A stretch of DNA of 41,953 nt from Candidatus Kerfeldbacteria bacterium RIFCSPHIGHO2_12_FULL_48_17 (GCA_001818775.1 MHKD01000019.1:60778-102730); one strand, 5' to 3'; shown: positions 1 through 41,953, counted from the stretch's first letter. The notes: generated by a model from the sequence alone, not told the origin. Made by a program: numbers and translations.

Positions 1-1368
1 ACTTATTTCTTTCACCGCCTGGCGCAGACGGAAGCCCAGGAAACTGGCTAAACTGAGGAAGAGCACGAATAAGAAACCGCTGAACATGTTAAAGCCGAGG
101 TACCACAGGCCGTATATAATGAGACCATATGATACGCCATACGACAGCAGGTACAGTATCTGGAGTAAGAAGAAGACAACGCCCTGCTTTCTGTCTTTCT
201 TCGGGGGCAGGAGGCTGATTTTATCGTCATAGATAATATTAAGGAGCGTGCTTTTGATTTTTTCAAGGTTTTCTTTTTTGGGAAACCGAATCGTAATGCC
301 CATGAATAACATCAGCAACGGCGGGAAACCGATGTTGATCTGCAGGGGGAGCATGTTGATTTCGTCATGCACATAGCGATCATAAGGAATCTCGAGCAGG
401 AGCGCCACGAGCATTTTGGTGAAGAAGATGTAAATGATGCTGCGTACGGCGCCGCGTCTGATTTTTTTCCTCACCGTCGTCAGTCTTTCGTCGTATACTT
501 TTTTAATTTCTTTTTCCACCCTGTCTTTGCTGTTGAGGAGATCAGCAAAATCTTCACCGTGCTTTTCAAGCAAGTCGCGCAGTATTATGAATATAATCGT
601 GTATTTTTTGGCCCAGCGCGTCAGCTCTTCGGTTTTTTTATGTTTAAAGTAGGTATCGAAGGTCTCGATGATAGGGCCGATGTTTTTGGCGACATGGTTG
701 ATGTAATCGGTTTTGGCCGTTTTCCATTCGGGAAAGTTTTTCAGAAACAGCCGGTATGTTATCAGGGATTTGTCCGCCTTCAAAAGTGACATCTGAATGG
801 CTGTGTACAGCATGACATAAAAGGGATCGCGTGAATCTTTCGGAAGGTCGCGGGGATAGTTGCGCAGGAAAATTTCATACATGTGGTCAGCTATGGCTTC
901 TTCTTTGTGGGGGCTGGCAAGTTCTGCTTCGATCTCACTGGCCGCTATACCCATCACCCATTTCAGGCGGCGTTGTCTTTCGCGCGCGCTGTGCTGTTTT
1001 TCAATGGTATTCAGGAGCCGATGATATTTTTCGATGATTTTTGCCACTTCACCGATGAGGGATTCGGGCAGGGTTTTGTTGGGGAGGTAACGCGCTCGGA
1101 TGAGCTCCAAAATCAAACTTTCGGCGACTTCTTTGGTTTTTTTCTGGAAGAAGAGCCGCCTGGACAGTATGCGGGATATGGCGTTTTTGCGGAGCAGGTG
1201 TTCCTCGCTGTAATCAAGGGCGCTGCGGATTTTTTCGTAAAAAAAGGAAGCCTTACTGACAATATCGTTGACCGTAATGGTCTCACCGTTTCTGTTGTGG
1301 TGTTTTAATGGTTGGAAGAGAATGTATTTTTGGTAGAGATCTCGAATCGCCGGTATTTTTTCGGTCAT
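1..1368 (-). CDS. Unrecognised multi-pass membrane protein (C-terminus cut by window edge)
   Basis: An uninterrupted minus-strand frame runs from an ATG at 1368 to the window edge, giving 456 residues without a stop. I do not recognise the family. Residues 1-300 are charged and helix-rich, with motifs such as RRLFFQKK and FLRNYPRD but no catalytic signature I can name. Four hydrophobic segments follow at about 307-327, 341-360, 396-425 and 429-447, so the protein looks like a large cytoplasmic helical domain followed by a membrane domain. The start is supported by a consensus promoter about 30 bases upstream and by the absence of a better Met. It is divergent from the gene at 1518. Large proteins of this kind without known function are common in CPR genomes, but the role is unknown. 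Confidence 0.8.
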   Translation of the reverse strand, partial: MTEKIPAIRDLYQKYILFQPLKHHNRNGETITVNDIVSKASFFYEKIRSALDYSEEHLLRKNAISRILSRRLFFQKKTKEVAESLILELIRARYLPNKTLPESLIGEVAKIIEKYHRLLNTIEKQHSARERQRRLKWVMGIAASEIEAELASPHKEEAIADHMYEIFLRNYPRDLPKDSRDPFYVMLYTAIQMSLLKADKSLITYRLFLKNFPEWKTAKTDYINHVAKNIGPIIETFDTYFKHKKTEELTRWAKKYTIIFIILRDLLEKHGEDFADLLNSKDRVEKEIKKVYDERLTTVRKKIRRGAVRSIIYIFFTKMLVALLLEIPYDRYVHDEINMLPLQINIGFPPLLMLFMGITIRFPKKENLEKIKSTLLNIIYDDKISLLPPKKDRKQGVVFFLLQILYLLSYGVSYGLIIYGLWYLGFNMFSGFLFVLFLSLASFLGFRLRQAVKEIS

Positions 1369-1399
1369 AAACGGTTTTGGTGTTGGAAATAGTTTCTTT

Positions 1400-1428
1400 A
1401 TTATACTTTTTTTTGTGTATTTTTTCAA
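1400..1428 (-). promoter_or_regulatory. Sigma70-type promoter for the membrane-protein gene ending upstream
   Basis: Read on the minus strand this is TTGAAA, a 17-base spacer, then TATAAT (a perfect -10). The expected transcription start lies near 1393, giving a leader of about 25 bases before the ATG at 1368. Confidence 0.75.
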
Positions 1429-1480
1429 GTTTTTTGCCGGTGGTGGTGGCTGGCTCACGACTGGCCTTTTTTGCGAAAGT

Positions 1481-1489
1481 TGGTATAAT
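1481..1489 (+). promoter_or_regulatory. Extended -10 promoter for the gene at 1518
   Basis: TGG followed by TATAAT forms an extended -10 element (TGnTATAAT) 28 bases before the ATG at 1518. No good -35 is visible 17 bases upstream, as expected for extended -10 promoters. Confidence 0.6.
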
Positions 1490-1517
1490 AGCGGTACTTG
1501 ATTCTAAAATTATTGGT

Positions 1518-1838
1518 ATGCATGACGATCGCTGGGCAAAGGTTTTGGCCCATCTTAAACAGAATTATGAGGTTATCGAACATAAGGGACCGGAAGTAAC
1601 GCCGGAAGATGAAGGTGTGCTGAAGGAAGTTGTCGAATTGCGGGGGAAAAAGGGGCGTACCCGTTTTGAGCGGTATACGCGGGTGGCTGAGGTCGAGGAT
1701 CCGCTCGATACCTCGCGTGCTGATGATTGGTTGTTTTCCGAGAAGGCCATCACCAGCTATATCCGTGGTTATCGTTTTAATCAGACAACACAGGAATGGG
1801 AGGAGTTTGATGTCCGTGATATGTTTTTCAAACTATGA
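1518..1838 (+). CDS. Small CPR-type protein, paralogue of the 4562 gene
   Basis: A 106-residue soluble protein of unknown function. The frame is open from 1377, but the first 47 codons overlap the promoter and encode an implausible hydrophobic leader, so I place the start at the ATG at 1518, just after an extended -10. It begins MHDDRW and carries a GxxGxxRFE segment near the middle and a WEEFDVRDMFF ending. A second 106-residue protein at 4562 has the same start (HDRW), the same central GxxGxxRLE and the same WEE ending, so the two are paralogues. The stop overlaps the next gene's start by four bases (ATGA), implying translational coupling. No signal peptide or membrane segment is seen. Confidence 0.8.
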   Translation: MHDDRWAKVLAHLKQNYEVIEHKGPEVTPEDEGVLKEVVELRGKKGRTRFERYTRVAEVEDPLDTSRADDWLFSEKAITSYIRGYRFNQTTQEWEEFDVRDMFFKL

Positions 1839-2236
1839 AGAAGGTTTTGGTGTTTGGTACGTTTGACGGCATTCATCAGGGACACCAATGCCTTTTTCGT
1901 GAGGCGAAAAAATATGGAGACAGGTTGTATGTGGTGGTTGCCCTTGATGTGACGGTTGAACGGGTGAAGGGGCGTAAACCCCGTTTGAGCCAGCAGAATC
2001 GGTTGCGTGAAGTTGCCCGGCAGCCGGAGGTGGATGAGGCATTGCTCGGAAATCCGGGCGATAAGTATGCCGTCATCGAACAGGTTCGTCCTGACGTTAT
2101 TTGTTTAGGGTATGATCAGAAGGCGTTTGTAGGCACGCTCGGCGAAGCGTTGATGATGCGGGGGTTATCGGTGCGTATGGTTCGCCTCAAGCCGTTTCAT
2201 CCTGAGCGATATAAATCTTCACTTCTTCACTTATAA
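1835..2236 (+). CDS. Cytidylyltransferase-like nucleotidyltransferase
   Basis: A 133-residue protein of the HxGH-type nucleotidyltransferase superfamily (TagD, phosphopantetheine adenylyltransferase and archaeal FAD synthetase RibL relatives). The N-terminal GTFDGIHQGH carries the nucleotide-binding motif His14-x-Gly-His17, as in glycerol-3-phosphate cytidylyltransferase and archaeal FAD synthetase. The length matches these small single-domain enzymes. The C-terminal substrate motif is only weakly matched (RYKSSLL where relatives have an ISST-type sequence), so the acceptor (glycerol-3-phosphate, FMN or other) cannot be assigned. The start overlaps the preceding stop by ATGA. It may supply a cofactor or a CDP-alcohol. 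Confidence 0.8.
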   Translation: MKKVLVFGTFDGIHQGHQCLFREAKKYGDRLYVVVALDVTVERVKGRKPRLSQQNRLREVARQPEVDEALLGNPGDKYAVIEQVRPDVICLGYDQKAFVGTLGEALMMRGLSVRMVRLKPFHPERYKSSLLHL

Positions 2237-2241
2237 GAGAT

Positions 2242-2880
2242 ATGAAAACATTTTCACTTATTTTTTTTCTTTCTGTCGCCGTTTTTTCTTTTTCCGGCTG
2301 CGGGTCGAGGAATAGCTCCAGAATTTTCTCTAACACTAACGCTTCAACCATGAATAATGCTTCCAGTCCTTCACTTAGCAGCAACACCAATGCCACCAAA
2401 GCCATTATCAAAACCAGCCAGGGGGATATATCGGTTGCCTTTTTTGATCAGGATGCGCCCAATACGGTTAAGAATTTTGTAAAACTCGCCCAGTCGGGTT
2501 TTTACGACGGTATACTTTGGCATCGTGTGATCCCTGATTTCATGATTCAGACCGGTGATCCGCTGACCAAGAGCCAGCCAGATAATTGGCCGGTGCATGG
2601 GACTGGTGATCCCGGGTATGCGTTTGCTGATGAGTTTAATAATCACAAGGTGGTGCGCGGTGCCGTGGCCATGGCCAACAGCGGTCCTGATACCAACGGC
2701 AGCCAGTTTTTTATTGTCACGGCTGAGGCGACGCCGTGGCTTGACGGCAAGCATACGGTTTTTGGCGAAGTCACCGCGGGTATGGACGTGGTTGATGCCA
2801 TTTCCCAGGCTCAGACTGATGCCAATAATCATCCGCTTGCCGATATCAAGATAGTTTCCATAAAATTTGTAAATCCTTAG
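2242..2880 (+). CDS. Cyclophilin-type peptidyl-prolyl isomerase, predicted lipoprotein
   Basis: A 212-residue secreted isomerase. The N-terminus is a lipoprotein signal peptide with a lipobox ending at Cys20 (FSGC), followed by a Ser/Asn-rich tether to about residue 52. Residues 54-211 are a cyclophilin domain with WHRVIPDFMIQTGDP (Arg95, Phe100, Gln103 of the active site), MANSGPDTNGSQFFI at 144-158 and LDGKHTVFGEV at 168-178. It should catalyse cis-trans isomerisation of Xaa-Pro bonds on the outer face of the membrane, helping exported proteins fold. It lies five bases after the preceding gene and two bases before xseA, so it is probably co-transcribed with both. Confidence 0.93.
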   Translation: MKTFSLIFFLSVAVFSFSGCGSRNSSRIFSNTNASTMNNASSPSLSSNTNATKAIIKTSQGDISVAFFDQDAPNTVKNFVKLAQSGFYDGILWHRVIPDFMIQTGDPLTKSQPDNWPVHGTGDPGYAFADEFNNHKVVRGAVAMANSGPDTNGSQFFIVTAEATPWLDGKHTVFGEVTAGMDVVDAISQAQTDANNHPLADIKIVSIKFVNP

Positions 2881-2882
2881 AC

Positions 2883-4178
2883 GTGGATATTCTTACGCCA
2901 AATGATTTTGGAAGTGAACGCGTTTACTCTGTAGCCGAGTTTAACCGTTTTGTTGATGAGATTCTGAGTCAGGATTTGTATCGTGTTCGGGGCGAGGTGA
3001 GTGGGTATAAGGTTATTCAGAATCGTTGGGTGACGTTTGATCTCAAGGATGAGGAGAGTAAGCTGTCGTGTTTTTTGAGTGTGTATCAATTAAGTGAGCC
3101 GATTACGGACGGCATGGAAATCATAGCTGTTGGTTCGCCTGGTGTGTATGTTCCGTTTGGTCGCTACACCTTTAGAGTCAAGAATGTTCAGTTGGTAGGT
3201 GAAGGTGCTTTGCGCCGCGCTTTTGAGCTGACCAAGCGGAAACTTGCCGCTGAGGGTTTGTTTGACGAGCAGTTTAAGAAACAGCCGCTCCGGATTCCGG
3301 AAACCATTGGCCTTATCACTTCCGAAGATGCAGCTGCGTATACCGATGTTTTGCGTATTCTCAAAAATCGCTGGTCACAGCTGACGATTTATTTTTATCA
3401 TGTGCAGGTTCAGGGTGAGCGTTCGCCGTTGCAGATTACGGAAGTCCTTGATTGGTTTAACAGGTATCAGCCTGTTGATGTGATCATTCTCACGCGCGGT
3501 GGCGGCAGCCTGGAAGATTTGCAATCGTTTAATAGCGAGGCGGTGTGTCGGGCGGTCTTTGCTTCGCGTATTCCGGTTATCAGCGCCGTTGGACATGAGC
3601 GTGACGTTACCCTCGTTGATTTTGTCGCCGATGTGCGCGCCAGTACTCCTTCCAATGCGGCTGAGATAGCGGTTCCTGATAGGCGAGAAGTTTTGGAACA
3701 TGTGCGCGTTTTGGAACGTGATATGCTCGTTTTTCTGCAGAAGCATACGGAGGAAGCCAAACAGCAGGCGCGGCATATACTTAATCGCTTGCGGTTTGCC
3801 ATGAATCAGCGACTGGTGTACTTCCAGGAACTTTCACATCGAATTGCTGTTTCGGTGCGGATTTTGGCCAGGCGGCTGGAATTTTTTCAGACGTCACTGG
3901 CTGATTGGCGGAAGCGTTCCGTGCGCGCTTTTCAGGGCAAGTACGAAGTTGTTCAGGAACATGTCCATACACTGAACAAGCATCTGGAGTATTTGCATCC
4001 CAAGTTTCCTTTGCGGCGCGGTTTTTCCATAACACGCACGAGCGCCGGGAAGGTGATTCGATCTGCGCGTGAAGTGCGGATTTCACAGGAAATTATGACC
4101 GAGTTTCAACACGGTGCCGTCCAGTCCCGGGTGAGAAAAATTTTTAAGAATGGCCATGTCGGTCACCAGAAAGAATAG
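2883..4178 (+). CDS. xseA: Exodeoxyribonuclease VII large subunit
   Basis: A 431-residue protein with a GTG start two bases after the cyclophilin stop. Residues 14-110 match the N-terminal OB-fold that binds single-stranded DNA (YSVAEFNRFVDEIL, then RVRGEVSGYK). The catalytic domain has RGGGSLEDL at 205-213, AVGHERD at 235-241 and RASTPSNAAE at 252-261. A long helical region follows and the protein ends with the conserved PLRRGFSITR segment. Length is slightly below that of E. coli XseA. With XseB it degrades single-stranded DNA to oligonucleotides. xseB lies 65 bases downstream, separated by an intercistronic hairpin. Confidence 0.96.
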   Translation: MDILTPNDFGSERVYSVAEFNRFVDEILSQDLYRVRGEVSGYKVIQNRWVTFDLKDEESKLSCFLSVYQLSEPITDGMEIIAVGSPGVYVPFGRYTFRVKNVQLVGEGALRRAFELTKRKLAAEGLFDEQFKKQPLRIPETIGLITSEDAAAYTDVLRILKNRWSQLTIYFYHVQVQGERSPLQITEVLDWFNRYQPVDVIILTRGGGSLEDLQSFNSEAVCRAVFASRIPVISAVGHERDVTLVDFVADVRASTPSNAAEIAVPDRREVLEHVRVLERDMLVFLQKHTEEAKQQARHILNRLRFAMNQRLVYFQELSHRIAVSVRILARRLEFFQTSLADWRKRSVRAFQGKYEVVQEHVHTLNKHLEYLHPKFPLRRGFSITRTSAGKVIRSAREVRISQEIMTEFQHGAVQSRVRKIFKNGHVGHQKE

Positions 4179-4200
4179 ATTTTGTCTATAGACAGAATCT
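4177..4200. repeat. 24-base imperfect palindrome between xseA and xseB
   Basis: Arms AGATTTTGTC and GACAGAATCT flank a central TATA. The single mismatch becomes a G-U wobble in RNA, so a 10-bp stem with a four-base loop can form. It overlaps the xseA stop codon and has no T-run after it, so it looks like an RNA-processing or stability hairpin, or a protein-binding palindrome, rather than a terminator. Confidence 0.6.
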
Positions 4201-4243
4201 GGCGCGCGCGAAAAAATATTTATTTCTAATCTAACAATTTTTT

Positions 4244-4450
4244 ATGTCAGAGAAAAAAATGACACTCCGTGAATCACTTCACAAACTCGAAAGTATCGCC
4301 GAAGAACTGGAGAGTGATACCCTTGATTTGGAAAAGGGGTTGGAAAAATATGAACAGGGTTTGCGATTGGCGAAAGAAGTTGAGAAACGATTGCAGACCG
4401 TCGATAACAGGGTCAAAAAAATTCAGAAAAGTTTCGAACAGGAAGCATAG
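4244..4450 (+). CDS. xseB: Exodeoxyribonuclease VII small subunit
   Basis: A 68-residue acidic helical protein with the XseB pattern: TLRESLHKLESIAEELES, then LDLEKGLEKYEQGLRLAKEV, then a C-terminal coiled helix. Length and arrangement are typical of the family. It binds the XseA helical region to form exonuclease VII. The start is the first Met after a T-rich stretch (TTTTTT directly before ATG) and no Shine-Dalgarno sequence is visible. The pairing with xseA makes the assignment secure. Confidence 0.95.
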   Translation: MSEKKMTLRESLHKLESIAEELESDTLDLEKGLEKYEQGLRLAKEVEKRLQTVDNRVKKIQKSFEQEA

Positions 4451-4503
4451 GTGTGGAATTCTGTGAGGCTGCGTGGTGCGGGCGGGTTTTGTGATGGTTG
4501 GGG

Positions 4504-4532
4504 TTGATTTTTTTTACGAAAAATAGCATAAT
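4504..4532 (+). promoter_or_regulatory. Promoter for the 4562 gene
   Basis: TTGATT, 17-base spacer, CATAAT. The start point would be near 4539, leaving a leader of about 23 bases before the ATG at 4562. Confidence 0.55.
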
Positions 4533-4561
4533 GAATAAGAATCTATTGAGAATTTGAACCG

Positions 4562-4882
4562 ATGACACACGATCGCTGGATAGAGGTAAAAAATAATATC
4601 CTCGAGCAGTTTGCGGTGAATGACCAGGGGAAAGAGGAATATGCCGACCAACCCGGTTTTTTTGAGTTTATTGACTTTATGGGCCCGATGGGAGAAATGC
4701 GACTGGAGTGGTCGCATACTCCCCGGATTGTTGATAGGCGCGGTCATACGGCCCGCCGCGGTGGAGCTCACGTCAGGGAAGAAGTGGTGTATTCTGATCA
4801 AGACTTTGTTGAGGCACTCCATCTTTTCAAGATTGGCGGAGACGGTGGCTGGGAGGAAGTTCACAATTCACTATTTTCATAA
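4562..4882 (+). CDS. Small CPR-type protein, paralogue of the 1518 gene
   Basis: A 106-residue soluble protein of unknown function, the same length as the product at 1518. Both share the N-terminal HDRW, a central GxxGxxRLEW/RFERY block, a tyrosine in the last third (VVYSDQDFV here) and a WEE motif close to the C-terminus. Otherwise they are well diverged. It has its own promoter and lies two bases before the YdjM-like gene, which may be co-transcribed. No signal peptide or known motif is seen. Confidence 0.8.
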   Translation: MTHDRWIEVKNNILEQFAVNDQGKEEYADQPGFFEFIDFMGPMGEMRLEWSHTPRIVDRRGHTARRGGAHVREEVVYSDQDFVEALHLFKIGGDGGWEEVHNSLFS

Positions 4883-4884
4883 CT

Positions 4885-6138
4885 ATGCTGTTTGCACACG
4901 GTCCCCTTGGCGCGCTTTTGTCCGATCGGTCCATCCGCATGTGGTGGAAAGGAAAAATCACTCCCAGACAGAAGTGGATTTTGTTGCTCCTCGGTTTTAT
5001 TGGCGGTATTTTTCCTGATGTCGATTTATTGTATTACTACCTGGTCGATGCGAGTACACCGCACCGCGAATTTATCACCCATTCTTTTTTTATTTACGTT
5101 GCCGTGTTCGTTGTTTTGTATTTTGTGGCGGCCGTGTTTGTGAAAAAGCCGGTTTTCAAAATGGCCGTGATGATATTTTTCATCGGCGTTGTTAGTCATC
5201 TTGCGGTTGATTCCATTTTGGCGGAGGTGTCGTGGTTTTTTCCTTTTTCCCGTCGTTTGTATGGTTTGAGTAATTTTTCCGCATTGCGGCCGTGGTTGTT
5301 TTCGGTGAATTTTGCGCTGGAGTTTGTTTTTACCGGACTGTTTTTTTTACTTTTGATTTCTTTCGCGTCCTGGTCTCTGGTACGTAAGCGCGCGCTCATA
5401 GCGGTCGTTGCGGTTGGTGTGGTGATCGCTTCTCTTGGTACGTTTTGGTTTGATGGGCACAATTTGGTTTTTGATTTGAACACTCCTTTTCTTGACATGG
5501 ATGGTGACGGCATTGCGAACCGTGCCGATGTCGACATGGATGGTGACGGTTTGGTGAACAGTCGTGACTTTGATGCTGATGGCAATGATACCGACAATAT
5601 TGATCAGTTGTCTCAAGGGCCTGACTTTTCCAATGTTTGGTATGACCCGACTGACGGCGGTCTTATCGAGATTCCGCAGCGTCTTGGGTTGCCGACCACC
5701 CCTTTCTTCATTCATCATATTTATGGAGGTTTGGGTGTTCCTTTGGCGGCTGAAATGCAGGAAGATTACGCTCTGTTGGCGGAAGGCTATGAGTATCCGC
5801 CCAGCAGCAGCCGGTTTGATAATTCGGTGGCAAATATAAAAACGTGGCTGTCTCATTCCGGCAGACTCCTTCCGGCCGAGAAACTGGCGCACTATCAGCC
5901 GGGTGATATTTTCTTTTTTGGCGACGGCCCTGATCCGGATGGCGGCGATGGTGATGGCGATGGTGATGCCCACGCGGCCATCGTCAGAAATATTTCCGAG
6001 AATGGACGCGTTATGATGCTGGAGGCGGACAGGCAGCGGGGTGTCGGTCTTCATACACTTGATGATATTATACGTGGTGAAGGCGAGCCTGTTTTCATCG
6101 GCAGAATGCTGTTTCCGATAACCAATGAAGATTTTTGA
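4885..6138 (+). CDS. YdjM-like membrane metal hydrolase fused to Ca-binding repeats and an amidase-like domain
   Basis: A 417-residue multi-domain protein. Residues 1-190 match membrane-bound metal-dependent hydrolases of the YdjM/DUF457 type: GFIGGIFPDVD (Asp45, Asp47), a His60-Arg61 pair, ITHS at 64-67 and SHLAVD at 104-109, interleaved with about five membrane segments. Residues 203-235 carry thrombospondin type 3-like DxDxDG calcium-binding repeats (DMDGDG twice, then DFDADG). Residues 262-417 form an exported-looking domain with QPGDIFFFGD at 338-347 and DAHAAIV at 361-367, a Gly-Asp...His arrangement recalling NlpC/P60 or CHAP-type peptidoglycan amidases. I could not place a catalytic Cys, so enzymatic activity there is uncertain. 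The domain order suggests a membrane anchor holding an extracellular Ca-dependent module. It lies three bases before uppP. Confidence 0.75.
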   Translation: MLFAHGPLGALLSDRSIRMWWKGKITPRQKWILLLLGFIGGIFPDVDLLYYYLVDASTPHREFITHSFFIYVAVFVVLYFVAAVFVKKPVFKMAVMIFFIGVVSHLAVDSILAEVSWFFPFSRRLYGLSNFSALRPWLFSVNFALEFVFTGLFFLLLISFASWSLVRKRALIAVVAVGVVIASLGTFWFDGHNLVFDLNTPFLDMDGDGIANRADVDMDGDGLVNSRDFDADGNDTDNIDQLSQGPDFSNVWYDPTDGGLIEIPQRLGLPTTPFFIHHIYGGLGVPLAAEMQEDYALLAEGYEYPPSSSRFDNSVANIKTWLSHSGRLLPAEKLAHYQPGDIFFFGDGPDPDGGDGDGDGDAHAAIVRNISENGRVMMLEADRQRGVGLHTLDDIIRGEGEPVFIGRMLFPITNEDF

Positions 6139-6141
6139 TGT

Positions 6142-6957
6142 ATGAGTGAAATTTTTTCAAGTGTTGTTTTGGGCATTGTGCAGGGTGCGACTGAGTTTAT
6201 TCCGATATCATCTTCGGGGCACCTCCTGCTGTTTCATAATGTTTTTGGTTTTCGCGTCGAGCAGGATCTTTTTTTTGATGTGGCGCTGCATGTCGGGACA
6301 CTGCTTGCGCTGCTTGTGTATTTTCGCAGTGATGTTTACAACCTTCTGCGGGCCTGGTTCACGACCCTGTTCACCCCCCGACGTTTTCAGGATCCGCAGA
6401 GTCGTCTGGCCTGGTTTATTCTGCTTGGTACGATTCCGGCCGCCCTTGTCGGTTATTTTTTTGAAGACATCATTGATCTTTATTTCCGCAGCAGTTGGGT
6501 GGTGGTTCTCATGTTGATTCTGATTGGCATTTGTTTTTTGCTTTTTGATCGGGATGCCAAAAAAATGATCGCGCTTGACGTTTTGACACCAAAATCAGCT
6601 TTTTTTATCGGTGTAGCCCAGGCGCTCGCCCTTATACCCGGCACGTCCCGTTCCGGTATCACCATTATCGCTGCCCGTGTTGCTGGTCTCGACAGAAAGG
6701 CGGCGGCCCGTTTTTCTTTTTTGCTCTCGCTTCCCATTGTCGCCGGCGCCGGTTTGAAAAAAGCGTTTGATAGCGATATACTCAGTTTGCAGTCCGGACA
6801 GTTTCTTGCGCTGGTGGTTGGCGTGTGCGTATCCGCCGCCGTTGGTTTACTAGCCATACGTTTTCTTATGAAGTTTTTGGAGAAGTATTCACTGCGGGTA
6901 TTTGCCTATTATCGGTTGGCGCTGGCGGCTTTTATTATTATAATTTTACTTGTATGA
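6142..6957 (+). CDS. uppP: Undecaprenyl-diphosphatase (BacA family)
   Basis: A 271-residue integral membrane phosphatase that converts undecaprenyl diphosphate to the monophosphate, recycling the lipid carrier for peptidoglycan and glycan assembly. Both family motifs are present: QGATEFIPISSSGH at 14-27 (Glu18, His27) and PGTSRSG at 166-172 (Arg170). The length is usual for BacA. The stop overlaps the start of the guanylyltransferase gene by four bases. The many glycan genes in this window would depend on this carrier. Confidence 0.97.
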   Translation: MSEIFSSVVLGIVQGATEFIPISSSGHLLLFHNVFGFRVEQDLFFDVALHVGTLLALLVYFRSDVYNLLRAWFTTLFTPRRFQDPQSRLAWFILLGTIPAALVGYFFEDIIDLYFRSSWVVVLMLILIGICFLLFDRDAKKMIALDVLTPKSAFFIGVAQALALIPGTSRSGITIIAARVAGLDRKAAARFSFLLSLPIVAGAGLKKAFDSDILSLQSGQFLALVVGVCVSAAVGLLAIRFLMKFLEKYSLRVFAYYRLALAAFIIIILLV

Positions 6958-8042
6958 AAATAGTCATTCGTGCCGGTGGCGTTGGTTCGCGCCTGTGGCC
7001 TGTGAGCCGGGAGAATCACCCAAAACAGTTTCAATCCATACTTGGCGATACAACTTTGCTGCAGAGTACCGTCAAGCGTATTACTAAAGCAGCCGGAAGT
7101 GTCGGAAATATTTTTATTTCGATAGCGTCGAAACACAAATCCCTGCTCCTTCAGCAGATTCCAAAGGTTAAGGCGCACAATATTATTCTTGAGCCGGCGA
7201 GTAAAAATACCGGCCCGGCGATTTGTTTGGAATCATGTTTTTTGGCCAAACGCGGTGTTTCGGCTGATACGGTTATTGCCACCATTCCCTCCGATGATTA
7301 CATATCGAACGATCAGGCGTTTTGCGATCTTTTGCGGGCCGCGGAGAAATTTTTGAACAGCAACCCGGATTATATTGTGACTCCGGGTGTGAAGCCGACC
7401 AAGGTTGATACCGGTTTTAGTTATATTAAATCAGGTGATAAGTTGATGGAAGTCGGCGAAGAGAGAATTTTTTCCGTCGAAGATTGGGTGGAAAAGCCTT
7501 CCTATCATTACTGCGAACAGCTCGTAGCCGGCGGTCTGCACTACTATCACATGGGTATTTATATCTGGAAGCTTGGGCGGGTTTTGAAACTTTTTGAGCA
7601 GTATCAACCAAAGATGCTTGAAGTCTGCCGCAAGGTCGCCGATATTTTGACGGGTGACGGTGATGTTGCCGAAGCGGCGACGTTGTATGAGGGTTTGGAA
7701 AAAGTTTCGATAGAAGGCGCCATTACGGATAAGGTTGATAAAATTGCCATGAGTGTTTCCAACCGTATGGGTTGGAGTGATGTGGGAAAGTGGTATGTTT
7801 TAAAAGATATCATACCGAATGATGAAAATCATAATGCTTTTCAGGGTGATGTTTTGGCGCTCGACACGACGAACACCTTGGTTTCGGCGCCCAAGGGCAA
7901 GTTAGTCGCCACCCTTGGCGTAAAAGATGTGGTGATTGTGGATACCGGTGATGCTTTGTTGGTGGCGAATCTGGGTCGTTCGGGTGAGGTCAAAGATATT
8001 GTTGAAAAATTGAAGCGCGACGGGCGCAAAGATTATTTGTAG
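6954..8042 (+). CDS. Mannose-1-phosphate guanylyltransferase (short, single-domain type)
   Basis: A 362-residue enzyme making GDP-mannose from mannose-1-phosphate and GTP. The nucleotide-binding signature AGGVGSRLWPVSR is at 7-19 with Lys24 following, EPASKNTGPAI at 80-90, PSDDYI at 112-117 and VEKP at 179-182. It lacks the C-terminal phosphomannose isomerase domain of bifunctional ManC. The frame is open from 6825, but the ATG at 6954 gives the family N-terminus (MKIVIRAGG) and an ATGA overlap with uppP. GDP-mannose would feed the glycosyltransferases further along the window. Activity toward another sugar phosphate cannot be excluded. Confidence 0.92.
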   Translation: MKIVIRAGGVGSRLWPVSRENHPKQFQSILGDTTLLQSTVKRITKAAGSVGNIFISIASKHKSLLLQQIPKVKAHNIILEPASKNTGPAICLESCFLAKRGVSADTVIATIPSDDYISNDQAFCDLLRAAEKFLNSNPDYIVTPGVKPTKVDTGFSYIKSGDKLMEVGEERIFSVEDWVEKPSYHYCEQLVAGGLHYYHMGIYIWKLGRVLKLFEQYQPKMLEVCRKVADILTGDGDVAEAATLYEGLEKVSIEGAITDKVDKIAMSVSNRMGWSDVGKWYVLKDIIPNDENHNAFQGDVLALDTTNTLVSAPKGKLVATLGVKDVVIVDTGDALLVANLGRSGEVKDIVEKLKRDGRKDYL

Positions 8043-8059
8043 AGCTCATCTCTTAACCT

Positions 8060-9133
8060 ATGAATTTTCCGTTCAGCCATCGTGCCAAGGATGCGGCATC
8101 TCCGGATAGTGTTCCGGCCAAAAAACCGAGCGCCATCAAACGGTTTTTTTGGTATCTGTTGTTTGTGGCGGCAGTCGTGGCGGCATGTTTTTGGTTGTTT
8201 TTTCACTTTATCGGCGGTCAACGTCGCACGTTTGAGGAGATGCGTTTTGTCATCACTGAAGGCGAGGGTGTAGCGGAAATCGGCGCGGAGTTAGAGAACG
8301 TTGGTCTCATTTCACACGATTTTTATTTTTCGGCGTATTCCTGGTGGGTTGGAAGTGAGGGTCGTTTTCAGGCGGGGGTGTATACACTGCCGCCTAACAG
8401 CTCTCTGCGTGAAATCGTCTATGTACTGGCGCGGGGCGCTGCCAACGCCAACGAAGTCCGGGTGACGTTTCCTGAGGGCCTACGCGCAGATGAAATGGAG
8501 AAGATTCTCGTTGACAACGGTATTGTAACGGCCGGTGCTTTTGTGGATGGGGCAAGCGTGGCGAGTGCCTTTGATTATGATTTTTTGCAAGGAGTGCCGA
8601 AGGAACAGGGACTGGAGGGCTATCTTTTTCCGGATACCTATTTTTTCTTTAAAAATACCGGTCCCGATGCTGTTGTTATAAAAATGCTCGACACTTTTAA
8701 GCGTAAGGCGGCTGACGTTTTGCAAAATTTTTCGGCTCCGCAATCACTGACATCGCACGAAATCATGACTTTAGCGAGCATTGTTGAAGGCGAAGTGCAA
8801 ACCCCAGTCGATAAGGCCAAGGTTGCCGGAGTGTTTTTCAACCGTTTTGAGATCGGCATGCCGTTGCAGTCCGATGCGACGGTGGAGTTTGCCACGGGTA
8901 AACAGGGGGTCAACCCTGCCGCAGGGGATCTGGATGTTGACTCACCCTATAATACCTATAAATACGCGGGGTTGCCGCCTGGCCCCATCAACAATCCTGG
9001 TTTGGACAGTATCCGGGCGGTGCTGAATCCCGAGCCGTCCGACTTCTTCTATTTTTTGACGACAGATGAAGATGAAGTTATTTATGCCAAAACATTTGAA
9101 GAACATAAAGTGAATATAGCCAAATATCTATGA
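8060..9133 (+). CDS. mltG: Endolytic murein transglycosylase MltG (YceG-like)
   Basis: A 357-residue protein with a cytoplasmic N-terminus, one transmembrane helix at about 28-52 and an extracytoplasmic YceG domain. Landmarks are EGYLFPDTY at 186-194, ASIVEGE at 239-245 containing the catalytic Glu243, and PYNTYKYAGLPPGPINNPG at 296-314. It cleaves nascent glycan strands within peptidoglycan and so sets strand length. The stop overlaps the next start (ATGA), suggesting translational coupling to the UMP kinase. Its presence implies a real peptidoglycan wall. Confidence 0.96.
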   Translation: MNFPFSHRAKDAASPDSVPAKKPSAIKRFFWYLLFVAAVVAACFWLFFHFIGGQRRTFEEMRFVITEGEGVAEIGAELENVGLISHDFYFSAYSWWVGSEGRFQAGVYTLPPNSSLREIVYVLARGAANANEVRVTFPEGLRADEMEKILVDNGIVTAGAFVDGASVASAFDYDFLQGVPKEQGLEGYLFPDTYFFFKNTGPDAVVIKMLDTFKRKAADVLQNFSAPQSLTSHEIMTLASIVEGEVQTPVDKAKVAGVFFNRFEIGMPLQSDATVEFATGKQGVNPAAGDLDVDSPYNTYKYAGLPPGPINNPGLDSIRAVLNPEPSDFFYFLTTDEDEVIYAKTFEEHKVNIAKYL

Positions 9134-9819
9134 AAAAAGAAACCTTTGTTATTTCTTTGGGAGGATCGTTGATCGTGCCTGATGAAATCGATGCGGTTTT
9201 TTTAAAAAAATTCGTTGGTTTTATTCGTAAAGAGTTGGCCGGCGGTCGCTCACGTTTTGTTATTATCACGGGCGGCGGAAGAACCACGCGTCGGTATCAG
9301 GAGGCTACTCGCAAAATCGCTCCGGTTACGTCGGCTGATCTGGATTGGGTGGGGTTGTACGCCTCCCGTCTCAACGCGCAATTGTTGCGGGTGGTTTTTG
9401 GAAAAGATGCTTACGGTGAAATTATTACGCGGCCCTGGCAGGATGTGATACCGCGCTCGTACGGGGTTGTGGTGGCTGCCGGTTGGAAACCTGGCTGGTC
9501 AACGGACTATATTGCGGTGCAGCTTGCCAAACGCGTCGGTGCCAAGCGCGTCCTGAATTTATCGAATGTCGCGCGCGTCTATGAAAAGGATCCACGAAAA
9601 TATCCCCAGGCGCGCTCTTTCAACGAGCTTTCCTGGCCGGCATTTCGTAAGATTGTCGGGAATGTCTGGCGACCGGGTTTAAGCGTGCCCTTTGATCCGA
9701 TTGCTTCACAGCTGGCTGAAAAAGCCGGACTTGAGGTGATTATTGTCGATGGTCATGATTTGGCTAATGTTGGCGGCTGGATGCGTGGTTCAGGGGGGGA
9801 GGGGACGATTATCGTCTGA
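9130..9819 (+). CDS. pyrH: UMP kinase, archaeal-type
   Basis: A 229-residue amino-acid-kinase-family protein. Features are an N-terminal ISLGGSLI phosphate-binding segment, ITGGGRTTRRYQ at about 46-57, LNAQLLR, and a central STDYIAVQLA followed by LSNVARVYEKDPRKYP, the nucleotide/Mg region of PyrH. The short length and the VVAAGWKPGWSTDYIA segment resemble the archaeal UMP kinase subgroup more than the E. coli type, as is common in CPR bacteria. It phosphorylates UMP to UDP, feeding UDP-sugars and CTP (pyrG is at 39827). Uridylate specificity is inferred from family resemblance. Confidence 0.88.
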   Translation: MKKETFVISLGGSLIVPDEIDAVFLKKFVGFIRKELAGGRSRFVIITGGGRTTRRYQEATRKIAPVTSADLDWVGLYASRLNAQLLRVVFGKDAYGEIITRPWQDVIPRSYGVVVAAGWKPGWSTDYIAVQLAKRVGAKRVLNLSNVARVYEKDPRKYPQARSFNELSWPAFRKIVGNVWRPGLSVPFDPIASQLAEKAGLEVIIVDGHDLANVGGWMRGSGGEGTIIV

Positions 9820-9833
9820 TTTTTTGTTTGTAC

Positions 9834-9863
9834 TTGCATTTTTTCAGGAAATCAGGCTAATAT
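9834..9863 (+). promoter_or_regulatory. Promoter for the TrmB-family regulator
   Basis: TTGCAT, 18-base spacer, TAATAT. Start point near 9870, which makes the upstream GTG at 9868 an unlikely start and favours the ATG at 9895. Confidence 0.55.
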
Positions 9864-9894
9864 AGGGGTGTTAACAGGTTTATACAACACATAT

Positions 9895-10719
9895 ATGCTT
9901 TCCAAAGCACTTGTGCAGCTGGGCTTGAGCGAAAAGGAAGCTCTGGTGTATCTGGCTGCGCTGGAATTGGGTCAGACATCAGTACAAAAAATTTCTGAGA
10001 AAGCCGGGATCAATCGTGCCACGACCTATTTTGTTATGGAATCGTTGATGAATTTAGGTTTGGCTTCAACGGTAGAAAAGGGTAAGAAGACGCTGTTTGC
10101 GGCTGAACCGCCGGAGCATTTGGTGAATTTGCTGAAGAAACAGGAAGCGGAGATTGTGCAAAAAGCCAAGAATTTTGAAGGCGTTTTGCCTGAATTGAAG
10201 TCGCTTTTTAATTTAGAGATGAGTAAACCCAAGGTGCGGTTTTATGAGGGGAAGGAATCATTGCGGGTTTTGCGTGAGGATTTGCTGGAAACAGCAGCTA
10301 ATGAAACCATTGAGGATATTTATTATGAAGGTGACATTGATGATGTTATGGTTACGCCCCGGGAGCGGAAAGAATATTTGGCGAATCGTCTCAAAAAAAA
10401 TATTTCGGTTGTTTCCATTGGTACAAAAAATGGTCTTGATGATTACGAAACTCTGAAAACCGAACACACGAAAAATTTGCATCACCTGGTTCCGGTTGCG
10501 AAGCATCCTATCTCCAGTGATATCAGTATATACGGTAAAAAGATTTCGATGATTTCTCCCAAGAAGCATTTTGCCAGTGTGATTATTGAAGATGCGGATA
10601 TTGCCGGTACTTTGCGCACAATTTTTTATCTGGCAATTGAGGGCATTAAGGCGTTGTCAAAAGAAGATAAAGAAAAAAAAGGCCAGGGTGGAATCTGGCG
10701 GAATGTCAAACGTAAGTAA
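9895..10719 (+). CDS. TrmB-family transcriptional regulator
   Basis: A 274-residue DNA-binding protein. Residues 1-70 form a winged helix of the TrmB type (LGLSEKEALVYLAALELG, then KISEKAGINRATTYFVMESLMNLGL). A coiled segment follows at about 90-120 and then a C-terminal effector-like domain that includes KVRFYEGKESLRVLREDLL. Single-domain TrmB-like proteins are widespread in archaea and CPR bacteria and are often sugar-responsive, but the ligand here is unknown. A frame extension to a GTG at 9868 exists and is rejected because the promoter sits over it. It has its own promoter and a likely terminator at 10801. Confidence 0.9.
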   Translation: MLSKALVQLGLSEKEALVYLAALELGQTSVQKISEKAGINRATTYFVMESLMNLGLASTVEKGKKTLFAAEPPEHLVNLLKKQEAEIVQKAKNFEGVLPELKSLFNLEMSKPKVRFYEGKESLRVLREDLLETAANETIEDIYYEGDIDDVMVTPRERKEYLANRLKKNISVVSIGTKNGLDDYETLKTEHTKNLHHLVPVAKHPISSDISIYGKKISMISPKKHFASVIIEDADIAGTLRTIFYLAIEGIKALSKEDKEKKGQGGIWRNVKRK

Positions 10720-10743
10720 TTTTCGTCGGAAATTTTTGTAAAA

Positions 10744-10781
10744 GAAAAGAGCCTGGAGTGCAAGTGCAAACCAGGTCTTTC
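10744..10781 (-). terminator. Intrinsic terminator of the 11035-10738 minus-strand RNA
   Basis: On the minus strand arms GAAAGACCTGG and CCAGGCTCTTTTC pair over about 11 bp with one bulged C, followed by a T-rich tail (CTTTTCTTTT). The complementary strand has a poorer tail, so the minus direction is favoured. Confidence 0.6.
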
Positions 10782-10800
10782 CAAATGAACTTGATTGTGC

Positions 10801-10827
10801 ATTCTCGCGCAAGCGAGAATTTTGTTT
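10801..10827 (+). terminator. Likely terminator of the TrmB-family gene
   Basis: Perfect 8-bp stem ATTCTCGC/GCGAGAAT closed by a GCAA tetraloop (GNRA type), followed by TTTGTTT on the plus strand. It lies 81 bases after the regulator's stop. Confidence 0.55.
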
Positions 10828-10913
10828 GGCTCTGCGTAGGATGCAGGGCTGTTTTGTATTGGCCAAGCCAACCCAACCCATTGGCTTTTCATGATTAACT
10901 CCCTTCTCTAGCT

Positions 10914-10961
10914 CTATCCGCCGCCTCCAGCGCCGGAAAGCAGTATCTTTGTTGTTTTCAT
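10914..10961 (-). CDS. Possible 15-residue leader peptide
   Basis: ATG at 10961 preceded by AAGGAG with a seven-base spacer, unlike almost every gene in this window. The frame encodes MKTTKILLSGAGGGG and stops at TAG. It ends in six codons that are five Gly and one Ala, the sort of biased run seen in attenuation leader peptides. A second ATG at 10892, with AAGGGAG six bases upstream and in the same frame, opens an 88-codon ORF that runs through the terminator into the opposite strand of the regulator gene. That longer ORF is probably not a stable protein. Function is unknown. Confidence 0.3.
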   Translation of the reverse strand: MKTTKILLSGAGGGG

Positions 10962-11041
10962 TAAAATTCTCCTTTTGTTGGTTTGGGCCCCCTAGCAGGG
11001 CCCAACATAAGTAAGTCTGGATTGAATTATTGACTGCTTCC

Positions 11042-11070
11042 AAAATACCGTAATGTTTGATTTTTGTCAA
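11042..11070 (-). promoter_or_regulatory. Strong promoter of the 11035-10738 minus-strand RNA
   Basis: On the minus strand: perfect TTGACA, 17-base spacer, TATTTT. Predicted start near 11035. Confidence 0.65.
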
Positions 11071-11097
11071 TATTTTCCTGACAGGCGCGAAAATTTT

Positions 11098-11267
11098 TGC
11101 TAAAAAAAGAAAAAGTGCCGGTACGATATGTTTTCTGTATCGTACTGACACTTTTCTTTAATGAACCCGAGGTGGTACAATTTTTCCCCCACCCAGTTTT
11201 TGGTTTCCAGTAAGCGGGTTGGGCCTACCTTTCACCTTTAGCTGAGCGGGGTTCTTTCTATTTCCTT
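11098..11267 (-). ncRNA. Candidate small structured RNA
   Basis: A second minus-strand unit of about 170 bases, upstream of and in tandem with the first. It has its own promoter (11274-11302) and ends in a very strong hairpin with a long T-tract. Near the 5' end GAACCC (11256-11251) can pair with GGGTTC (11167-11162) as a closing stem. Inside, AGGT...GGTA can pair with TACCACCT and a GGTGG/CCACC hairpin is possible. No ORF is visible and no known RNA class is recognised. Confidence 0.4.
11102..11159 (-). terminator. Strong hairpin terminator, minus-strand orientation favoured
   Basis: Inner arms GTACGATA/TATCGTAC (8 bp, nine-base loop) and outer arms AAAAGTG/CACTTTT are separated by a 3x3 internal loop. 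The tail is TTTTTCTTTTTTT on the minus strand and weaker on the plus strand. It separates the two minus-strand RNA candidates. Confidence 0.65.
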
Positions 11268-11349
11268 ATGTAAAATGTATCAAAATTTTTGTCTTTCGGC
11301 AAGCCATTTTCGGTCGGTTTTCGCGGACCTGTCCCCCAATTTTTCCCCC
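11178..11349. repeat. Two copies of a 13-base pyrimidine-tract repeat
   Basis: CAATTTTTCCCCC occurs at 11178-11190 and again at 11337-11349, the second copy just before the rplJ -35 box. They may be protein-binding sites or chance low-complexity sequence. Confidence 0.35.
11274..11302 (-). promoter_or_regulatory. Promoter of the 11267-11098 minus-strand RNA
   Basis: On the minus strand: TTGCCG, 17-base spacer, TACATT, with a TGA extension forming an extended -10. Predicted start near 11267. Confidence 0.5.
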
Positions 11350-11354
11350 GAAAT

Positions 11355-11383
11355 TTGACATTTCTTCCACACCACGGTAGAGT
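11355..11383 (+). promoter_or_regulatory. Promoter of the rplJ-rplL operon
   Basis: Perfect TTGACA, 17-base spacer, TAGAGT. Predicted start near 11390, directly before the L10 leader. Confidence 0.7.
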
Positions 11384-11389
11384 ACACCT

Positions 11390-11526
11390 CATAGCCGTAG
11401 ACCATAGGTGCTTGGCCCCCCCCAGGGCATAAGCTTAAACCAAAAAGCCTATCGAGGTGAAAAGTGCGTTTTCACGCCCCTTTTTCTCAAGGTTTGCGGC
11501 CCATATAAGCCGCGTTTTTTATTTGT
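11390..11526 (+). promoter_or_regulatory. Ribosomal protein L10 leader with built-in terminator
   Basis: The 137-base 5' leader of rplJ shows the hallmarks of the known L10 leader. These are CCGTAGACC, an ATAGG (11404-11408) pairing with CCTAT (11448-11452), and CGAGGTG directly after that helix, the kink-turn region bound by L10(L12)4. A GTGAAAA/TTTTCAC hairpin follows. The leader ends in GCGGC/GCCGC (11496-11513) plus a six-T run, an intrinsic terminator only about six bases before the rplJ ATG. In B. subtilis L10(L12)4 represses this operon by attenuation and translation; the layout suggests the same here. A run of eight C lies in the upper loop. Confidence 0.8.
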
Positions 11527-12048
11527 ATGGCAAAAACCCGTTCACAAAAGCAAGACTTTGTCAAAAAGCTTGCTGCCGATATCGGCGAGAGTAAGGGCAT
11601 CGCTTTCGCGAGTTATGTGAAGCTCACCGTGAAAGAAACGGAAGAGCTGCGCAAAAAACTTCGTGAAGCCGGCAGCCGTCTTGTTATGTCGAAAAAGACG
11701 CTATTGTCTTTGGCGCTCAAGGATAATAACATTGAGTTGGCCGAAGACAGTCTGGCCGGGCCGGTTACTATTGGTCTGGGCAAAGATGAAGTTTTGCCGG
11801 CCAAAACCCTCTATGAATTCGCCAAAACACACAAGGATCAGGTGAAGCTGGTCGGTGGTGTGTTTGAAGGTGCATTCATCGGTCTTGCTAAGGTGACGGC
11901 GCTGGCATCATTGCCCAGCAAGCAGGAATTGCTCGCCAAAGCTGTGGGTAGCATAAAAGCTCCGTTATCAGGCTTGGTCAATGTGCTCCAAGGTAACCTG
12001 CGAGGTCTCGTCGTTGCTTTGAAAGCAATTTCGGAACAAAAAGCCTAA
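11527..12048 (+). CDS. rplJ: Ribosomal protein uL10
   Basis: A 173-residue uL10, the stalk base of the 50S subunit that carries L7/L12 dimers. It has the family start (KTRSQKQDFVKKLAADIGESKGIAFASYVKLTVKETEELRKKLREA in outline), the central ALKDNNIELAEDSLAGPVTIGLGKD, and a C-terminal helix for L7/L12 binding (residues about 140-170). The length is usual. The ATG follows a T-run with no Shine-Dalgarno sequence. It is preceded by an L10 leader and followed 38 bases later by rplL, the classic autoregulated pair. Confidence 0.96.
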   Translation: MAKTRSQKQDFVKKLAADIGESKGIAFASYVKLTVKETEELRKKLREAGSRLVMSKKTLLSLALKDNNIELAEDSLAGPVTIGLGKDEVLPAKTLYEFAKTHKDQVKLVGGVFEGAFIGLAKVTALASLPSKQELLAKAVGSIKAPLSGLVNVLQGNLRGLVVALKAISEQKA

Positions 12049-12086
12049 CGCCCGCTTTCAATTTATCAATTATTTAATATATTTTT

Positions 12087-12500
12087 ATGACAGAAGAAGC
12101 AAAGAAAGAAGAGAAAAAAATCGAAGTGCCGGAGAAGTTCAAATCTTTGGTTACTGAGATTGAAAAGATGAGCGTGCTCGACTTGGCTGAGCTCGTCAAA
12201 ATTCTCGAAGATAAGTTTGGTGTTTCGGCTGCTGCGCCCATGATGATGGGTGCCGTGCCCGGTGCCGCCGCTGCCCCTGAAGAAGAGAAGGACAGTTTCA
12301 ACGTTGAACTCACCGAAACCGGCGGTCAAAAGATCGCGGTTATCAAGGTTGTTCGTGAGATCACCGGTAAAGGTCTGAAAGATGCCAAAACCATCGTTGA
12401 CAGCGCTCCGAAGGTTATCAAAGAAGGTGCCAAGAAAGAAGAAGCCGAGGAACTCAAGAAAAAGCTTGAAGCTGCCGGTGCCAAAGTAACCCTCAAGTAA
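12087..12500 (+). CDS. rplL: Ribosomal protein bL12 (L7/L12)
   Basis: A 137-residue stalk protein. The N-terminal dimerisation helices (residues about 15-50) contain [20 protein letters not shown], the hinge is Ala/Gly-rich (about 52-70), and the C-terminal factor-binding domain carries [16 protein letters not shown] followed by [18 protein letters not shown]. An extra charged N-terminus ([15 protein letters not shown]) makes it slightly longer than E. coli L12. It recruits and activates translation GTPases. The operon ends at the terminator at 12517. Confidence 0.97.
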
Positions 12501-12516
12501 CCCCTGCTTCAAATAC

Positions 12517-12545
12517 AAAAGACCGGCGCAAAGTCCGGTCTTTTT
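12517..12545. terminator. Bidirectional terminator between rplL and the convergent 779-aa gene
   Basis: Arms AAAAGACCGG and CCGGTCTTTT form a 10-bp stem with an eight-base loop. Plus reading ends in TTTTT and minus reading in TTTTG, so it can end both convergent transcripts. Confidence 0.85.
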
Positions 12546-12570
12546 GATCGTCTTTTTACCAGCCCGCGTT

Positions 12571-14910
12571 CTACTGCCCCAGCGGAAGTTGGTATACCTG
12601 GCTGTTGTGCAGTACATAGAGAAACGTCTCATCTTCGTTCACTGTCATATCTTTCGTTCCTTCCAGGTTGCTCAATACCCATTGTTCCAGGAGTTTACCG
12701 TCTTTTCCGAGAATGACAATCCGTTTGTTGGTGCTGTCGAGTATATAGAGTTTGTCGCCGTTTTCCGTGGCTGTAATGGCCGTTACGGGTCCAAGTCCCG
12801 GTCCGATTTCAGCAAGTGTAAATTCACTGTCCGTTGATCCGCTGAAGAGTTTGATGATTTTTCCGTCGGAACCCCCGATGTACACCGACCCGTCGATAAA
12901 CATGCTGGTGGCATTCGCGAGGTTGATATCTTCCTGCAGCCATTTTTCACCATTGCCGAAACCGGTGCCGCTGGCGGCATGTTTCCAGATTTGGTTATTT
13001 TGTGCGTCGAGTGCGTACATGCGGCTTGAGAAGTGGGCGAAATCTACGATGTTGGCGCCATTCGCAAGGCCTATGGCGACATCCTGCACCGTTTTACCGT
13101 CGATATTCAGTGTTCCTAGTGTTTTTCCTTTGCTGAGAATATATACATTTTTACCGTCGGAGTTGCTGGCTACCGTGGTGGTGTCTTCGCCTGGTCGGCT
13201 GATGAGGGTTTTGGGTTCCGGGTTGGTGATATCAGAGCTGTATATCGAGCCATTGGCTTCGTCAAAAGCGAGCAGCGTATTTTTCGTGAGTTCTATTTTT
13301 TTGAGTTTGATGTCAGAAAACACCTGTGAGAAATCGGCGATGATATCGGGACTGTCAATGGTTTTTACGTGATTAACGGCATCAAGTTGCGTTTTCACTT
13401 CGGCCAGTTTCGGGACAACCGTTTCGTTATAATTTTCGGCCGTCGCTGGTATTTCCTGCAAGAGTTTTTGTGCTTCGAGCAGAAAGGCCCTGGCGCCGTT
13501 TTCATTATCATAGAGCAGCGCCGCTTTTGCTTCGTCTATTTTTATCGCAGCATCGCTGATATTTTTTTGTATCGTTACTCCTTCTTGCTTTGTTTCCTGT
13601 TTTTTATCTTGGAAGATGACGCTTTGCGCGAATAATATGATAAATACCAAAGCAACCACGAGGAGGATTTTTCTTGATCTTGGCAGGTTTTTTATCCGTC
13701 TTGCCGTGTTACGTATTATTCCGCTGTTGCCGTTCAGGCTGCGGAATTTTTTCCCCGTGCCTTTTTGTCTTTTGATGAAGGACCATAGCGCCTGGAAGGC
13801 CATGGCTATCAATGAAACAAGTTTTAAAATCACTTTCTGTGTTATTTCCCAGGTTTTTTTCAGGATTATCTGCCACGCTTCATTTTTGTTTGCCGATGGT
13901 TTTCTTTTTCCCCTTTTTTCACGATGATCTCCCTTTTCCCGGTGGTCTGCGTATGCTCTTTCTTCTTTCATTGCGCCTACATCTTCTTCTCTATCTTCAC
14001 TTTCAATATCGTCGTCATCATTGTCATCGTCATCGTCGAGTTTTTTTTCAACCACTTCGTCTTTCTTTTTCAGACGTTTGCGGAAATTTGGCCATAAGGA
14101 AGGGGACAGGAGTTCGCTGGTTTGGCGTTCCTGGTTGATGAGGCTGCTCATCGAGTCAGCTACACGTTTTTTTGCCTCGACTGGGCTGTTTGAAGATTTT
14201 TGCTTGCTATGCTGACCTTGGGTTTCGGCCGATACGTTTTTCATTTTTATGAGAACGCAGGCAAAGTTGGTGGAAGAGGCGTTGCCGCGCAGCAGGGAGT
14301 CGAATTTTTTCATCACACCTTCGGAATCGGTTTCGTTCACCAAGCGGCGGATTCTGTCTTGTGACAGGTATTCAAGAATACTTTCGGTGCCGAGGAGAAG
14401 GCTACTGTTTTTGCGCAGGTCACCGGAAAGTATGCTGGAGAAGATGCGCACAGGATTGATGTTGCCTCCCGATGAACCCTGACTGAGTATGTCAATGATT
14501 TTATCTTTCTGGATCAAAAAGGCTTGGGCGCGGCCGGCCGCGCTGAAGTGGGTCTTTTCTCCCTTGAGAACAGATATAACGGCGCTGAACCCGGACAGCC
14601 AGTCATCGCCGTATTCAGAACTCAGCTCCTGCAGCGTGTGATTTAATTTTTGCAACGCATTCTCAAAAGCGATTTCCATGTCAAAATCCGTGCCGTGATA
14701 GTATTCGTAATCAAGGGTTTCAACGATTTTTTTGAACAGCTCCTGGGCGAATTCGTTGTGATTGTGTTCTTCTATCAGCACAAAAATACGGCCCAAGTTT
14801 TTTTCCTCTAAAGGTGTTGGGTCGGAAATGTAGGTGTGACAGATTGAACGTAGGTTATCGGGGTGATTAATCACCAGTTCGCTGAACTGCGCCGTGAGAT
14901 CCTCTGCCAT
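12571..14910 (-). CDS. PP2C-like domain / transmembrane / beta-propeller protein
   Basis: A 779-residue membrane protein. Residues about 20-225 resemble a degenerate PP2C (PPM) phosphatase fold, with an SGFSAVISVLKG segment followed by THFSAAGRAQAFLIQ and a late NFACVLIKM strand. The usual metal-binding Asp-Gly motifs are not evident, so it is probably a pseudophosphatase. A linker with a run of Asp (292-301) and many Arg/Lys follows, then a transmembrane helix at 413-433, a helical stretch at about 445-515, and an extracytoplasmic repeat region with propeller-like blades (525-779). The frame is open to 15153, but the ATG at 14910 follows an extended -10 and removes an implausible basic leader. 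It is divergent from the winged-helix gene at 15059. Confidence 0.75.
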   Translation of the reverse strand: MAEDLTAQFSELVINHPDNLRSICHTYISDPTPLEEKNLGRIFVLIEEHNHNEFAQELFKKIVETLDYEYYHGTDFDMEIAFENALQKLNHTLQELSSEYGDDWLSGFSAVISVLKGEKTHFSAAGRAQAFLIQKDKIIDILSQGSSGGNINPVRIFSSILSGDLRKNSSLLLGTESILEYLSQDRIRRLVNETDSEGVMKKFDSLLRGNASSTNFACVLIKMKNVSAETQGQHSKQKSSNSPVEAKKRVADSMSSLINQERQTSELLSPSLWPNFRKRLKKKDEVVEKKLDDDDDNDDDDIESEDREEDVGAMKEERAYADHREKGDHREKRGKRKPSANKNEAWQIILKKTWEITQKVILKLVSLIAMAFQALWSFIKRQKGTGKKFRSLNGNSGIIRNTARRIKNLPRSRKILLVVALVFIILFAQSVIFQDKKQETKQEGVTIQKNISDAAIKIDEAKAALLYDNENGARAFLLEAQKLLQEIPATAENYNETVVPKLAEVKTQLDAVNHVKTIDSPDIIADFSQVFSDIKLKKIELTKNTLLAFDEANGSIYSSDITNPEPKTLISRPGEDTTTVASNSDGKNVYILSKGKTLGTLNIDGKTVQDVAIGLANGANIVDFAHFSSRMYALDAQNNQIWKHAASGTGFGNGEKWLQEDINLANATSMFIDGSVYIGGSDGKIIKLFSGSTDSEFTLAEIGPGLGPVTAITATENGDKLYILDSTNKRIVILGKDGKLLEQWVLSNLEGTKDMTVNEDETFLYVLHNSQVYQLPLGQ

Positions 14911-14944
14911 TGGAGATAGTTGGTTTATGAGAGAAAGTGGTTTT

Positions 14945-14974
14945 ATTATATCAACAATTCTCTCGGCAGCGCAA
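14945..14974 (-). promoter_or_regulatory. Promoter of the 779-aa gene
   Basis: On the minus strand: TTGCGC, 18-base spacer, TATAAT preceded by TGA (extended -10). Start near 14938. Confidence 0.65.
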
Positions 14975-14998
14975 GTTTTCCCACCGGTCTTTTCTGCC

Positions 14999-15027
14999 TT
15001 GCTATTCGGTTGGTATTCACGTATAAT
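14999..15027 (+). promoter_or_regulatory. Promoter of the winged-helix gene
   Basis: TTGCTA, 17-base spacer, perfect TATAAT. Start near 15034, about 25 bases before the ATG at 15059. Back to back with the minus promoter at 14945-14974. Confidence 0.7.
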
Positions 15028-15058
15028 GAGGCTACTTACTTTTGGTCTCTTTCCGGTT

Positions 15059-15652
15059 ATGATTGAACACCTATTTGGTTCAAGGACGCGGGTCAAGCTC
15101 CTGCGCTTGTTTCTGAGTTCGACACAAAGGTCTTTTTTTGTGCGTGAAATCACGCGTTTAACCGATGAGCATATTAACTCTGTTCGCCGCGAACTCCTTC
15201 ACCTTGAGCGCATCTCTCTGGTTACTTCTTTTGAGCAGGACCGTAAGAAGTTTTACAAGGTAAATCAGCACGCTCTACTTTTTCCGGAACTCAAGTCAAT
15301 GGTTATGAAATCACGTTTTTCCGGTCACAGTGATTTTTTGGAGCAGCTCCAAAAAACCGGCAAAATTTATTATTTGGCACTGTCCGGTCTGTTCATCGAG
15401 GAAGCCGGCGCGCCAACGGATATTTTTATTGTCGGAGATATTGACAGGGGCGCTCTGCAGAAGGTTTTGGATAATTTTCAGTCAGGTTTTGAACGGGAAA
15501 TTTATTATACTATTCTGCCGCTTGAGGAATACCATTATCGCCAAGAGATCGGTGATAAGTTTCTGATTGATATGATGGCCTCTAAGAAATCCGTCGTGGT
15601 TGATCTTTTGCAGCAGGCGACAAAAAAGACCGCACCGGCGTACAGCCGCTAA
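15059..15652 (+). CDS. Winged-helix DNA-binding protein
   Basis: A 197-residue protein. Residues 1-80 look like a winged-helix domain (MIEHLFGSRTRVKLLRLFLS, then FFVREITRLTDEHINSVRRELLHLERI as recognition helix and wing, then DRKKFYKVN). The C-terminal part (about 95-190), with IFIVGDIDRGALQKVLDNFQ, is reminiscent of a nucleotidyltransferase-like or sensor fold, but I cannot assign it. The frame is open from 14894; the ATG at 15059 is chosen because a consensus promoter ends just before it. It may regulate the divergent 779-aa gene. Its stop codon lies within the first copy of a repeat that continues into the next spacer. Confidence 0.75.
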   Translation: MIEHLFGSRTRVKLLRLFLSSTQRSFFVREITRLTDEHINSVRRELLHLERISLVTSFEQDRKKFYKVNQHALLFPELKSMVMKSRFSGHSDFLEQLQKTGKIYYLALSGLFIEEAGAPTDIFIVGDIDRGALQKVLDNFQSGFEREIYYTILPLEEYHYRQEIGDKFLIDMMASKKSVVVDLLQQATKKTAPAYSR

Positions 15653-15841
15653 GTAACTGTCCGCAACGCGTAAGTTCTAAGTAACTGTCTCATATCTCCG
15701 TATTCTGCTGCAAAATCGAAATTTCGGCTGCAAAAAATTCAGATTTCGTCAGCATAGTGGTCACTATTCCTCCTCAATCTTCATTTCTTTCGCTCGAAAT
15801 TTTAATTTTTCGCAACGAAAGAGAGATATGAGACAGTTACT
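15649..15841. mobile_element. MITE-like inverted-repeat element
   Basis: A perfect 19-bp inverted repeat (AGTAACTGTCTCATATCTC) sits at 15680-15698 and 15823-15841. The left side has an extra direct copy of CTAAGTAACTGTC at 15649-15661 (second copy at 15677-15689), overlapping the upstream stop codon. A 14-base palindrome (ATAGTGGTCACTAT) sits near the centre at 15754-15767, and a TTTCG...CGAAA stem lies near the right end. No ORF lies inside. It may be a non-autonomous transposable element, a REP-type element or a large hairpin; no target duplication was identified. Confidence 0.55.
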
Positions 15842-15876
15842 AACAAAATAAATTTCAAATCCATTTTTATATTTTT

Positions 15877-16998
15877 ATGAAGCAATTACGCCGCTTTTCT
15901 TTGCCTCATTTTTTCCGTCCCGTTTTGTTTGCGTCTTTGTTCCTCGTTACTTTTTTATTCTCAGGTTGCAATATTCCTTTTACCGACAAAGTCGTCACAC
16001 TTCCATTTTTTGAAAAGAAGCCCGAAATCGCGCTCACCCGCATGACAGAAAAGATGCTGACGCTTGATACGGCGCATTCTGAAGTTGATCTGCAGACCCA
16101 GGTGAATGCAGCGACTCAGCGTCTTAATTCAGATATGCACGTCACCCTGGTCGGTGATTTCGATGCTTCCGCTGCGGAGGGGGCGAAAAGTACGATGGTT
16201 TTGAACTACACCACCAGCCTGCGAGGTTTTCAGATTACCGTTCAGGCCGATTCCGTGACGATTGGCGACAACGTGTATCTCCGGTTTACTGAACTGCCAA
16301 GTTTGGGTATTTTCGGCCTCCCCGATCTTACCGATCAGTGGTTTATGGTTACGCCGGAAACGTTGGCTGATTCGTCTTTGTTGTCTTTTACCGACGCTCT
16401 GCCTTTTGGTTTGTCGGTTTCTCCGGCGAGTTTGTACGGTAATGTCACCCCTGAACAAAAGCAGCAGCTGAACGCCGTTGCTCAGACAACCGCCTTTTTC
16501 CGTTTTGAAGAACGTTTGCCTGATGAAAAAGTAGGTGATGCGAATACGTACCATTATCGCGTGAGTATTGATCAGGTCGCGCTACAGGATTTTGTGACCG
16601 AAGCGGCGATTATTTTGCAAGATATTACTGAGGAAGCTGCGCCTGCAGAGGAGGCACCGACCGCAGATGAAAACGCCGACGAAGAGGCCAATGCGGATAC
16701 GTTACTTGATACGCTTCAAAATATACAGGTCAATAATCTTGAGCTGTGGATAGGAAAGAAGGATTTTTATCTGCGCAAGGCCGCTGTTGATTTCACCTTT
16801 CAATCTGATGTCGCCAAAACGGGCGCCACTGACGGCGCTGCGCAGGGCTTGCCTGAAATCGATACACACGCCGATGCGACGTTCCTTTTTTCGAATTTCG
16901 GGCAGCAGGTTGATATCGTCGCTCCATCTGACGCTGAAACGTTCGAAGACTTTTTGAAACAGCGGTTCTCGGTATTAGGCGGGCTTGGTGGTTTGTAA
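15877..16998 (+). CDS. Predicted lipoprotein, LppX/LolA-like fold suspected
   Basis: A 373-residue exported protein. A basic N-terminus and a hydrophobic segment end in a lipobox at Cys31 (FSGC), so it should be lipid-anchored to the outer face of the membrane. The mature part alternates short beta segments (DMHVTLVGDFDAS, then TSLRGFQITVQADSVTIGDNVYLRF), like the open beta-barrel of LppX/LprG or LolA proteins. This is a fold-level impression only. An acidic Ala/Glu-rich insertion lies at about 252-275. The ATG follows a T-rich stretch after the inverted-repeat element. It is first in a four-gene envelope operon ending at 20213. Confidence 0.7.
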   Translation: MKQLRRFSLPHFFRPVLFASLFLVTFLFSGCNIPFTDKVVTLPFFEKKPEIALTRMTEKMLTLDTAHSEVDLQTQVNAATQRLNSDMHVTLVGDFDASAAEGAKSTMVLNYTTSLRGFQITVQADSVTIGDNVYLRFTELPSLGIFGLPDLTDQWFMVTPETLADSSLLSFTDALPFGLSVSPASLYGNVTPEQKQQLNAVAQTTAFFRFEERLPDEKVGDANTYHYRVSIDQVALQDFVTEAAIILQDITEEAAPAEEAPTADENADEEANADTLLDTLQNIQVNNLELWIGKKDFYLRKAAVDFTFQSDVAKTGATDGAAQGLPEIDTHADATFLFSNFGQQVDIVAPSDAETFEDFLKQRFSVLGGLGGL

Positions 16999-17019
16999 GA
17001 TCCTGTTCAGAATTTCCAC

Positions 17020-18171
17020 ATGAAGAAAGTTTTCATTCTCTTTTTTACCCTTCTTCTTTTGCCTGGTTGTGCGCGTGATCAGGCCGATTCTTCTGTCTCA
17101 TCCCGGCCAGATAACACTTCTGTCACTCAGCAGCCCGTCGCGTCTTTTGATTTTTCGCAGGCGGTTGTGGCTGTTCGCAATGGACAGGCTTTTCTGTGGG
17201 ATGGTACACAAACCGTTTTATTGCCGGGATCCGGTCTTGTCACTGCGGCGGCTTTTTCCCCGAAGGAGCGTACGCTTATTGTGGTGAAGCCGTCCGGTGA
17301 CCGGTTTGATGTCTGGTTGCAGACGTTTTCGCCGACCGTTCAGAGCACTGATGAACAATTGCTCTTTTCCTCGCGTTTTTCTATTGATTATATTTCGATT
17401 TCGCCCCTTGGTACTCATGTGGCTTTTGTGCAGGAACTGGTCAGATCGGCTGATTCGGTCACGGCAGCGGAAGGTAACGGCATCACTCATTTTCAGGTGG
17501 CGGTCTATGATATGGCGGCTCAGCAGCTGCAGACGTTGCCCGGCAGTGGAATGTTTCCGAGTTGGTCTGATGACGGAAAATCGCTTTTGTATTTGGACGC
17601 GGGTGAGGAGACGGCTGGTGGTTTTGCTGTAATATTGCAGCGACTTGATATCAGGGGTATTTTTGGCGAAGGGCAGAAGATTCTTGCCAATGTCGATTTT
17701 GCCACTTTTTTCCGGGATGACGTTCTGTTGAGTCACTTTGACGATGACAGGGTGCTTTTGAGCATGTATGACGTTTCACAGCAGACACAGCGTGACGTTA
17801 CTGAATTGAGTTTTGTCCAGGAGCGACCAAAATTTCAATTTTTCCAGATTTCGCCCCAACATGACGCTCTTTTATGGACCCAGTTTCGTACCGAATCAAA
17901 GTCGCTTCTTGATACCTGGCTTTTACCCATGGGGGAGCAGGGTATACCCCGTCATGTTCTTCCCCAATCGGATCGAGTTTTGTGGTATAATAATGGTACT
18001 GTTCTGTATGCGCCTGTGTATACAACCCTTTCTGATGGTGAGTTTTTCCTTCTCAATATTGATGAACCTGATGCCCTTGCCGCCAGCGTTTTTGCGGCTG
18101 ATAATCTTGCCACCGTTTCCACATATGCATCTGATATAAGTTTTCTCTTTCATAAACTCATCAAACCTTAG
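17020..18171 (+). CDS. Predicted lipoprotein with beta-propeller repeats
   Basis: A 383-residue protein with a short signal peptide and lipobox at Cys17 (LPGC). After a Ser/Thr-rich tether the sequence shows repeated blade-like strands, several with a Ser/Pro-x-Gly or SWSDDGKSLLYLD pattern typical of TolB/WD-type propellers (for example AAFSPKERTLIVV, ISPLGTHVAFVQEL). It is probably a surface-exposed binding or scaffolding protein. It lies 21 bases after the previous lipoprotein gene and five bases before the next, so the four genes 15877-20213 look like one transcript. Confidence 0.7.
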   Translation: MKKVFILFFTLLLLPGCARDQADSSVSSRPDNTSVTQQPVASFDFSQAVVAVRNGQAFLWDGTQTVLLPGSGLVTAAAFSPKERTLIVVKPSGDRFDVWLQTFSPTVQSTDEQLLFSSRFSIDYISISPLGTHVAFVQELVRSADSVTAAEGNGITHFQVAVYDMAAQQLQTLPGSGMFPSWSDDGKSLLYLDAGEETAGGFAVILQRLDIRGIFGEGQKILANVDFATFFRDDVLLSHFDDDRVLLSMYDVSQQTQRDVTELSFVQERPKFQFFQISPQHDALLWTQFRTESKSLLDTWLLPMGEQGIPRHVLPQSDRVLWYNNGTVLYAPVYTTLSDGEFFLLNIDEPDALAASVFAADNLATVSTYASDISFLFHKLIKP

Positions 18172-18176
18172 TACGT

Positions 18177-18941
18177 ATGGTTCTTCTGCAGCGTTTTATT
18201 CCCATTATTTCGACGATCGCTCTCTTTTTCGTGTGGTGGTTGTCTTTCAGTCGCAAGGAATGGTTTCTCTATTTTGTGGCGGCAGCCTTGATTATTGTTT
18301 TTTTATCGCTTGCGCAACTCCTGAACTGGAGAATTTTTTCCAAGCAGTTTCTTGGATTTTTTGTACTTCCTTTTTTGCTTCAGGGGAGTCTGGCCAGCTG
18401 GCTGGTATTTATTGATCAGGATTGGTTGAAAACGGTTGTTATGATTTTGGCGATCTTTGGTTATGCGATGTACATTGAAAGTTGTTTCAATTATTTTCAT
18501 CACACCAAGGCGTATCAACCCTACGCACTGGCGAATGTTTCCAGCTATCTTGGGGTTTTAACCGTCTGGTTGTATTTCTCGGCTGTTTCGGCACTTTCTA
18601 TTTTTTTTCAGACGCCGCGATATGTTCTCCTCGTTTTTATTTTTATTTTTCTCGTTATCCTGCTGTTGCAGAGTATGTGGATAGAAAATATTCGACTGCT
18701 TCCAAACATTGGTTTTTTTCTGGTTCTTATTTTCGTATTATTGCAATTTTACTGGACGGTGCTCTATCTTCCCATTGGTTGGCTCGTCACCGGTCTGGTT
18801 ATGGCCACTTTGTATTATTTTTTTGTGAATCTTGGTAAATACCATCTCCTGCAAAGTCTCGATTCGAAGATGGTTTTCCGTTATGTCCTTGTGAGCGTTT
18901 TAGCCCTAAGTGGCGTTTTAGCCACGGCTCAGTGGTTTTAA
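18177..18941 (+). CDS. Polytopic membrane protein of unknown function
   Basis: A 254-residue protein that is almost entirely hydrophobic, with about eight or nine membrane segments (for example FLYFVAAALIIVFLSL, LLVFIFIFLVILLLQSM, VLVSVLALSGVLATAQWF). No transport or catalytic motif stands out, and charged residues are confined to short loops. It sits between a lipoprotein and an HtrA-like protein with spacings of five and six bases, which suggests work in the same envelope process. Confidence 0.7.
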   Translation: MVLLQRFIPIISTIALFFVWWLSFSRKEWFLYFVAAALIIVFLSLAQLLNWRIFSKQFLGFFVLPFLLQGSLASWLVFIDQDWLKTVVMILAIFGYAMYIESCFNYFHHTKAYQPYALANVSSYLGVLTVWLYFSAVSALSIFFQTPRYVLLVFIFIFLVILLLQSMWIENIRLLPNIGFFLVLIFVLLQFYWTVLYLPIGWLVTGLVMATLYYFFVNLGKYHLLQSLDSKMVFRYVLVSVLALSGVLATAQWF

Positions 18942-18947
18942 GATCAT

Positions 18948-20213
18948 ATGAAGCAACGACCTATTCCAACATCGCCAGGACATCACCCAAAGAGGCAGGA
19001 GAATCAGGACCATATTGAGGAGTTGTATCGTGATGATTCACTCAAGGTGTTTGCCAAACCCATTGTCTCCGTCCGGTTTTTAAGCTATTTTCTTGGCTCC
19101 GTGATTTTTGGTTTCACCGCCGGTGTGGTCGGATATTTATTTGCTTCATCTTTTCTTATCTCGCAACTCGGCGGGGACACGGGTAGTGTTACTGACACGA
19201 CAAGTTCTCGTTCGTGGGATATTCTGACTGATCTCACTTCAACGGGCGGAAACACTGAATCAGAACAAACGCAAAAATTGGTCTCACTCATATCTTCTTC
19301 GGTTGTTTCTGTTTTTCCCAAGAAACAAGAGGCGGCCGTTGGGTTCGATCGTTCTTACGCTCCCGACCAGTCAGTAGCTTCAGGCGTGATTGTCACGAGT
19401 GATGGGTATATTCTGACTCAGGCGGCTCCGCTCGACAGGGAAGCTCAGTATGTGGTTATGACGGGTGATGGTAAGATATATCCCGTCGTTAAATTGATTA
19501 TTGATCATCCTGTGCAAACAGCCTGGCTGAAAGTCGATGCCGCCCAGTTGCGACCGGTTGAGCTTGCCGAGGCCGCGGATATTTTTTCCGGACAGGAAGC
19601 ATTCATAGTGAAGTCGCAGTCACCTTCGAAACAGCCTTTTGTTCTTAAGGATGCGGTGAGTCAATTTCATGTGCCTTCTTCAGAAGCGCGCCTGTCTTCC
19701 GAACAGTCAAACGTTTTTTTATCCCTGACCCAGGTGTCGCCGGAATTTTTACCCGGAGCAGCCGTCTTTGATAATCATGCCCGTCTTCTCGGTATTACCT
19801 ATCGTTTTCCCGATGAAACATATCATGTTTATCCTTCCTATGTCGTCAAGGCTGCTTTGCAGGGTGTTTTAAAAACTCACGCTTTTTCTGCCCCCATTTT
19901 GGGTCTTTCCTATAGAAACGTGTATGACCTGAGACTTTTCCTGACCGATCAGAAGGCGCCTGCCTTCGGGGTGCTTGTCGACAGCGTTGCTGATGCTTCC
20001 GCGGCTTTTGCGGCTGATATTCAATCGGGGGATATTATTACTGCTCTTGATGGTGAGGCGATTGATGAAGCGCATGATATTTTTCTGGCTCTTGTGGCGC
20101 ATAAGCCCGGCGATACGGTACAGCTCACATTTTATCGTGAAGGCCAGGAAAAACGCGCTCTGGTGACCCTCGATGGCCCGACGCAAGCTGCGGAAAAGGC
20201 GCCTGCCGACTAG
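18948..20213 (+). CDS. HtrA/DegP-like membrane protein with lost catalytic triad, PDZ domain
   Basis: A 421-residue protein. A transmembrane helix at 45-70 anchors a trypsin-like domain (about 110-310) and a PDZ domain (about 318-410: GVLVDSVADASAAFAADIQ, then GDIITALDGEAID). The protease scaffold is clear from SGVIVTSDGYILT at 145-157. But where active HtrA enzymes have NNHVV there is QAAPL (158-162), the Asp of DLAVLK is replaced (QTAWLKV at 190-196), and GNSGGPL reads FLPGAAVF (267-274). All three catalytic residues are therefore missing, and it is probably a non-proteolytic chaperone or peptide-binding scaffold. The frame is intact, so this is not recent decay. Confidence 0.82.
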   Translation: MKQRPIPTSPGHHPKRQENQDHIEELYRDDSLKVFAKPIVSVRFLSYFLGSVIFGFTAGVVGYLFASSFLISQLGGDTGSVTDTTSSRSWDILTDLTSTGGNTESEQTQKLVSLISSSVVSVFPKKQEAAVGFDRSYAPDQSVASGVIVTSDGYILTQAAPLDREAQYVVMTGDGKIYPVVKLIIDHPVQTAWLKVDAAQLRPVELAEAADIFSGQEAFIVKSQSPSKQPFVLKDAVSQFHVPSSEARLSSEQSNVFLSLTQVSPEFLPGAAVFDNHARLLGITYRFPDETYHVYPSYVVKAALQGVLKTHAFSAPILGLSYRNVYDLRLFLTDQKAPAFGVLVDSVADASAAFAADIQSGDIITALDGEAIDEAHDIFLALVAHKPGDTVQLTFYREGQEKRALVTLDGPTQAAEKAPAD

Positions 20214-20246
20214 AGTGCGTCTCTAAATTTTGATACGGTTTTTTCC

Positions 20247-20275
20247 TTGCAAAAAGTACGGATTTTCGTTATAGT
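20247..20275 (+). promoter_or_regulatory. Promoter of the glycan gene run starting at 20287
   Basis: TTGCAA, 17-base spacer, TATAGT. Start near 20282, only about five bases before the ATG at 20287, so the transcript would be nearly leaderless. Confidence 0.6.
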
Positions 20276-20286
20276 AAAGCTGTTAT

Positions 20287-20781
20287 ATGAACAGATTACT
20301 TACGAAAATCGGTTGGCGCCGCGCAGCCCGACTGCTCCAGCGCTACCCGAATATCAATCAATTTTTTATTTTTGCCTGTATCGGGGTTTTTAATACCATC
20401 ATAGACTTCTCCGTCTATTTTGCTTTGACGAGATTTTTAGCTCTTTATTATATTTTAGCCAATTTTTTCAGCTTTGCCACGGCCACCACCTTCAGTTTTT
20501 TTACGAACAAGCGTTTTACTTTTCGTGACAGGAGCTTAGCCACACCGGGGCAGTATATGAAGTTTTTCGTGGTTACGGGTATCGGTTTTTTCCTCAATAC
20601 GACGATACTTTTTCTTTCCGTTGATTATTTTAAGCTTCATGATATCGCCGCTAAAATTCTGGCTGTGGGGATCGTTCTTTTCTGGAATTTCAGCATCAAC
20701 AAGCTCTGGACGTTTCGTTCGGTCAGGCATGCGGTTTCCCAGGTTTCTGATACGGCACGCGATTTGCCTGATGCCCAATAG
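20287..20781 (+). CDS. GtrA-family membrane protein
   Basis: A 164-residue protein with four membrane segments and the GtrA signature: FIFACIGVFNTIIDFSVYFAL at the start of the domain, NFFSFATATTFSFFTNKRFTF in the middle and FWNFSINKLWTF near the end. Members are thought to help flip or position undecaprenyl-linked sugars for surface-glycan modification. It precedes a GT2 glycosyltransferase by 16 bases, the usual gtrA-GT2 partnership. The substrate is unknown. Confidence 0.92.
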   Translation: MNRLLTKIGWRRAARLLQRYPNINQFFIFACIGVFNTIIDFSVYFALTRFLALYYILANFFSFATATTFSFFTNKRFTFRDRSLATPGQYMKFFVVTGIGFFLNTTILFLSVDYFKLHDIAAKILAVGIVLFWNFSINKLWTFRSVRHAVSQVSDTARDLPDAQ

Positions 20782-20797
20782 ACTTTAATGAATATTT

Positions 20798-21541
20798 GTG
20801 AAGAAAACTGTTGATATCATCATTCCGGCGTATAATGAGGAAAAGCGCATTGGTGTCATGCTGGCTGCATATGTGAAGTTTTTTTTCAGGGAAGGCAGTG
20901 ATCAGGATTTTGTTGTGCGTTTTCTGCTGGCGTTAAATGGCTGTACTGATGATACTCGAGGTGTTGTTGAGCGTTTTGCCTCCACGCATCCCAAACAAAT
21001 AATCATATACGAATGGAAGGAAGCCATAGGCAAAGGTGGCGCTATTCACCGGGCTTTTGGCAGGGCCACTTCCGAGTATGTCGGTTTTGTTGATGCTGAT
21101 AATTCCACCAACCCCAAGGAGTTTTTTCGTCTGTTAGGGGCGCTGGATGATCACGATGGCGTTGTTGCTTCGCGCTGGATGGCGGGTTCCGTGGTGAATA
21201 ATCGTCATTCCCGTTTGCGCCGACTGGCGAGTGTTTTGTTTCGTACCGCTGTGAAAGTCATTTTTCGCATGTCGTACCATGATACCCAATGCGGCGCCAA
21301 GGTGTTTCGCACTGCGGTCATCAAGGAGATTTTACCGCGTTTGCGTGTTCAGGATATGGCATTTGATGTGGAGTTGCTGTATATCCTCCATAAACTGAAT
21401 AAAGATGTGATTGAAACTCCCACTGTTTGGAATGACAGTCAGCGCGGTTCATCGGCTTTTCCTTCCCCATGGCGACTGCTCCGGTCAGGCATGCGCATGT
21501 TTACTTCGATTTTCACTATTCGATTTCGTAAAATTTCTTAA
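20798..21541 (+). CDS. Family 2 glycosyltransferase, dolichyl-phosphate glucosyltransferase-like
   Basis: A 247-residue GT2 enzyme with a GTG start; the nearby ATG at 20788 is out of frame. The N-terminus VDIIIPAYNEEKRIG, GKGGAIHRAF at about 75-84 and the metal-binding VDADNSTNP are typical of polyprenyl-phosphate glycosyltransferases (ALG5/DPM1-like). QCGAKVFR and DMAFDVELLY complete the pattern. It has no membrane helices of its own and probably pairs with the GtrA-like protein upstream to make a lipid-linked sugar on the inner leaflet. Confidence 0.88.
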   Translation: MKKTVDIIIPAYNEEKRIGVMLAAYVKFFFREGSDQDFVVRFLLALNGCTDDTRGVVERFASTHPKQIIIYEWKEAIGKGGAIHRAFGRATSEYVGFVDADNSTNPKEFFRLLGALDDHDGVVASRWMAGSVVNNRHSRLRRLASVLFRTAVKVIFRMSYHDTQCGAKVFRTAVIKEILPRLRVQDMAFDVELLYILHKLNKDVIETPTVWNDSQRGSSAFPSPWRLLRSGMRMFTSIFTIRFRKIS

Positions 21542-21549
21542 ACATAAGT

Positions 21550-22575
21550 ATGGCAAAACGTGCTATTTTCGACAAAAAAAATGTGCTGGTGGTGGGTGGA
21601 GCCGGTTTTATCGGTTCACACCTGTGCACCGAATTGGTAAAAACGAGCAAAGTTATCTGTGTGGATAACTTCAGTACGGGGCAGGAGGCGAATGTTGATG
21701 ATTTGCTTGCCAATCCGAATTTCCGGTTTATTCGTCATGACATGTCACAGCCACTCGATCTCCTGCAGCAAGCTTCGCTGGAGCCGTTTCGCGTGCAGTT
21801 TCAGGGGATACAGGAGATTTACAATTTCGCCTGCCCGACTTCTGAAAAGGATCCTGAGAAATTTGCTCTGCAGACATTGCTCGCCAATTCGTATGTTGTA
21901 AAAAATATTTTAGACATTGCCGTCACGAGCGGTGCGAAGGTTGTGCATATTTCCACTTCAGCTGTGTACGGTGATCCGCTGGAAAATCAAAAGGTTTTTC
22001 CGGAAAGTTATTGGGGATTTGTTAATCCGATTGGTTTGCGCGCACCATATAACGAAGGCAAGCGTTTTGCTGAAGCGATGGTGGCCACATACCGGAAGAA
22101 ATACGGTCTTGATTTTAAGATTGCGCGTTTGTTTCACGTCTATGGCCCGCATATGAGTTTTGCTTCCGGGTTTACGATACCTGATATGATCAAAGCCGCA
22201 GCGGGCGGTGAAGATGTGGTTATACACGGCACGGGAAATGAACAACGCTATTATTGTTACGTGAGTGATGTGGTTGATGCTCTGTTGAAACTTATGCAGT
22301 CGAATCTCAGCGGGCCGGTCAACATCGGCAGTACCGAGGGCACCACTACCCGGGTTGTAGCCGGCCTTATTACCAAGGCGCTGAATTCCACTTCCAAGGT
22401 TCTTTTTGCCGATCCATTGCCAGATTATATTGAACATGCTATTCCTGATATAACCCTGGCCAGGGAGCATCTAAGCTGGTTTCCGGTTGTGCGTCTTCCT
22501 CAGGGTATACAGCGGACGGTGAAAGAAATGGTGGCGTCGCAGGTGTTACGATATACGGACTTTACGCAGAAATAA
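21550..22575 (+). CDS. UDP-glucuronate decarboxylase-like SDR enzyme
   Basis: A 341-residue extended short-chain dehydrogenase. Rossmann motif GGAGFIGSH at 16-24 with Asp39, STSAVYGDPL at 135-144 and catalytic Tyr167/Lys171. The segment PESYWGFVNPIGLRAPYNEGKR at 151-172 closely follows the UXS-specific block (YWGxVNPIGxR.YxEGKR) of UDP-glucuronate decarboxylases. It should form UDP-xylose, or another product of UDP-glucuronate. The next gene (ugd) makes UDP-glucuronate, so the two steps sit together. UDP-glucuronate 4-epimerase is a less likely alternative. Confidence 0.85.
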   Translation: MAKRAIFDKKNVLVVGGAGFIGSHLCTELVKTSKVICVDNFSTGQEANVDDLLANPNFRFIRHDMSQPLDLLQQASLEPFRVQFQGIQEIYNFACPTSEKDPEKFALQTLLANSYVVKNILDIAVTSGAKVVHISTSAVYGDPLENQKVFPESYWGFVNPIGLRAPYNEGKRFAEAMVATYRKKYGLDFKIARLFHVYGPHMSFASGFTIPDMIKAAAGGEDVVIHGTGNEQRYYCYVSDVVDALLKLMQSNLSGPVNIGSTEGTTTRVVAGLITKALNSTSKVLFADPLPDYIEHAIPDITLAREHLSWFPVVRLPQGIQRTVKEMVASQVLRYTDFTQK

Positions 22576-22600
22576 TTTATTGGTATTTAATTTGTTGCTT

Positions 22601-23932
22601 ATGAAAATTTCCGTTGTGGGGACAGGTTATGTTGGTCTCGTGACGGGCACATGTTTGGCTGATATTGGTCATTATGTTACGTGCGTTGATATTGACGAAG
22701 CGAAGATTGCTAAGATGCAGCGGGCCAAATCTCCCATTTTTGAGGAGGGTTTGGAGGATATGATGAAGAAAAATATTGAGGTAGATCGTTTGCATTTCAC
22801 GACACGCCTGTCTGATGTGCTGGCGCAAACGGAAGTTTTGTTCATTGCCGTCGGTACGCCTTCTGATGCCGAAGGAAAAGCGGACCTGCAGTATGTAGAA
22901 GCCGTTGCTCATGAGATTGGCAAAAATCTTGATCATGAGATCGTGGTCGCCAATAAAAGTACGGTGCCGGTTGGTACGGCGCGTATGGTGGAAAGTATTA
23001 TCCGCAAGTATTATCATGGTCCATTTGAGGTGGTTTCTTGTCCGGAATTTTTGCGTGAAGGTACGGCTGTGTACGATTTTTATCATCCCGATCGGGTGGT
23101 TATCGGAGCCCGTACCAAACGCGGCGCCGATACCATGTTGAAAGTTTTTGAACCGATCAAAGGCGAGAAAGTCGTAACATCCGTTGAGAGTTCTGAGATG
23201 ATTAAATATGCTTCCAATGCTTTCTTGGCAACGAAGATTTCTTTTATCAATGAAATCGCCAATATCTGTGAACGGGTCGGTGCCGACATTGATGAGGTTG
23301 CGTATGGTATGGGGCTTGATACGCGCATTGGGAATAAATTTTTGCGGGCCGGCCTTGGTTACGGCGGCAGTTGTTTTCCCAAAGATGTGCGTGCGTTGTC
23401 GCAGATTGCGGGCACGAACGGTTATGAGTTTAAGCTGCTGAAGTCAGTGATTGCCGTGAATAATGATCAGCGTAAGTTTTTGATCGAGAAGTTGGAGCGT
23501 GTGCTCGGTGGTATACGGGGTAAAAAAATCGCGGTTTTTGGTTTGGCATTTAAGAATAACACCGATGACGTGCGTGAAAGCGCCGCGCTTGATGTTATTG
23601 AGCTTCTGCAGGGAAGGGGAGTCGCTGAAATTCGCGCTTTTGATCCGCAGGCAATGGAAAACGCCAAGCGTGAAGTTTTCAACGTGCAGTTTGTCAGTGA
23701 TCCTTATGATGCTGCCACTGGCGCTGATGCCGTTATCATCGCGACGGAATGGGAGATGTTCAGTAAACTGGATTGGGCACGCATGAAAGAGGTTATGAGA
23801 CAGCCGTTTATTCTTGATGGGAGAAATATTCTGGATGTTCATGCTCTGAGTAAACTTGGTTTTACCTGTATAAGTGTCGGAAAGGGCAAGGAAGCTCTTG
23901 AAATTCCCGTCACCAAATCCGTAAAAGTATAA
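22601..23932 (+). CDS. ugd: UDP-glucose 6-dehydrogenase
   Basis: A 443-residue enzyme oxidising UDP-glucose to UDP-glucuronate with two NAD+. The N-terminal Rossmann motif is GTGYVG at 7-12, FIAVGTPS at 81-88, the catalytic Cys258 is in GYGGSCFPKD at 253-262, and Lys202 lies in the EMIKYASNAFLA helix. The C-terminal UDP-binding domain contains FGLAFKNNTDDVRESAA. The frame is open from 22580, but the ATG at 22601 gives the standard MKISVVGTGYVG start. Together with the previous gene it forms a UDP-glucose to UDP-xylose route. Confidence 0.95.
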   Translation: MKISVVGTGYVGLVTGTCLADIGHYVTCVDIDEAKIAKMQRAKSPIFEEGLEDMMKKNIEVDRLHFTTRLSDVLAQTEVLFIAVGTPSDAEGKADLQYVEAVAHEIGKNLDHEIVVANKSTVPVGTARMVESIIRKYYHGPFEVVSCPEFLREGTAVYDFYHPDRVVIGARTKRGADTMLKVFEPIKGEKVVTSVESSEMIKYASNAFLATKISFINEIANICERVGADIDEVAYGMGLDTRIGNKFLRAGLGYGGSCFPKDVRALSQIAGTNGYEFKLLKSVIAVNNDQRKFLIEKLERVLGGIRGKKIAVFGLAFKNNTDDVRESAALDVIELLQGRGVAEIRAFDPQAMENAKREVFNVQFVSDPYDAATGADAVIIATEWEMFSKLDWARMKEVMRQPFILDGRNILDVHALSKLGFTCISVGKGKEALEIPVTKSVKV

Positions 23933-23934
23933 AT

Positions 23935-24897
23935 ATGAAACTTGTTGTCACTATTCCGGCGCATAATGAAGAGCAAAATATCGCTGATGTCATCAAAGAG
24001 ATTCCGCGGCGCATTACCGGTATTGAAAGCGTGCAGGTTTTGGTTTTGGATGACGGATCGACGGATAATACCGTCAGGCGGGCCGGGGAAGCCGGCGCTG
24101 ATTTCATTGTTTCTCACAAGCGCAATAAGGGCTTGGCCAAGACATTTTCTGATGCTTTGGAGGAAGCTGTGCGTCATGGCGCGGATATTATCGTGAATAC
24201 CGACGGCGATAATCATTACAACCAGTCAAAAATTCCTGAGCTTATAGCGCCAATACTGGCAGGGCGTGCTGATCTTGTCATTGGCAGCCGCAAGGTGAAT
24301 GAACTCGAGGAAATGCCGTTTTTGAAAAAATATCTCAATATGCTGGCGAGTTTTCTTACTGCCCGTTTGGCGGGTTTGCCGCAGGTTGACATTTCCACCG
24401 GTTTTCGCGCCTATACCCGTGAAGCCGCTTTGCGCATTGCCGTGTATTCCAATCATACCTATACCCATACCACGTTGTTGAGCGCTCATGACCAAAAACT
24501 GATTATTGCCGAGGTTCCCATTAAAGCGCGCAAAGTCAGCCGACCGTCGCGTCTGATTCCGAATGTGCCTCATTTCATCTGGAATGCCGGAGTCAATATT
24601 GTTCGTAATATTGTTCTGTTTCGACCGCTGCGGTTTTTTGGTTTGGTTGGCAGTGTCATTTTCGTTTTGGGGTTGGTGTTTGTGGTGCGATTTTTGTGGT
24701 TGTATTTTGCCGGTGATGGAGCCGGGCATATTCAGTCGTTGGTGCTGGCCGGTATTCTCATGATTATCGGTTTTCAGACGGGTGTTTTGGGCCTGCTTGG
24801 TTCTTCCATTGGTTGGAGCCGTAAGGTTTCCGAGGAGATTTTGTATCGCTTGAAGCGGGCTGAGTTTGATCAGGGCGACAAAAAATCAAAACAATGA
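23935..24897 (+). CDS. Family 2 glycosyltransferase with C-terminal membrane helices (GtrB/DPM-like)
   Basis: A 320-residue GT2 protein. Its catalytic domain begins with VVTIPAHNEEQNIADVI, then LDDGSTDNT, RNKGLAKTFSDALE and the metal-binding NTDGDNHY. Two hydrophobic helices near residues 237-260 and 268-290 (ending near LLGSSIGWSR) form the membrane anchor seen in undecaprenyl-phosphate glycosyltransferases such as ArnC/GtrB. It probably loads a sugar on polyprenyl phosphate. It is two bases from ugd and overlaps the next gene by ATGA. Confidence 0.9.
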   Translation: MKLVVTIPAHNEEQNIADVIKEIPRRITGIESVQVLVLDDGSTDNTVRRAGEAGADFIVSHKRNKGLAKTFSDALEEAVRHGADIIVNTDGDNHYNQSKIPELIAPILAGRADLVIGSRKVNELEEMPFLKKYLNMLASFLTARLAGLPQVDISTGFRAYTREAALRIAVYSNHTYTHTTLLSAHDQKLIIAEVPIKARKVSRPSRLIPNVPHFIWNAGVNIVRNIVLFRPLRFFGLVGSVIFVLGLVFVVRFLWLYFAGDGAGHIQSLVLAGILMIIGFQTGVLGLLGSSIGWSRKVSEEILYRLKRAEFDQGDKKSKQ

Positions 24898-25976
24898 AGG
24901 TTTTATTTTTGTCGAGGAAATTTCCGCCACGTGTTGGTGGTATGGAGCAGCACAGTTTTCATCTGCTTCATGCCCTCGGCGCTGGCGGAGTTGATGTCCG
25001 GCCGCTGGTTTTGCGCCGTTCACAGATTCATTTGGTATGGTGGTTGCCGTGGGCATTGCTGCGTGGTCTCATGTTGGCGAGGCGTGTTGATCTTATCTAT
25101 GTTGCCGATGGATTACTGGCTCCCTTGGCCTGGGTTTTGCGGTTTGTGTGGCGCAAGCCGGCGATCGCCACGGTTCATGGTCTGGATGTTACGTACAGGA
25201 ACTTTTTGTACCAGCTGGTGAATGTTTCGGCTTTGCGGCGTTTAGATGCGGTTATTGCGGTGAGTGATGCCACGCGGGAGGAACTGATCAGGCGCGGGTT
25301 TCGGCAGCAGAGTATTTTTGTGGTTGCCAATGGTGTTGATGTGAGTCGGTTCGCGAATTCGTTGTCAGATAAGCAGAGTGTTGCTGATATTATTTTTACA
25401 AGCACGGGAAAACGTGTTTCTCCTCATGGAAAGCGTATACTTTTTTCCGCCGGTAGGTTGATTCGGAGAAAGGGTTTTACCTGGTTTCTTGCTGAGGTAT
25501 TTTCAGCACTTCCGCCAGAGTATATTTATTGTATAGCGGGAAGCGGTTCGGAACGGCAGCATCTGGAAGCGCTGATAGAAGAACATGGTTGGCAGGATAG
25601 GGTGTTTTTGTTGGGGCGTGTTTCTGATGCCCAGATCGGGACCTTGTTTTTTGCCGCTGATGTGTTTATCATGCCGAATATTGCGGTTACCGGTGACGCT
25701 GAGGGTTTTGGGATTGTGGCTTTGGAAGCGGCTGCGTGTGGTTTACCAGTTTTGGCTGCCAATATTGATGGCCTACCCGCGGCGATTCATGACGGTAAAA
25801 ACGGTTGGTTAGTGCCTTCCGGCGCAGCTCGCGCCTGGCAGGAGGCTGTTGTAAAGTACTCGGAGCGGGGGGCACATCCTGTGCGCGCAGAAATCGCCGC
25901 CTATACGAAAAAAGTTTTTTCCTGGGAACAGAGAGCAAAACAATATGAAGACATTTTCAAAAAAATTACTCGGTAA
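24894..25976 (+). CDS. Family 4 glycosyltransferase (GT-B fold)
   Basis: A 360-residue GT4 enzyme. The N-terminal acceptor domain starts VLFLSRKFPPRVGGMEQHS, with VHGLDVTYRN and AVSDATREELIRRG in the middle. The C-terminal donor domain has SAGRLIRRKGF and the E-x7-E region in EGFGIVALEAAACGLPVLA. These are the retaining GT4 landmarks. The donor sugar (GDP-mannose or a UDP-sugar would fit) cannot be read from the sequence. The last 32 bases overlap the start of the next gene. Confidence 0.92.
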   Translation: MKVLFLSRKFPPRVGGMEQHSFHLLHALGAGGVDVRPLVLRRSQIHLVWWLPWALLRGLMLARRVDLIYVADGLLAPLAWVLRFVWRKPAIATVHGLDVTYRNFLYQLVNVSALRRLDAVIAVSDATREELIRRGFRQQSIFVVANGVDVSRFANSLSDKQSVADIIFTSTGKRVSPHGKRILFSAGRLIRRKGFTWFLAEVFSALPPEYIYCIAGSGSERQHLEALIEEHGWQDRVFLLGRVSDAQIGTLFFAADVFIMPNIAVTGDAEGFGIVALEAAACGLPVLAANIDGLPAAIHDGKNGWLVPSGAARAWQEAVVKYSERGAHPVRAEIAAYTKKVFSWEQRAKQYEDIFKKITR

Positions 25977-27690
25977 GATTCCGGCTGGGGCGGTTCATTT
26001 TTTCATCATTGCGGCCCTGATTTTGTTTTTTGGTTTTCTCTTCTTTTCAAACAGGGCATTCGGATCATGGGGTGATGACAGCCCTGGTTATATATACCTT
26101 ACCCATAAAATCTTTTTCCATAAACCGTTGGTGTATCAGGATGCCCTGGTGGAGCGTGGACTTGATTTTTTCCATAAACCGGCGAGGGCTGATTTTTTGG
26201 CGCCCCGTCACCATACCATTATCTCTCCTGATGGTTTTGTGGCTTCCAAATACCCGGTTGGTTTGTCGTTTCTGATGGTTATCCCGGTTCTGTTTACGGG
26301 CAATCTTGATGATATTTATTTTGTTCTGCCTTTTTTCGCCGTCGCAACCCTTGTTTTGGTGTACGGTATTGCCTATATATTGGTTAGGCGTTGGCGATAT
26401 TCTTTTCTTATTGCGTTTTTATCGGCTTTGGCCTTGGGTTTATCAACTTTGTATGAAAATTACGGTATTTCGCAGCCGATGCGGGAGATTCCTTCGATTT
26501 TTTTTCTTTTACTCGCGCTCTGGTTTTTGCTGCTGCTGAAGGAATATACTCCGAAGAAACCCGTTTTCTATGTATTGCTCGCGTTGTCTGCCATCTCACT
26601 TGGTTTTTCTTTTAACATCCGGGAAACGGGCATTATCCTTATGCCGGCTTTTTTCATGGTCGGGTTGAGCGTCGCCCGCAGTTACGGTTGGACGTGGAAG
26701 GGGTTCATTCTTCCGGCGCTTGTTTTTTGTTTGTTCCTTGTCGGCACTTTGTCTTTGACGGTCTGGAATTCCGCACAGATTTCCGCTCACAGCGTGTCAT
26801 TTGATTCCGGGACAGCCGCGCCCGTGCTCCTTTCCAATATTGATCATTTGGAATCTTTTTCCTGGCGTAATATTTATGACAATCAGGGGAAGTTTCGTCC
26901 CGGGGAAGGCGGCATTGTTCATTATTGGGGCGTTATACAGGGCATGTCGCCATTTCCTTTTTGGTTTGTTTTGGTTGTTTTCGGAATGGTTGTCTATATG
27001 TATCGCGGCAGCAAGCTCTTGGGTGGCGCGCTGATTGTTTGGGTGCTCAGTGTCGTGCTTCTGTTTTCCCTGTGGATCAATCCGTATTCACGGTACATCT
27101 TGCCCATTTTTCCCGTATTGGCTGTTTTTGGCTCGATCGGTCTAGTGAGCGTGCTTGTCGTTGTTGTTGATTATGTGCAGCGGCGTTGGCTGAGGGATAT
27201 CATTGTGCTGGCTTGTTTCGGTGTATTGTTCATTTTCGTCCAACCGTATGCGCTTGAGGAGTTTCGTGATCAATTTTCCGGTGGCGTTCTGCAGTTTAAG
27301 GCAATTTCCCACAGCGATCTACAAACACTGAAAGGTATAGCCGATGTGATTGAGCCGGGTGATATGGAGCAGCGTTTAGAAACCGATGATACGTTATTGA
27401 TGTTCTCGGGCACCTGGCAGTACGGCCTGAGCGAAACGTTTGAAAACCATACCGGCATCCGGGCCATTCGTTCGCCGCTGGAGCAGCGTTCTGCGATTTC
27501 TGCAGACACAGCCACGGATTTTTTCACAGCTGACGTTTTTCCTCATTATCAGGTGTATGCCTGGCTTGATGATACATCGCCGGTTGTGTACAGAGATTGG
27601 CTGACGCAGAATTTTCAACTCGATCTCGTGACGGTTCGGGCCTTTACTTTTCAGGAAAATGTTTCCATTTATAAACTCACTCCAAAATAA
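25945..27690 (+). CDS. Polytopic GT39/ArnT-like glycosyltransferase
   Basis: A 581-residue membrane protein with about ten helices in the first 430 residues and a soluble C-terminal domain (about 440-581). SWGDDSPGYIYLT in the first large loop contains acidic residues positioned like the catalytic Asp/Glu of PMT/ArnT GT-C enzymes, which take sugar from a polyprenyl-phosphate donor on the outer face. This fits the two polyprenyl-phosphate glycosyltransferases upstream. The start overlaps the GT4 gene by 32 bases; the frame gives no better Met nearby. The acceptor is unknown. Confidence 0.8.
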   Translation: MKTFSKKLLGKIPAGAVHFFIIAALILFFGFLFFSNRAFGSWGDDSPGYIYLTHKIFFHKPLVYQDALVERGLDFFHKPARADFLAPRHHTIISPDGFVASKYPVGLSFLMVIPVLFTGNLDDIYFVLPFFAVATLVLVYGIAYILVRRWRYSFLIAFLSALALGLSTLYENYGISQPMREIPSIFFLLLALWFLLLLKEYTPKKPVFYVLLALSAISLGFSFNIRETGIILMPAFFMVGLSVARSYGWTWKGFILPALVFCLFLVGTLSLTVWNSAQISAHSVSFDSGTAAPVLLSNIDHLESFSWRNIYDNQGKFRPGEGGIVHYWGVIQGMSPFPFWFVLVVFGMVVYMYRGSKLLGGALIVWVLSVVLLFSLWINPYSRYILPIFPVLAVFGSIGLVSVLVVVVDYVQRRWLRDIIVLACFGVLFIFVQPYALEEFRDQFSGGVLQFKAISHSDLQTLKGIADVIEPGDMEQRLETDDTLLMFSGTWQYGLSETFENHTGIRAIRSPLEQRSAISADTATDFFTADVFPHYQVYAWLDDTSPVVYRDWLTQNFQLDLVTVRAFTFQENVSIYKLTPK

Positions 27691-27691
27691 C

Positions 27692-28426
27692 ATGAATACT
27701 ATCCCGGGCGCTTCTGCCGACCATCCGTTTTCCTCAGTTTCAAAAATTAAAACGATTCGCGATGTCCGCGTTTTCCAAAAACCGCATGACAGTATTTTCG
27801 CGAAGCTCATCATCCGGCGGATATCAAGAATTTTCACCTTTTACCTCATGCGGGTACGGTGGGCCACGCCGAATGTTGTTTCCACCCTGGCACTGTTGTT
27901 TGGTTTTGCCGCTGCGCTGTTTTTCTTGTCGCCTACTTACGGGATGCGCGTGTGGGGCGTTGTTCTCTTGCAACTTTCTTTGGTGCTTGATTGTTGTGAC
28001 GGTGAACTGGCCCGCATCCGTGGTTTACAAAGTCCGTTTGGAGCCTGGCTTGACAGCGTGTATGACCGCTTGAAAGAAGCGGCGATGATTTTTGCCATGG
28101 CGTTGTTTGTTTACCAGCAGGGCGCCAATGGCGGCAACGTGAATATTTTGTTTGTTGGTTTTGCGGCGGTGCTTGGTTTGCAGATTATGTCTTTTTTGCG
28201 GGAAGCCAAAAAGAGTTCCTGGCCGACGTCGCGAACAGCCGAGTTCTATATTTTGCCGACCGTGTATATCGGCTCGGTTGACGTGATTATTTACGGTGTT
28301 TCTTTTGCCGTTCTCCTGGGTTTACAGTTGTGGGCTGTGTGGTTTTTTGCGCTTATCAGTATTCCGCTTATCGTTAAACAGATTGCCAGCGCCTGGGGAT
28401 TACATAAAAAGAAGGCTGCGGAGTAG
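27692..28426 (+). CDS. CDP-alcohol phosphotransferase family protein (first copy)
   Basis: A 244-residue membrane protein with the full family motif D-x2-DG-x2-AR-x8-G-x3-D-x3-D: Asp100, Asp103, Arg108, Gly117, Asp121 and Asp125. The N-terminal block around KPHDSIFAKLIIRRISR and TPN recalls the transferase half of archaeal/thermophile di-myo-inositol-phosphate phosphate synthases (fold-level impression). It transfers a phosphoalcohol from a CDP-alcohol to a hydroxyl acceptor. The frame is open from 27659 but the ATG at 27692 avoids overlap. It converges on the dehydrogenase gene. Confidence 0.88.
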   Translation: MNTIPGASADHPFSSVSKIKTIRDVRVFQKPHDSIFAKLIIRRISRIFTFYLMRVRWATPNVVSTLALLFGFAAALFFLSPTYGMRVWGVVLLQLSLVLDCCDGELARIRGLQSPFGAWLDSVYDRLKEAAMIFAMALFVYQQGANGGNVNILFVGFAAVLGLQIMSFLREAKKSSWPTSRTAEFYILPTVYIGSVDVIIYGVSFAVLLGLQLWAVWFFALISIPLIVKQIASAWGLHKKKAAE

Positions 28427-28449
28427 GGTTCGCAAACACCCATTCCGGC

Positions 28450-29484
28450 CTAAAATTTATTGCTCATAATAAGTTTTTTGAGCGCTTCCAGTGTAGTGCT
28501 ATTTTTTGCTATGTACTGATGGAGAAAATGGGTGAGCGGATATTTTTCCGTGTCGGTGATTTTGTTGAGTACGGCAATGGTTTTGACGCCTTCCACGGTT
28601 TTACCTTCTCTTTTCATTTGTTTGATCGCCTGGTGCGGACTGAGGCCCTGGCCGAGGAGGATGCCGAACTGCCGGTTACGCGTATTGCCGGTGCAGCTCA
28701 TCCACAGATCATTGCCCCAGCACTGACTTTTCATGCTGAATGTCGCTTTTTTGCCGCCAAGTTTCCTCGTGACAATGCGCTCCATTTCATAGGCAGCCCG
28801 AGAAATGACATGTGTTTCCGAGCCATAGGAAAATCCCATGCCCTTGATTATGCCGGCAAGTATGGAAATGACGTTTTTAAATGCTGCTGCATATTCTAAA
28901 CCGGTAAGGTCGGTGTTGGTGTATACGGAAAGGTTGGGCGACTGGAAGAGTTTTTTGACCAACGGCAAAATGCGCTTATCATCGCCAGCAACATCAACTC
29001 CCAACGGTTCGTGCTTAAAGAGGTCACTGGCAATAGTGCCGCCGGCCAGGAAAGCGTAGGAGTAGGTTTTTCCTCTGAGCTCTTCTTTAATGATTTCGGA
29101 CAGGCGTCTACTGGTTTTATAATCGAGGGCTTTGGCGGTATTGACGATGATTGCGCCGTCTTTCAGGTGATTTTTGATGGTTCGTACCACCTCACGTGTT
29201 GCTTCTGAGGGGACGACGAGTACGACGATATCGGCGTTTTTCACCAGCTCCTGGGGGCTTTTCGGGAATTGAATGTTTTTTGAAACGCTCACCGTTGGGT
29301 GCAGGTAGGGGTGTCGGTGTGTTTTTCGCAGAGTGTCGGTGACGGTTTTGTTCACGTCAAAGGCAAAGAGTGTATGGCGTGGGTCAGCTTTTTTGTCGAG
29401 GTGTTTGAGTATGGCATAGCCAAAATTTCCAATGCCGAATATGGCTATTTTTTTTTGGCTCCCGGTAGGCGTGTATTTGTCCAT
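28450..29484 (-). CDS. NAD(P)-dependent glycerol-3-phosphate dehydrogenase-like protein
   Basis: A 344-residue GpsA-like enzyme. The Rossmann motif is FGIGNFG (Gly-x-Gly-x2-Gly near residues 17-22), VNTAKAL corresponds to the GpsA NTAKG block, and EYAAAFKNVISILAGI carries the catalytic Lys. DLWMSCTGNTRNRQFG replaces DLxxTCxSxxSRNRxFG. The usual SGPSFAxE block reads AGGTIASDL, so the substrate pocket differs from classical GpsA. It would interconvert dihydroxyacetone phosphate and a glycerol phosphate, or a related polyol phosphate. The start lies two bases from the cytidylyltransferase-like gene stop, pointing to one operon. Classical gpsA for phospholipid synthesis is the alternative. Confidence 0.8.
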   Translation of the reverse strand: MDKYTPTGSQKKIAIFGIGNFGYAILKHLDKKADPRHTLFAFDVNKTVTDTLRKTHRHPYLHPTVSVSKNIQFPKSPQELVKNADIVVLVVPSEATREVVRTIKNHLKDGAIIVNTAKALDYKTSRRLSEIIKEELRGKTYSYAFLAGGTIASDLFKHEPLGVDVAGDDKRILPLVKKLFQSPNLSVYTNTDLTGLEYAAAFKNVISILAGIIKGMGFSYGSETHVISRAAYEMERIVTRKLGGKKATFSMKSQCWGNDLWMSCTGNTRNRQFGILLGQGLSPHQAIKQMKREGKTVEGVKTIAVLNKITDTEKYPLTHFLHQYIAKNSTTLEALKKLIMSNKF

Positions 29485-29486
29485 AC

Positions 29487-30170
29487 TTAGCCGTTATTTT
29501 TGATATGTTTTTGAACACTGGCCAGGTCGGCGGGAAAGTCGATTTCTTGACAGAAGAGACCGCCAATATCCACCGGTTTCAGTTTGATTTTACCGACCAT
29601 CGTCAGGTTTTCGAGGGCTTTTTCAAAGTAGTCTTTATTTTCAACTTTTTTGAGTTCTTCGCGGAACAGCGGGAGTTCATGTTTGCGGATCACGTTAATG
29701 CCGAGGGCTTCACCGGCGGCATTCTTTACTTTTTTCGAGAGTTCTTTGATATTGCCGGCCTCATCGGTGGTATATTTTATTTCTTCTTCGGCAGTTTTTT
29801 TCGTATCCACCAGGCAGCTTGATTGTGGTTTGCCCATCAGGAGCTCCAAAACTTTATCTTCAAAATACACATCGCCGTTCATCCAAATAACGTCTTCTTC
29901 GATTTTTTCCAGCGCCATCATGAGGCTTTTTGATGTGTTGTTGTGCGCGTAGGCATGATTATAAATGAAGACAAGGTCAGGAAATTTTTCCATGATGATT
30001 TCTTTTTTGTAACCCACGCATATGAAAATGTTGTTCGCGCCCACCACGCGCGCCAGTTTTTCGATTTGAAAATCAAGAATCGTTTTTTCACCAATCAGCG
30101 CCGAGAGCGGTTTTGGGATGAGACTGCCGAGTCGTGTTCCCATTCCGGCTGCTAAAATAACGGCTTTCAT
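29487..30170 (-). CDS. Sugar/alcohol-phosphate nucleotidyltransferase (cytidylyltransferase-like)
   Basis: A 227-residue NTP-transferase. The N-terminal LAAGMGTRLGSLIPKPL at 6-22 (Lys20) binds the nucleotide, NNTSKSL at 77-83 matches the region of LicC-type choline-phosphate and inositol-phosphate cytidylyltransferases, and WMNGDVYF at 97-103 carries the metal-binding Asp100. No left-handed beta-helix follows, so it is single-domain. The start overlaps the CDP-alcohol transferase stop by four bases, making it likely that it supplies the CDP-alcohol that the neighbouring enzyme uses. Nucleotide specificity (CTP) is inferred from context. Confidence 0.85.
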   Translation of the reverse strand: MKAVILAAGMGTRLGSLIPKPLSALIGEKTILDFQIEKLARVVGANNIFICVGYKKEIIMEKFPDLVFIYNHAYAHNNTSKSLMMALEKIEEDVIWMNGDVYFEDKVLELLMGKPQSSCLVDTKKTAEEEIKYTTDEAGNIKELSKKVKNAAGEALGINVIRKHELPLFREELKKVENKDYFEKALENLTMVGKIKLKPVDIGGLFCQEIDFPADLASVQKHIKNNG

Positions 30171-30895
30171 AATGATGTTTTGTTAGATGATTTTGTAAAA
30201 TGATTATACCAGCTCATACCTGATTTTGCGAGAAGAATCAGCGCGCCCCAAATGCAGTATATCCAGAGCATCAGTTCGATTTTGCCGAGAATGGCGCAGA
30301 TGCTGATGACGGCCAGGCGTTCGCTCTGCATAAACAGCAATGATTCCTTCAGAATGGCGCTCAGTCTGGTGAAGCCGGTTTTTGGTATCTTTTTTTCATC
30401 TGTATATTTGTTTGAGAGATCAATGATACCGAGGTTTTTGCGCAGAGAAAAATCGTAGTGCCTGAGGTTGGTGGCCAGTATTCCGGCAAAGGCCAGGGTG
30501 AAGAGTTGCGTGTCGCCGCTGGCCTGGAATGCGCTGTATGTGAGTGCGAAAATGGCGAGGAATTCAGTGAGACGATCACTCATATAGTCGAACCAGGCGC
30601 CAAAAGCTGATTTTTGATTGGTTGCCCGCGCCAGTTGGCCATCGGCAACGTCAAATATAAGGCCTATTTGGATGAGAATAGCGCCAATGATCAGTTGCGC
30701 CTGTGAGCCCAGGAAAAATAAAAAAATTCCCACCAGTGTCGTGACTACGGAAAAAAATGTCAGGGTATTGGGATGAATATTGAGTGCTGCCGAGGCTTTT
30801 ACCAGGTAGGGGGAGAGGGTGCTGGAAACATAGCTCGCAAAGAAGCCGTCAACGTTTTTTACTGCTTTTTTCGCTTCAGTTAGTGTGATTTTCAT
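30167..30895 (-). CDS. CDP-alcohol phosphotransferase family protein (second copy)
   Basis: A 242-residue membrane protein with the complete D-x2-DG-x2-AR-x8-G-x3-D-x3-D motif (Asp82, Asp85, Arg90, Gly99, Asp103, Asp107). The N-terminal VDGFFASYVSS...HPNTLTFFS block resembles that of the first copy at 27692. About six membrane helices. Its gene overlaps the nucleotidyltransferase gene and the flippase gene by four bases each, so the three are translationally coupled. It probably transfers a phosphoalcohol from the CDP-donor to a lipid or glycan acceptor before export. Acceptor and donor are not identifiable. Confidence 0.87.
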   Translation of the reverse strand: MKITLTEAKKAVKNVDGFFASYVSSTLSPYLVKASAALNIHPNTLTFFSVVTTLVGIFLFFLGSQAQLIIGAILIQIGLIFDVADGQLARATNQKSAFGAWFDYMSDRLTEFLAIFALTYSAFQASGDTQLFTLAFAGILATNLRHYDFSLRKNLGIIDLSNKYTDEKKIPKTGFTRLSAILKESLLFMQSERLAVISICAILGKIELMLWIYCIWGALILLAKSGMSWYNHFTKSSNKTSL

Positions 30896-32343
30896 GTGGT
30901 CGTGGGAGATGATTTTTTGGGAACAAGTTGCTGAAAGAGTTTGCGATCATGCGGTGTAAAAAATCCGGAAATAAATAAAATTACTCCGTAGAGTATGCCT
31001 CCGCCTATCACTAAAATTATCACATTTGTATGTTCTTTGGTCAATATTATGGCTGCAGCCAGCACACTGCCGGCAAGGAGGCTGCGCAGATGACTTTTCC
31101 AGTGAGCAAAGAATGTTGAATTGGTTGCTTTCCTGGCCATTCTGATAAAAAATATGGTCATAATCGTTTCAACGGTGAGGGTTGCTATGGCCGCGCCCAC
31201 AAAGCCGTAACGGTGGATGAGTATATAATTAAAAACAATATTAAGGACCAGGGTTCCGACTTGCACCCATACTTTTTGCATCTGCTTGTCTACGCTGGTG
31301 AGTATGTTTGATGCGCCACTCCCCATGAAACGTATAACAGTAAAGACGCCGAATAATTGCATGGCGACTTCGGCGCCGCTGAACCCCGAGCCATAGAGTA
31401 GATGAATAATTTCTTCGGGGAGGAGTATCATGCCAATTCCCAGCGGCAGACCGAGGGCGGTGAAATAGCGCGTCATAATGTCATGCGCCCGCTTGAGTTT
31501 TTCTGATTTTTCATGATAGAGCTTATAGAGTGTCGGTAAAATAGCTTCGTATGTCATGCGGGGAATGAAGAGGAGGAAGGTGACGAGTTTGGCTGCGGCT
31601 GAGTAGAGGGCGACTTCGCGGCTGCCTTCGATGAGCGATATCATCACCTGGTCGATTTGAAAATAGATGGTGACGAAAGCGGCACTGAGGGCGAAAGGGT
31701 AAGCTTCCTTGACCATGGCGGGAATTTTTTTGAGTGACAGCGTGGGGCGAATTTTTTTCAGACATAGGGAGAAAAAAATAATGTTGCTGAGGGTATAGGT
31801 TATGAGATAGGCAAAGGCAATGGCGTTGAGGCCCTGTTTTTGCGGGATGGCCAAGGCGATAATGAATACGAGAACCAGAAGAATGATTCCGGTAAATGTT
31901 TCAAACCCCGCAGAAACATTCATTTTCAGGAGTATGCTGTAGATGCCGCGAAAGGCGCGGCGGTATTCGAAGATGAGTAACGCGCCGCCGATCGTGATGA
32001 TGATTTTAAGGATATTCGGATCGTAGTTGAGCTGAAAGGCGGTGAATATCATGGCCCCGTACAGTACGACACTCATTACGAGTTCAACGAAAAGAGTGTT
32101 GCCAAAAAATTCACGAATAGCCTGGGTGTTTTTGGTTCCTTCACGAACCATGAGCGTGCCCATACCCAGATCAAAAAATACCAGAAATATGTTGGCAAAA
32201 GCCATGCCGGTTTCGAGTTGGCCGTACAGTTCCACACCAAGAAAGCGCGCGGCAATGATGATGGTTGCTGCGGTGGTAAAACGAAAAATCAGCCGGCCGC
32301 TGAGCAGGAACACGGAATTGAGCAGCGCTTTTCGAAAAATCAT
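30892..32343 (-). CDS. Polysaccharide flippase (Wzx/MOP superfamily)
   Basis: A 483-residue polytopic protein with about 12-14 hydrophobic segments and the features of oligosaccharide flippases: RFTTAATIIIAARFLGVELYGQL at the N-terminus, then repeated transmembrane pairs. These proteins carry undecaprenyl-linked glycans across the membrane. It is first in the minus-strand operon, followed by the CDP-alcohol transferase (ATGA overlap), so the exported molecule may carry the phosphodiester-linked group made by that operon. A consensus promoter lies about 40 bases upstream. Confidence 0.9.
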   Translation of the reverse strand: MIFRKALLNSVFLLSGRLIFRFTTAATIIIAARFLGVELYGQLETGMAFANIFLVFFDLGMGTLMVREGTKNTQAIREFFGNTLFVELVMSVVLYGAMIFTAFQLNYDPNILKIIITIGGALLIFEYRRAFRGIYSILLKMNVSAGFETFTGIILLVLVFIIALAIPQKQGLNAIAFAYLITYTLSNIIFFSLCLKKIRPTLSLKKIPAMVKEAYPFALSAAFVTIYFQIDQVMISLIEGSREVALYSAAAKLVTFLLFIPRMTYEAILPTLYKLYHEKSEKLKRAHDIMTRYFTALGLPLGIGMILLPEEIIHLLYGSGFSGAEVAMQLFGVFTVIRFMGSGASNILTSVDKQMQKVWVQVGTLVLNIVFNYILIHRYGFVGAAIATLTVETIMTIFFIRMARKATNSTFFAHWKSHLRSLLAGSVLAAAIILTKEHTNVIILVIGGGILYGVILFISGFFTPHDRKLFQQLVPKKSSPTTT

Positions 32344-32380
32344 AGCGTATGTCTCTGAGTGGTAGTTTGTTTATTTGCTT

Positions 32381-32409
32381 ATTGTAGTCATTTTTCATGA
32401 CTCTGGCAA
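32381..32409 (-). promoter_or_regulatory. Promoter of the flippase operon
   Basis: On the minus strand: TTGCCA, 17-base spacer, TACAAT. Start near 32374, about 31 bases before the ATG at 32343. Its -35 is identical to that of the divergent promoter at 32431. Confidence 0.7.
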
Positions 32410-32430
32410 TCTTTTTTCGCTGTTCTTTAT

Positions 32431-32459
32431 TTGCCAAAAGCGGTGAATTATCATACACT
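32431..32459 (+). promoter_or_regulatory. Promoter of the 522-aa gene
   Basis: TTGCCA, 17-base spacer, TACACT. Start near 32466, so the ATG at 32469 begins almost at the 5' end and the mRNA may be leaderless. Confidence 0.65.
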
Positions 32460-32468
32460 GAATTGGCT

Positions 32469-34037
32469 ATGATTAAACAAATACTTACATCTTTTGCCTG
32501 GTTTCGGGTGCTGCGGGCTGTGTGTATTTTGGTTCCTGTTTTGGTTTTTGGCTGGCTCCTTAATCAGTATTTTGCTTTTGGCGGGCGTTTGGTGACGCAC
32601 TATTCTTTTGCCAAGGATCTCCGCGATCAGGAACAAATTATCAGCGATTTGCAACCAGCAGGACGTGTTTCGTCTCCTGAAGCGGACCTTGATTCCGGCG
32701 TGCAGTATCGGCGCTGGCGGCTTGAGCCCATATATTTTGATGTTTTCATGCCCCGCCTGTATGAGAAAGCGACGGTTTCACTCACCTACAGCAATCCCAG
32801 TCAAAAATTTATTTCGCTGGGTTTGCGCAAGGGGAATCCGGAAATTGCCAATACTTTTGATTTTCAACCTTTGGAAAATAAAATTATTGACCATTCCAAA
32901 TGGTCCCTTCTGTATGATCAAGCCAATGATATTTCGTTTCTGCAGGAAGATAATGATTTTAAGAGTGTTCAGGATTTTTTTAACAATGTTCCCCGTGATA
33001 AGAAGGTCGGCGTTTTTAATGTGAATTTTCATCCTCCGATTATTTTACCGGATTATGCGCCTCAACCCGGTCGACTCGTTATCAACAGCACTTTGCGCGG
33101 GCGGCATGTTTTTTATACGTACATTAAAGATGAGGATCTTGATCTGCATTTCACCTGGCAGGATATTAATCGTGGTTTTGGCGCCGATCCCGTGAATGTG
33201 GAAATTATGCATAATGATCAGCTGGTCAAAAATGTTTCTCTGGCTGATGATGGTCAGGTGACGCCTTCAGGTTTGACCAGTCAGCCGACTGATTTCCGCC
33301 TACAAGAAGCGGACCTGCCGGAAGGTGTGTATACAATCATTTTCAACATCACTGATGATGTTTTCATTCGTTCGATTGATACGGCACAGCATCTTTTTGT
33401 TGCGGAAAATACGCTTTTTTTGGCTGCTGGCGAGGATTATAAACAGCAAATTCCGGATCTTGATCTGGCGCAGACCCAGGTTTTTTCCGACGCGCTGCGC
33501 CTCCGTGCCCAGACGACGCATGACACAGGGTTGCAAGTTATTGATATTAATGGACAGTCCCTGATTCTTCAGACACTGGGCGCTCCTCAGGCCTGGAATT
33601 CGCCGTTTTTCGACATTACCGAAAGCGCAGCAGCTGCAGCAGGTCTTGCCAGGCCTGATATCACAACTATCACTGTGCCGAAGAATGACGTCCAGCTTTT
33701 TGCCAATGGTTTTTACGCCTTTACGCCTGACAGTTATTTTAATCCCAGGAGAAACATAGTTGAACTTACACCTGATACCCCGGCTGTGGATCTGGATTAC
33801 CTTCTTTTTTCCCACTATACGCCACCGGGCAAACGCGGCAAATGGCTGACCACGACCGCATCGTTTGATATTCGTGCCGATCACCTGCAGGAAGGTGGTC
33901 GTACCCTTAATTTTATTCTTTCGGCGCCTGGTTTGGACCTGGTGGATGATGATATACTTATCCGGGATGTTACGGTCACCCTTGAAAAGAAACCGTTCTC
34001 TTTTTCCAAGCTCAAAGATTTTTTTGCCCGCTTATGA
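32469..34037 (+). CDS. Membrane-anchored extracytoplasmic protein of unknown function
   Basis: A 522-residue protein. A membrane helix at about 13-33 (VLRAVCILVPVLVFGWLLN) acts as an uncleaved anchor. The remainder is a large extracytoplasmic region rich in beta strands with several YxxxxDF and DPVN-type segments, without a motif I can name. The frame is open from 32397, but the ATG at 32469 lies just after the promoter. It is divergent from the flippase operon and overlaps a small two-helix protein by ATGA. A role in glycan handling is a guess from position. Confidence 0.7.
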   Translation: MIKQILTSFAWFRVLRAVCILVPVLVFGWLLNQYFAFGGRLVTHYSFAKDLRDQEQIISDLQPAGRVSSPEADLDSGVQYRRWRLEPIYFDVFMPRLYEKATVSLTYSNPSQKFISLGLRKGNPEIANTFDFQPLENKIIDHSKWSLLYDQANDISFLQEDNDFKSVQDFFNNVPRDKKVGVFNVNFHPPIILPDYAPQPGRLVINSTLRGRHVFYTYIKDEDLDLHFTWQDINRGFGADPVNVEIMHNDQLVKNVSLADDGQVTPSGLTSQPTDFRLQEADLPEGVYTIIFNITDDVFIRSIDTAQHLFVAENTLFLAAGEDYKQQIPDLDLAQTQVFSDALRLRAQTTHDTGLQVIDINGQSLILQTLGAPQAWNSPFFDITESAAAAAGLARPDITTITVPKNDVQLFANGFYAFTPDSYFNPRRNIVELTPDTPAVDLDYLLFSHYTPPGKRGKWLTTTASFDIRADHLQEGGRTLNFILSAPGLDLVDDDILIRDVTVTLEKKPFSFSKLKDFFARL

Positions 34038-34264
34038 CCACGACGCGTCTTTCGGCCAAAATCGAGTGGCAAAAAACTGTACATCTTGCCTTTGTCGCCA
34101 CCGTTATTTTTTATCTTGTTTGCCTTGTGTCCGAGCAGTTTATCCCGGGTTTTGTGAGTTTTTATTTTCCCTTGCACTGGGTGCTTTGGGTTGTTGTTAT
34201 TTTTGCCCTTCTTGATGGTATTTTGCACTGGGGTGTTTTCAAAAACCGTATGAAGAAATTTTGA
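34034..34264 (+). CDS. Small two-helix membrane protein
   Basis: A 76-residue protein with hydrophobic segments at about 17-40 and 46-64 and a basic C-terminus (VFKNRMKKF). The start overlaps the 522-aa gene's stop (ATGA), so it is translationally coupled and probably acts with that protein. No recognised family. Confidence 0.65.
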   Translation: MTTTRLSAKIEWQKTVHLAFVATVIFYLVCLVSEQFIPGFVSFYFPLHWVLWVVVIFALLDGILHWGVFKNRMKKF

Positions 34265-34283
34265 ACAGGCTCTGATCCAGACG

Positions 34284-34313
34284 TTGACACAGCCCGCAAA
34301 ATACGGTTACATT
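34284..34313 (+). promoter_or_regulatory. Promoter of the fused rmlA-rmlB gene
   Basis: Perfect TTGACA, 18-base spacer, TACATT, giving a start near 34320 and a leader of about 50 bases. A CCAGAC (34277-34282) / GTCTGG (34324-34329) inverted repeat flanks the promoter and could be an operator. Confidence 0.55.
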
Positions 34314-34370
34314 TAACTCTTGAGTCTGGCATGCGGCGGGGCGTAATTTCTAAATACTTAAACGGAACAC

Positions 34371-36317
34371 ATGAAAGGTGTCATACTTTCCGGCGGCAGC
34401 GGCAGTCGGTTGCGTCCGCTCACCAAAGTTACGAGCAAACAGCTTCTTCCGGTTTATAATAAACCGATGATTTACTATCCGCTGCGAACGCTCCTTAAAG
34501 CGGGTATTAAGGAAATTTTGATTATTATTGCACCTGAGCATTCCGGTGATTACGTCAACCTTCTTGGTTCCGGAAGCCAGTTTGGAGCCCGGTTTTCCTA
34601 CGAAGTTCAGGATAAGCCGATTGGTTTGGCCCACGGTTTGTTTTTGGCGGAAAGTTTTGCGGATGGCGATCAGGTGACGATGATCCTCGGTGACAACATT
34701 TTTGAAGATGATTTCAGTAAGGATATCAAGAGTTTCAGTGGCGGTGCCAAGATTTTTGCCAAGGAGGTCTCCGATCCGCAGCGTTTCGGTATTGTGGAGT
34801 TTGATGAGCAGGGCAAAGTTATTTCGATAGAAGAAAAACCCGAAAAACCAAAATCCAATTATGCCCAACCCGGGTTGTATATTTATGAAGGTGGTGTGTT
34901 TGCCAAGATCCGTAGCCTGAAACCGTCGGCACGCGGTGAGTACGAAATTACCGACCTGAATAATATTTATTTGCATGAAGGTGAACTTACGGCCAGTATC
35001 GTGAAAGGTGAGTGGAAGGATGCTGGTACGTTTGAGAGTTTATTCCAGGCCAGTGAATTGGCCCGCAAATTGGCGTTGACCACCGATCCTGCCCTCGCCA
35101 AACCGGTTCGGCGCGAGGTGGGTCCGTTTACCGGTTTTCATGCCAAAGCTTCGGCCGGTATGTCCGGGGTTGTTCCCGCCGCGCAGCCGAGAGAGGGCTA
35201 TGATCCTTTTTTTGACATGAATTTTCCGCATGTCGCTCAGATGGGCCTCAGTGGCGAAAAGTTTGTCATCCCTCCTGTAACGGAAGGATTTTCCAAAGCC
35301 AGGCGCAGAATTCTTGTTACCGGCGGCGCCGGGTTTATGGGTTCAAATATGATTCATTACCTGCTGAAAAAGTATGATGATGTTGCCATTCTCAACCTTG
35401 ATAAGCTGACGTATGCCGGTAATCTGGAAAATCTTACGGATGTGGAAAAAAATTCGCGATACGTATTTGTTAAGGGTGATATTTCCGATGTCAAGACGGT
35501 GAATACCTTATGCAAGGCTTTTGCTTTTGATGCCGTTATAAACTATGCCGCCGAAACGCATGTTGACCGTTCCATTATGGATCCTTCAGCCTTTTTGTAC
35601 ACCGATATTATTGGTACGTATAATCTTTTGGAAGCGGTAAAGAAATACCGCATAGGTACAATGATTCAGATTTCCACTGATGAGGTTTTTGGCGAAGCGA
35701 TTGATCGCGAGTTTGTTGAGACGTCGCCTTTTGAACCGAACAGTCCGTATTCCGCTTCCAAGGCCGGCGGTGATCATTTGTGTCGGGCCTATTTCCGAAC
35801 ATACAAAACTCCCGTTATTGTCACCCACAGCTGCAATTTTTACGGGCCGTACCAATATCCCGAAAAATTGATTCCACTTTTTATCACCAATCTTCTCGAG
35901 AAAAAGAAAGTGCCTGTGTATGGCCAGGGTGATCAGATACGCGAATGGATTTACACCGAAGATCATTGCCGCGCGATCGATTTGATTTTAGAAAAGGGTC
36001 TGGCGGGCGAAGTTTATAATATTGGCACGGGTGAGCGAATGAAAAATATTGATGTAACCAGGATGATTCTGCGCATGCTTGATATGTCCGATTCACATAT
36101 TGAATATGTTACCGATCGCCCCGGTCATGATGTCCGGTACGCCGTCAATGCTGATAAATTACGAGAAAGACTCGGTTGGGAACCGAAGCACAGTTTTAAG
36201 GAATCATTGCAGTTGACGCTTGATTGGTATCAGAAGAATATGGATTGGTGGAAAGACATAAAGTCCGGAAAATTTTTGGAATACTACCAGAAACAATATG
36301 GGGACAGAAAAAAATAA
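34371..36317 (+). CDS. Fused glucose-1-phosphate thymidylyltransferase / dTDP-glucose 4,6-dehydratase
   Basis: A 648-residue bifunctional protein. Residues 1-240 are a complete RmlA: LSGGSGSRLRPLTKVTSKQLLPVYNKPMI with the dTTP loop, LGDNIFEDD, EEKPEKPKSN and the C-terminal GEWKDAGTFESL. Residues about 311-648 are a complete RmlB: TGGAGFMGSN Rossmann motif, AAETHVDRS, STDEVFGE, YSASKAGGDHL with the catalytic Tyr/Lys, and GDQIREWIYTEDHC. They are joined by a linker of about 70 residues that is not recognised. Normally these are separate genes. The product would be dTDP-4-keto-6-deoxyglucose. No rmlC or rmlD is present in the window, so another sugar than rhamnose is possible. It overlaps the DUF4190-like gene by 20 bases. 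Confidence 0.95.
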   Translation: MKGVILSGGSGSRLRPLTKVTSKQLLPVYNKPMIYYPLRTLLKAGIKEILIIIAPEHSGDYVNLLGSGSQFGARFSYEVQDKPIGLAHGLFLAESFADGDQVTMILGDNIFEDDFSKDIKSFSGGAKIFAKEVSDPQRFGIVEFDEQGKVISIEEKPEKPKSNYAQPGLYIYEGGVFAKIRSLKPSARGEYEITDLNNIYLHEGELTASIVKGEWKDAGTFESLFQASELARKLALTTDPALAKPVRREVGPFTGFHAKASAGMSGVVPAAQPREGYDPFFDMNFPHVAQMGLSGEKFVIPPVTEGFSKARRRILVTGGAGFMGSNMIHYLLKKYDDVAILNLDKLTYAGNLENLTDVEKNSRYVFVKGDISDVKTVNTLCKAFAFDAVINYAAETHVDRSIMDPSAFLYTDIIGTYNLLEAVKKYRIGTMIQISTDEVFGEAIDREFVETSPFEPNSPYSASKAGGDHLCRAYFRTYKTPVIVTHSCNFYGPYQYPEKLIPLFITNLLEKKKVPVYGQGDQIREWIYTEDHCRAIDLILEKGLAGEVYNIGTGERMKNIDVTRMILRMLDMSDSHIEYVTDRPGHDVRYAVNADKLRERLGWEPKHSFKESLQLTLDWYQKNMDWWKDIKSGKFLEYYQKQYGDRKK

Positions 36318-36597
36318 CCCAAGGGAGTTATCTGCGGAACCGTCATCTGCCGTGCCGACCCCAAAAGTCAAGAAATCTGACACTACCTCCAAAACATTCG
36401 CCATTCTCGGCATCATTTGCGGCGGTATAGCTTTTATTTATTATCCGATATACTTCGGTCCGGTGGGTTTGATTCTGGGAATCATTGCCCTGAGAAAAGG
36501 GGAGAGACAGCTCGGCTGGAATGCCATAGGCTTAAGTATCGGCGGTTTTCTCATCGGTTATATCCTTGGTTTTTTGGTGAGTATAAATCAGCCCTAG
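36298..36597 (+). CDS. DUF4190-like small membrane protein
   Basis: A 99-residue protein with a Pro/Ser-rich cytoplasmic N-terminus (about 1-32) and two membrane helices (about 34-62 and 72-95). The ILGIICGGIAFIYYPIYFGPVGLILGIIALRKGE stretch (in outline) follows the Gly-rich DUF4190 pattern. The start lies inside the end of the fused rmlA-rmlB gene, suggesting translational coupling. Function unknown. Confidence 0.75.
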   Translation: MGTEKNNPRELSAEPSSAVPTPKVKKSDTTSKTFAILGIICGGIAFIYYPIYFGPVGLILGIIALRKGERQLGWNAIGLSIGGFLIGYILGFLVSINQP

Positions 36598-36618
36598 GGC
36601 ACAGATATGCTTAAGTAC

Positions 36619-37974
36619 TTAGCGTACTCTTTCCAAGAAGAGTTGACTATCCTGGTATACCCACAACTCTTTTTCTTTTTCCGTGACAAAGAAGTTTTTG
36701 ACTCCTTCGCCCGTAAACACGGTGGTTGATAATGCCGCGTCGCGTGTATCGGTTTCGATGATATGAATGCCTTTTTCATCGGAGAATATAATGTGACTTT
36801 CCGGCGTATACCAGCGCACATCGTGCAACGGTGTGCTCTGCCGCGTAATCAGTGTTGATTTTTCTTCTATGGGATCGAAAACCCATAATTCAAAATTATT
36901 CCACCAAAGGAGACGACTATGCCCTTCGTTCCACACGGCATCCATGACATTTGCTGTCACGAGTTTTTCTTCAGGTTTCTCCGCGTCGTATATAATATTC
37001 ACGAGTTCATTTTTGTTACTTATCATGTAGATTTTTTCTTCATCGGCATTAATAATTTTCCAGTGTGTGTCACCAGTCAATTCTTTTATCAGTTTTGGAA
37101 TTTTTTTTGTGTCCAATGTTGATTTTTCAAAGAGCTTTGTTTTTTCATTGACATGCTGGATGGTGTAGAAAATTCTGCCTTTCAGGATGAAATCGTCTAC
37201 ATTGTCGTCTATTTCAGTCGCCGTAATTTCGTCCTGCGTTATCTCTTTTATATCCCACAGTTTTTCATCAATTAAGATGAGCCACCTGTTTGCATCGTCC
37301 GGATGAGGGAATGTGCGCTGTATATTTTTTACCGGATTTCCCGTAAGTGTTTCAATGTCTTTTTTTTCTTTTTCGTCCACATACAACATGTGATTTGTTG
37401 TGTCCGCTGTTTTTTGTTTTACAATAAAATCATTTTTACTCAGGACGGTTATATCGCTTACGTCACCCGGTATTGTTTGTATATGTTCGGTGTCCTCGTC
37501 TTTCTTAAGTGTGAATTTTTCTAGATAAGTTTCGTTGTTTTTTTTCACCGCGGCGATGACGATATTTTTTTCCGGGACTAAATATTTCATGACTGGATAT
37601 TCATTTTCGCTGAATTTTTCCGGTACTATTTTTTCGGAAAACAGCAATATATCCCTCATTACGGTTGCTTCCTGCGCGGTTACATTCAGCGTTTTTTCCC
37701 AGGGCGCATAGTCTTCTTTTTTTATCGTGATTTTATAGTTTCCCGGTAAAAGATTGTTTACGACGGTCGGGGTCTTGATCATTCTTTCGCTGCCGTCGAT
37801 GGAGACCGTCACTTCTTTTGGCGCGGTTTCCAGGACGATGCTGCCGGTGTCCACCACGGTATTGTTTTTGAAATCGTAGGTGTGGCCACTAAAGTAGAAC
37901 ACAATACTTATGCCCACAGCAAAGAAGATCGTGGCGAATATACTGAAAAAAAGAATCCGAACCTTTCTTCCCAT
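36619..37974 (-). CDS. PEGA-domain and beta-propeller membrane protein
   Basis: A 451-residue protein with one transmembrane helix at about 7-30. Residues about 43-113 form a PEGA domain: GSIVLETAPKEVTVSIDG, then LLPGNYKITIKKEDYAPWEKTLNV. The rest (about 115-451) has repeated strand patterns with DPIEEKSTLITRQ, SHIIFSDEKGIHIIE and LWVYQDSQLFLERV, like a surface beta-propeller. PEGA domains usually belong to cell-surface proteins. It converges on the DUF4190-like gene with 21 bases between stops and is divergent from ctpA-like gene 38094. Confidence 0.82.
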   Translation of the reverse strand: MGRKVRILFFSIFATIFFAVGISIVFYFSGHTYDFKNNTVVDTGSIVLETAPKEVTVSIDGSERMIKTPTVVNNLLPGNYKITIKKEDYAPWEKTLNVTAQEATVMRDILLFSEKIVPEKFSENEYPVMKYLVPEKNIVIAAVKKNNETYLEKFTLKKDEDTEHIQTIPGDVSDITVLSKNDFIVKQKTADTTNHMLYVDEKEKKDIETLTGNPVKNIQRTFPHPDDANRWLILIDEKLWDIKEITQDEITATEIDDNVDDFILKGRIFYTIQHVNEKTKLFEKSTLDTKKIPKLIKELTGDTHWKIINADEEKIYMISNKNELVNIIYDAEKPEEKLVTANVMDAVWNEGHSRLLWWNNFELWVFDPIEEKSTLITRQSTPLHDVRWYTPESHIIFSDEKGIHIIETDTRDAALSTTVFTGEGVKNFFVTEKEKELWVYQDSQLFLERVR

Positions 37975-37991
37975 AAAAGTTTTTTAGGTTT

Positions 37992-38020
37992 TTGACCAAT
38001 CGTTTGATTGCCGTTATACT
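37992..38020 (+). promoter_or_regulatory. Promoter of the CtpA-like gene
   Basis: TTGACC, 17-base spacer, TATACT, start near 38027 and a 67-base leader. A TATAAT at 38086-38091 lies too close to the ATG (38094) to serve that start. Confidence 0.6.
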
Positions 38021-38057
38021 GTGATAGGCAAGTAAAGTGTTATCTTTATTCCTTTTA

Positions 38058-38066
38058 ATTATATCA
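38058..38066 (-). promoter_or_regulatory. Extended -10 promoter of the PEGA gene
   Basis: On the minus strand: TGA then TATAAT (extended -10) with no clear -35. Start near 38051, about 77 bases before the ATG at 37974. The two divergent transcripts therefore overlap at their 5' ends. Confidence 0.45.
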
Positions 38067-38093
38067 TCTTTTGTAAATATTACCCTATAATGT

Positions 38094-39359
38094 ATGCCTG
38101 AAAAGTTCCCACAGGTCAAGCCCCTCCAATCGAAAAAACGTTCACTTGGTAAAAGTTTTTTTGCCGTCGGTTTTGTTCTTTTTGTTTTTGGAGTTGGTTA
38201 TTTTTACGGCGCCTGGAATGTTCATAAGGTTGCGCCCGACCGGGTGGTTGAGCAGATTGTTCGGAATGCCCCTGAATTTGAAAATCAGCAAATTGATTTT
38301 ACGCTTTTTTGGGAAGTTTGGAATGAAGTGAAGAAATCCTATGTTGATCAGCCGGTTGCTGATGAAAAACTCTTCTACGGCTCCATGGAAGGGTTGGTGA
38401 ACAGCCTGGATGATCCCTATTCCACTTTCCTTAATCCGGAACAATCAAAAGCGTTTACCGACGACCTCGCCGGAAATTTTGAGGGTATTGGCGCAGAAAT
38501 CGGTATTCGCAGTGATCAGTTGGTGGTTGTTTCCCCTTTGTCCGGTTCGCCCGCTGAAAAAGCGGGACTCCGGGCCGGTGATTTCATTTTATCCATTGAT
38601 GATGCTGATACTGTGGGTATGTCGCTTACCGAAGCCGTTACTTTGATCCGTGGTGAGCAGGGTACGACCGTTGTTTTGAACATTTTCCGAGAGGGCGAGT
38701 CAGCAGCTCAGGATATTTCCATTGTCCGCGATGTCATTCATGTGAACAGCGTAGATTGGAGTTATGATGAGAAAACAGGTATCGTGACCATTGAGCTGCA
38801 CCAATTCATTGAAACCACCGAATCTGAGCTGAATGCGGCACTGCAGGATATTTTACTCAAGCATCCCCGCGGTGTTGTCCTTGATCTGCGCAACAATCCC
38901 GGTGGCTTTCTTACGACGGCTATTCGTGTCGCTTCTCAGTTTTTGAACAGTGGAGTTGTGGTTTCCGAGCGTTTCAGTGATGGTTCAGTCCGGAAATATG
39001 AAACCATTGGCACCCCGTCGCTGGTTGATATGCCCATGGTGGTTTTGGTAAATGAAGGCAGCGCTTCCGCTTCGGAGATTGTTGCCGGCGCACTCAAAGA
39101 TCACGGCCGTGCCAAGTTGGTTGGTAAAAAGACGTTTGGGAAAGGTTCGGTGCAGGATTTTCAGGAACTCAGTGACGGCTCCACCCTCAAGATTACCGTT
39201 GCCAAGTGGCTGACTCCGAATGGCGCCGCAATAGATGGTGAAGGTATTGCTCCTGATGTTGAGGTTGATCTTACGAAAGAGGATATAGATGCTGAAAAAG
39301 ACCCGCAGGCCGATAAAGCCGTGGAAATTTTGCGGGCCGCCATGTCCAGTGATAATTAA
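38094..39359 (+). CDS. Carboxy-terminal processing protease (S41, CtpA/Prc)
   Basis: A 421-residue protease with a transmembrane anchor at about 18-38, a PDZ domain (about 118-200: [34 protein letters not shown] in outline) and an S41 catalytic domain. GSASASE at 322-328 holds the nucleophile (probably Ser325), with the general base Lys350 and Gln354 in FGKGSVQ at 348-354; the 25- and 4-residue spacings fit CtpB. It cleaves C-terminal tails of exported proteins. It is 14 bases before rplI. Confidence 0.93.
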
Positions 39360-39373
39360 TTCATTCCTTTTTT

Positions 39374-39817
39374 ATGAAAGTTATTTTGCTCAGGGAGGTA
39401 AAGAATGTTGGTAAACCAGGTGATATCAAAAATGTTAACGATGGTTTTGCGCGCAATTTTTTGCTGCCAGGGAAACTTGCCTTGGTAGCCACGGATCAGG
39501 AAGTTGTTCTGGCTCAAAAACGAACAAGCCAACATGAAAAAAAGCAGAAAATGAAAAAGGAGAATCTTGCCGTTTCCGCGAAAAAACTCGCCGGTTTTAA
39601 GCTGGTGATGAAATGCAAAGCCACGCCTGACGGTACACTTTACAGCGGTGTACATCCCAAACATGTTGCCCAGGCTTTGAGTAAGCGGGGAATGCAGATT
39701 GACGATGATATGATAGTTTTGGAACAACCGATAAAAGCTTTGGGTGAGCACGATATCAGAGCGATTATTGCCGGCAAGGAATATTCGTTTTTTTTGGATA
39801 TACAAAAAGAGTCTTAA
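39374..39817 (+). CDS. rplI: Ribosomal protein bL9
   Basis: A 147-residue bL9. N-terminal globular domain [21 protein letters not shown], then [19 protein letters not shown], a long connecting helix (about 45-75) and the C-terminal domain with [14 protein letters not shown] and GEHDIRA. Normal length. It binds 23S rRNA near the L1 stalk. The ATG follows CCTTTTTT with no Shine-Dalgarno sequence. Some CPR lineages lack bL9, so its presence narrows the possible source. Confidence 0.95.
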
Positions 39818-39826
39818 TTTTTTTTC

Positions 39827-41476
39827 ATGGCCAATACTAAAAAACGACCAAAATATATTTTCGTAGTTGGTGGCGTGATGTCGAGTGTCGGCAAGGGCAC
39901 TGTTGCGTCATCCATCGCCTATATGCTCCAGAGCCGTAAGTTTCGCGCTACGGCCATGAAGATTGATCCTTATGTCAACGTTGACGCCGGCACCATGAAC
40001 CCCACGGAACATGGTGAAGTTTTTGTTACGGATGATGGCGACGAAACCGATCAGGACATGGGGAACTATGAGCGTTTTTTGAACACTTCATTGTCCTCGA
40101 CAAATTATATGACGACGGGTCGGGTATATTTGTCGGTTATTGAGCGTGAACGTAATTTGGGCTACGCTGGTAAATGCGTTGAGGTTGTGCCTCATATTCC
40201 ACTCGAGGTTATTAACCGTATTCGTCGTGCTCAGCGTAAGACGAAAAGTGATGTTACGATTATTGAAATTGGCGGTACGATCGGGGAATATCAGAATATT
40301 CTTTTTTTGGAAGCGGCGCGTATGATGAAGTTGGCTAATCCTGATGACGTTGCCGTGGTTATGGTCAGTTATTTACCCATTCCTTCCGTTATTGGTGAAA
40401 TGAAGACCAAACCAACACAAACAGCTGTCAGGTCGCTGAACTCGGCCGGGCTCAATGCTGATTTTATCATCTGTCGTTCTTCGAAACTTTTGGATGCCCC
40501 GAGGCGTGCCAAGTTGGCAATGATGTGCAACTTGCGTGATGCTGATGATGCTATTTCTGCGCCTGATTTGGATTCGGTGTATGAAGTTCCGCTCTGGCTG
40601 GAGGAGCAGGGTTTGGGGAAACGGATTTTGGAGCGATTGAAACTGCCGCGCCGCCAGCCGGAAATGCGTCAATGGAAGACTTTCGTCGGACGTAGTAAGA
40701 AAGCTAAAAAAGAAGTCAAAATCGCGGTGGTTGGTAAATATTTTTCCACCGGCAAGTTTACTCTGGCTGATTCTTATATTTCCGTCATTGAGGCCTTAAA
40801 GCTCGCCAGTTGGTACAATGACCGCAAACCCGTGTTGACATGGGTGGATTCTGAGGAATATGAGCGTCATCCGAAAAAGGTGAGTGAGCTGGCGCAATTC
40901 GATGGTATTCTTGTGCCCGGCGGTTTCGGGACACGCGGTATTGAAGGTATTATGAAAGCCATCCGTTTTGCGCGCGAAAAGAAAATTCCGTATTTTGGTT
41001 TGTGCTATGGTATGCAGCTGGCCTGCGTGGAAATGGCGCGTGATCTTCTTGATCTTCGGGGCGCTCATACGGTCGAAGCCAATCCTCAGTCGCCCCATCC
41101 CATTATTCATTTGAATCCGATACAAAAGCGTAATATCCGTCAGAACCGTTACGGCGGCACCATGCGGCTTGGGGCTTATGATTGTGCCATTCAAAAGGGT
41201 ACGAAAACATGGCAGGCGTATAAGTCAGTAACCATTTCTGAGAGGCATCGTCATCGCTATGAATTCAACAACGAATACATGAAACCGCTCGCGGAAAAGG
41301 CCGGAATGATTTTCAGCGGCATGAATAAGGATCATAATCTGGTTGAAATTATTGAATTGAAGGACCATCCGTGGTTTGTTGGCGTGCAGTTTCATCCGGA
41401 ATTTCAATCAGCGCCGCTCAAGCCCCATCCGCTCTTTTTGGGCTTTGTCGCGGCGGCCGTTCGCTATTCCAAATAG
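39827..41476 (+). CDS. pyrG: CTP synthase
   Basis: A 549-residue enzyme that aminates UTP to CTP with glutamine. N-terminal amidoligase domain: VVGGVMSSVGKGTVASSIAYML in outline with KIDPYVNVDAGTMNP and EHGEVFVTDDG. C-terminal glutaminase: nucleophile Cys393 in GLCYGMQ and the FHPEF His/Glu pair near residue 520. Full length for the family. It supplies CTP, which the CDP-alcohol enzymes in this window would consume. Confidence 0.97.
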   Translation: MANTKKRPKYIFVVGGVMSSVGKGTVASSIAYMLQSRKFRATAMKIDPYVNVDAGTMNPTEHGEVFVTDDGDETDQDMGNYERFLNTSLSSTNYMTTGRVYLSVIERERNLGYAGKCVEVVPHIPLEVINRIRRAQRKTKSDVTIIEIGGTIGEYQNILFLEAARMMKLANPDDVAVVMVSYLPIPSVIGEMKTKPTQTAVRSLNSAGLNADFIICRSSKLLDAPRRAKLAMMCNLRDADDAISAPDLDSVYEVPLWLEEQGLGKRILERLKLPRRQPEMRQWKTFVGRSKKAKKEVKIAVVGKYFSTGKFTLADSYISVIEALKLASWYNDRKPVLTWVDSEEYERHPKKVSELAQFDGILVPGGFGTRGIEGIMKAIRFAREKKIPYFGLCYGMQLACVEMARDLLDLRGAHTVEANPQSPHPIIHLNPIQKRNIRQNRYGGTMRLGAYDCAIQKGTKTWQAYKSVTISERHRHRYEFNNEYMKPLAEKAGMIFSGMNKDHNLVEIIELKDHPWFVGVQFHPEFQSAPLKPHPLFLGFVAAAVRYSK

Positions 41477-41576
41477 CCGGCCTTAAATCCCATCCCTTCC
41501 ACATCCGAAACGATTTTCGTGCTATACTTGCTATACTATAGTCGGATGATCGTTTTATTTTGCTATAAAAGCGTAT

Positions 41577-41953
41577 ATGAAAAAATTTTATTTTTCCTTG
41601 ATTTTAGGTGCATTCATCGCACTTTTGCTCCCACAGGCGAGTTTCGCAGCTTTTGGCGGCACCGCCACTTTTTTCGGCAGACAGTATAATCCCGAGGGAG
41701 CCGGCATCGGTCCGCTTGATTCCTATCTTGATAATCCTCATGGCTTTGCCGAGAGTGACAGCGGTGATATTATCATTGCTGATACGAATAATAATGTACT
41801 GCGTTTATGGAGTGCCAGCACCAAAAAGATTTTCACTTTTGCCGGTACGGGTCAGTACGGCCAAACTGATGGTTTTCGTTTGCTTATTCAGTTTTCCCAG
41901 CCATACGGTATTACGATTGCTCACAATAATGACATTTACATCGCTGATACCGG
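41577..41953 (+). CDS. Secreted NHL-repeat protein (C-terminus beyond window)
   Basis: An open frame from an ATG at 41577 to the window end (125 codons), too close to the edge for the stop to be visible. It starts with a signal peptide (MKKFYFSLILGAFIALLLP, cleavage after ASFA). NHL-type beta-propeller blades follow: NPHGFAESDSGDIIIADTNNNVLRLW, then a second blade QPYGITIAHNNDIYIADT (outline of both). NHL proteins bind RNA, protein or sugar and are abundant on CPR surfaces. Two CTATACT copies lie upstream but no clear promoter spacing was found. Confidence 0.85.
   Translation, partial: MKKFYFSLILGAFIALLLPQASFAAFGGTATFFGRQYNPEGAGIGPLDSYLDNPHGFAESDSGDIIIADTNNNVLRLWSASTKKIFTFAGTGQYGQTDGFRLLIQFSQPYGITIAHNNDIYIADT

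Follow-up and report, generated by a model that had tools for sequence, protein, structure and literature searches.

A putative CDP-glycerol cassette of the cell envelope in a Kerfeldbacteria genome

Four coupled genes of Candidatus Kerfeldbacteria bacterium RIFCSPHIGHO2_12_FULL_48_17, an ultra-small bacterium of the Patescibacteria, raise the question of which alcohol phosphate they make and where it is delivered. The genes lie in a stretch of 41,953 nucleotides (hereafter the window, with positions counted from its first letter) and encode a flippase, a CDP-alcohol phosphotransferase (CAP1), a cytidylyltransferase (CyT) and a GpsA-like dehydrogenase. The initial annotation of this DNA had proposed that a polyol phosphate is made, activated as a CDP-alcohol, transferred and exported, a scheme that is now supported by gene neighbourhoods, by substitutions in the dehydrogenase and transferase slots of related loci and by structure models. 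Our preferred reading, to which we give a probability of roughly 0.7, is that the cassette is a CDP-glycerol system of the cell envelope, yielding a teichoic-acid-like glycerol-phosphate decoration in which a CAP replaces the TagF-type transferase.

Gene layout and surroundings of the cassette

The locus comprises the following features.

30892..32343, minus strand: MOP/Wzx-type flippase, 483 aa (PF01943, 1.7e-21)
30167..30895, minus strand: CAP1, CDP-alcohol phosphotransferase, 242 aa (PF01066, 5e-14)
29487..30170, minus strand: CyT, cytidylyltransferase of the LicC/PntC/IPCT type, 227 aa (PF12804/PF00483)
28450..29484, minus strand: GpsA-like dehydrogenase of a divergent subfamily, 344 aa (PF01210+PF07479)
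27692..28426, plus strand (longest ORF from 27659): CAP2, second CDP-alcohol phosphotransferase (PF01066)
25945..27690, plus strand: large membrane protein accompanying CAP2 (orthologues in CAP2 blocks)
24894..25976, plus strand: GT4 glycosyltransferase (PF00534)
22580..24897, plus strand: two genes, one of the UDP-glucose/GDP-mannose dehydrogenase family and a GT2 (Pfam)
32397..34037, plus strand: divergent neighbour, uncharacterised protein (homologue near a GpsA-flippase pair in locus L037)

Transcription of the minus strand runs from 32343 to 28450 in the order flippase, CAP1, CyT, GpsA-like dehydrogenase. ORF calls and reading of the junctions agreed with the arrangement first described, namely four minus-strand genes with two ATGA overlaps (4 nt each, at flippase/CAP1 and CAP1/CyT) and a two-base gap (TAA-gt-ATG, at CyT/GpsA). 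We do not attribute this overlap to chance, because the order, or a form of it with a substituted slot, recurs in other genomes. Pfam likewise upheld the families assigned to the four genes and to CAP2 (PF01943/PF13440 for the flippase, PF01066 for both CAPs, PF12804/PF00483 for CyT and PF01210+PF07479 for the dehydrogenase), and the second CAP does face the end of the operon, as a convergent ORF on the opposite strand, with 23 bp between its end and the GpsA stop. A search for a terminator between GpsA and CAP2 gave a hairpin z of -1.4, with terminator-like sites not above shuffles, and we claim none. Promoter-like sites numbered 11 versus 5.8 in shuffles, and we claim no functional role for them.

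The cluster from 21550 to 36317 holds UDP-sugar dehydrogenase-family, RmlA-RmlB and glycosyltransferase genes, and these sugar genes suggest that the acceptor is a glycan. Pfam gave no match for the membrane protein at 25945..27690 or for the protein at 32397..34037. The homologue of the latter in L037 (30% identical, E 2e-66) is likewise divergent from a GpsA-flippase pair, and this protein is possibly a functional partner of the cassette.

The dehydrogenase and the cytidylyltransferase

The unusual form of the SGPSFAxE block remarked upon in the initial annotation is real, AGGTIASDL standing in its place, and this block is common to a subfamily. In the tree the enzyme does not group with plain GpsA proteins; it belongs to a six-member clade of its own (100/100, long stem; the other members are from G083, G064, G347, G356 and G475), whose members are 44-56% identical to it. 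The GpsA of G214 is intermediate at 38%, and no other GpsA match in the class exceeds about 31% identity. The domains, fold and key residues are those of the GpsA/GPD1 family, whereas the NCBIfam score falls short of the GpsA cut-off (211.6 bits versus 257 for the best model), marking a divergent subfamily. The structure model has the G3PDH fold (TM 0.80-0.88 to G3PDHs, against about 0.6 or below for the next families), and Lys118, Lys203, Asp259 and Arg269-Asn270 align with solved enzymes and are all kept. From general knowledge of GPD1 we take K118, K203 and D259 to be catalytic and R269-N270 to be phosphate-binding. We propose that this enzyme, the sole GpsA of its genome, is a DHAP reductase yielding sn-glycerol-3-phosphate (G3P).

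The AGGTIAS block, an insertion at the GND motif and the separate long-stem clade would also fit an enzyme that reduces some other ketone phosphate and so leads to another CDP-polyol, such as CDP-2-glycerol, CDP-glycerate or CDP-tetritol, and CTP:phosphoglycerate enzymes do exist, as shown by CpgD (PMC12275187). We consider this quite unlikely, however, given that the catalytic and phosphate-binding residues are retained, that the altered block is similar to GANIAS of human GPD1, and that relatives of the cassette carry a glycerol-1-phosphate dehydrogenase (G1PDH) in place of GpsA or, in G475, a PF04464 polymer transferase gene beside it.

The AlphaFold model of CyT (pLDDT 96) has PntC and LicC as its top PDB folds, with IPCT close behind, and not the sugar-1-phosphate uridylyltransferases. 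PntC, LicC and IPCT are cytidylyltransferases for phosphonates or phospho-alcohols. The fold is that of a MobA-like NTP transferase, with two metal-binding Asp residues, D100 and D211, that are invariant. An assignment as GlmU was rejected, the model matching LicC/PntC/IPCT instead. The fold family serves phosphocholine, AEP and inositol phosphate too, a breadth that counts against a CDP-glycerol reading.

A scan of GTDB contigs found the nearest relatives of CyT in unrelated phyla. PF04464 genes adjoin CyT in L089 (62%), L092, L093 and L099, follow it in the Patescibacteria genome G594 (54%), and occur as a pair after CyT-G1PDH in Clostridium sulfidigenes (L155), while in two Planctomycetota loci (L137, L142) a GpsA homologue immediately precedes CyT. 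Altogether a PF04464 gene is present in 28 of the 48 best CyT loci, which are not independent of one another, versus none of 12 comparison loci from other Patescibacteria. In G475, from another Patescibacteria class, flippase, CyT, GpsA and PF04464 form one tight run in that order (GpsA 52% identical to that of the window; PF04464 match 1e-73). These loci, together with G594, tie both this GpsA subfamily and this type of CyT to CDP-glycerol independently of the window. Around the other subfamily genes (G083, G064, G347 and G356) neither CyT nor PF04464 was found within roughly 10-16 kb, and the initial neighbourhood scan of five subfamily loci turned up flippase and glycosyltransferase genes nearby in two, with no CyT and no CAP, a result that alone would weaken the finding. 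We propose that CyT is a CTP:glycerol-phosphate cytidylyltransferase, its specificity for CTP and glycerol phosphate being read from its neighbours only.

Related cassettes and the dehydrogenase slot

A CyT-led search, with neighbourhoods, of 381 genomes of the ABY1 class yielded the order flippase-CyT-G1PDH-CAP1 in five genomes of two families (G226, G103, G147, G166 and the Kerfeldbacteria MAG G198), with a homologous GT4 directly preceding the cassette in four of the five. The slot dehydrogenase matches NF002022 (G1PDH) at about 1e-80, below the equivalog cut-off; that of G198 matches solved G1PDHs at about 1e-44, and that of G166 is identified by its family match in the class-wide search. 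All G1PDH matches above 90 bits in the class fall in these five cassettes or in a sixth, where the match is truncated by a contig end and likewise precedes CAP1. G1PDH and GpsA have unrelated folds, act on the same substrate, DHAP, and give mirror-image products. Because the slot holds one or the other, we conclude that the alcohol is glycerol and that the slot makes glycerol phosphate from DHAP. Use of G1P in archaeal-type lipids was rejected for the cassette genomes, as no GGGPS over cut-off was found in them. G198 also has a CyT homologue 57% identical to that of the window and no GpsA match, so that the window type of CyT is not tied to GpsA.

The initial annotation had been reminded of both di-myo-inositol-phosphate and CDP-glycerol or teichoic-type chemistry; the second is favoured here and the first disfavoured, since the homologous slot carries G1PDH, which makes glycerol phosphate. 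Di-myo-inositol or phosphatidylinositol chemistry is suggested by the top sub-threshold family matches, archaetidylinositol phosphate synthase and IPCT/DIPPS, but the IPCT/DIPPS scores are 43.9 and 55.3 bits against a cut-off of 580, all family matches lie below cut-off, and the slot is occupied by DHAP reductases in either form, which makes this chemistry extremely improbable. As to recurrence of the same gene order, for which a neighbourhood search had been suggested, the genes do co-occur, in substituted forms, but the exact set of GpsA, CyT, CAP and flippase was found nowhere but in the window among the genomes searched. At the level of the order the comparison covers two genomes, one of them without the genes.

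The transferases and the flippase point to the same set of relatives. The signature D-x2-DG-x2-AR-x8-G-x3-D-x3-D of the CAP family is complete in CAP1 and CAP2. CAP1, whose closest solved structures are AF2299 (4o6m, 3e-16) and IPCT-DIPPS (4mnd, 5e-7), sits on a long branch and by tree path is nearest the CAP1 of G1PDH cassettes; we propose that it is a CDP-glycerol:acceptor glycerophosphotransferase. Among the 381 genomes, CAP2 orthologues (48-53% identity) occur in exactly the six other cassette genomes, and homologues at 38-40% in three further ones; in three genomes, of family f42, CAP2 is present although CyT was not detected. The orthologue thus accompanies the cassette in 7/7 genomes, that of the window included, with a naive hypergeometric probability of 5e-13 that overstates independence, five of the seven genomes being of one family. 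The flippase groups 100/100 with those of G1PDH cassettes and those of family f42 (up to 37% identity), whereas the other flippases from Patescibacteria fall elsewhere in the tree. Orthologues of the large membrane protein lie in the CAP2 blocks of L077, L081, L219, L224, L225, L226, L227/L192 and L228, the window GT4 is 32-38% identical to the GT4 adjoining the cassette flippase in L077, L079, L080 and L083, and the order UGD-GT2-GT4-membrane protein-CAP2 is kept in L224, L225 and L226.

The same enzyme types could serve to make a compatible solute, CDP-glycerol reacting with inositol phosphate or glycerol to give glycerophosphoinositol or diglycerol phosphate, as happens in Archaeoglobus or Aquifex. 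The similarity to IPCT/DIPPS and two Archaeoglobales loci (L138, L140), in which CyT (32-33%) adjoins a CAP (36-37% to CAP2), agree with this possibility, which the flippase within the run, the surrounding glycosyltransferases, the ties to PF04464 polymer transferases and a run without a phosphatase gene nevertheless render very unlikely.

Predicted pathway and known systems

PlsY, PF04464 and G1PDH were not found in the window's own genome, which is 91% complete, so that these absences are not proof, and its one CdsA-type match is sub-threshold. Because PlsY was not found and the CdsA-type match is sub-threshold, no lipid route is visible for the G3P made by GpsA, and CDP-glycerol is most likely its use. 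A phospholipid head-group route would have GpsA supply G3P and a PgsA-like CAP1 join it to CDP-diacylglycerol to form phosphatidylglycerol phosphate, with CyT serving something else. Feeding lipids is indeed the normal role of GpsA, and CAPs commonly take CDP-diacylglycerol (CAP1 has PF01066 and weak pgsA similarity). Beside the missing PlsY and the sub-threshold CdsA-type match, this route sits poorly with AF2299 and IPCT-DIPPS as the closest relatives of CAP1, with the placement of CyT between CAP1 and GpsA, with G1PDH in the homologous slot of genomes without GGGPS and with PF04464 adjoining the GpsA subfamily gene in G475; we judge it unlikely.

In the CDP-glycerol reading, the GpsA-like enzyme would convert DHAP to sn-glycerol-3-phosphate, which CyT would couple with CTP into CDP-glycerol. 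CAP1, a membrane enzyme, would transfer glycerol phosphate from CDP-glycerol to an acceptor in the membrane, for which a polyprenyl-linked oligosaccharide made by the surrounding glycosyltransferases is the likeliest candidate; CAP2 would probably perform another transfer within this glycan pathway, and the flippase, presumed to export the lipid-linked product bearing glycerol phosphate, would turn it outward. A plausible role is thereby offered for GpsA in a Patescibacterium that seems to have no means of turning G3P into phospholipids. For its surface, a teichoic-acid-like glycerol-phosphate chemistry is predicted from an enzyme set unlike the Gram-positive one.

According to PMC8262930, most bacteria probably have no free G1P, and CDP-1-glycerol is likely not to occur in bacteria; Kerfeldbacteria are listed in the gene table of PMC6431249. 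Tentatively, and with somewhat less than an even chance, the Kerfeldbacteria-like cassettes may make CDP-sn-1-glycerol through the archaeal-type G1PDH, from which the CAP would build a G1P-containing envelope glycan. Under this same reading, since the window has GpsA and another CyT type but keeps flippase, CAP1, CAP2, GT4 and membrane protein, its lineage would have switched the handedness of surface glycerol phosphate in evolution. Cassettes with G1PDH are candidate exceptions to the likely absence of CDP-1-glycerol from bacteria (PMC8262930), and since GpsA and G1PDH, which are not homologous, take each other's place in related cassettes, the G3P/G1P choice of the 'lipid divide' becomes testable in a glycan pathway.

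The G1PDH (EgsA/AraM-type) cassettes share homologous flippase, CyT, CAP1, CAP2, GT4 and membrane protein with the window and differ in their dehydrogenase, in their CyT type and in having a phosphodiesterase gene (PF01663), which the window lacks. Bacterial GpsA and human GPD1 resemble the window enzyme in fold and in catalytic and phosphate-binding residues, but the latter forms a separate 100/100 clade, has AGGTIAS and the GND insertion, and is linked to CyT in an operon. LicC and PntC (1jyk, 6pd1) match CyT best in both sequence and fold, although at only 20-24% identity, and the window operon has no gene for choline kinase or LicD and none for phosphonates. The Archaeoglobus and Aquifex routes to glycerophosphoinositol and di-inositol phosphate (GCT or IPCT plus CAP; 4mnd, 2xme) share the CyT fold and the CAP pairing, but their products are soluble solutes, whereas the window cluster has a flippase and glycosyltransferases, with the dehydrogenase in the run.

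Wall teichoic acid and poly(glycosylglycerol phosphate) capsule systems (TagD-TagB/TagF, Cps3B/Cps3D; PMC8262930, PMC5974469) share activation as CDP-glycerol and transfer to a glycan, and relatives of the window CyT and GpsA adjoin PF04464 transferases in other genomes. The window genome, however, is outside the Tag/Tar pathway as defined by a TagD-type cytidylyltransferase with a PF04464 transferase: the TagD-type HxGH motif was found in none of the genomic stretches checked, a CAP fills the slot of the PF04464 transferase, and export would fall to a Wzx-type flippase and not to an ABC system. Relative to these systems we propose two enzyme replacements, a LicC/PntC/IPCT-fold enzyme for TagD and a CAP for TagB/TagF.

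Genes beside the cassette in the window

Upstream of the minus-strand genes, a proposed CDP-glycerol cassette of the cell envelope, the window holds:
32397-34037, divergent from the flippase gene: uncharacterised protein
34371-36317: single 648-aa ORF, an RmlA-like nucleotidyltransferase fused to an RmlB-like dehydratase

A homologue of the uncharacterised protein lies at L037:586-2094 in the compared genome G083, where it is divergent from GpsA-flippase.

CDP-alcohol phosphotransferases and their companions

The window's own genome encodes a third CDP-alcohol phosphotransferase, of 216 aa, on contig C13 (L220:7283-7933). In G212 the counterpart of CAP2, the phosphotransferase convergent with the cassette, is made up of two overlapping ORFs (L219:4028-4592), reflecting either a disrupted gene or an error of assembly. 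The related cassettes in which G1PDH replaces GpsA are found with a PF01663 type I phosphodiesterase (L077:11269-12900, L081:9536-11128, L083:2861-4489 and L219:4893-6521), none being present in the window. The pair formed by CAP2 and its large membrane protein adjoins ATP sulfurylase and a DHH protein in G075 (L225:11129-13292) and APS kinase in G198 (L077:17121-17747), and because of these neighbours the glycan may carry sulfate as well.

Cytidylyltransferase loci in other genomes

A HAD-type phosphatase is fused to the LicC/PntC/IPCT-type cytidylyltransferase in G475 (L239:2772-4271), the GpsA subfamily gene following directly. The G466 locus (L240:3184-8716), comprising a PEP mutase-NTP transferase fusion and then Fe-ADH, cytidylyltransferase and CDP-alcohol phosphotransferase genes, has the appearance of a patescibacterial phosphonolipid or phosphonoglycan locus. 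In G147 (L082:7034-11474), a protein of 1016 aa that is weakly similar to the cytidylyltransferase, and that contains PPDK_N and PEP-utilising domains, adjoins a glutamine amidotransferase and a cytidylyltransferase, a gene set that recalls phosphoramidate synthesis of the L-glutamine kinase type, here in a Patescibacterium.
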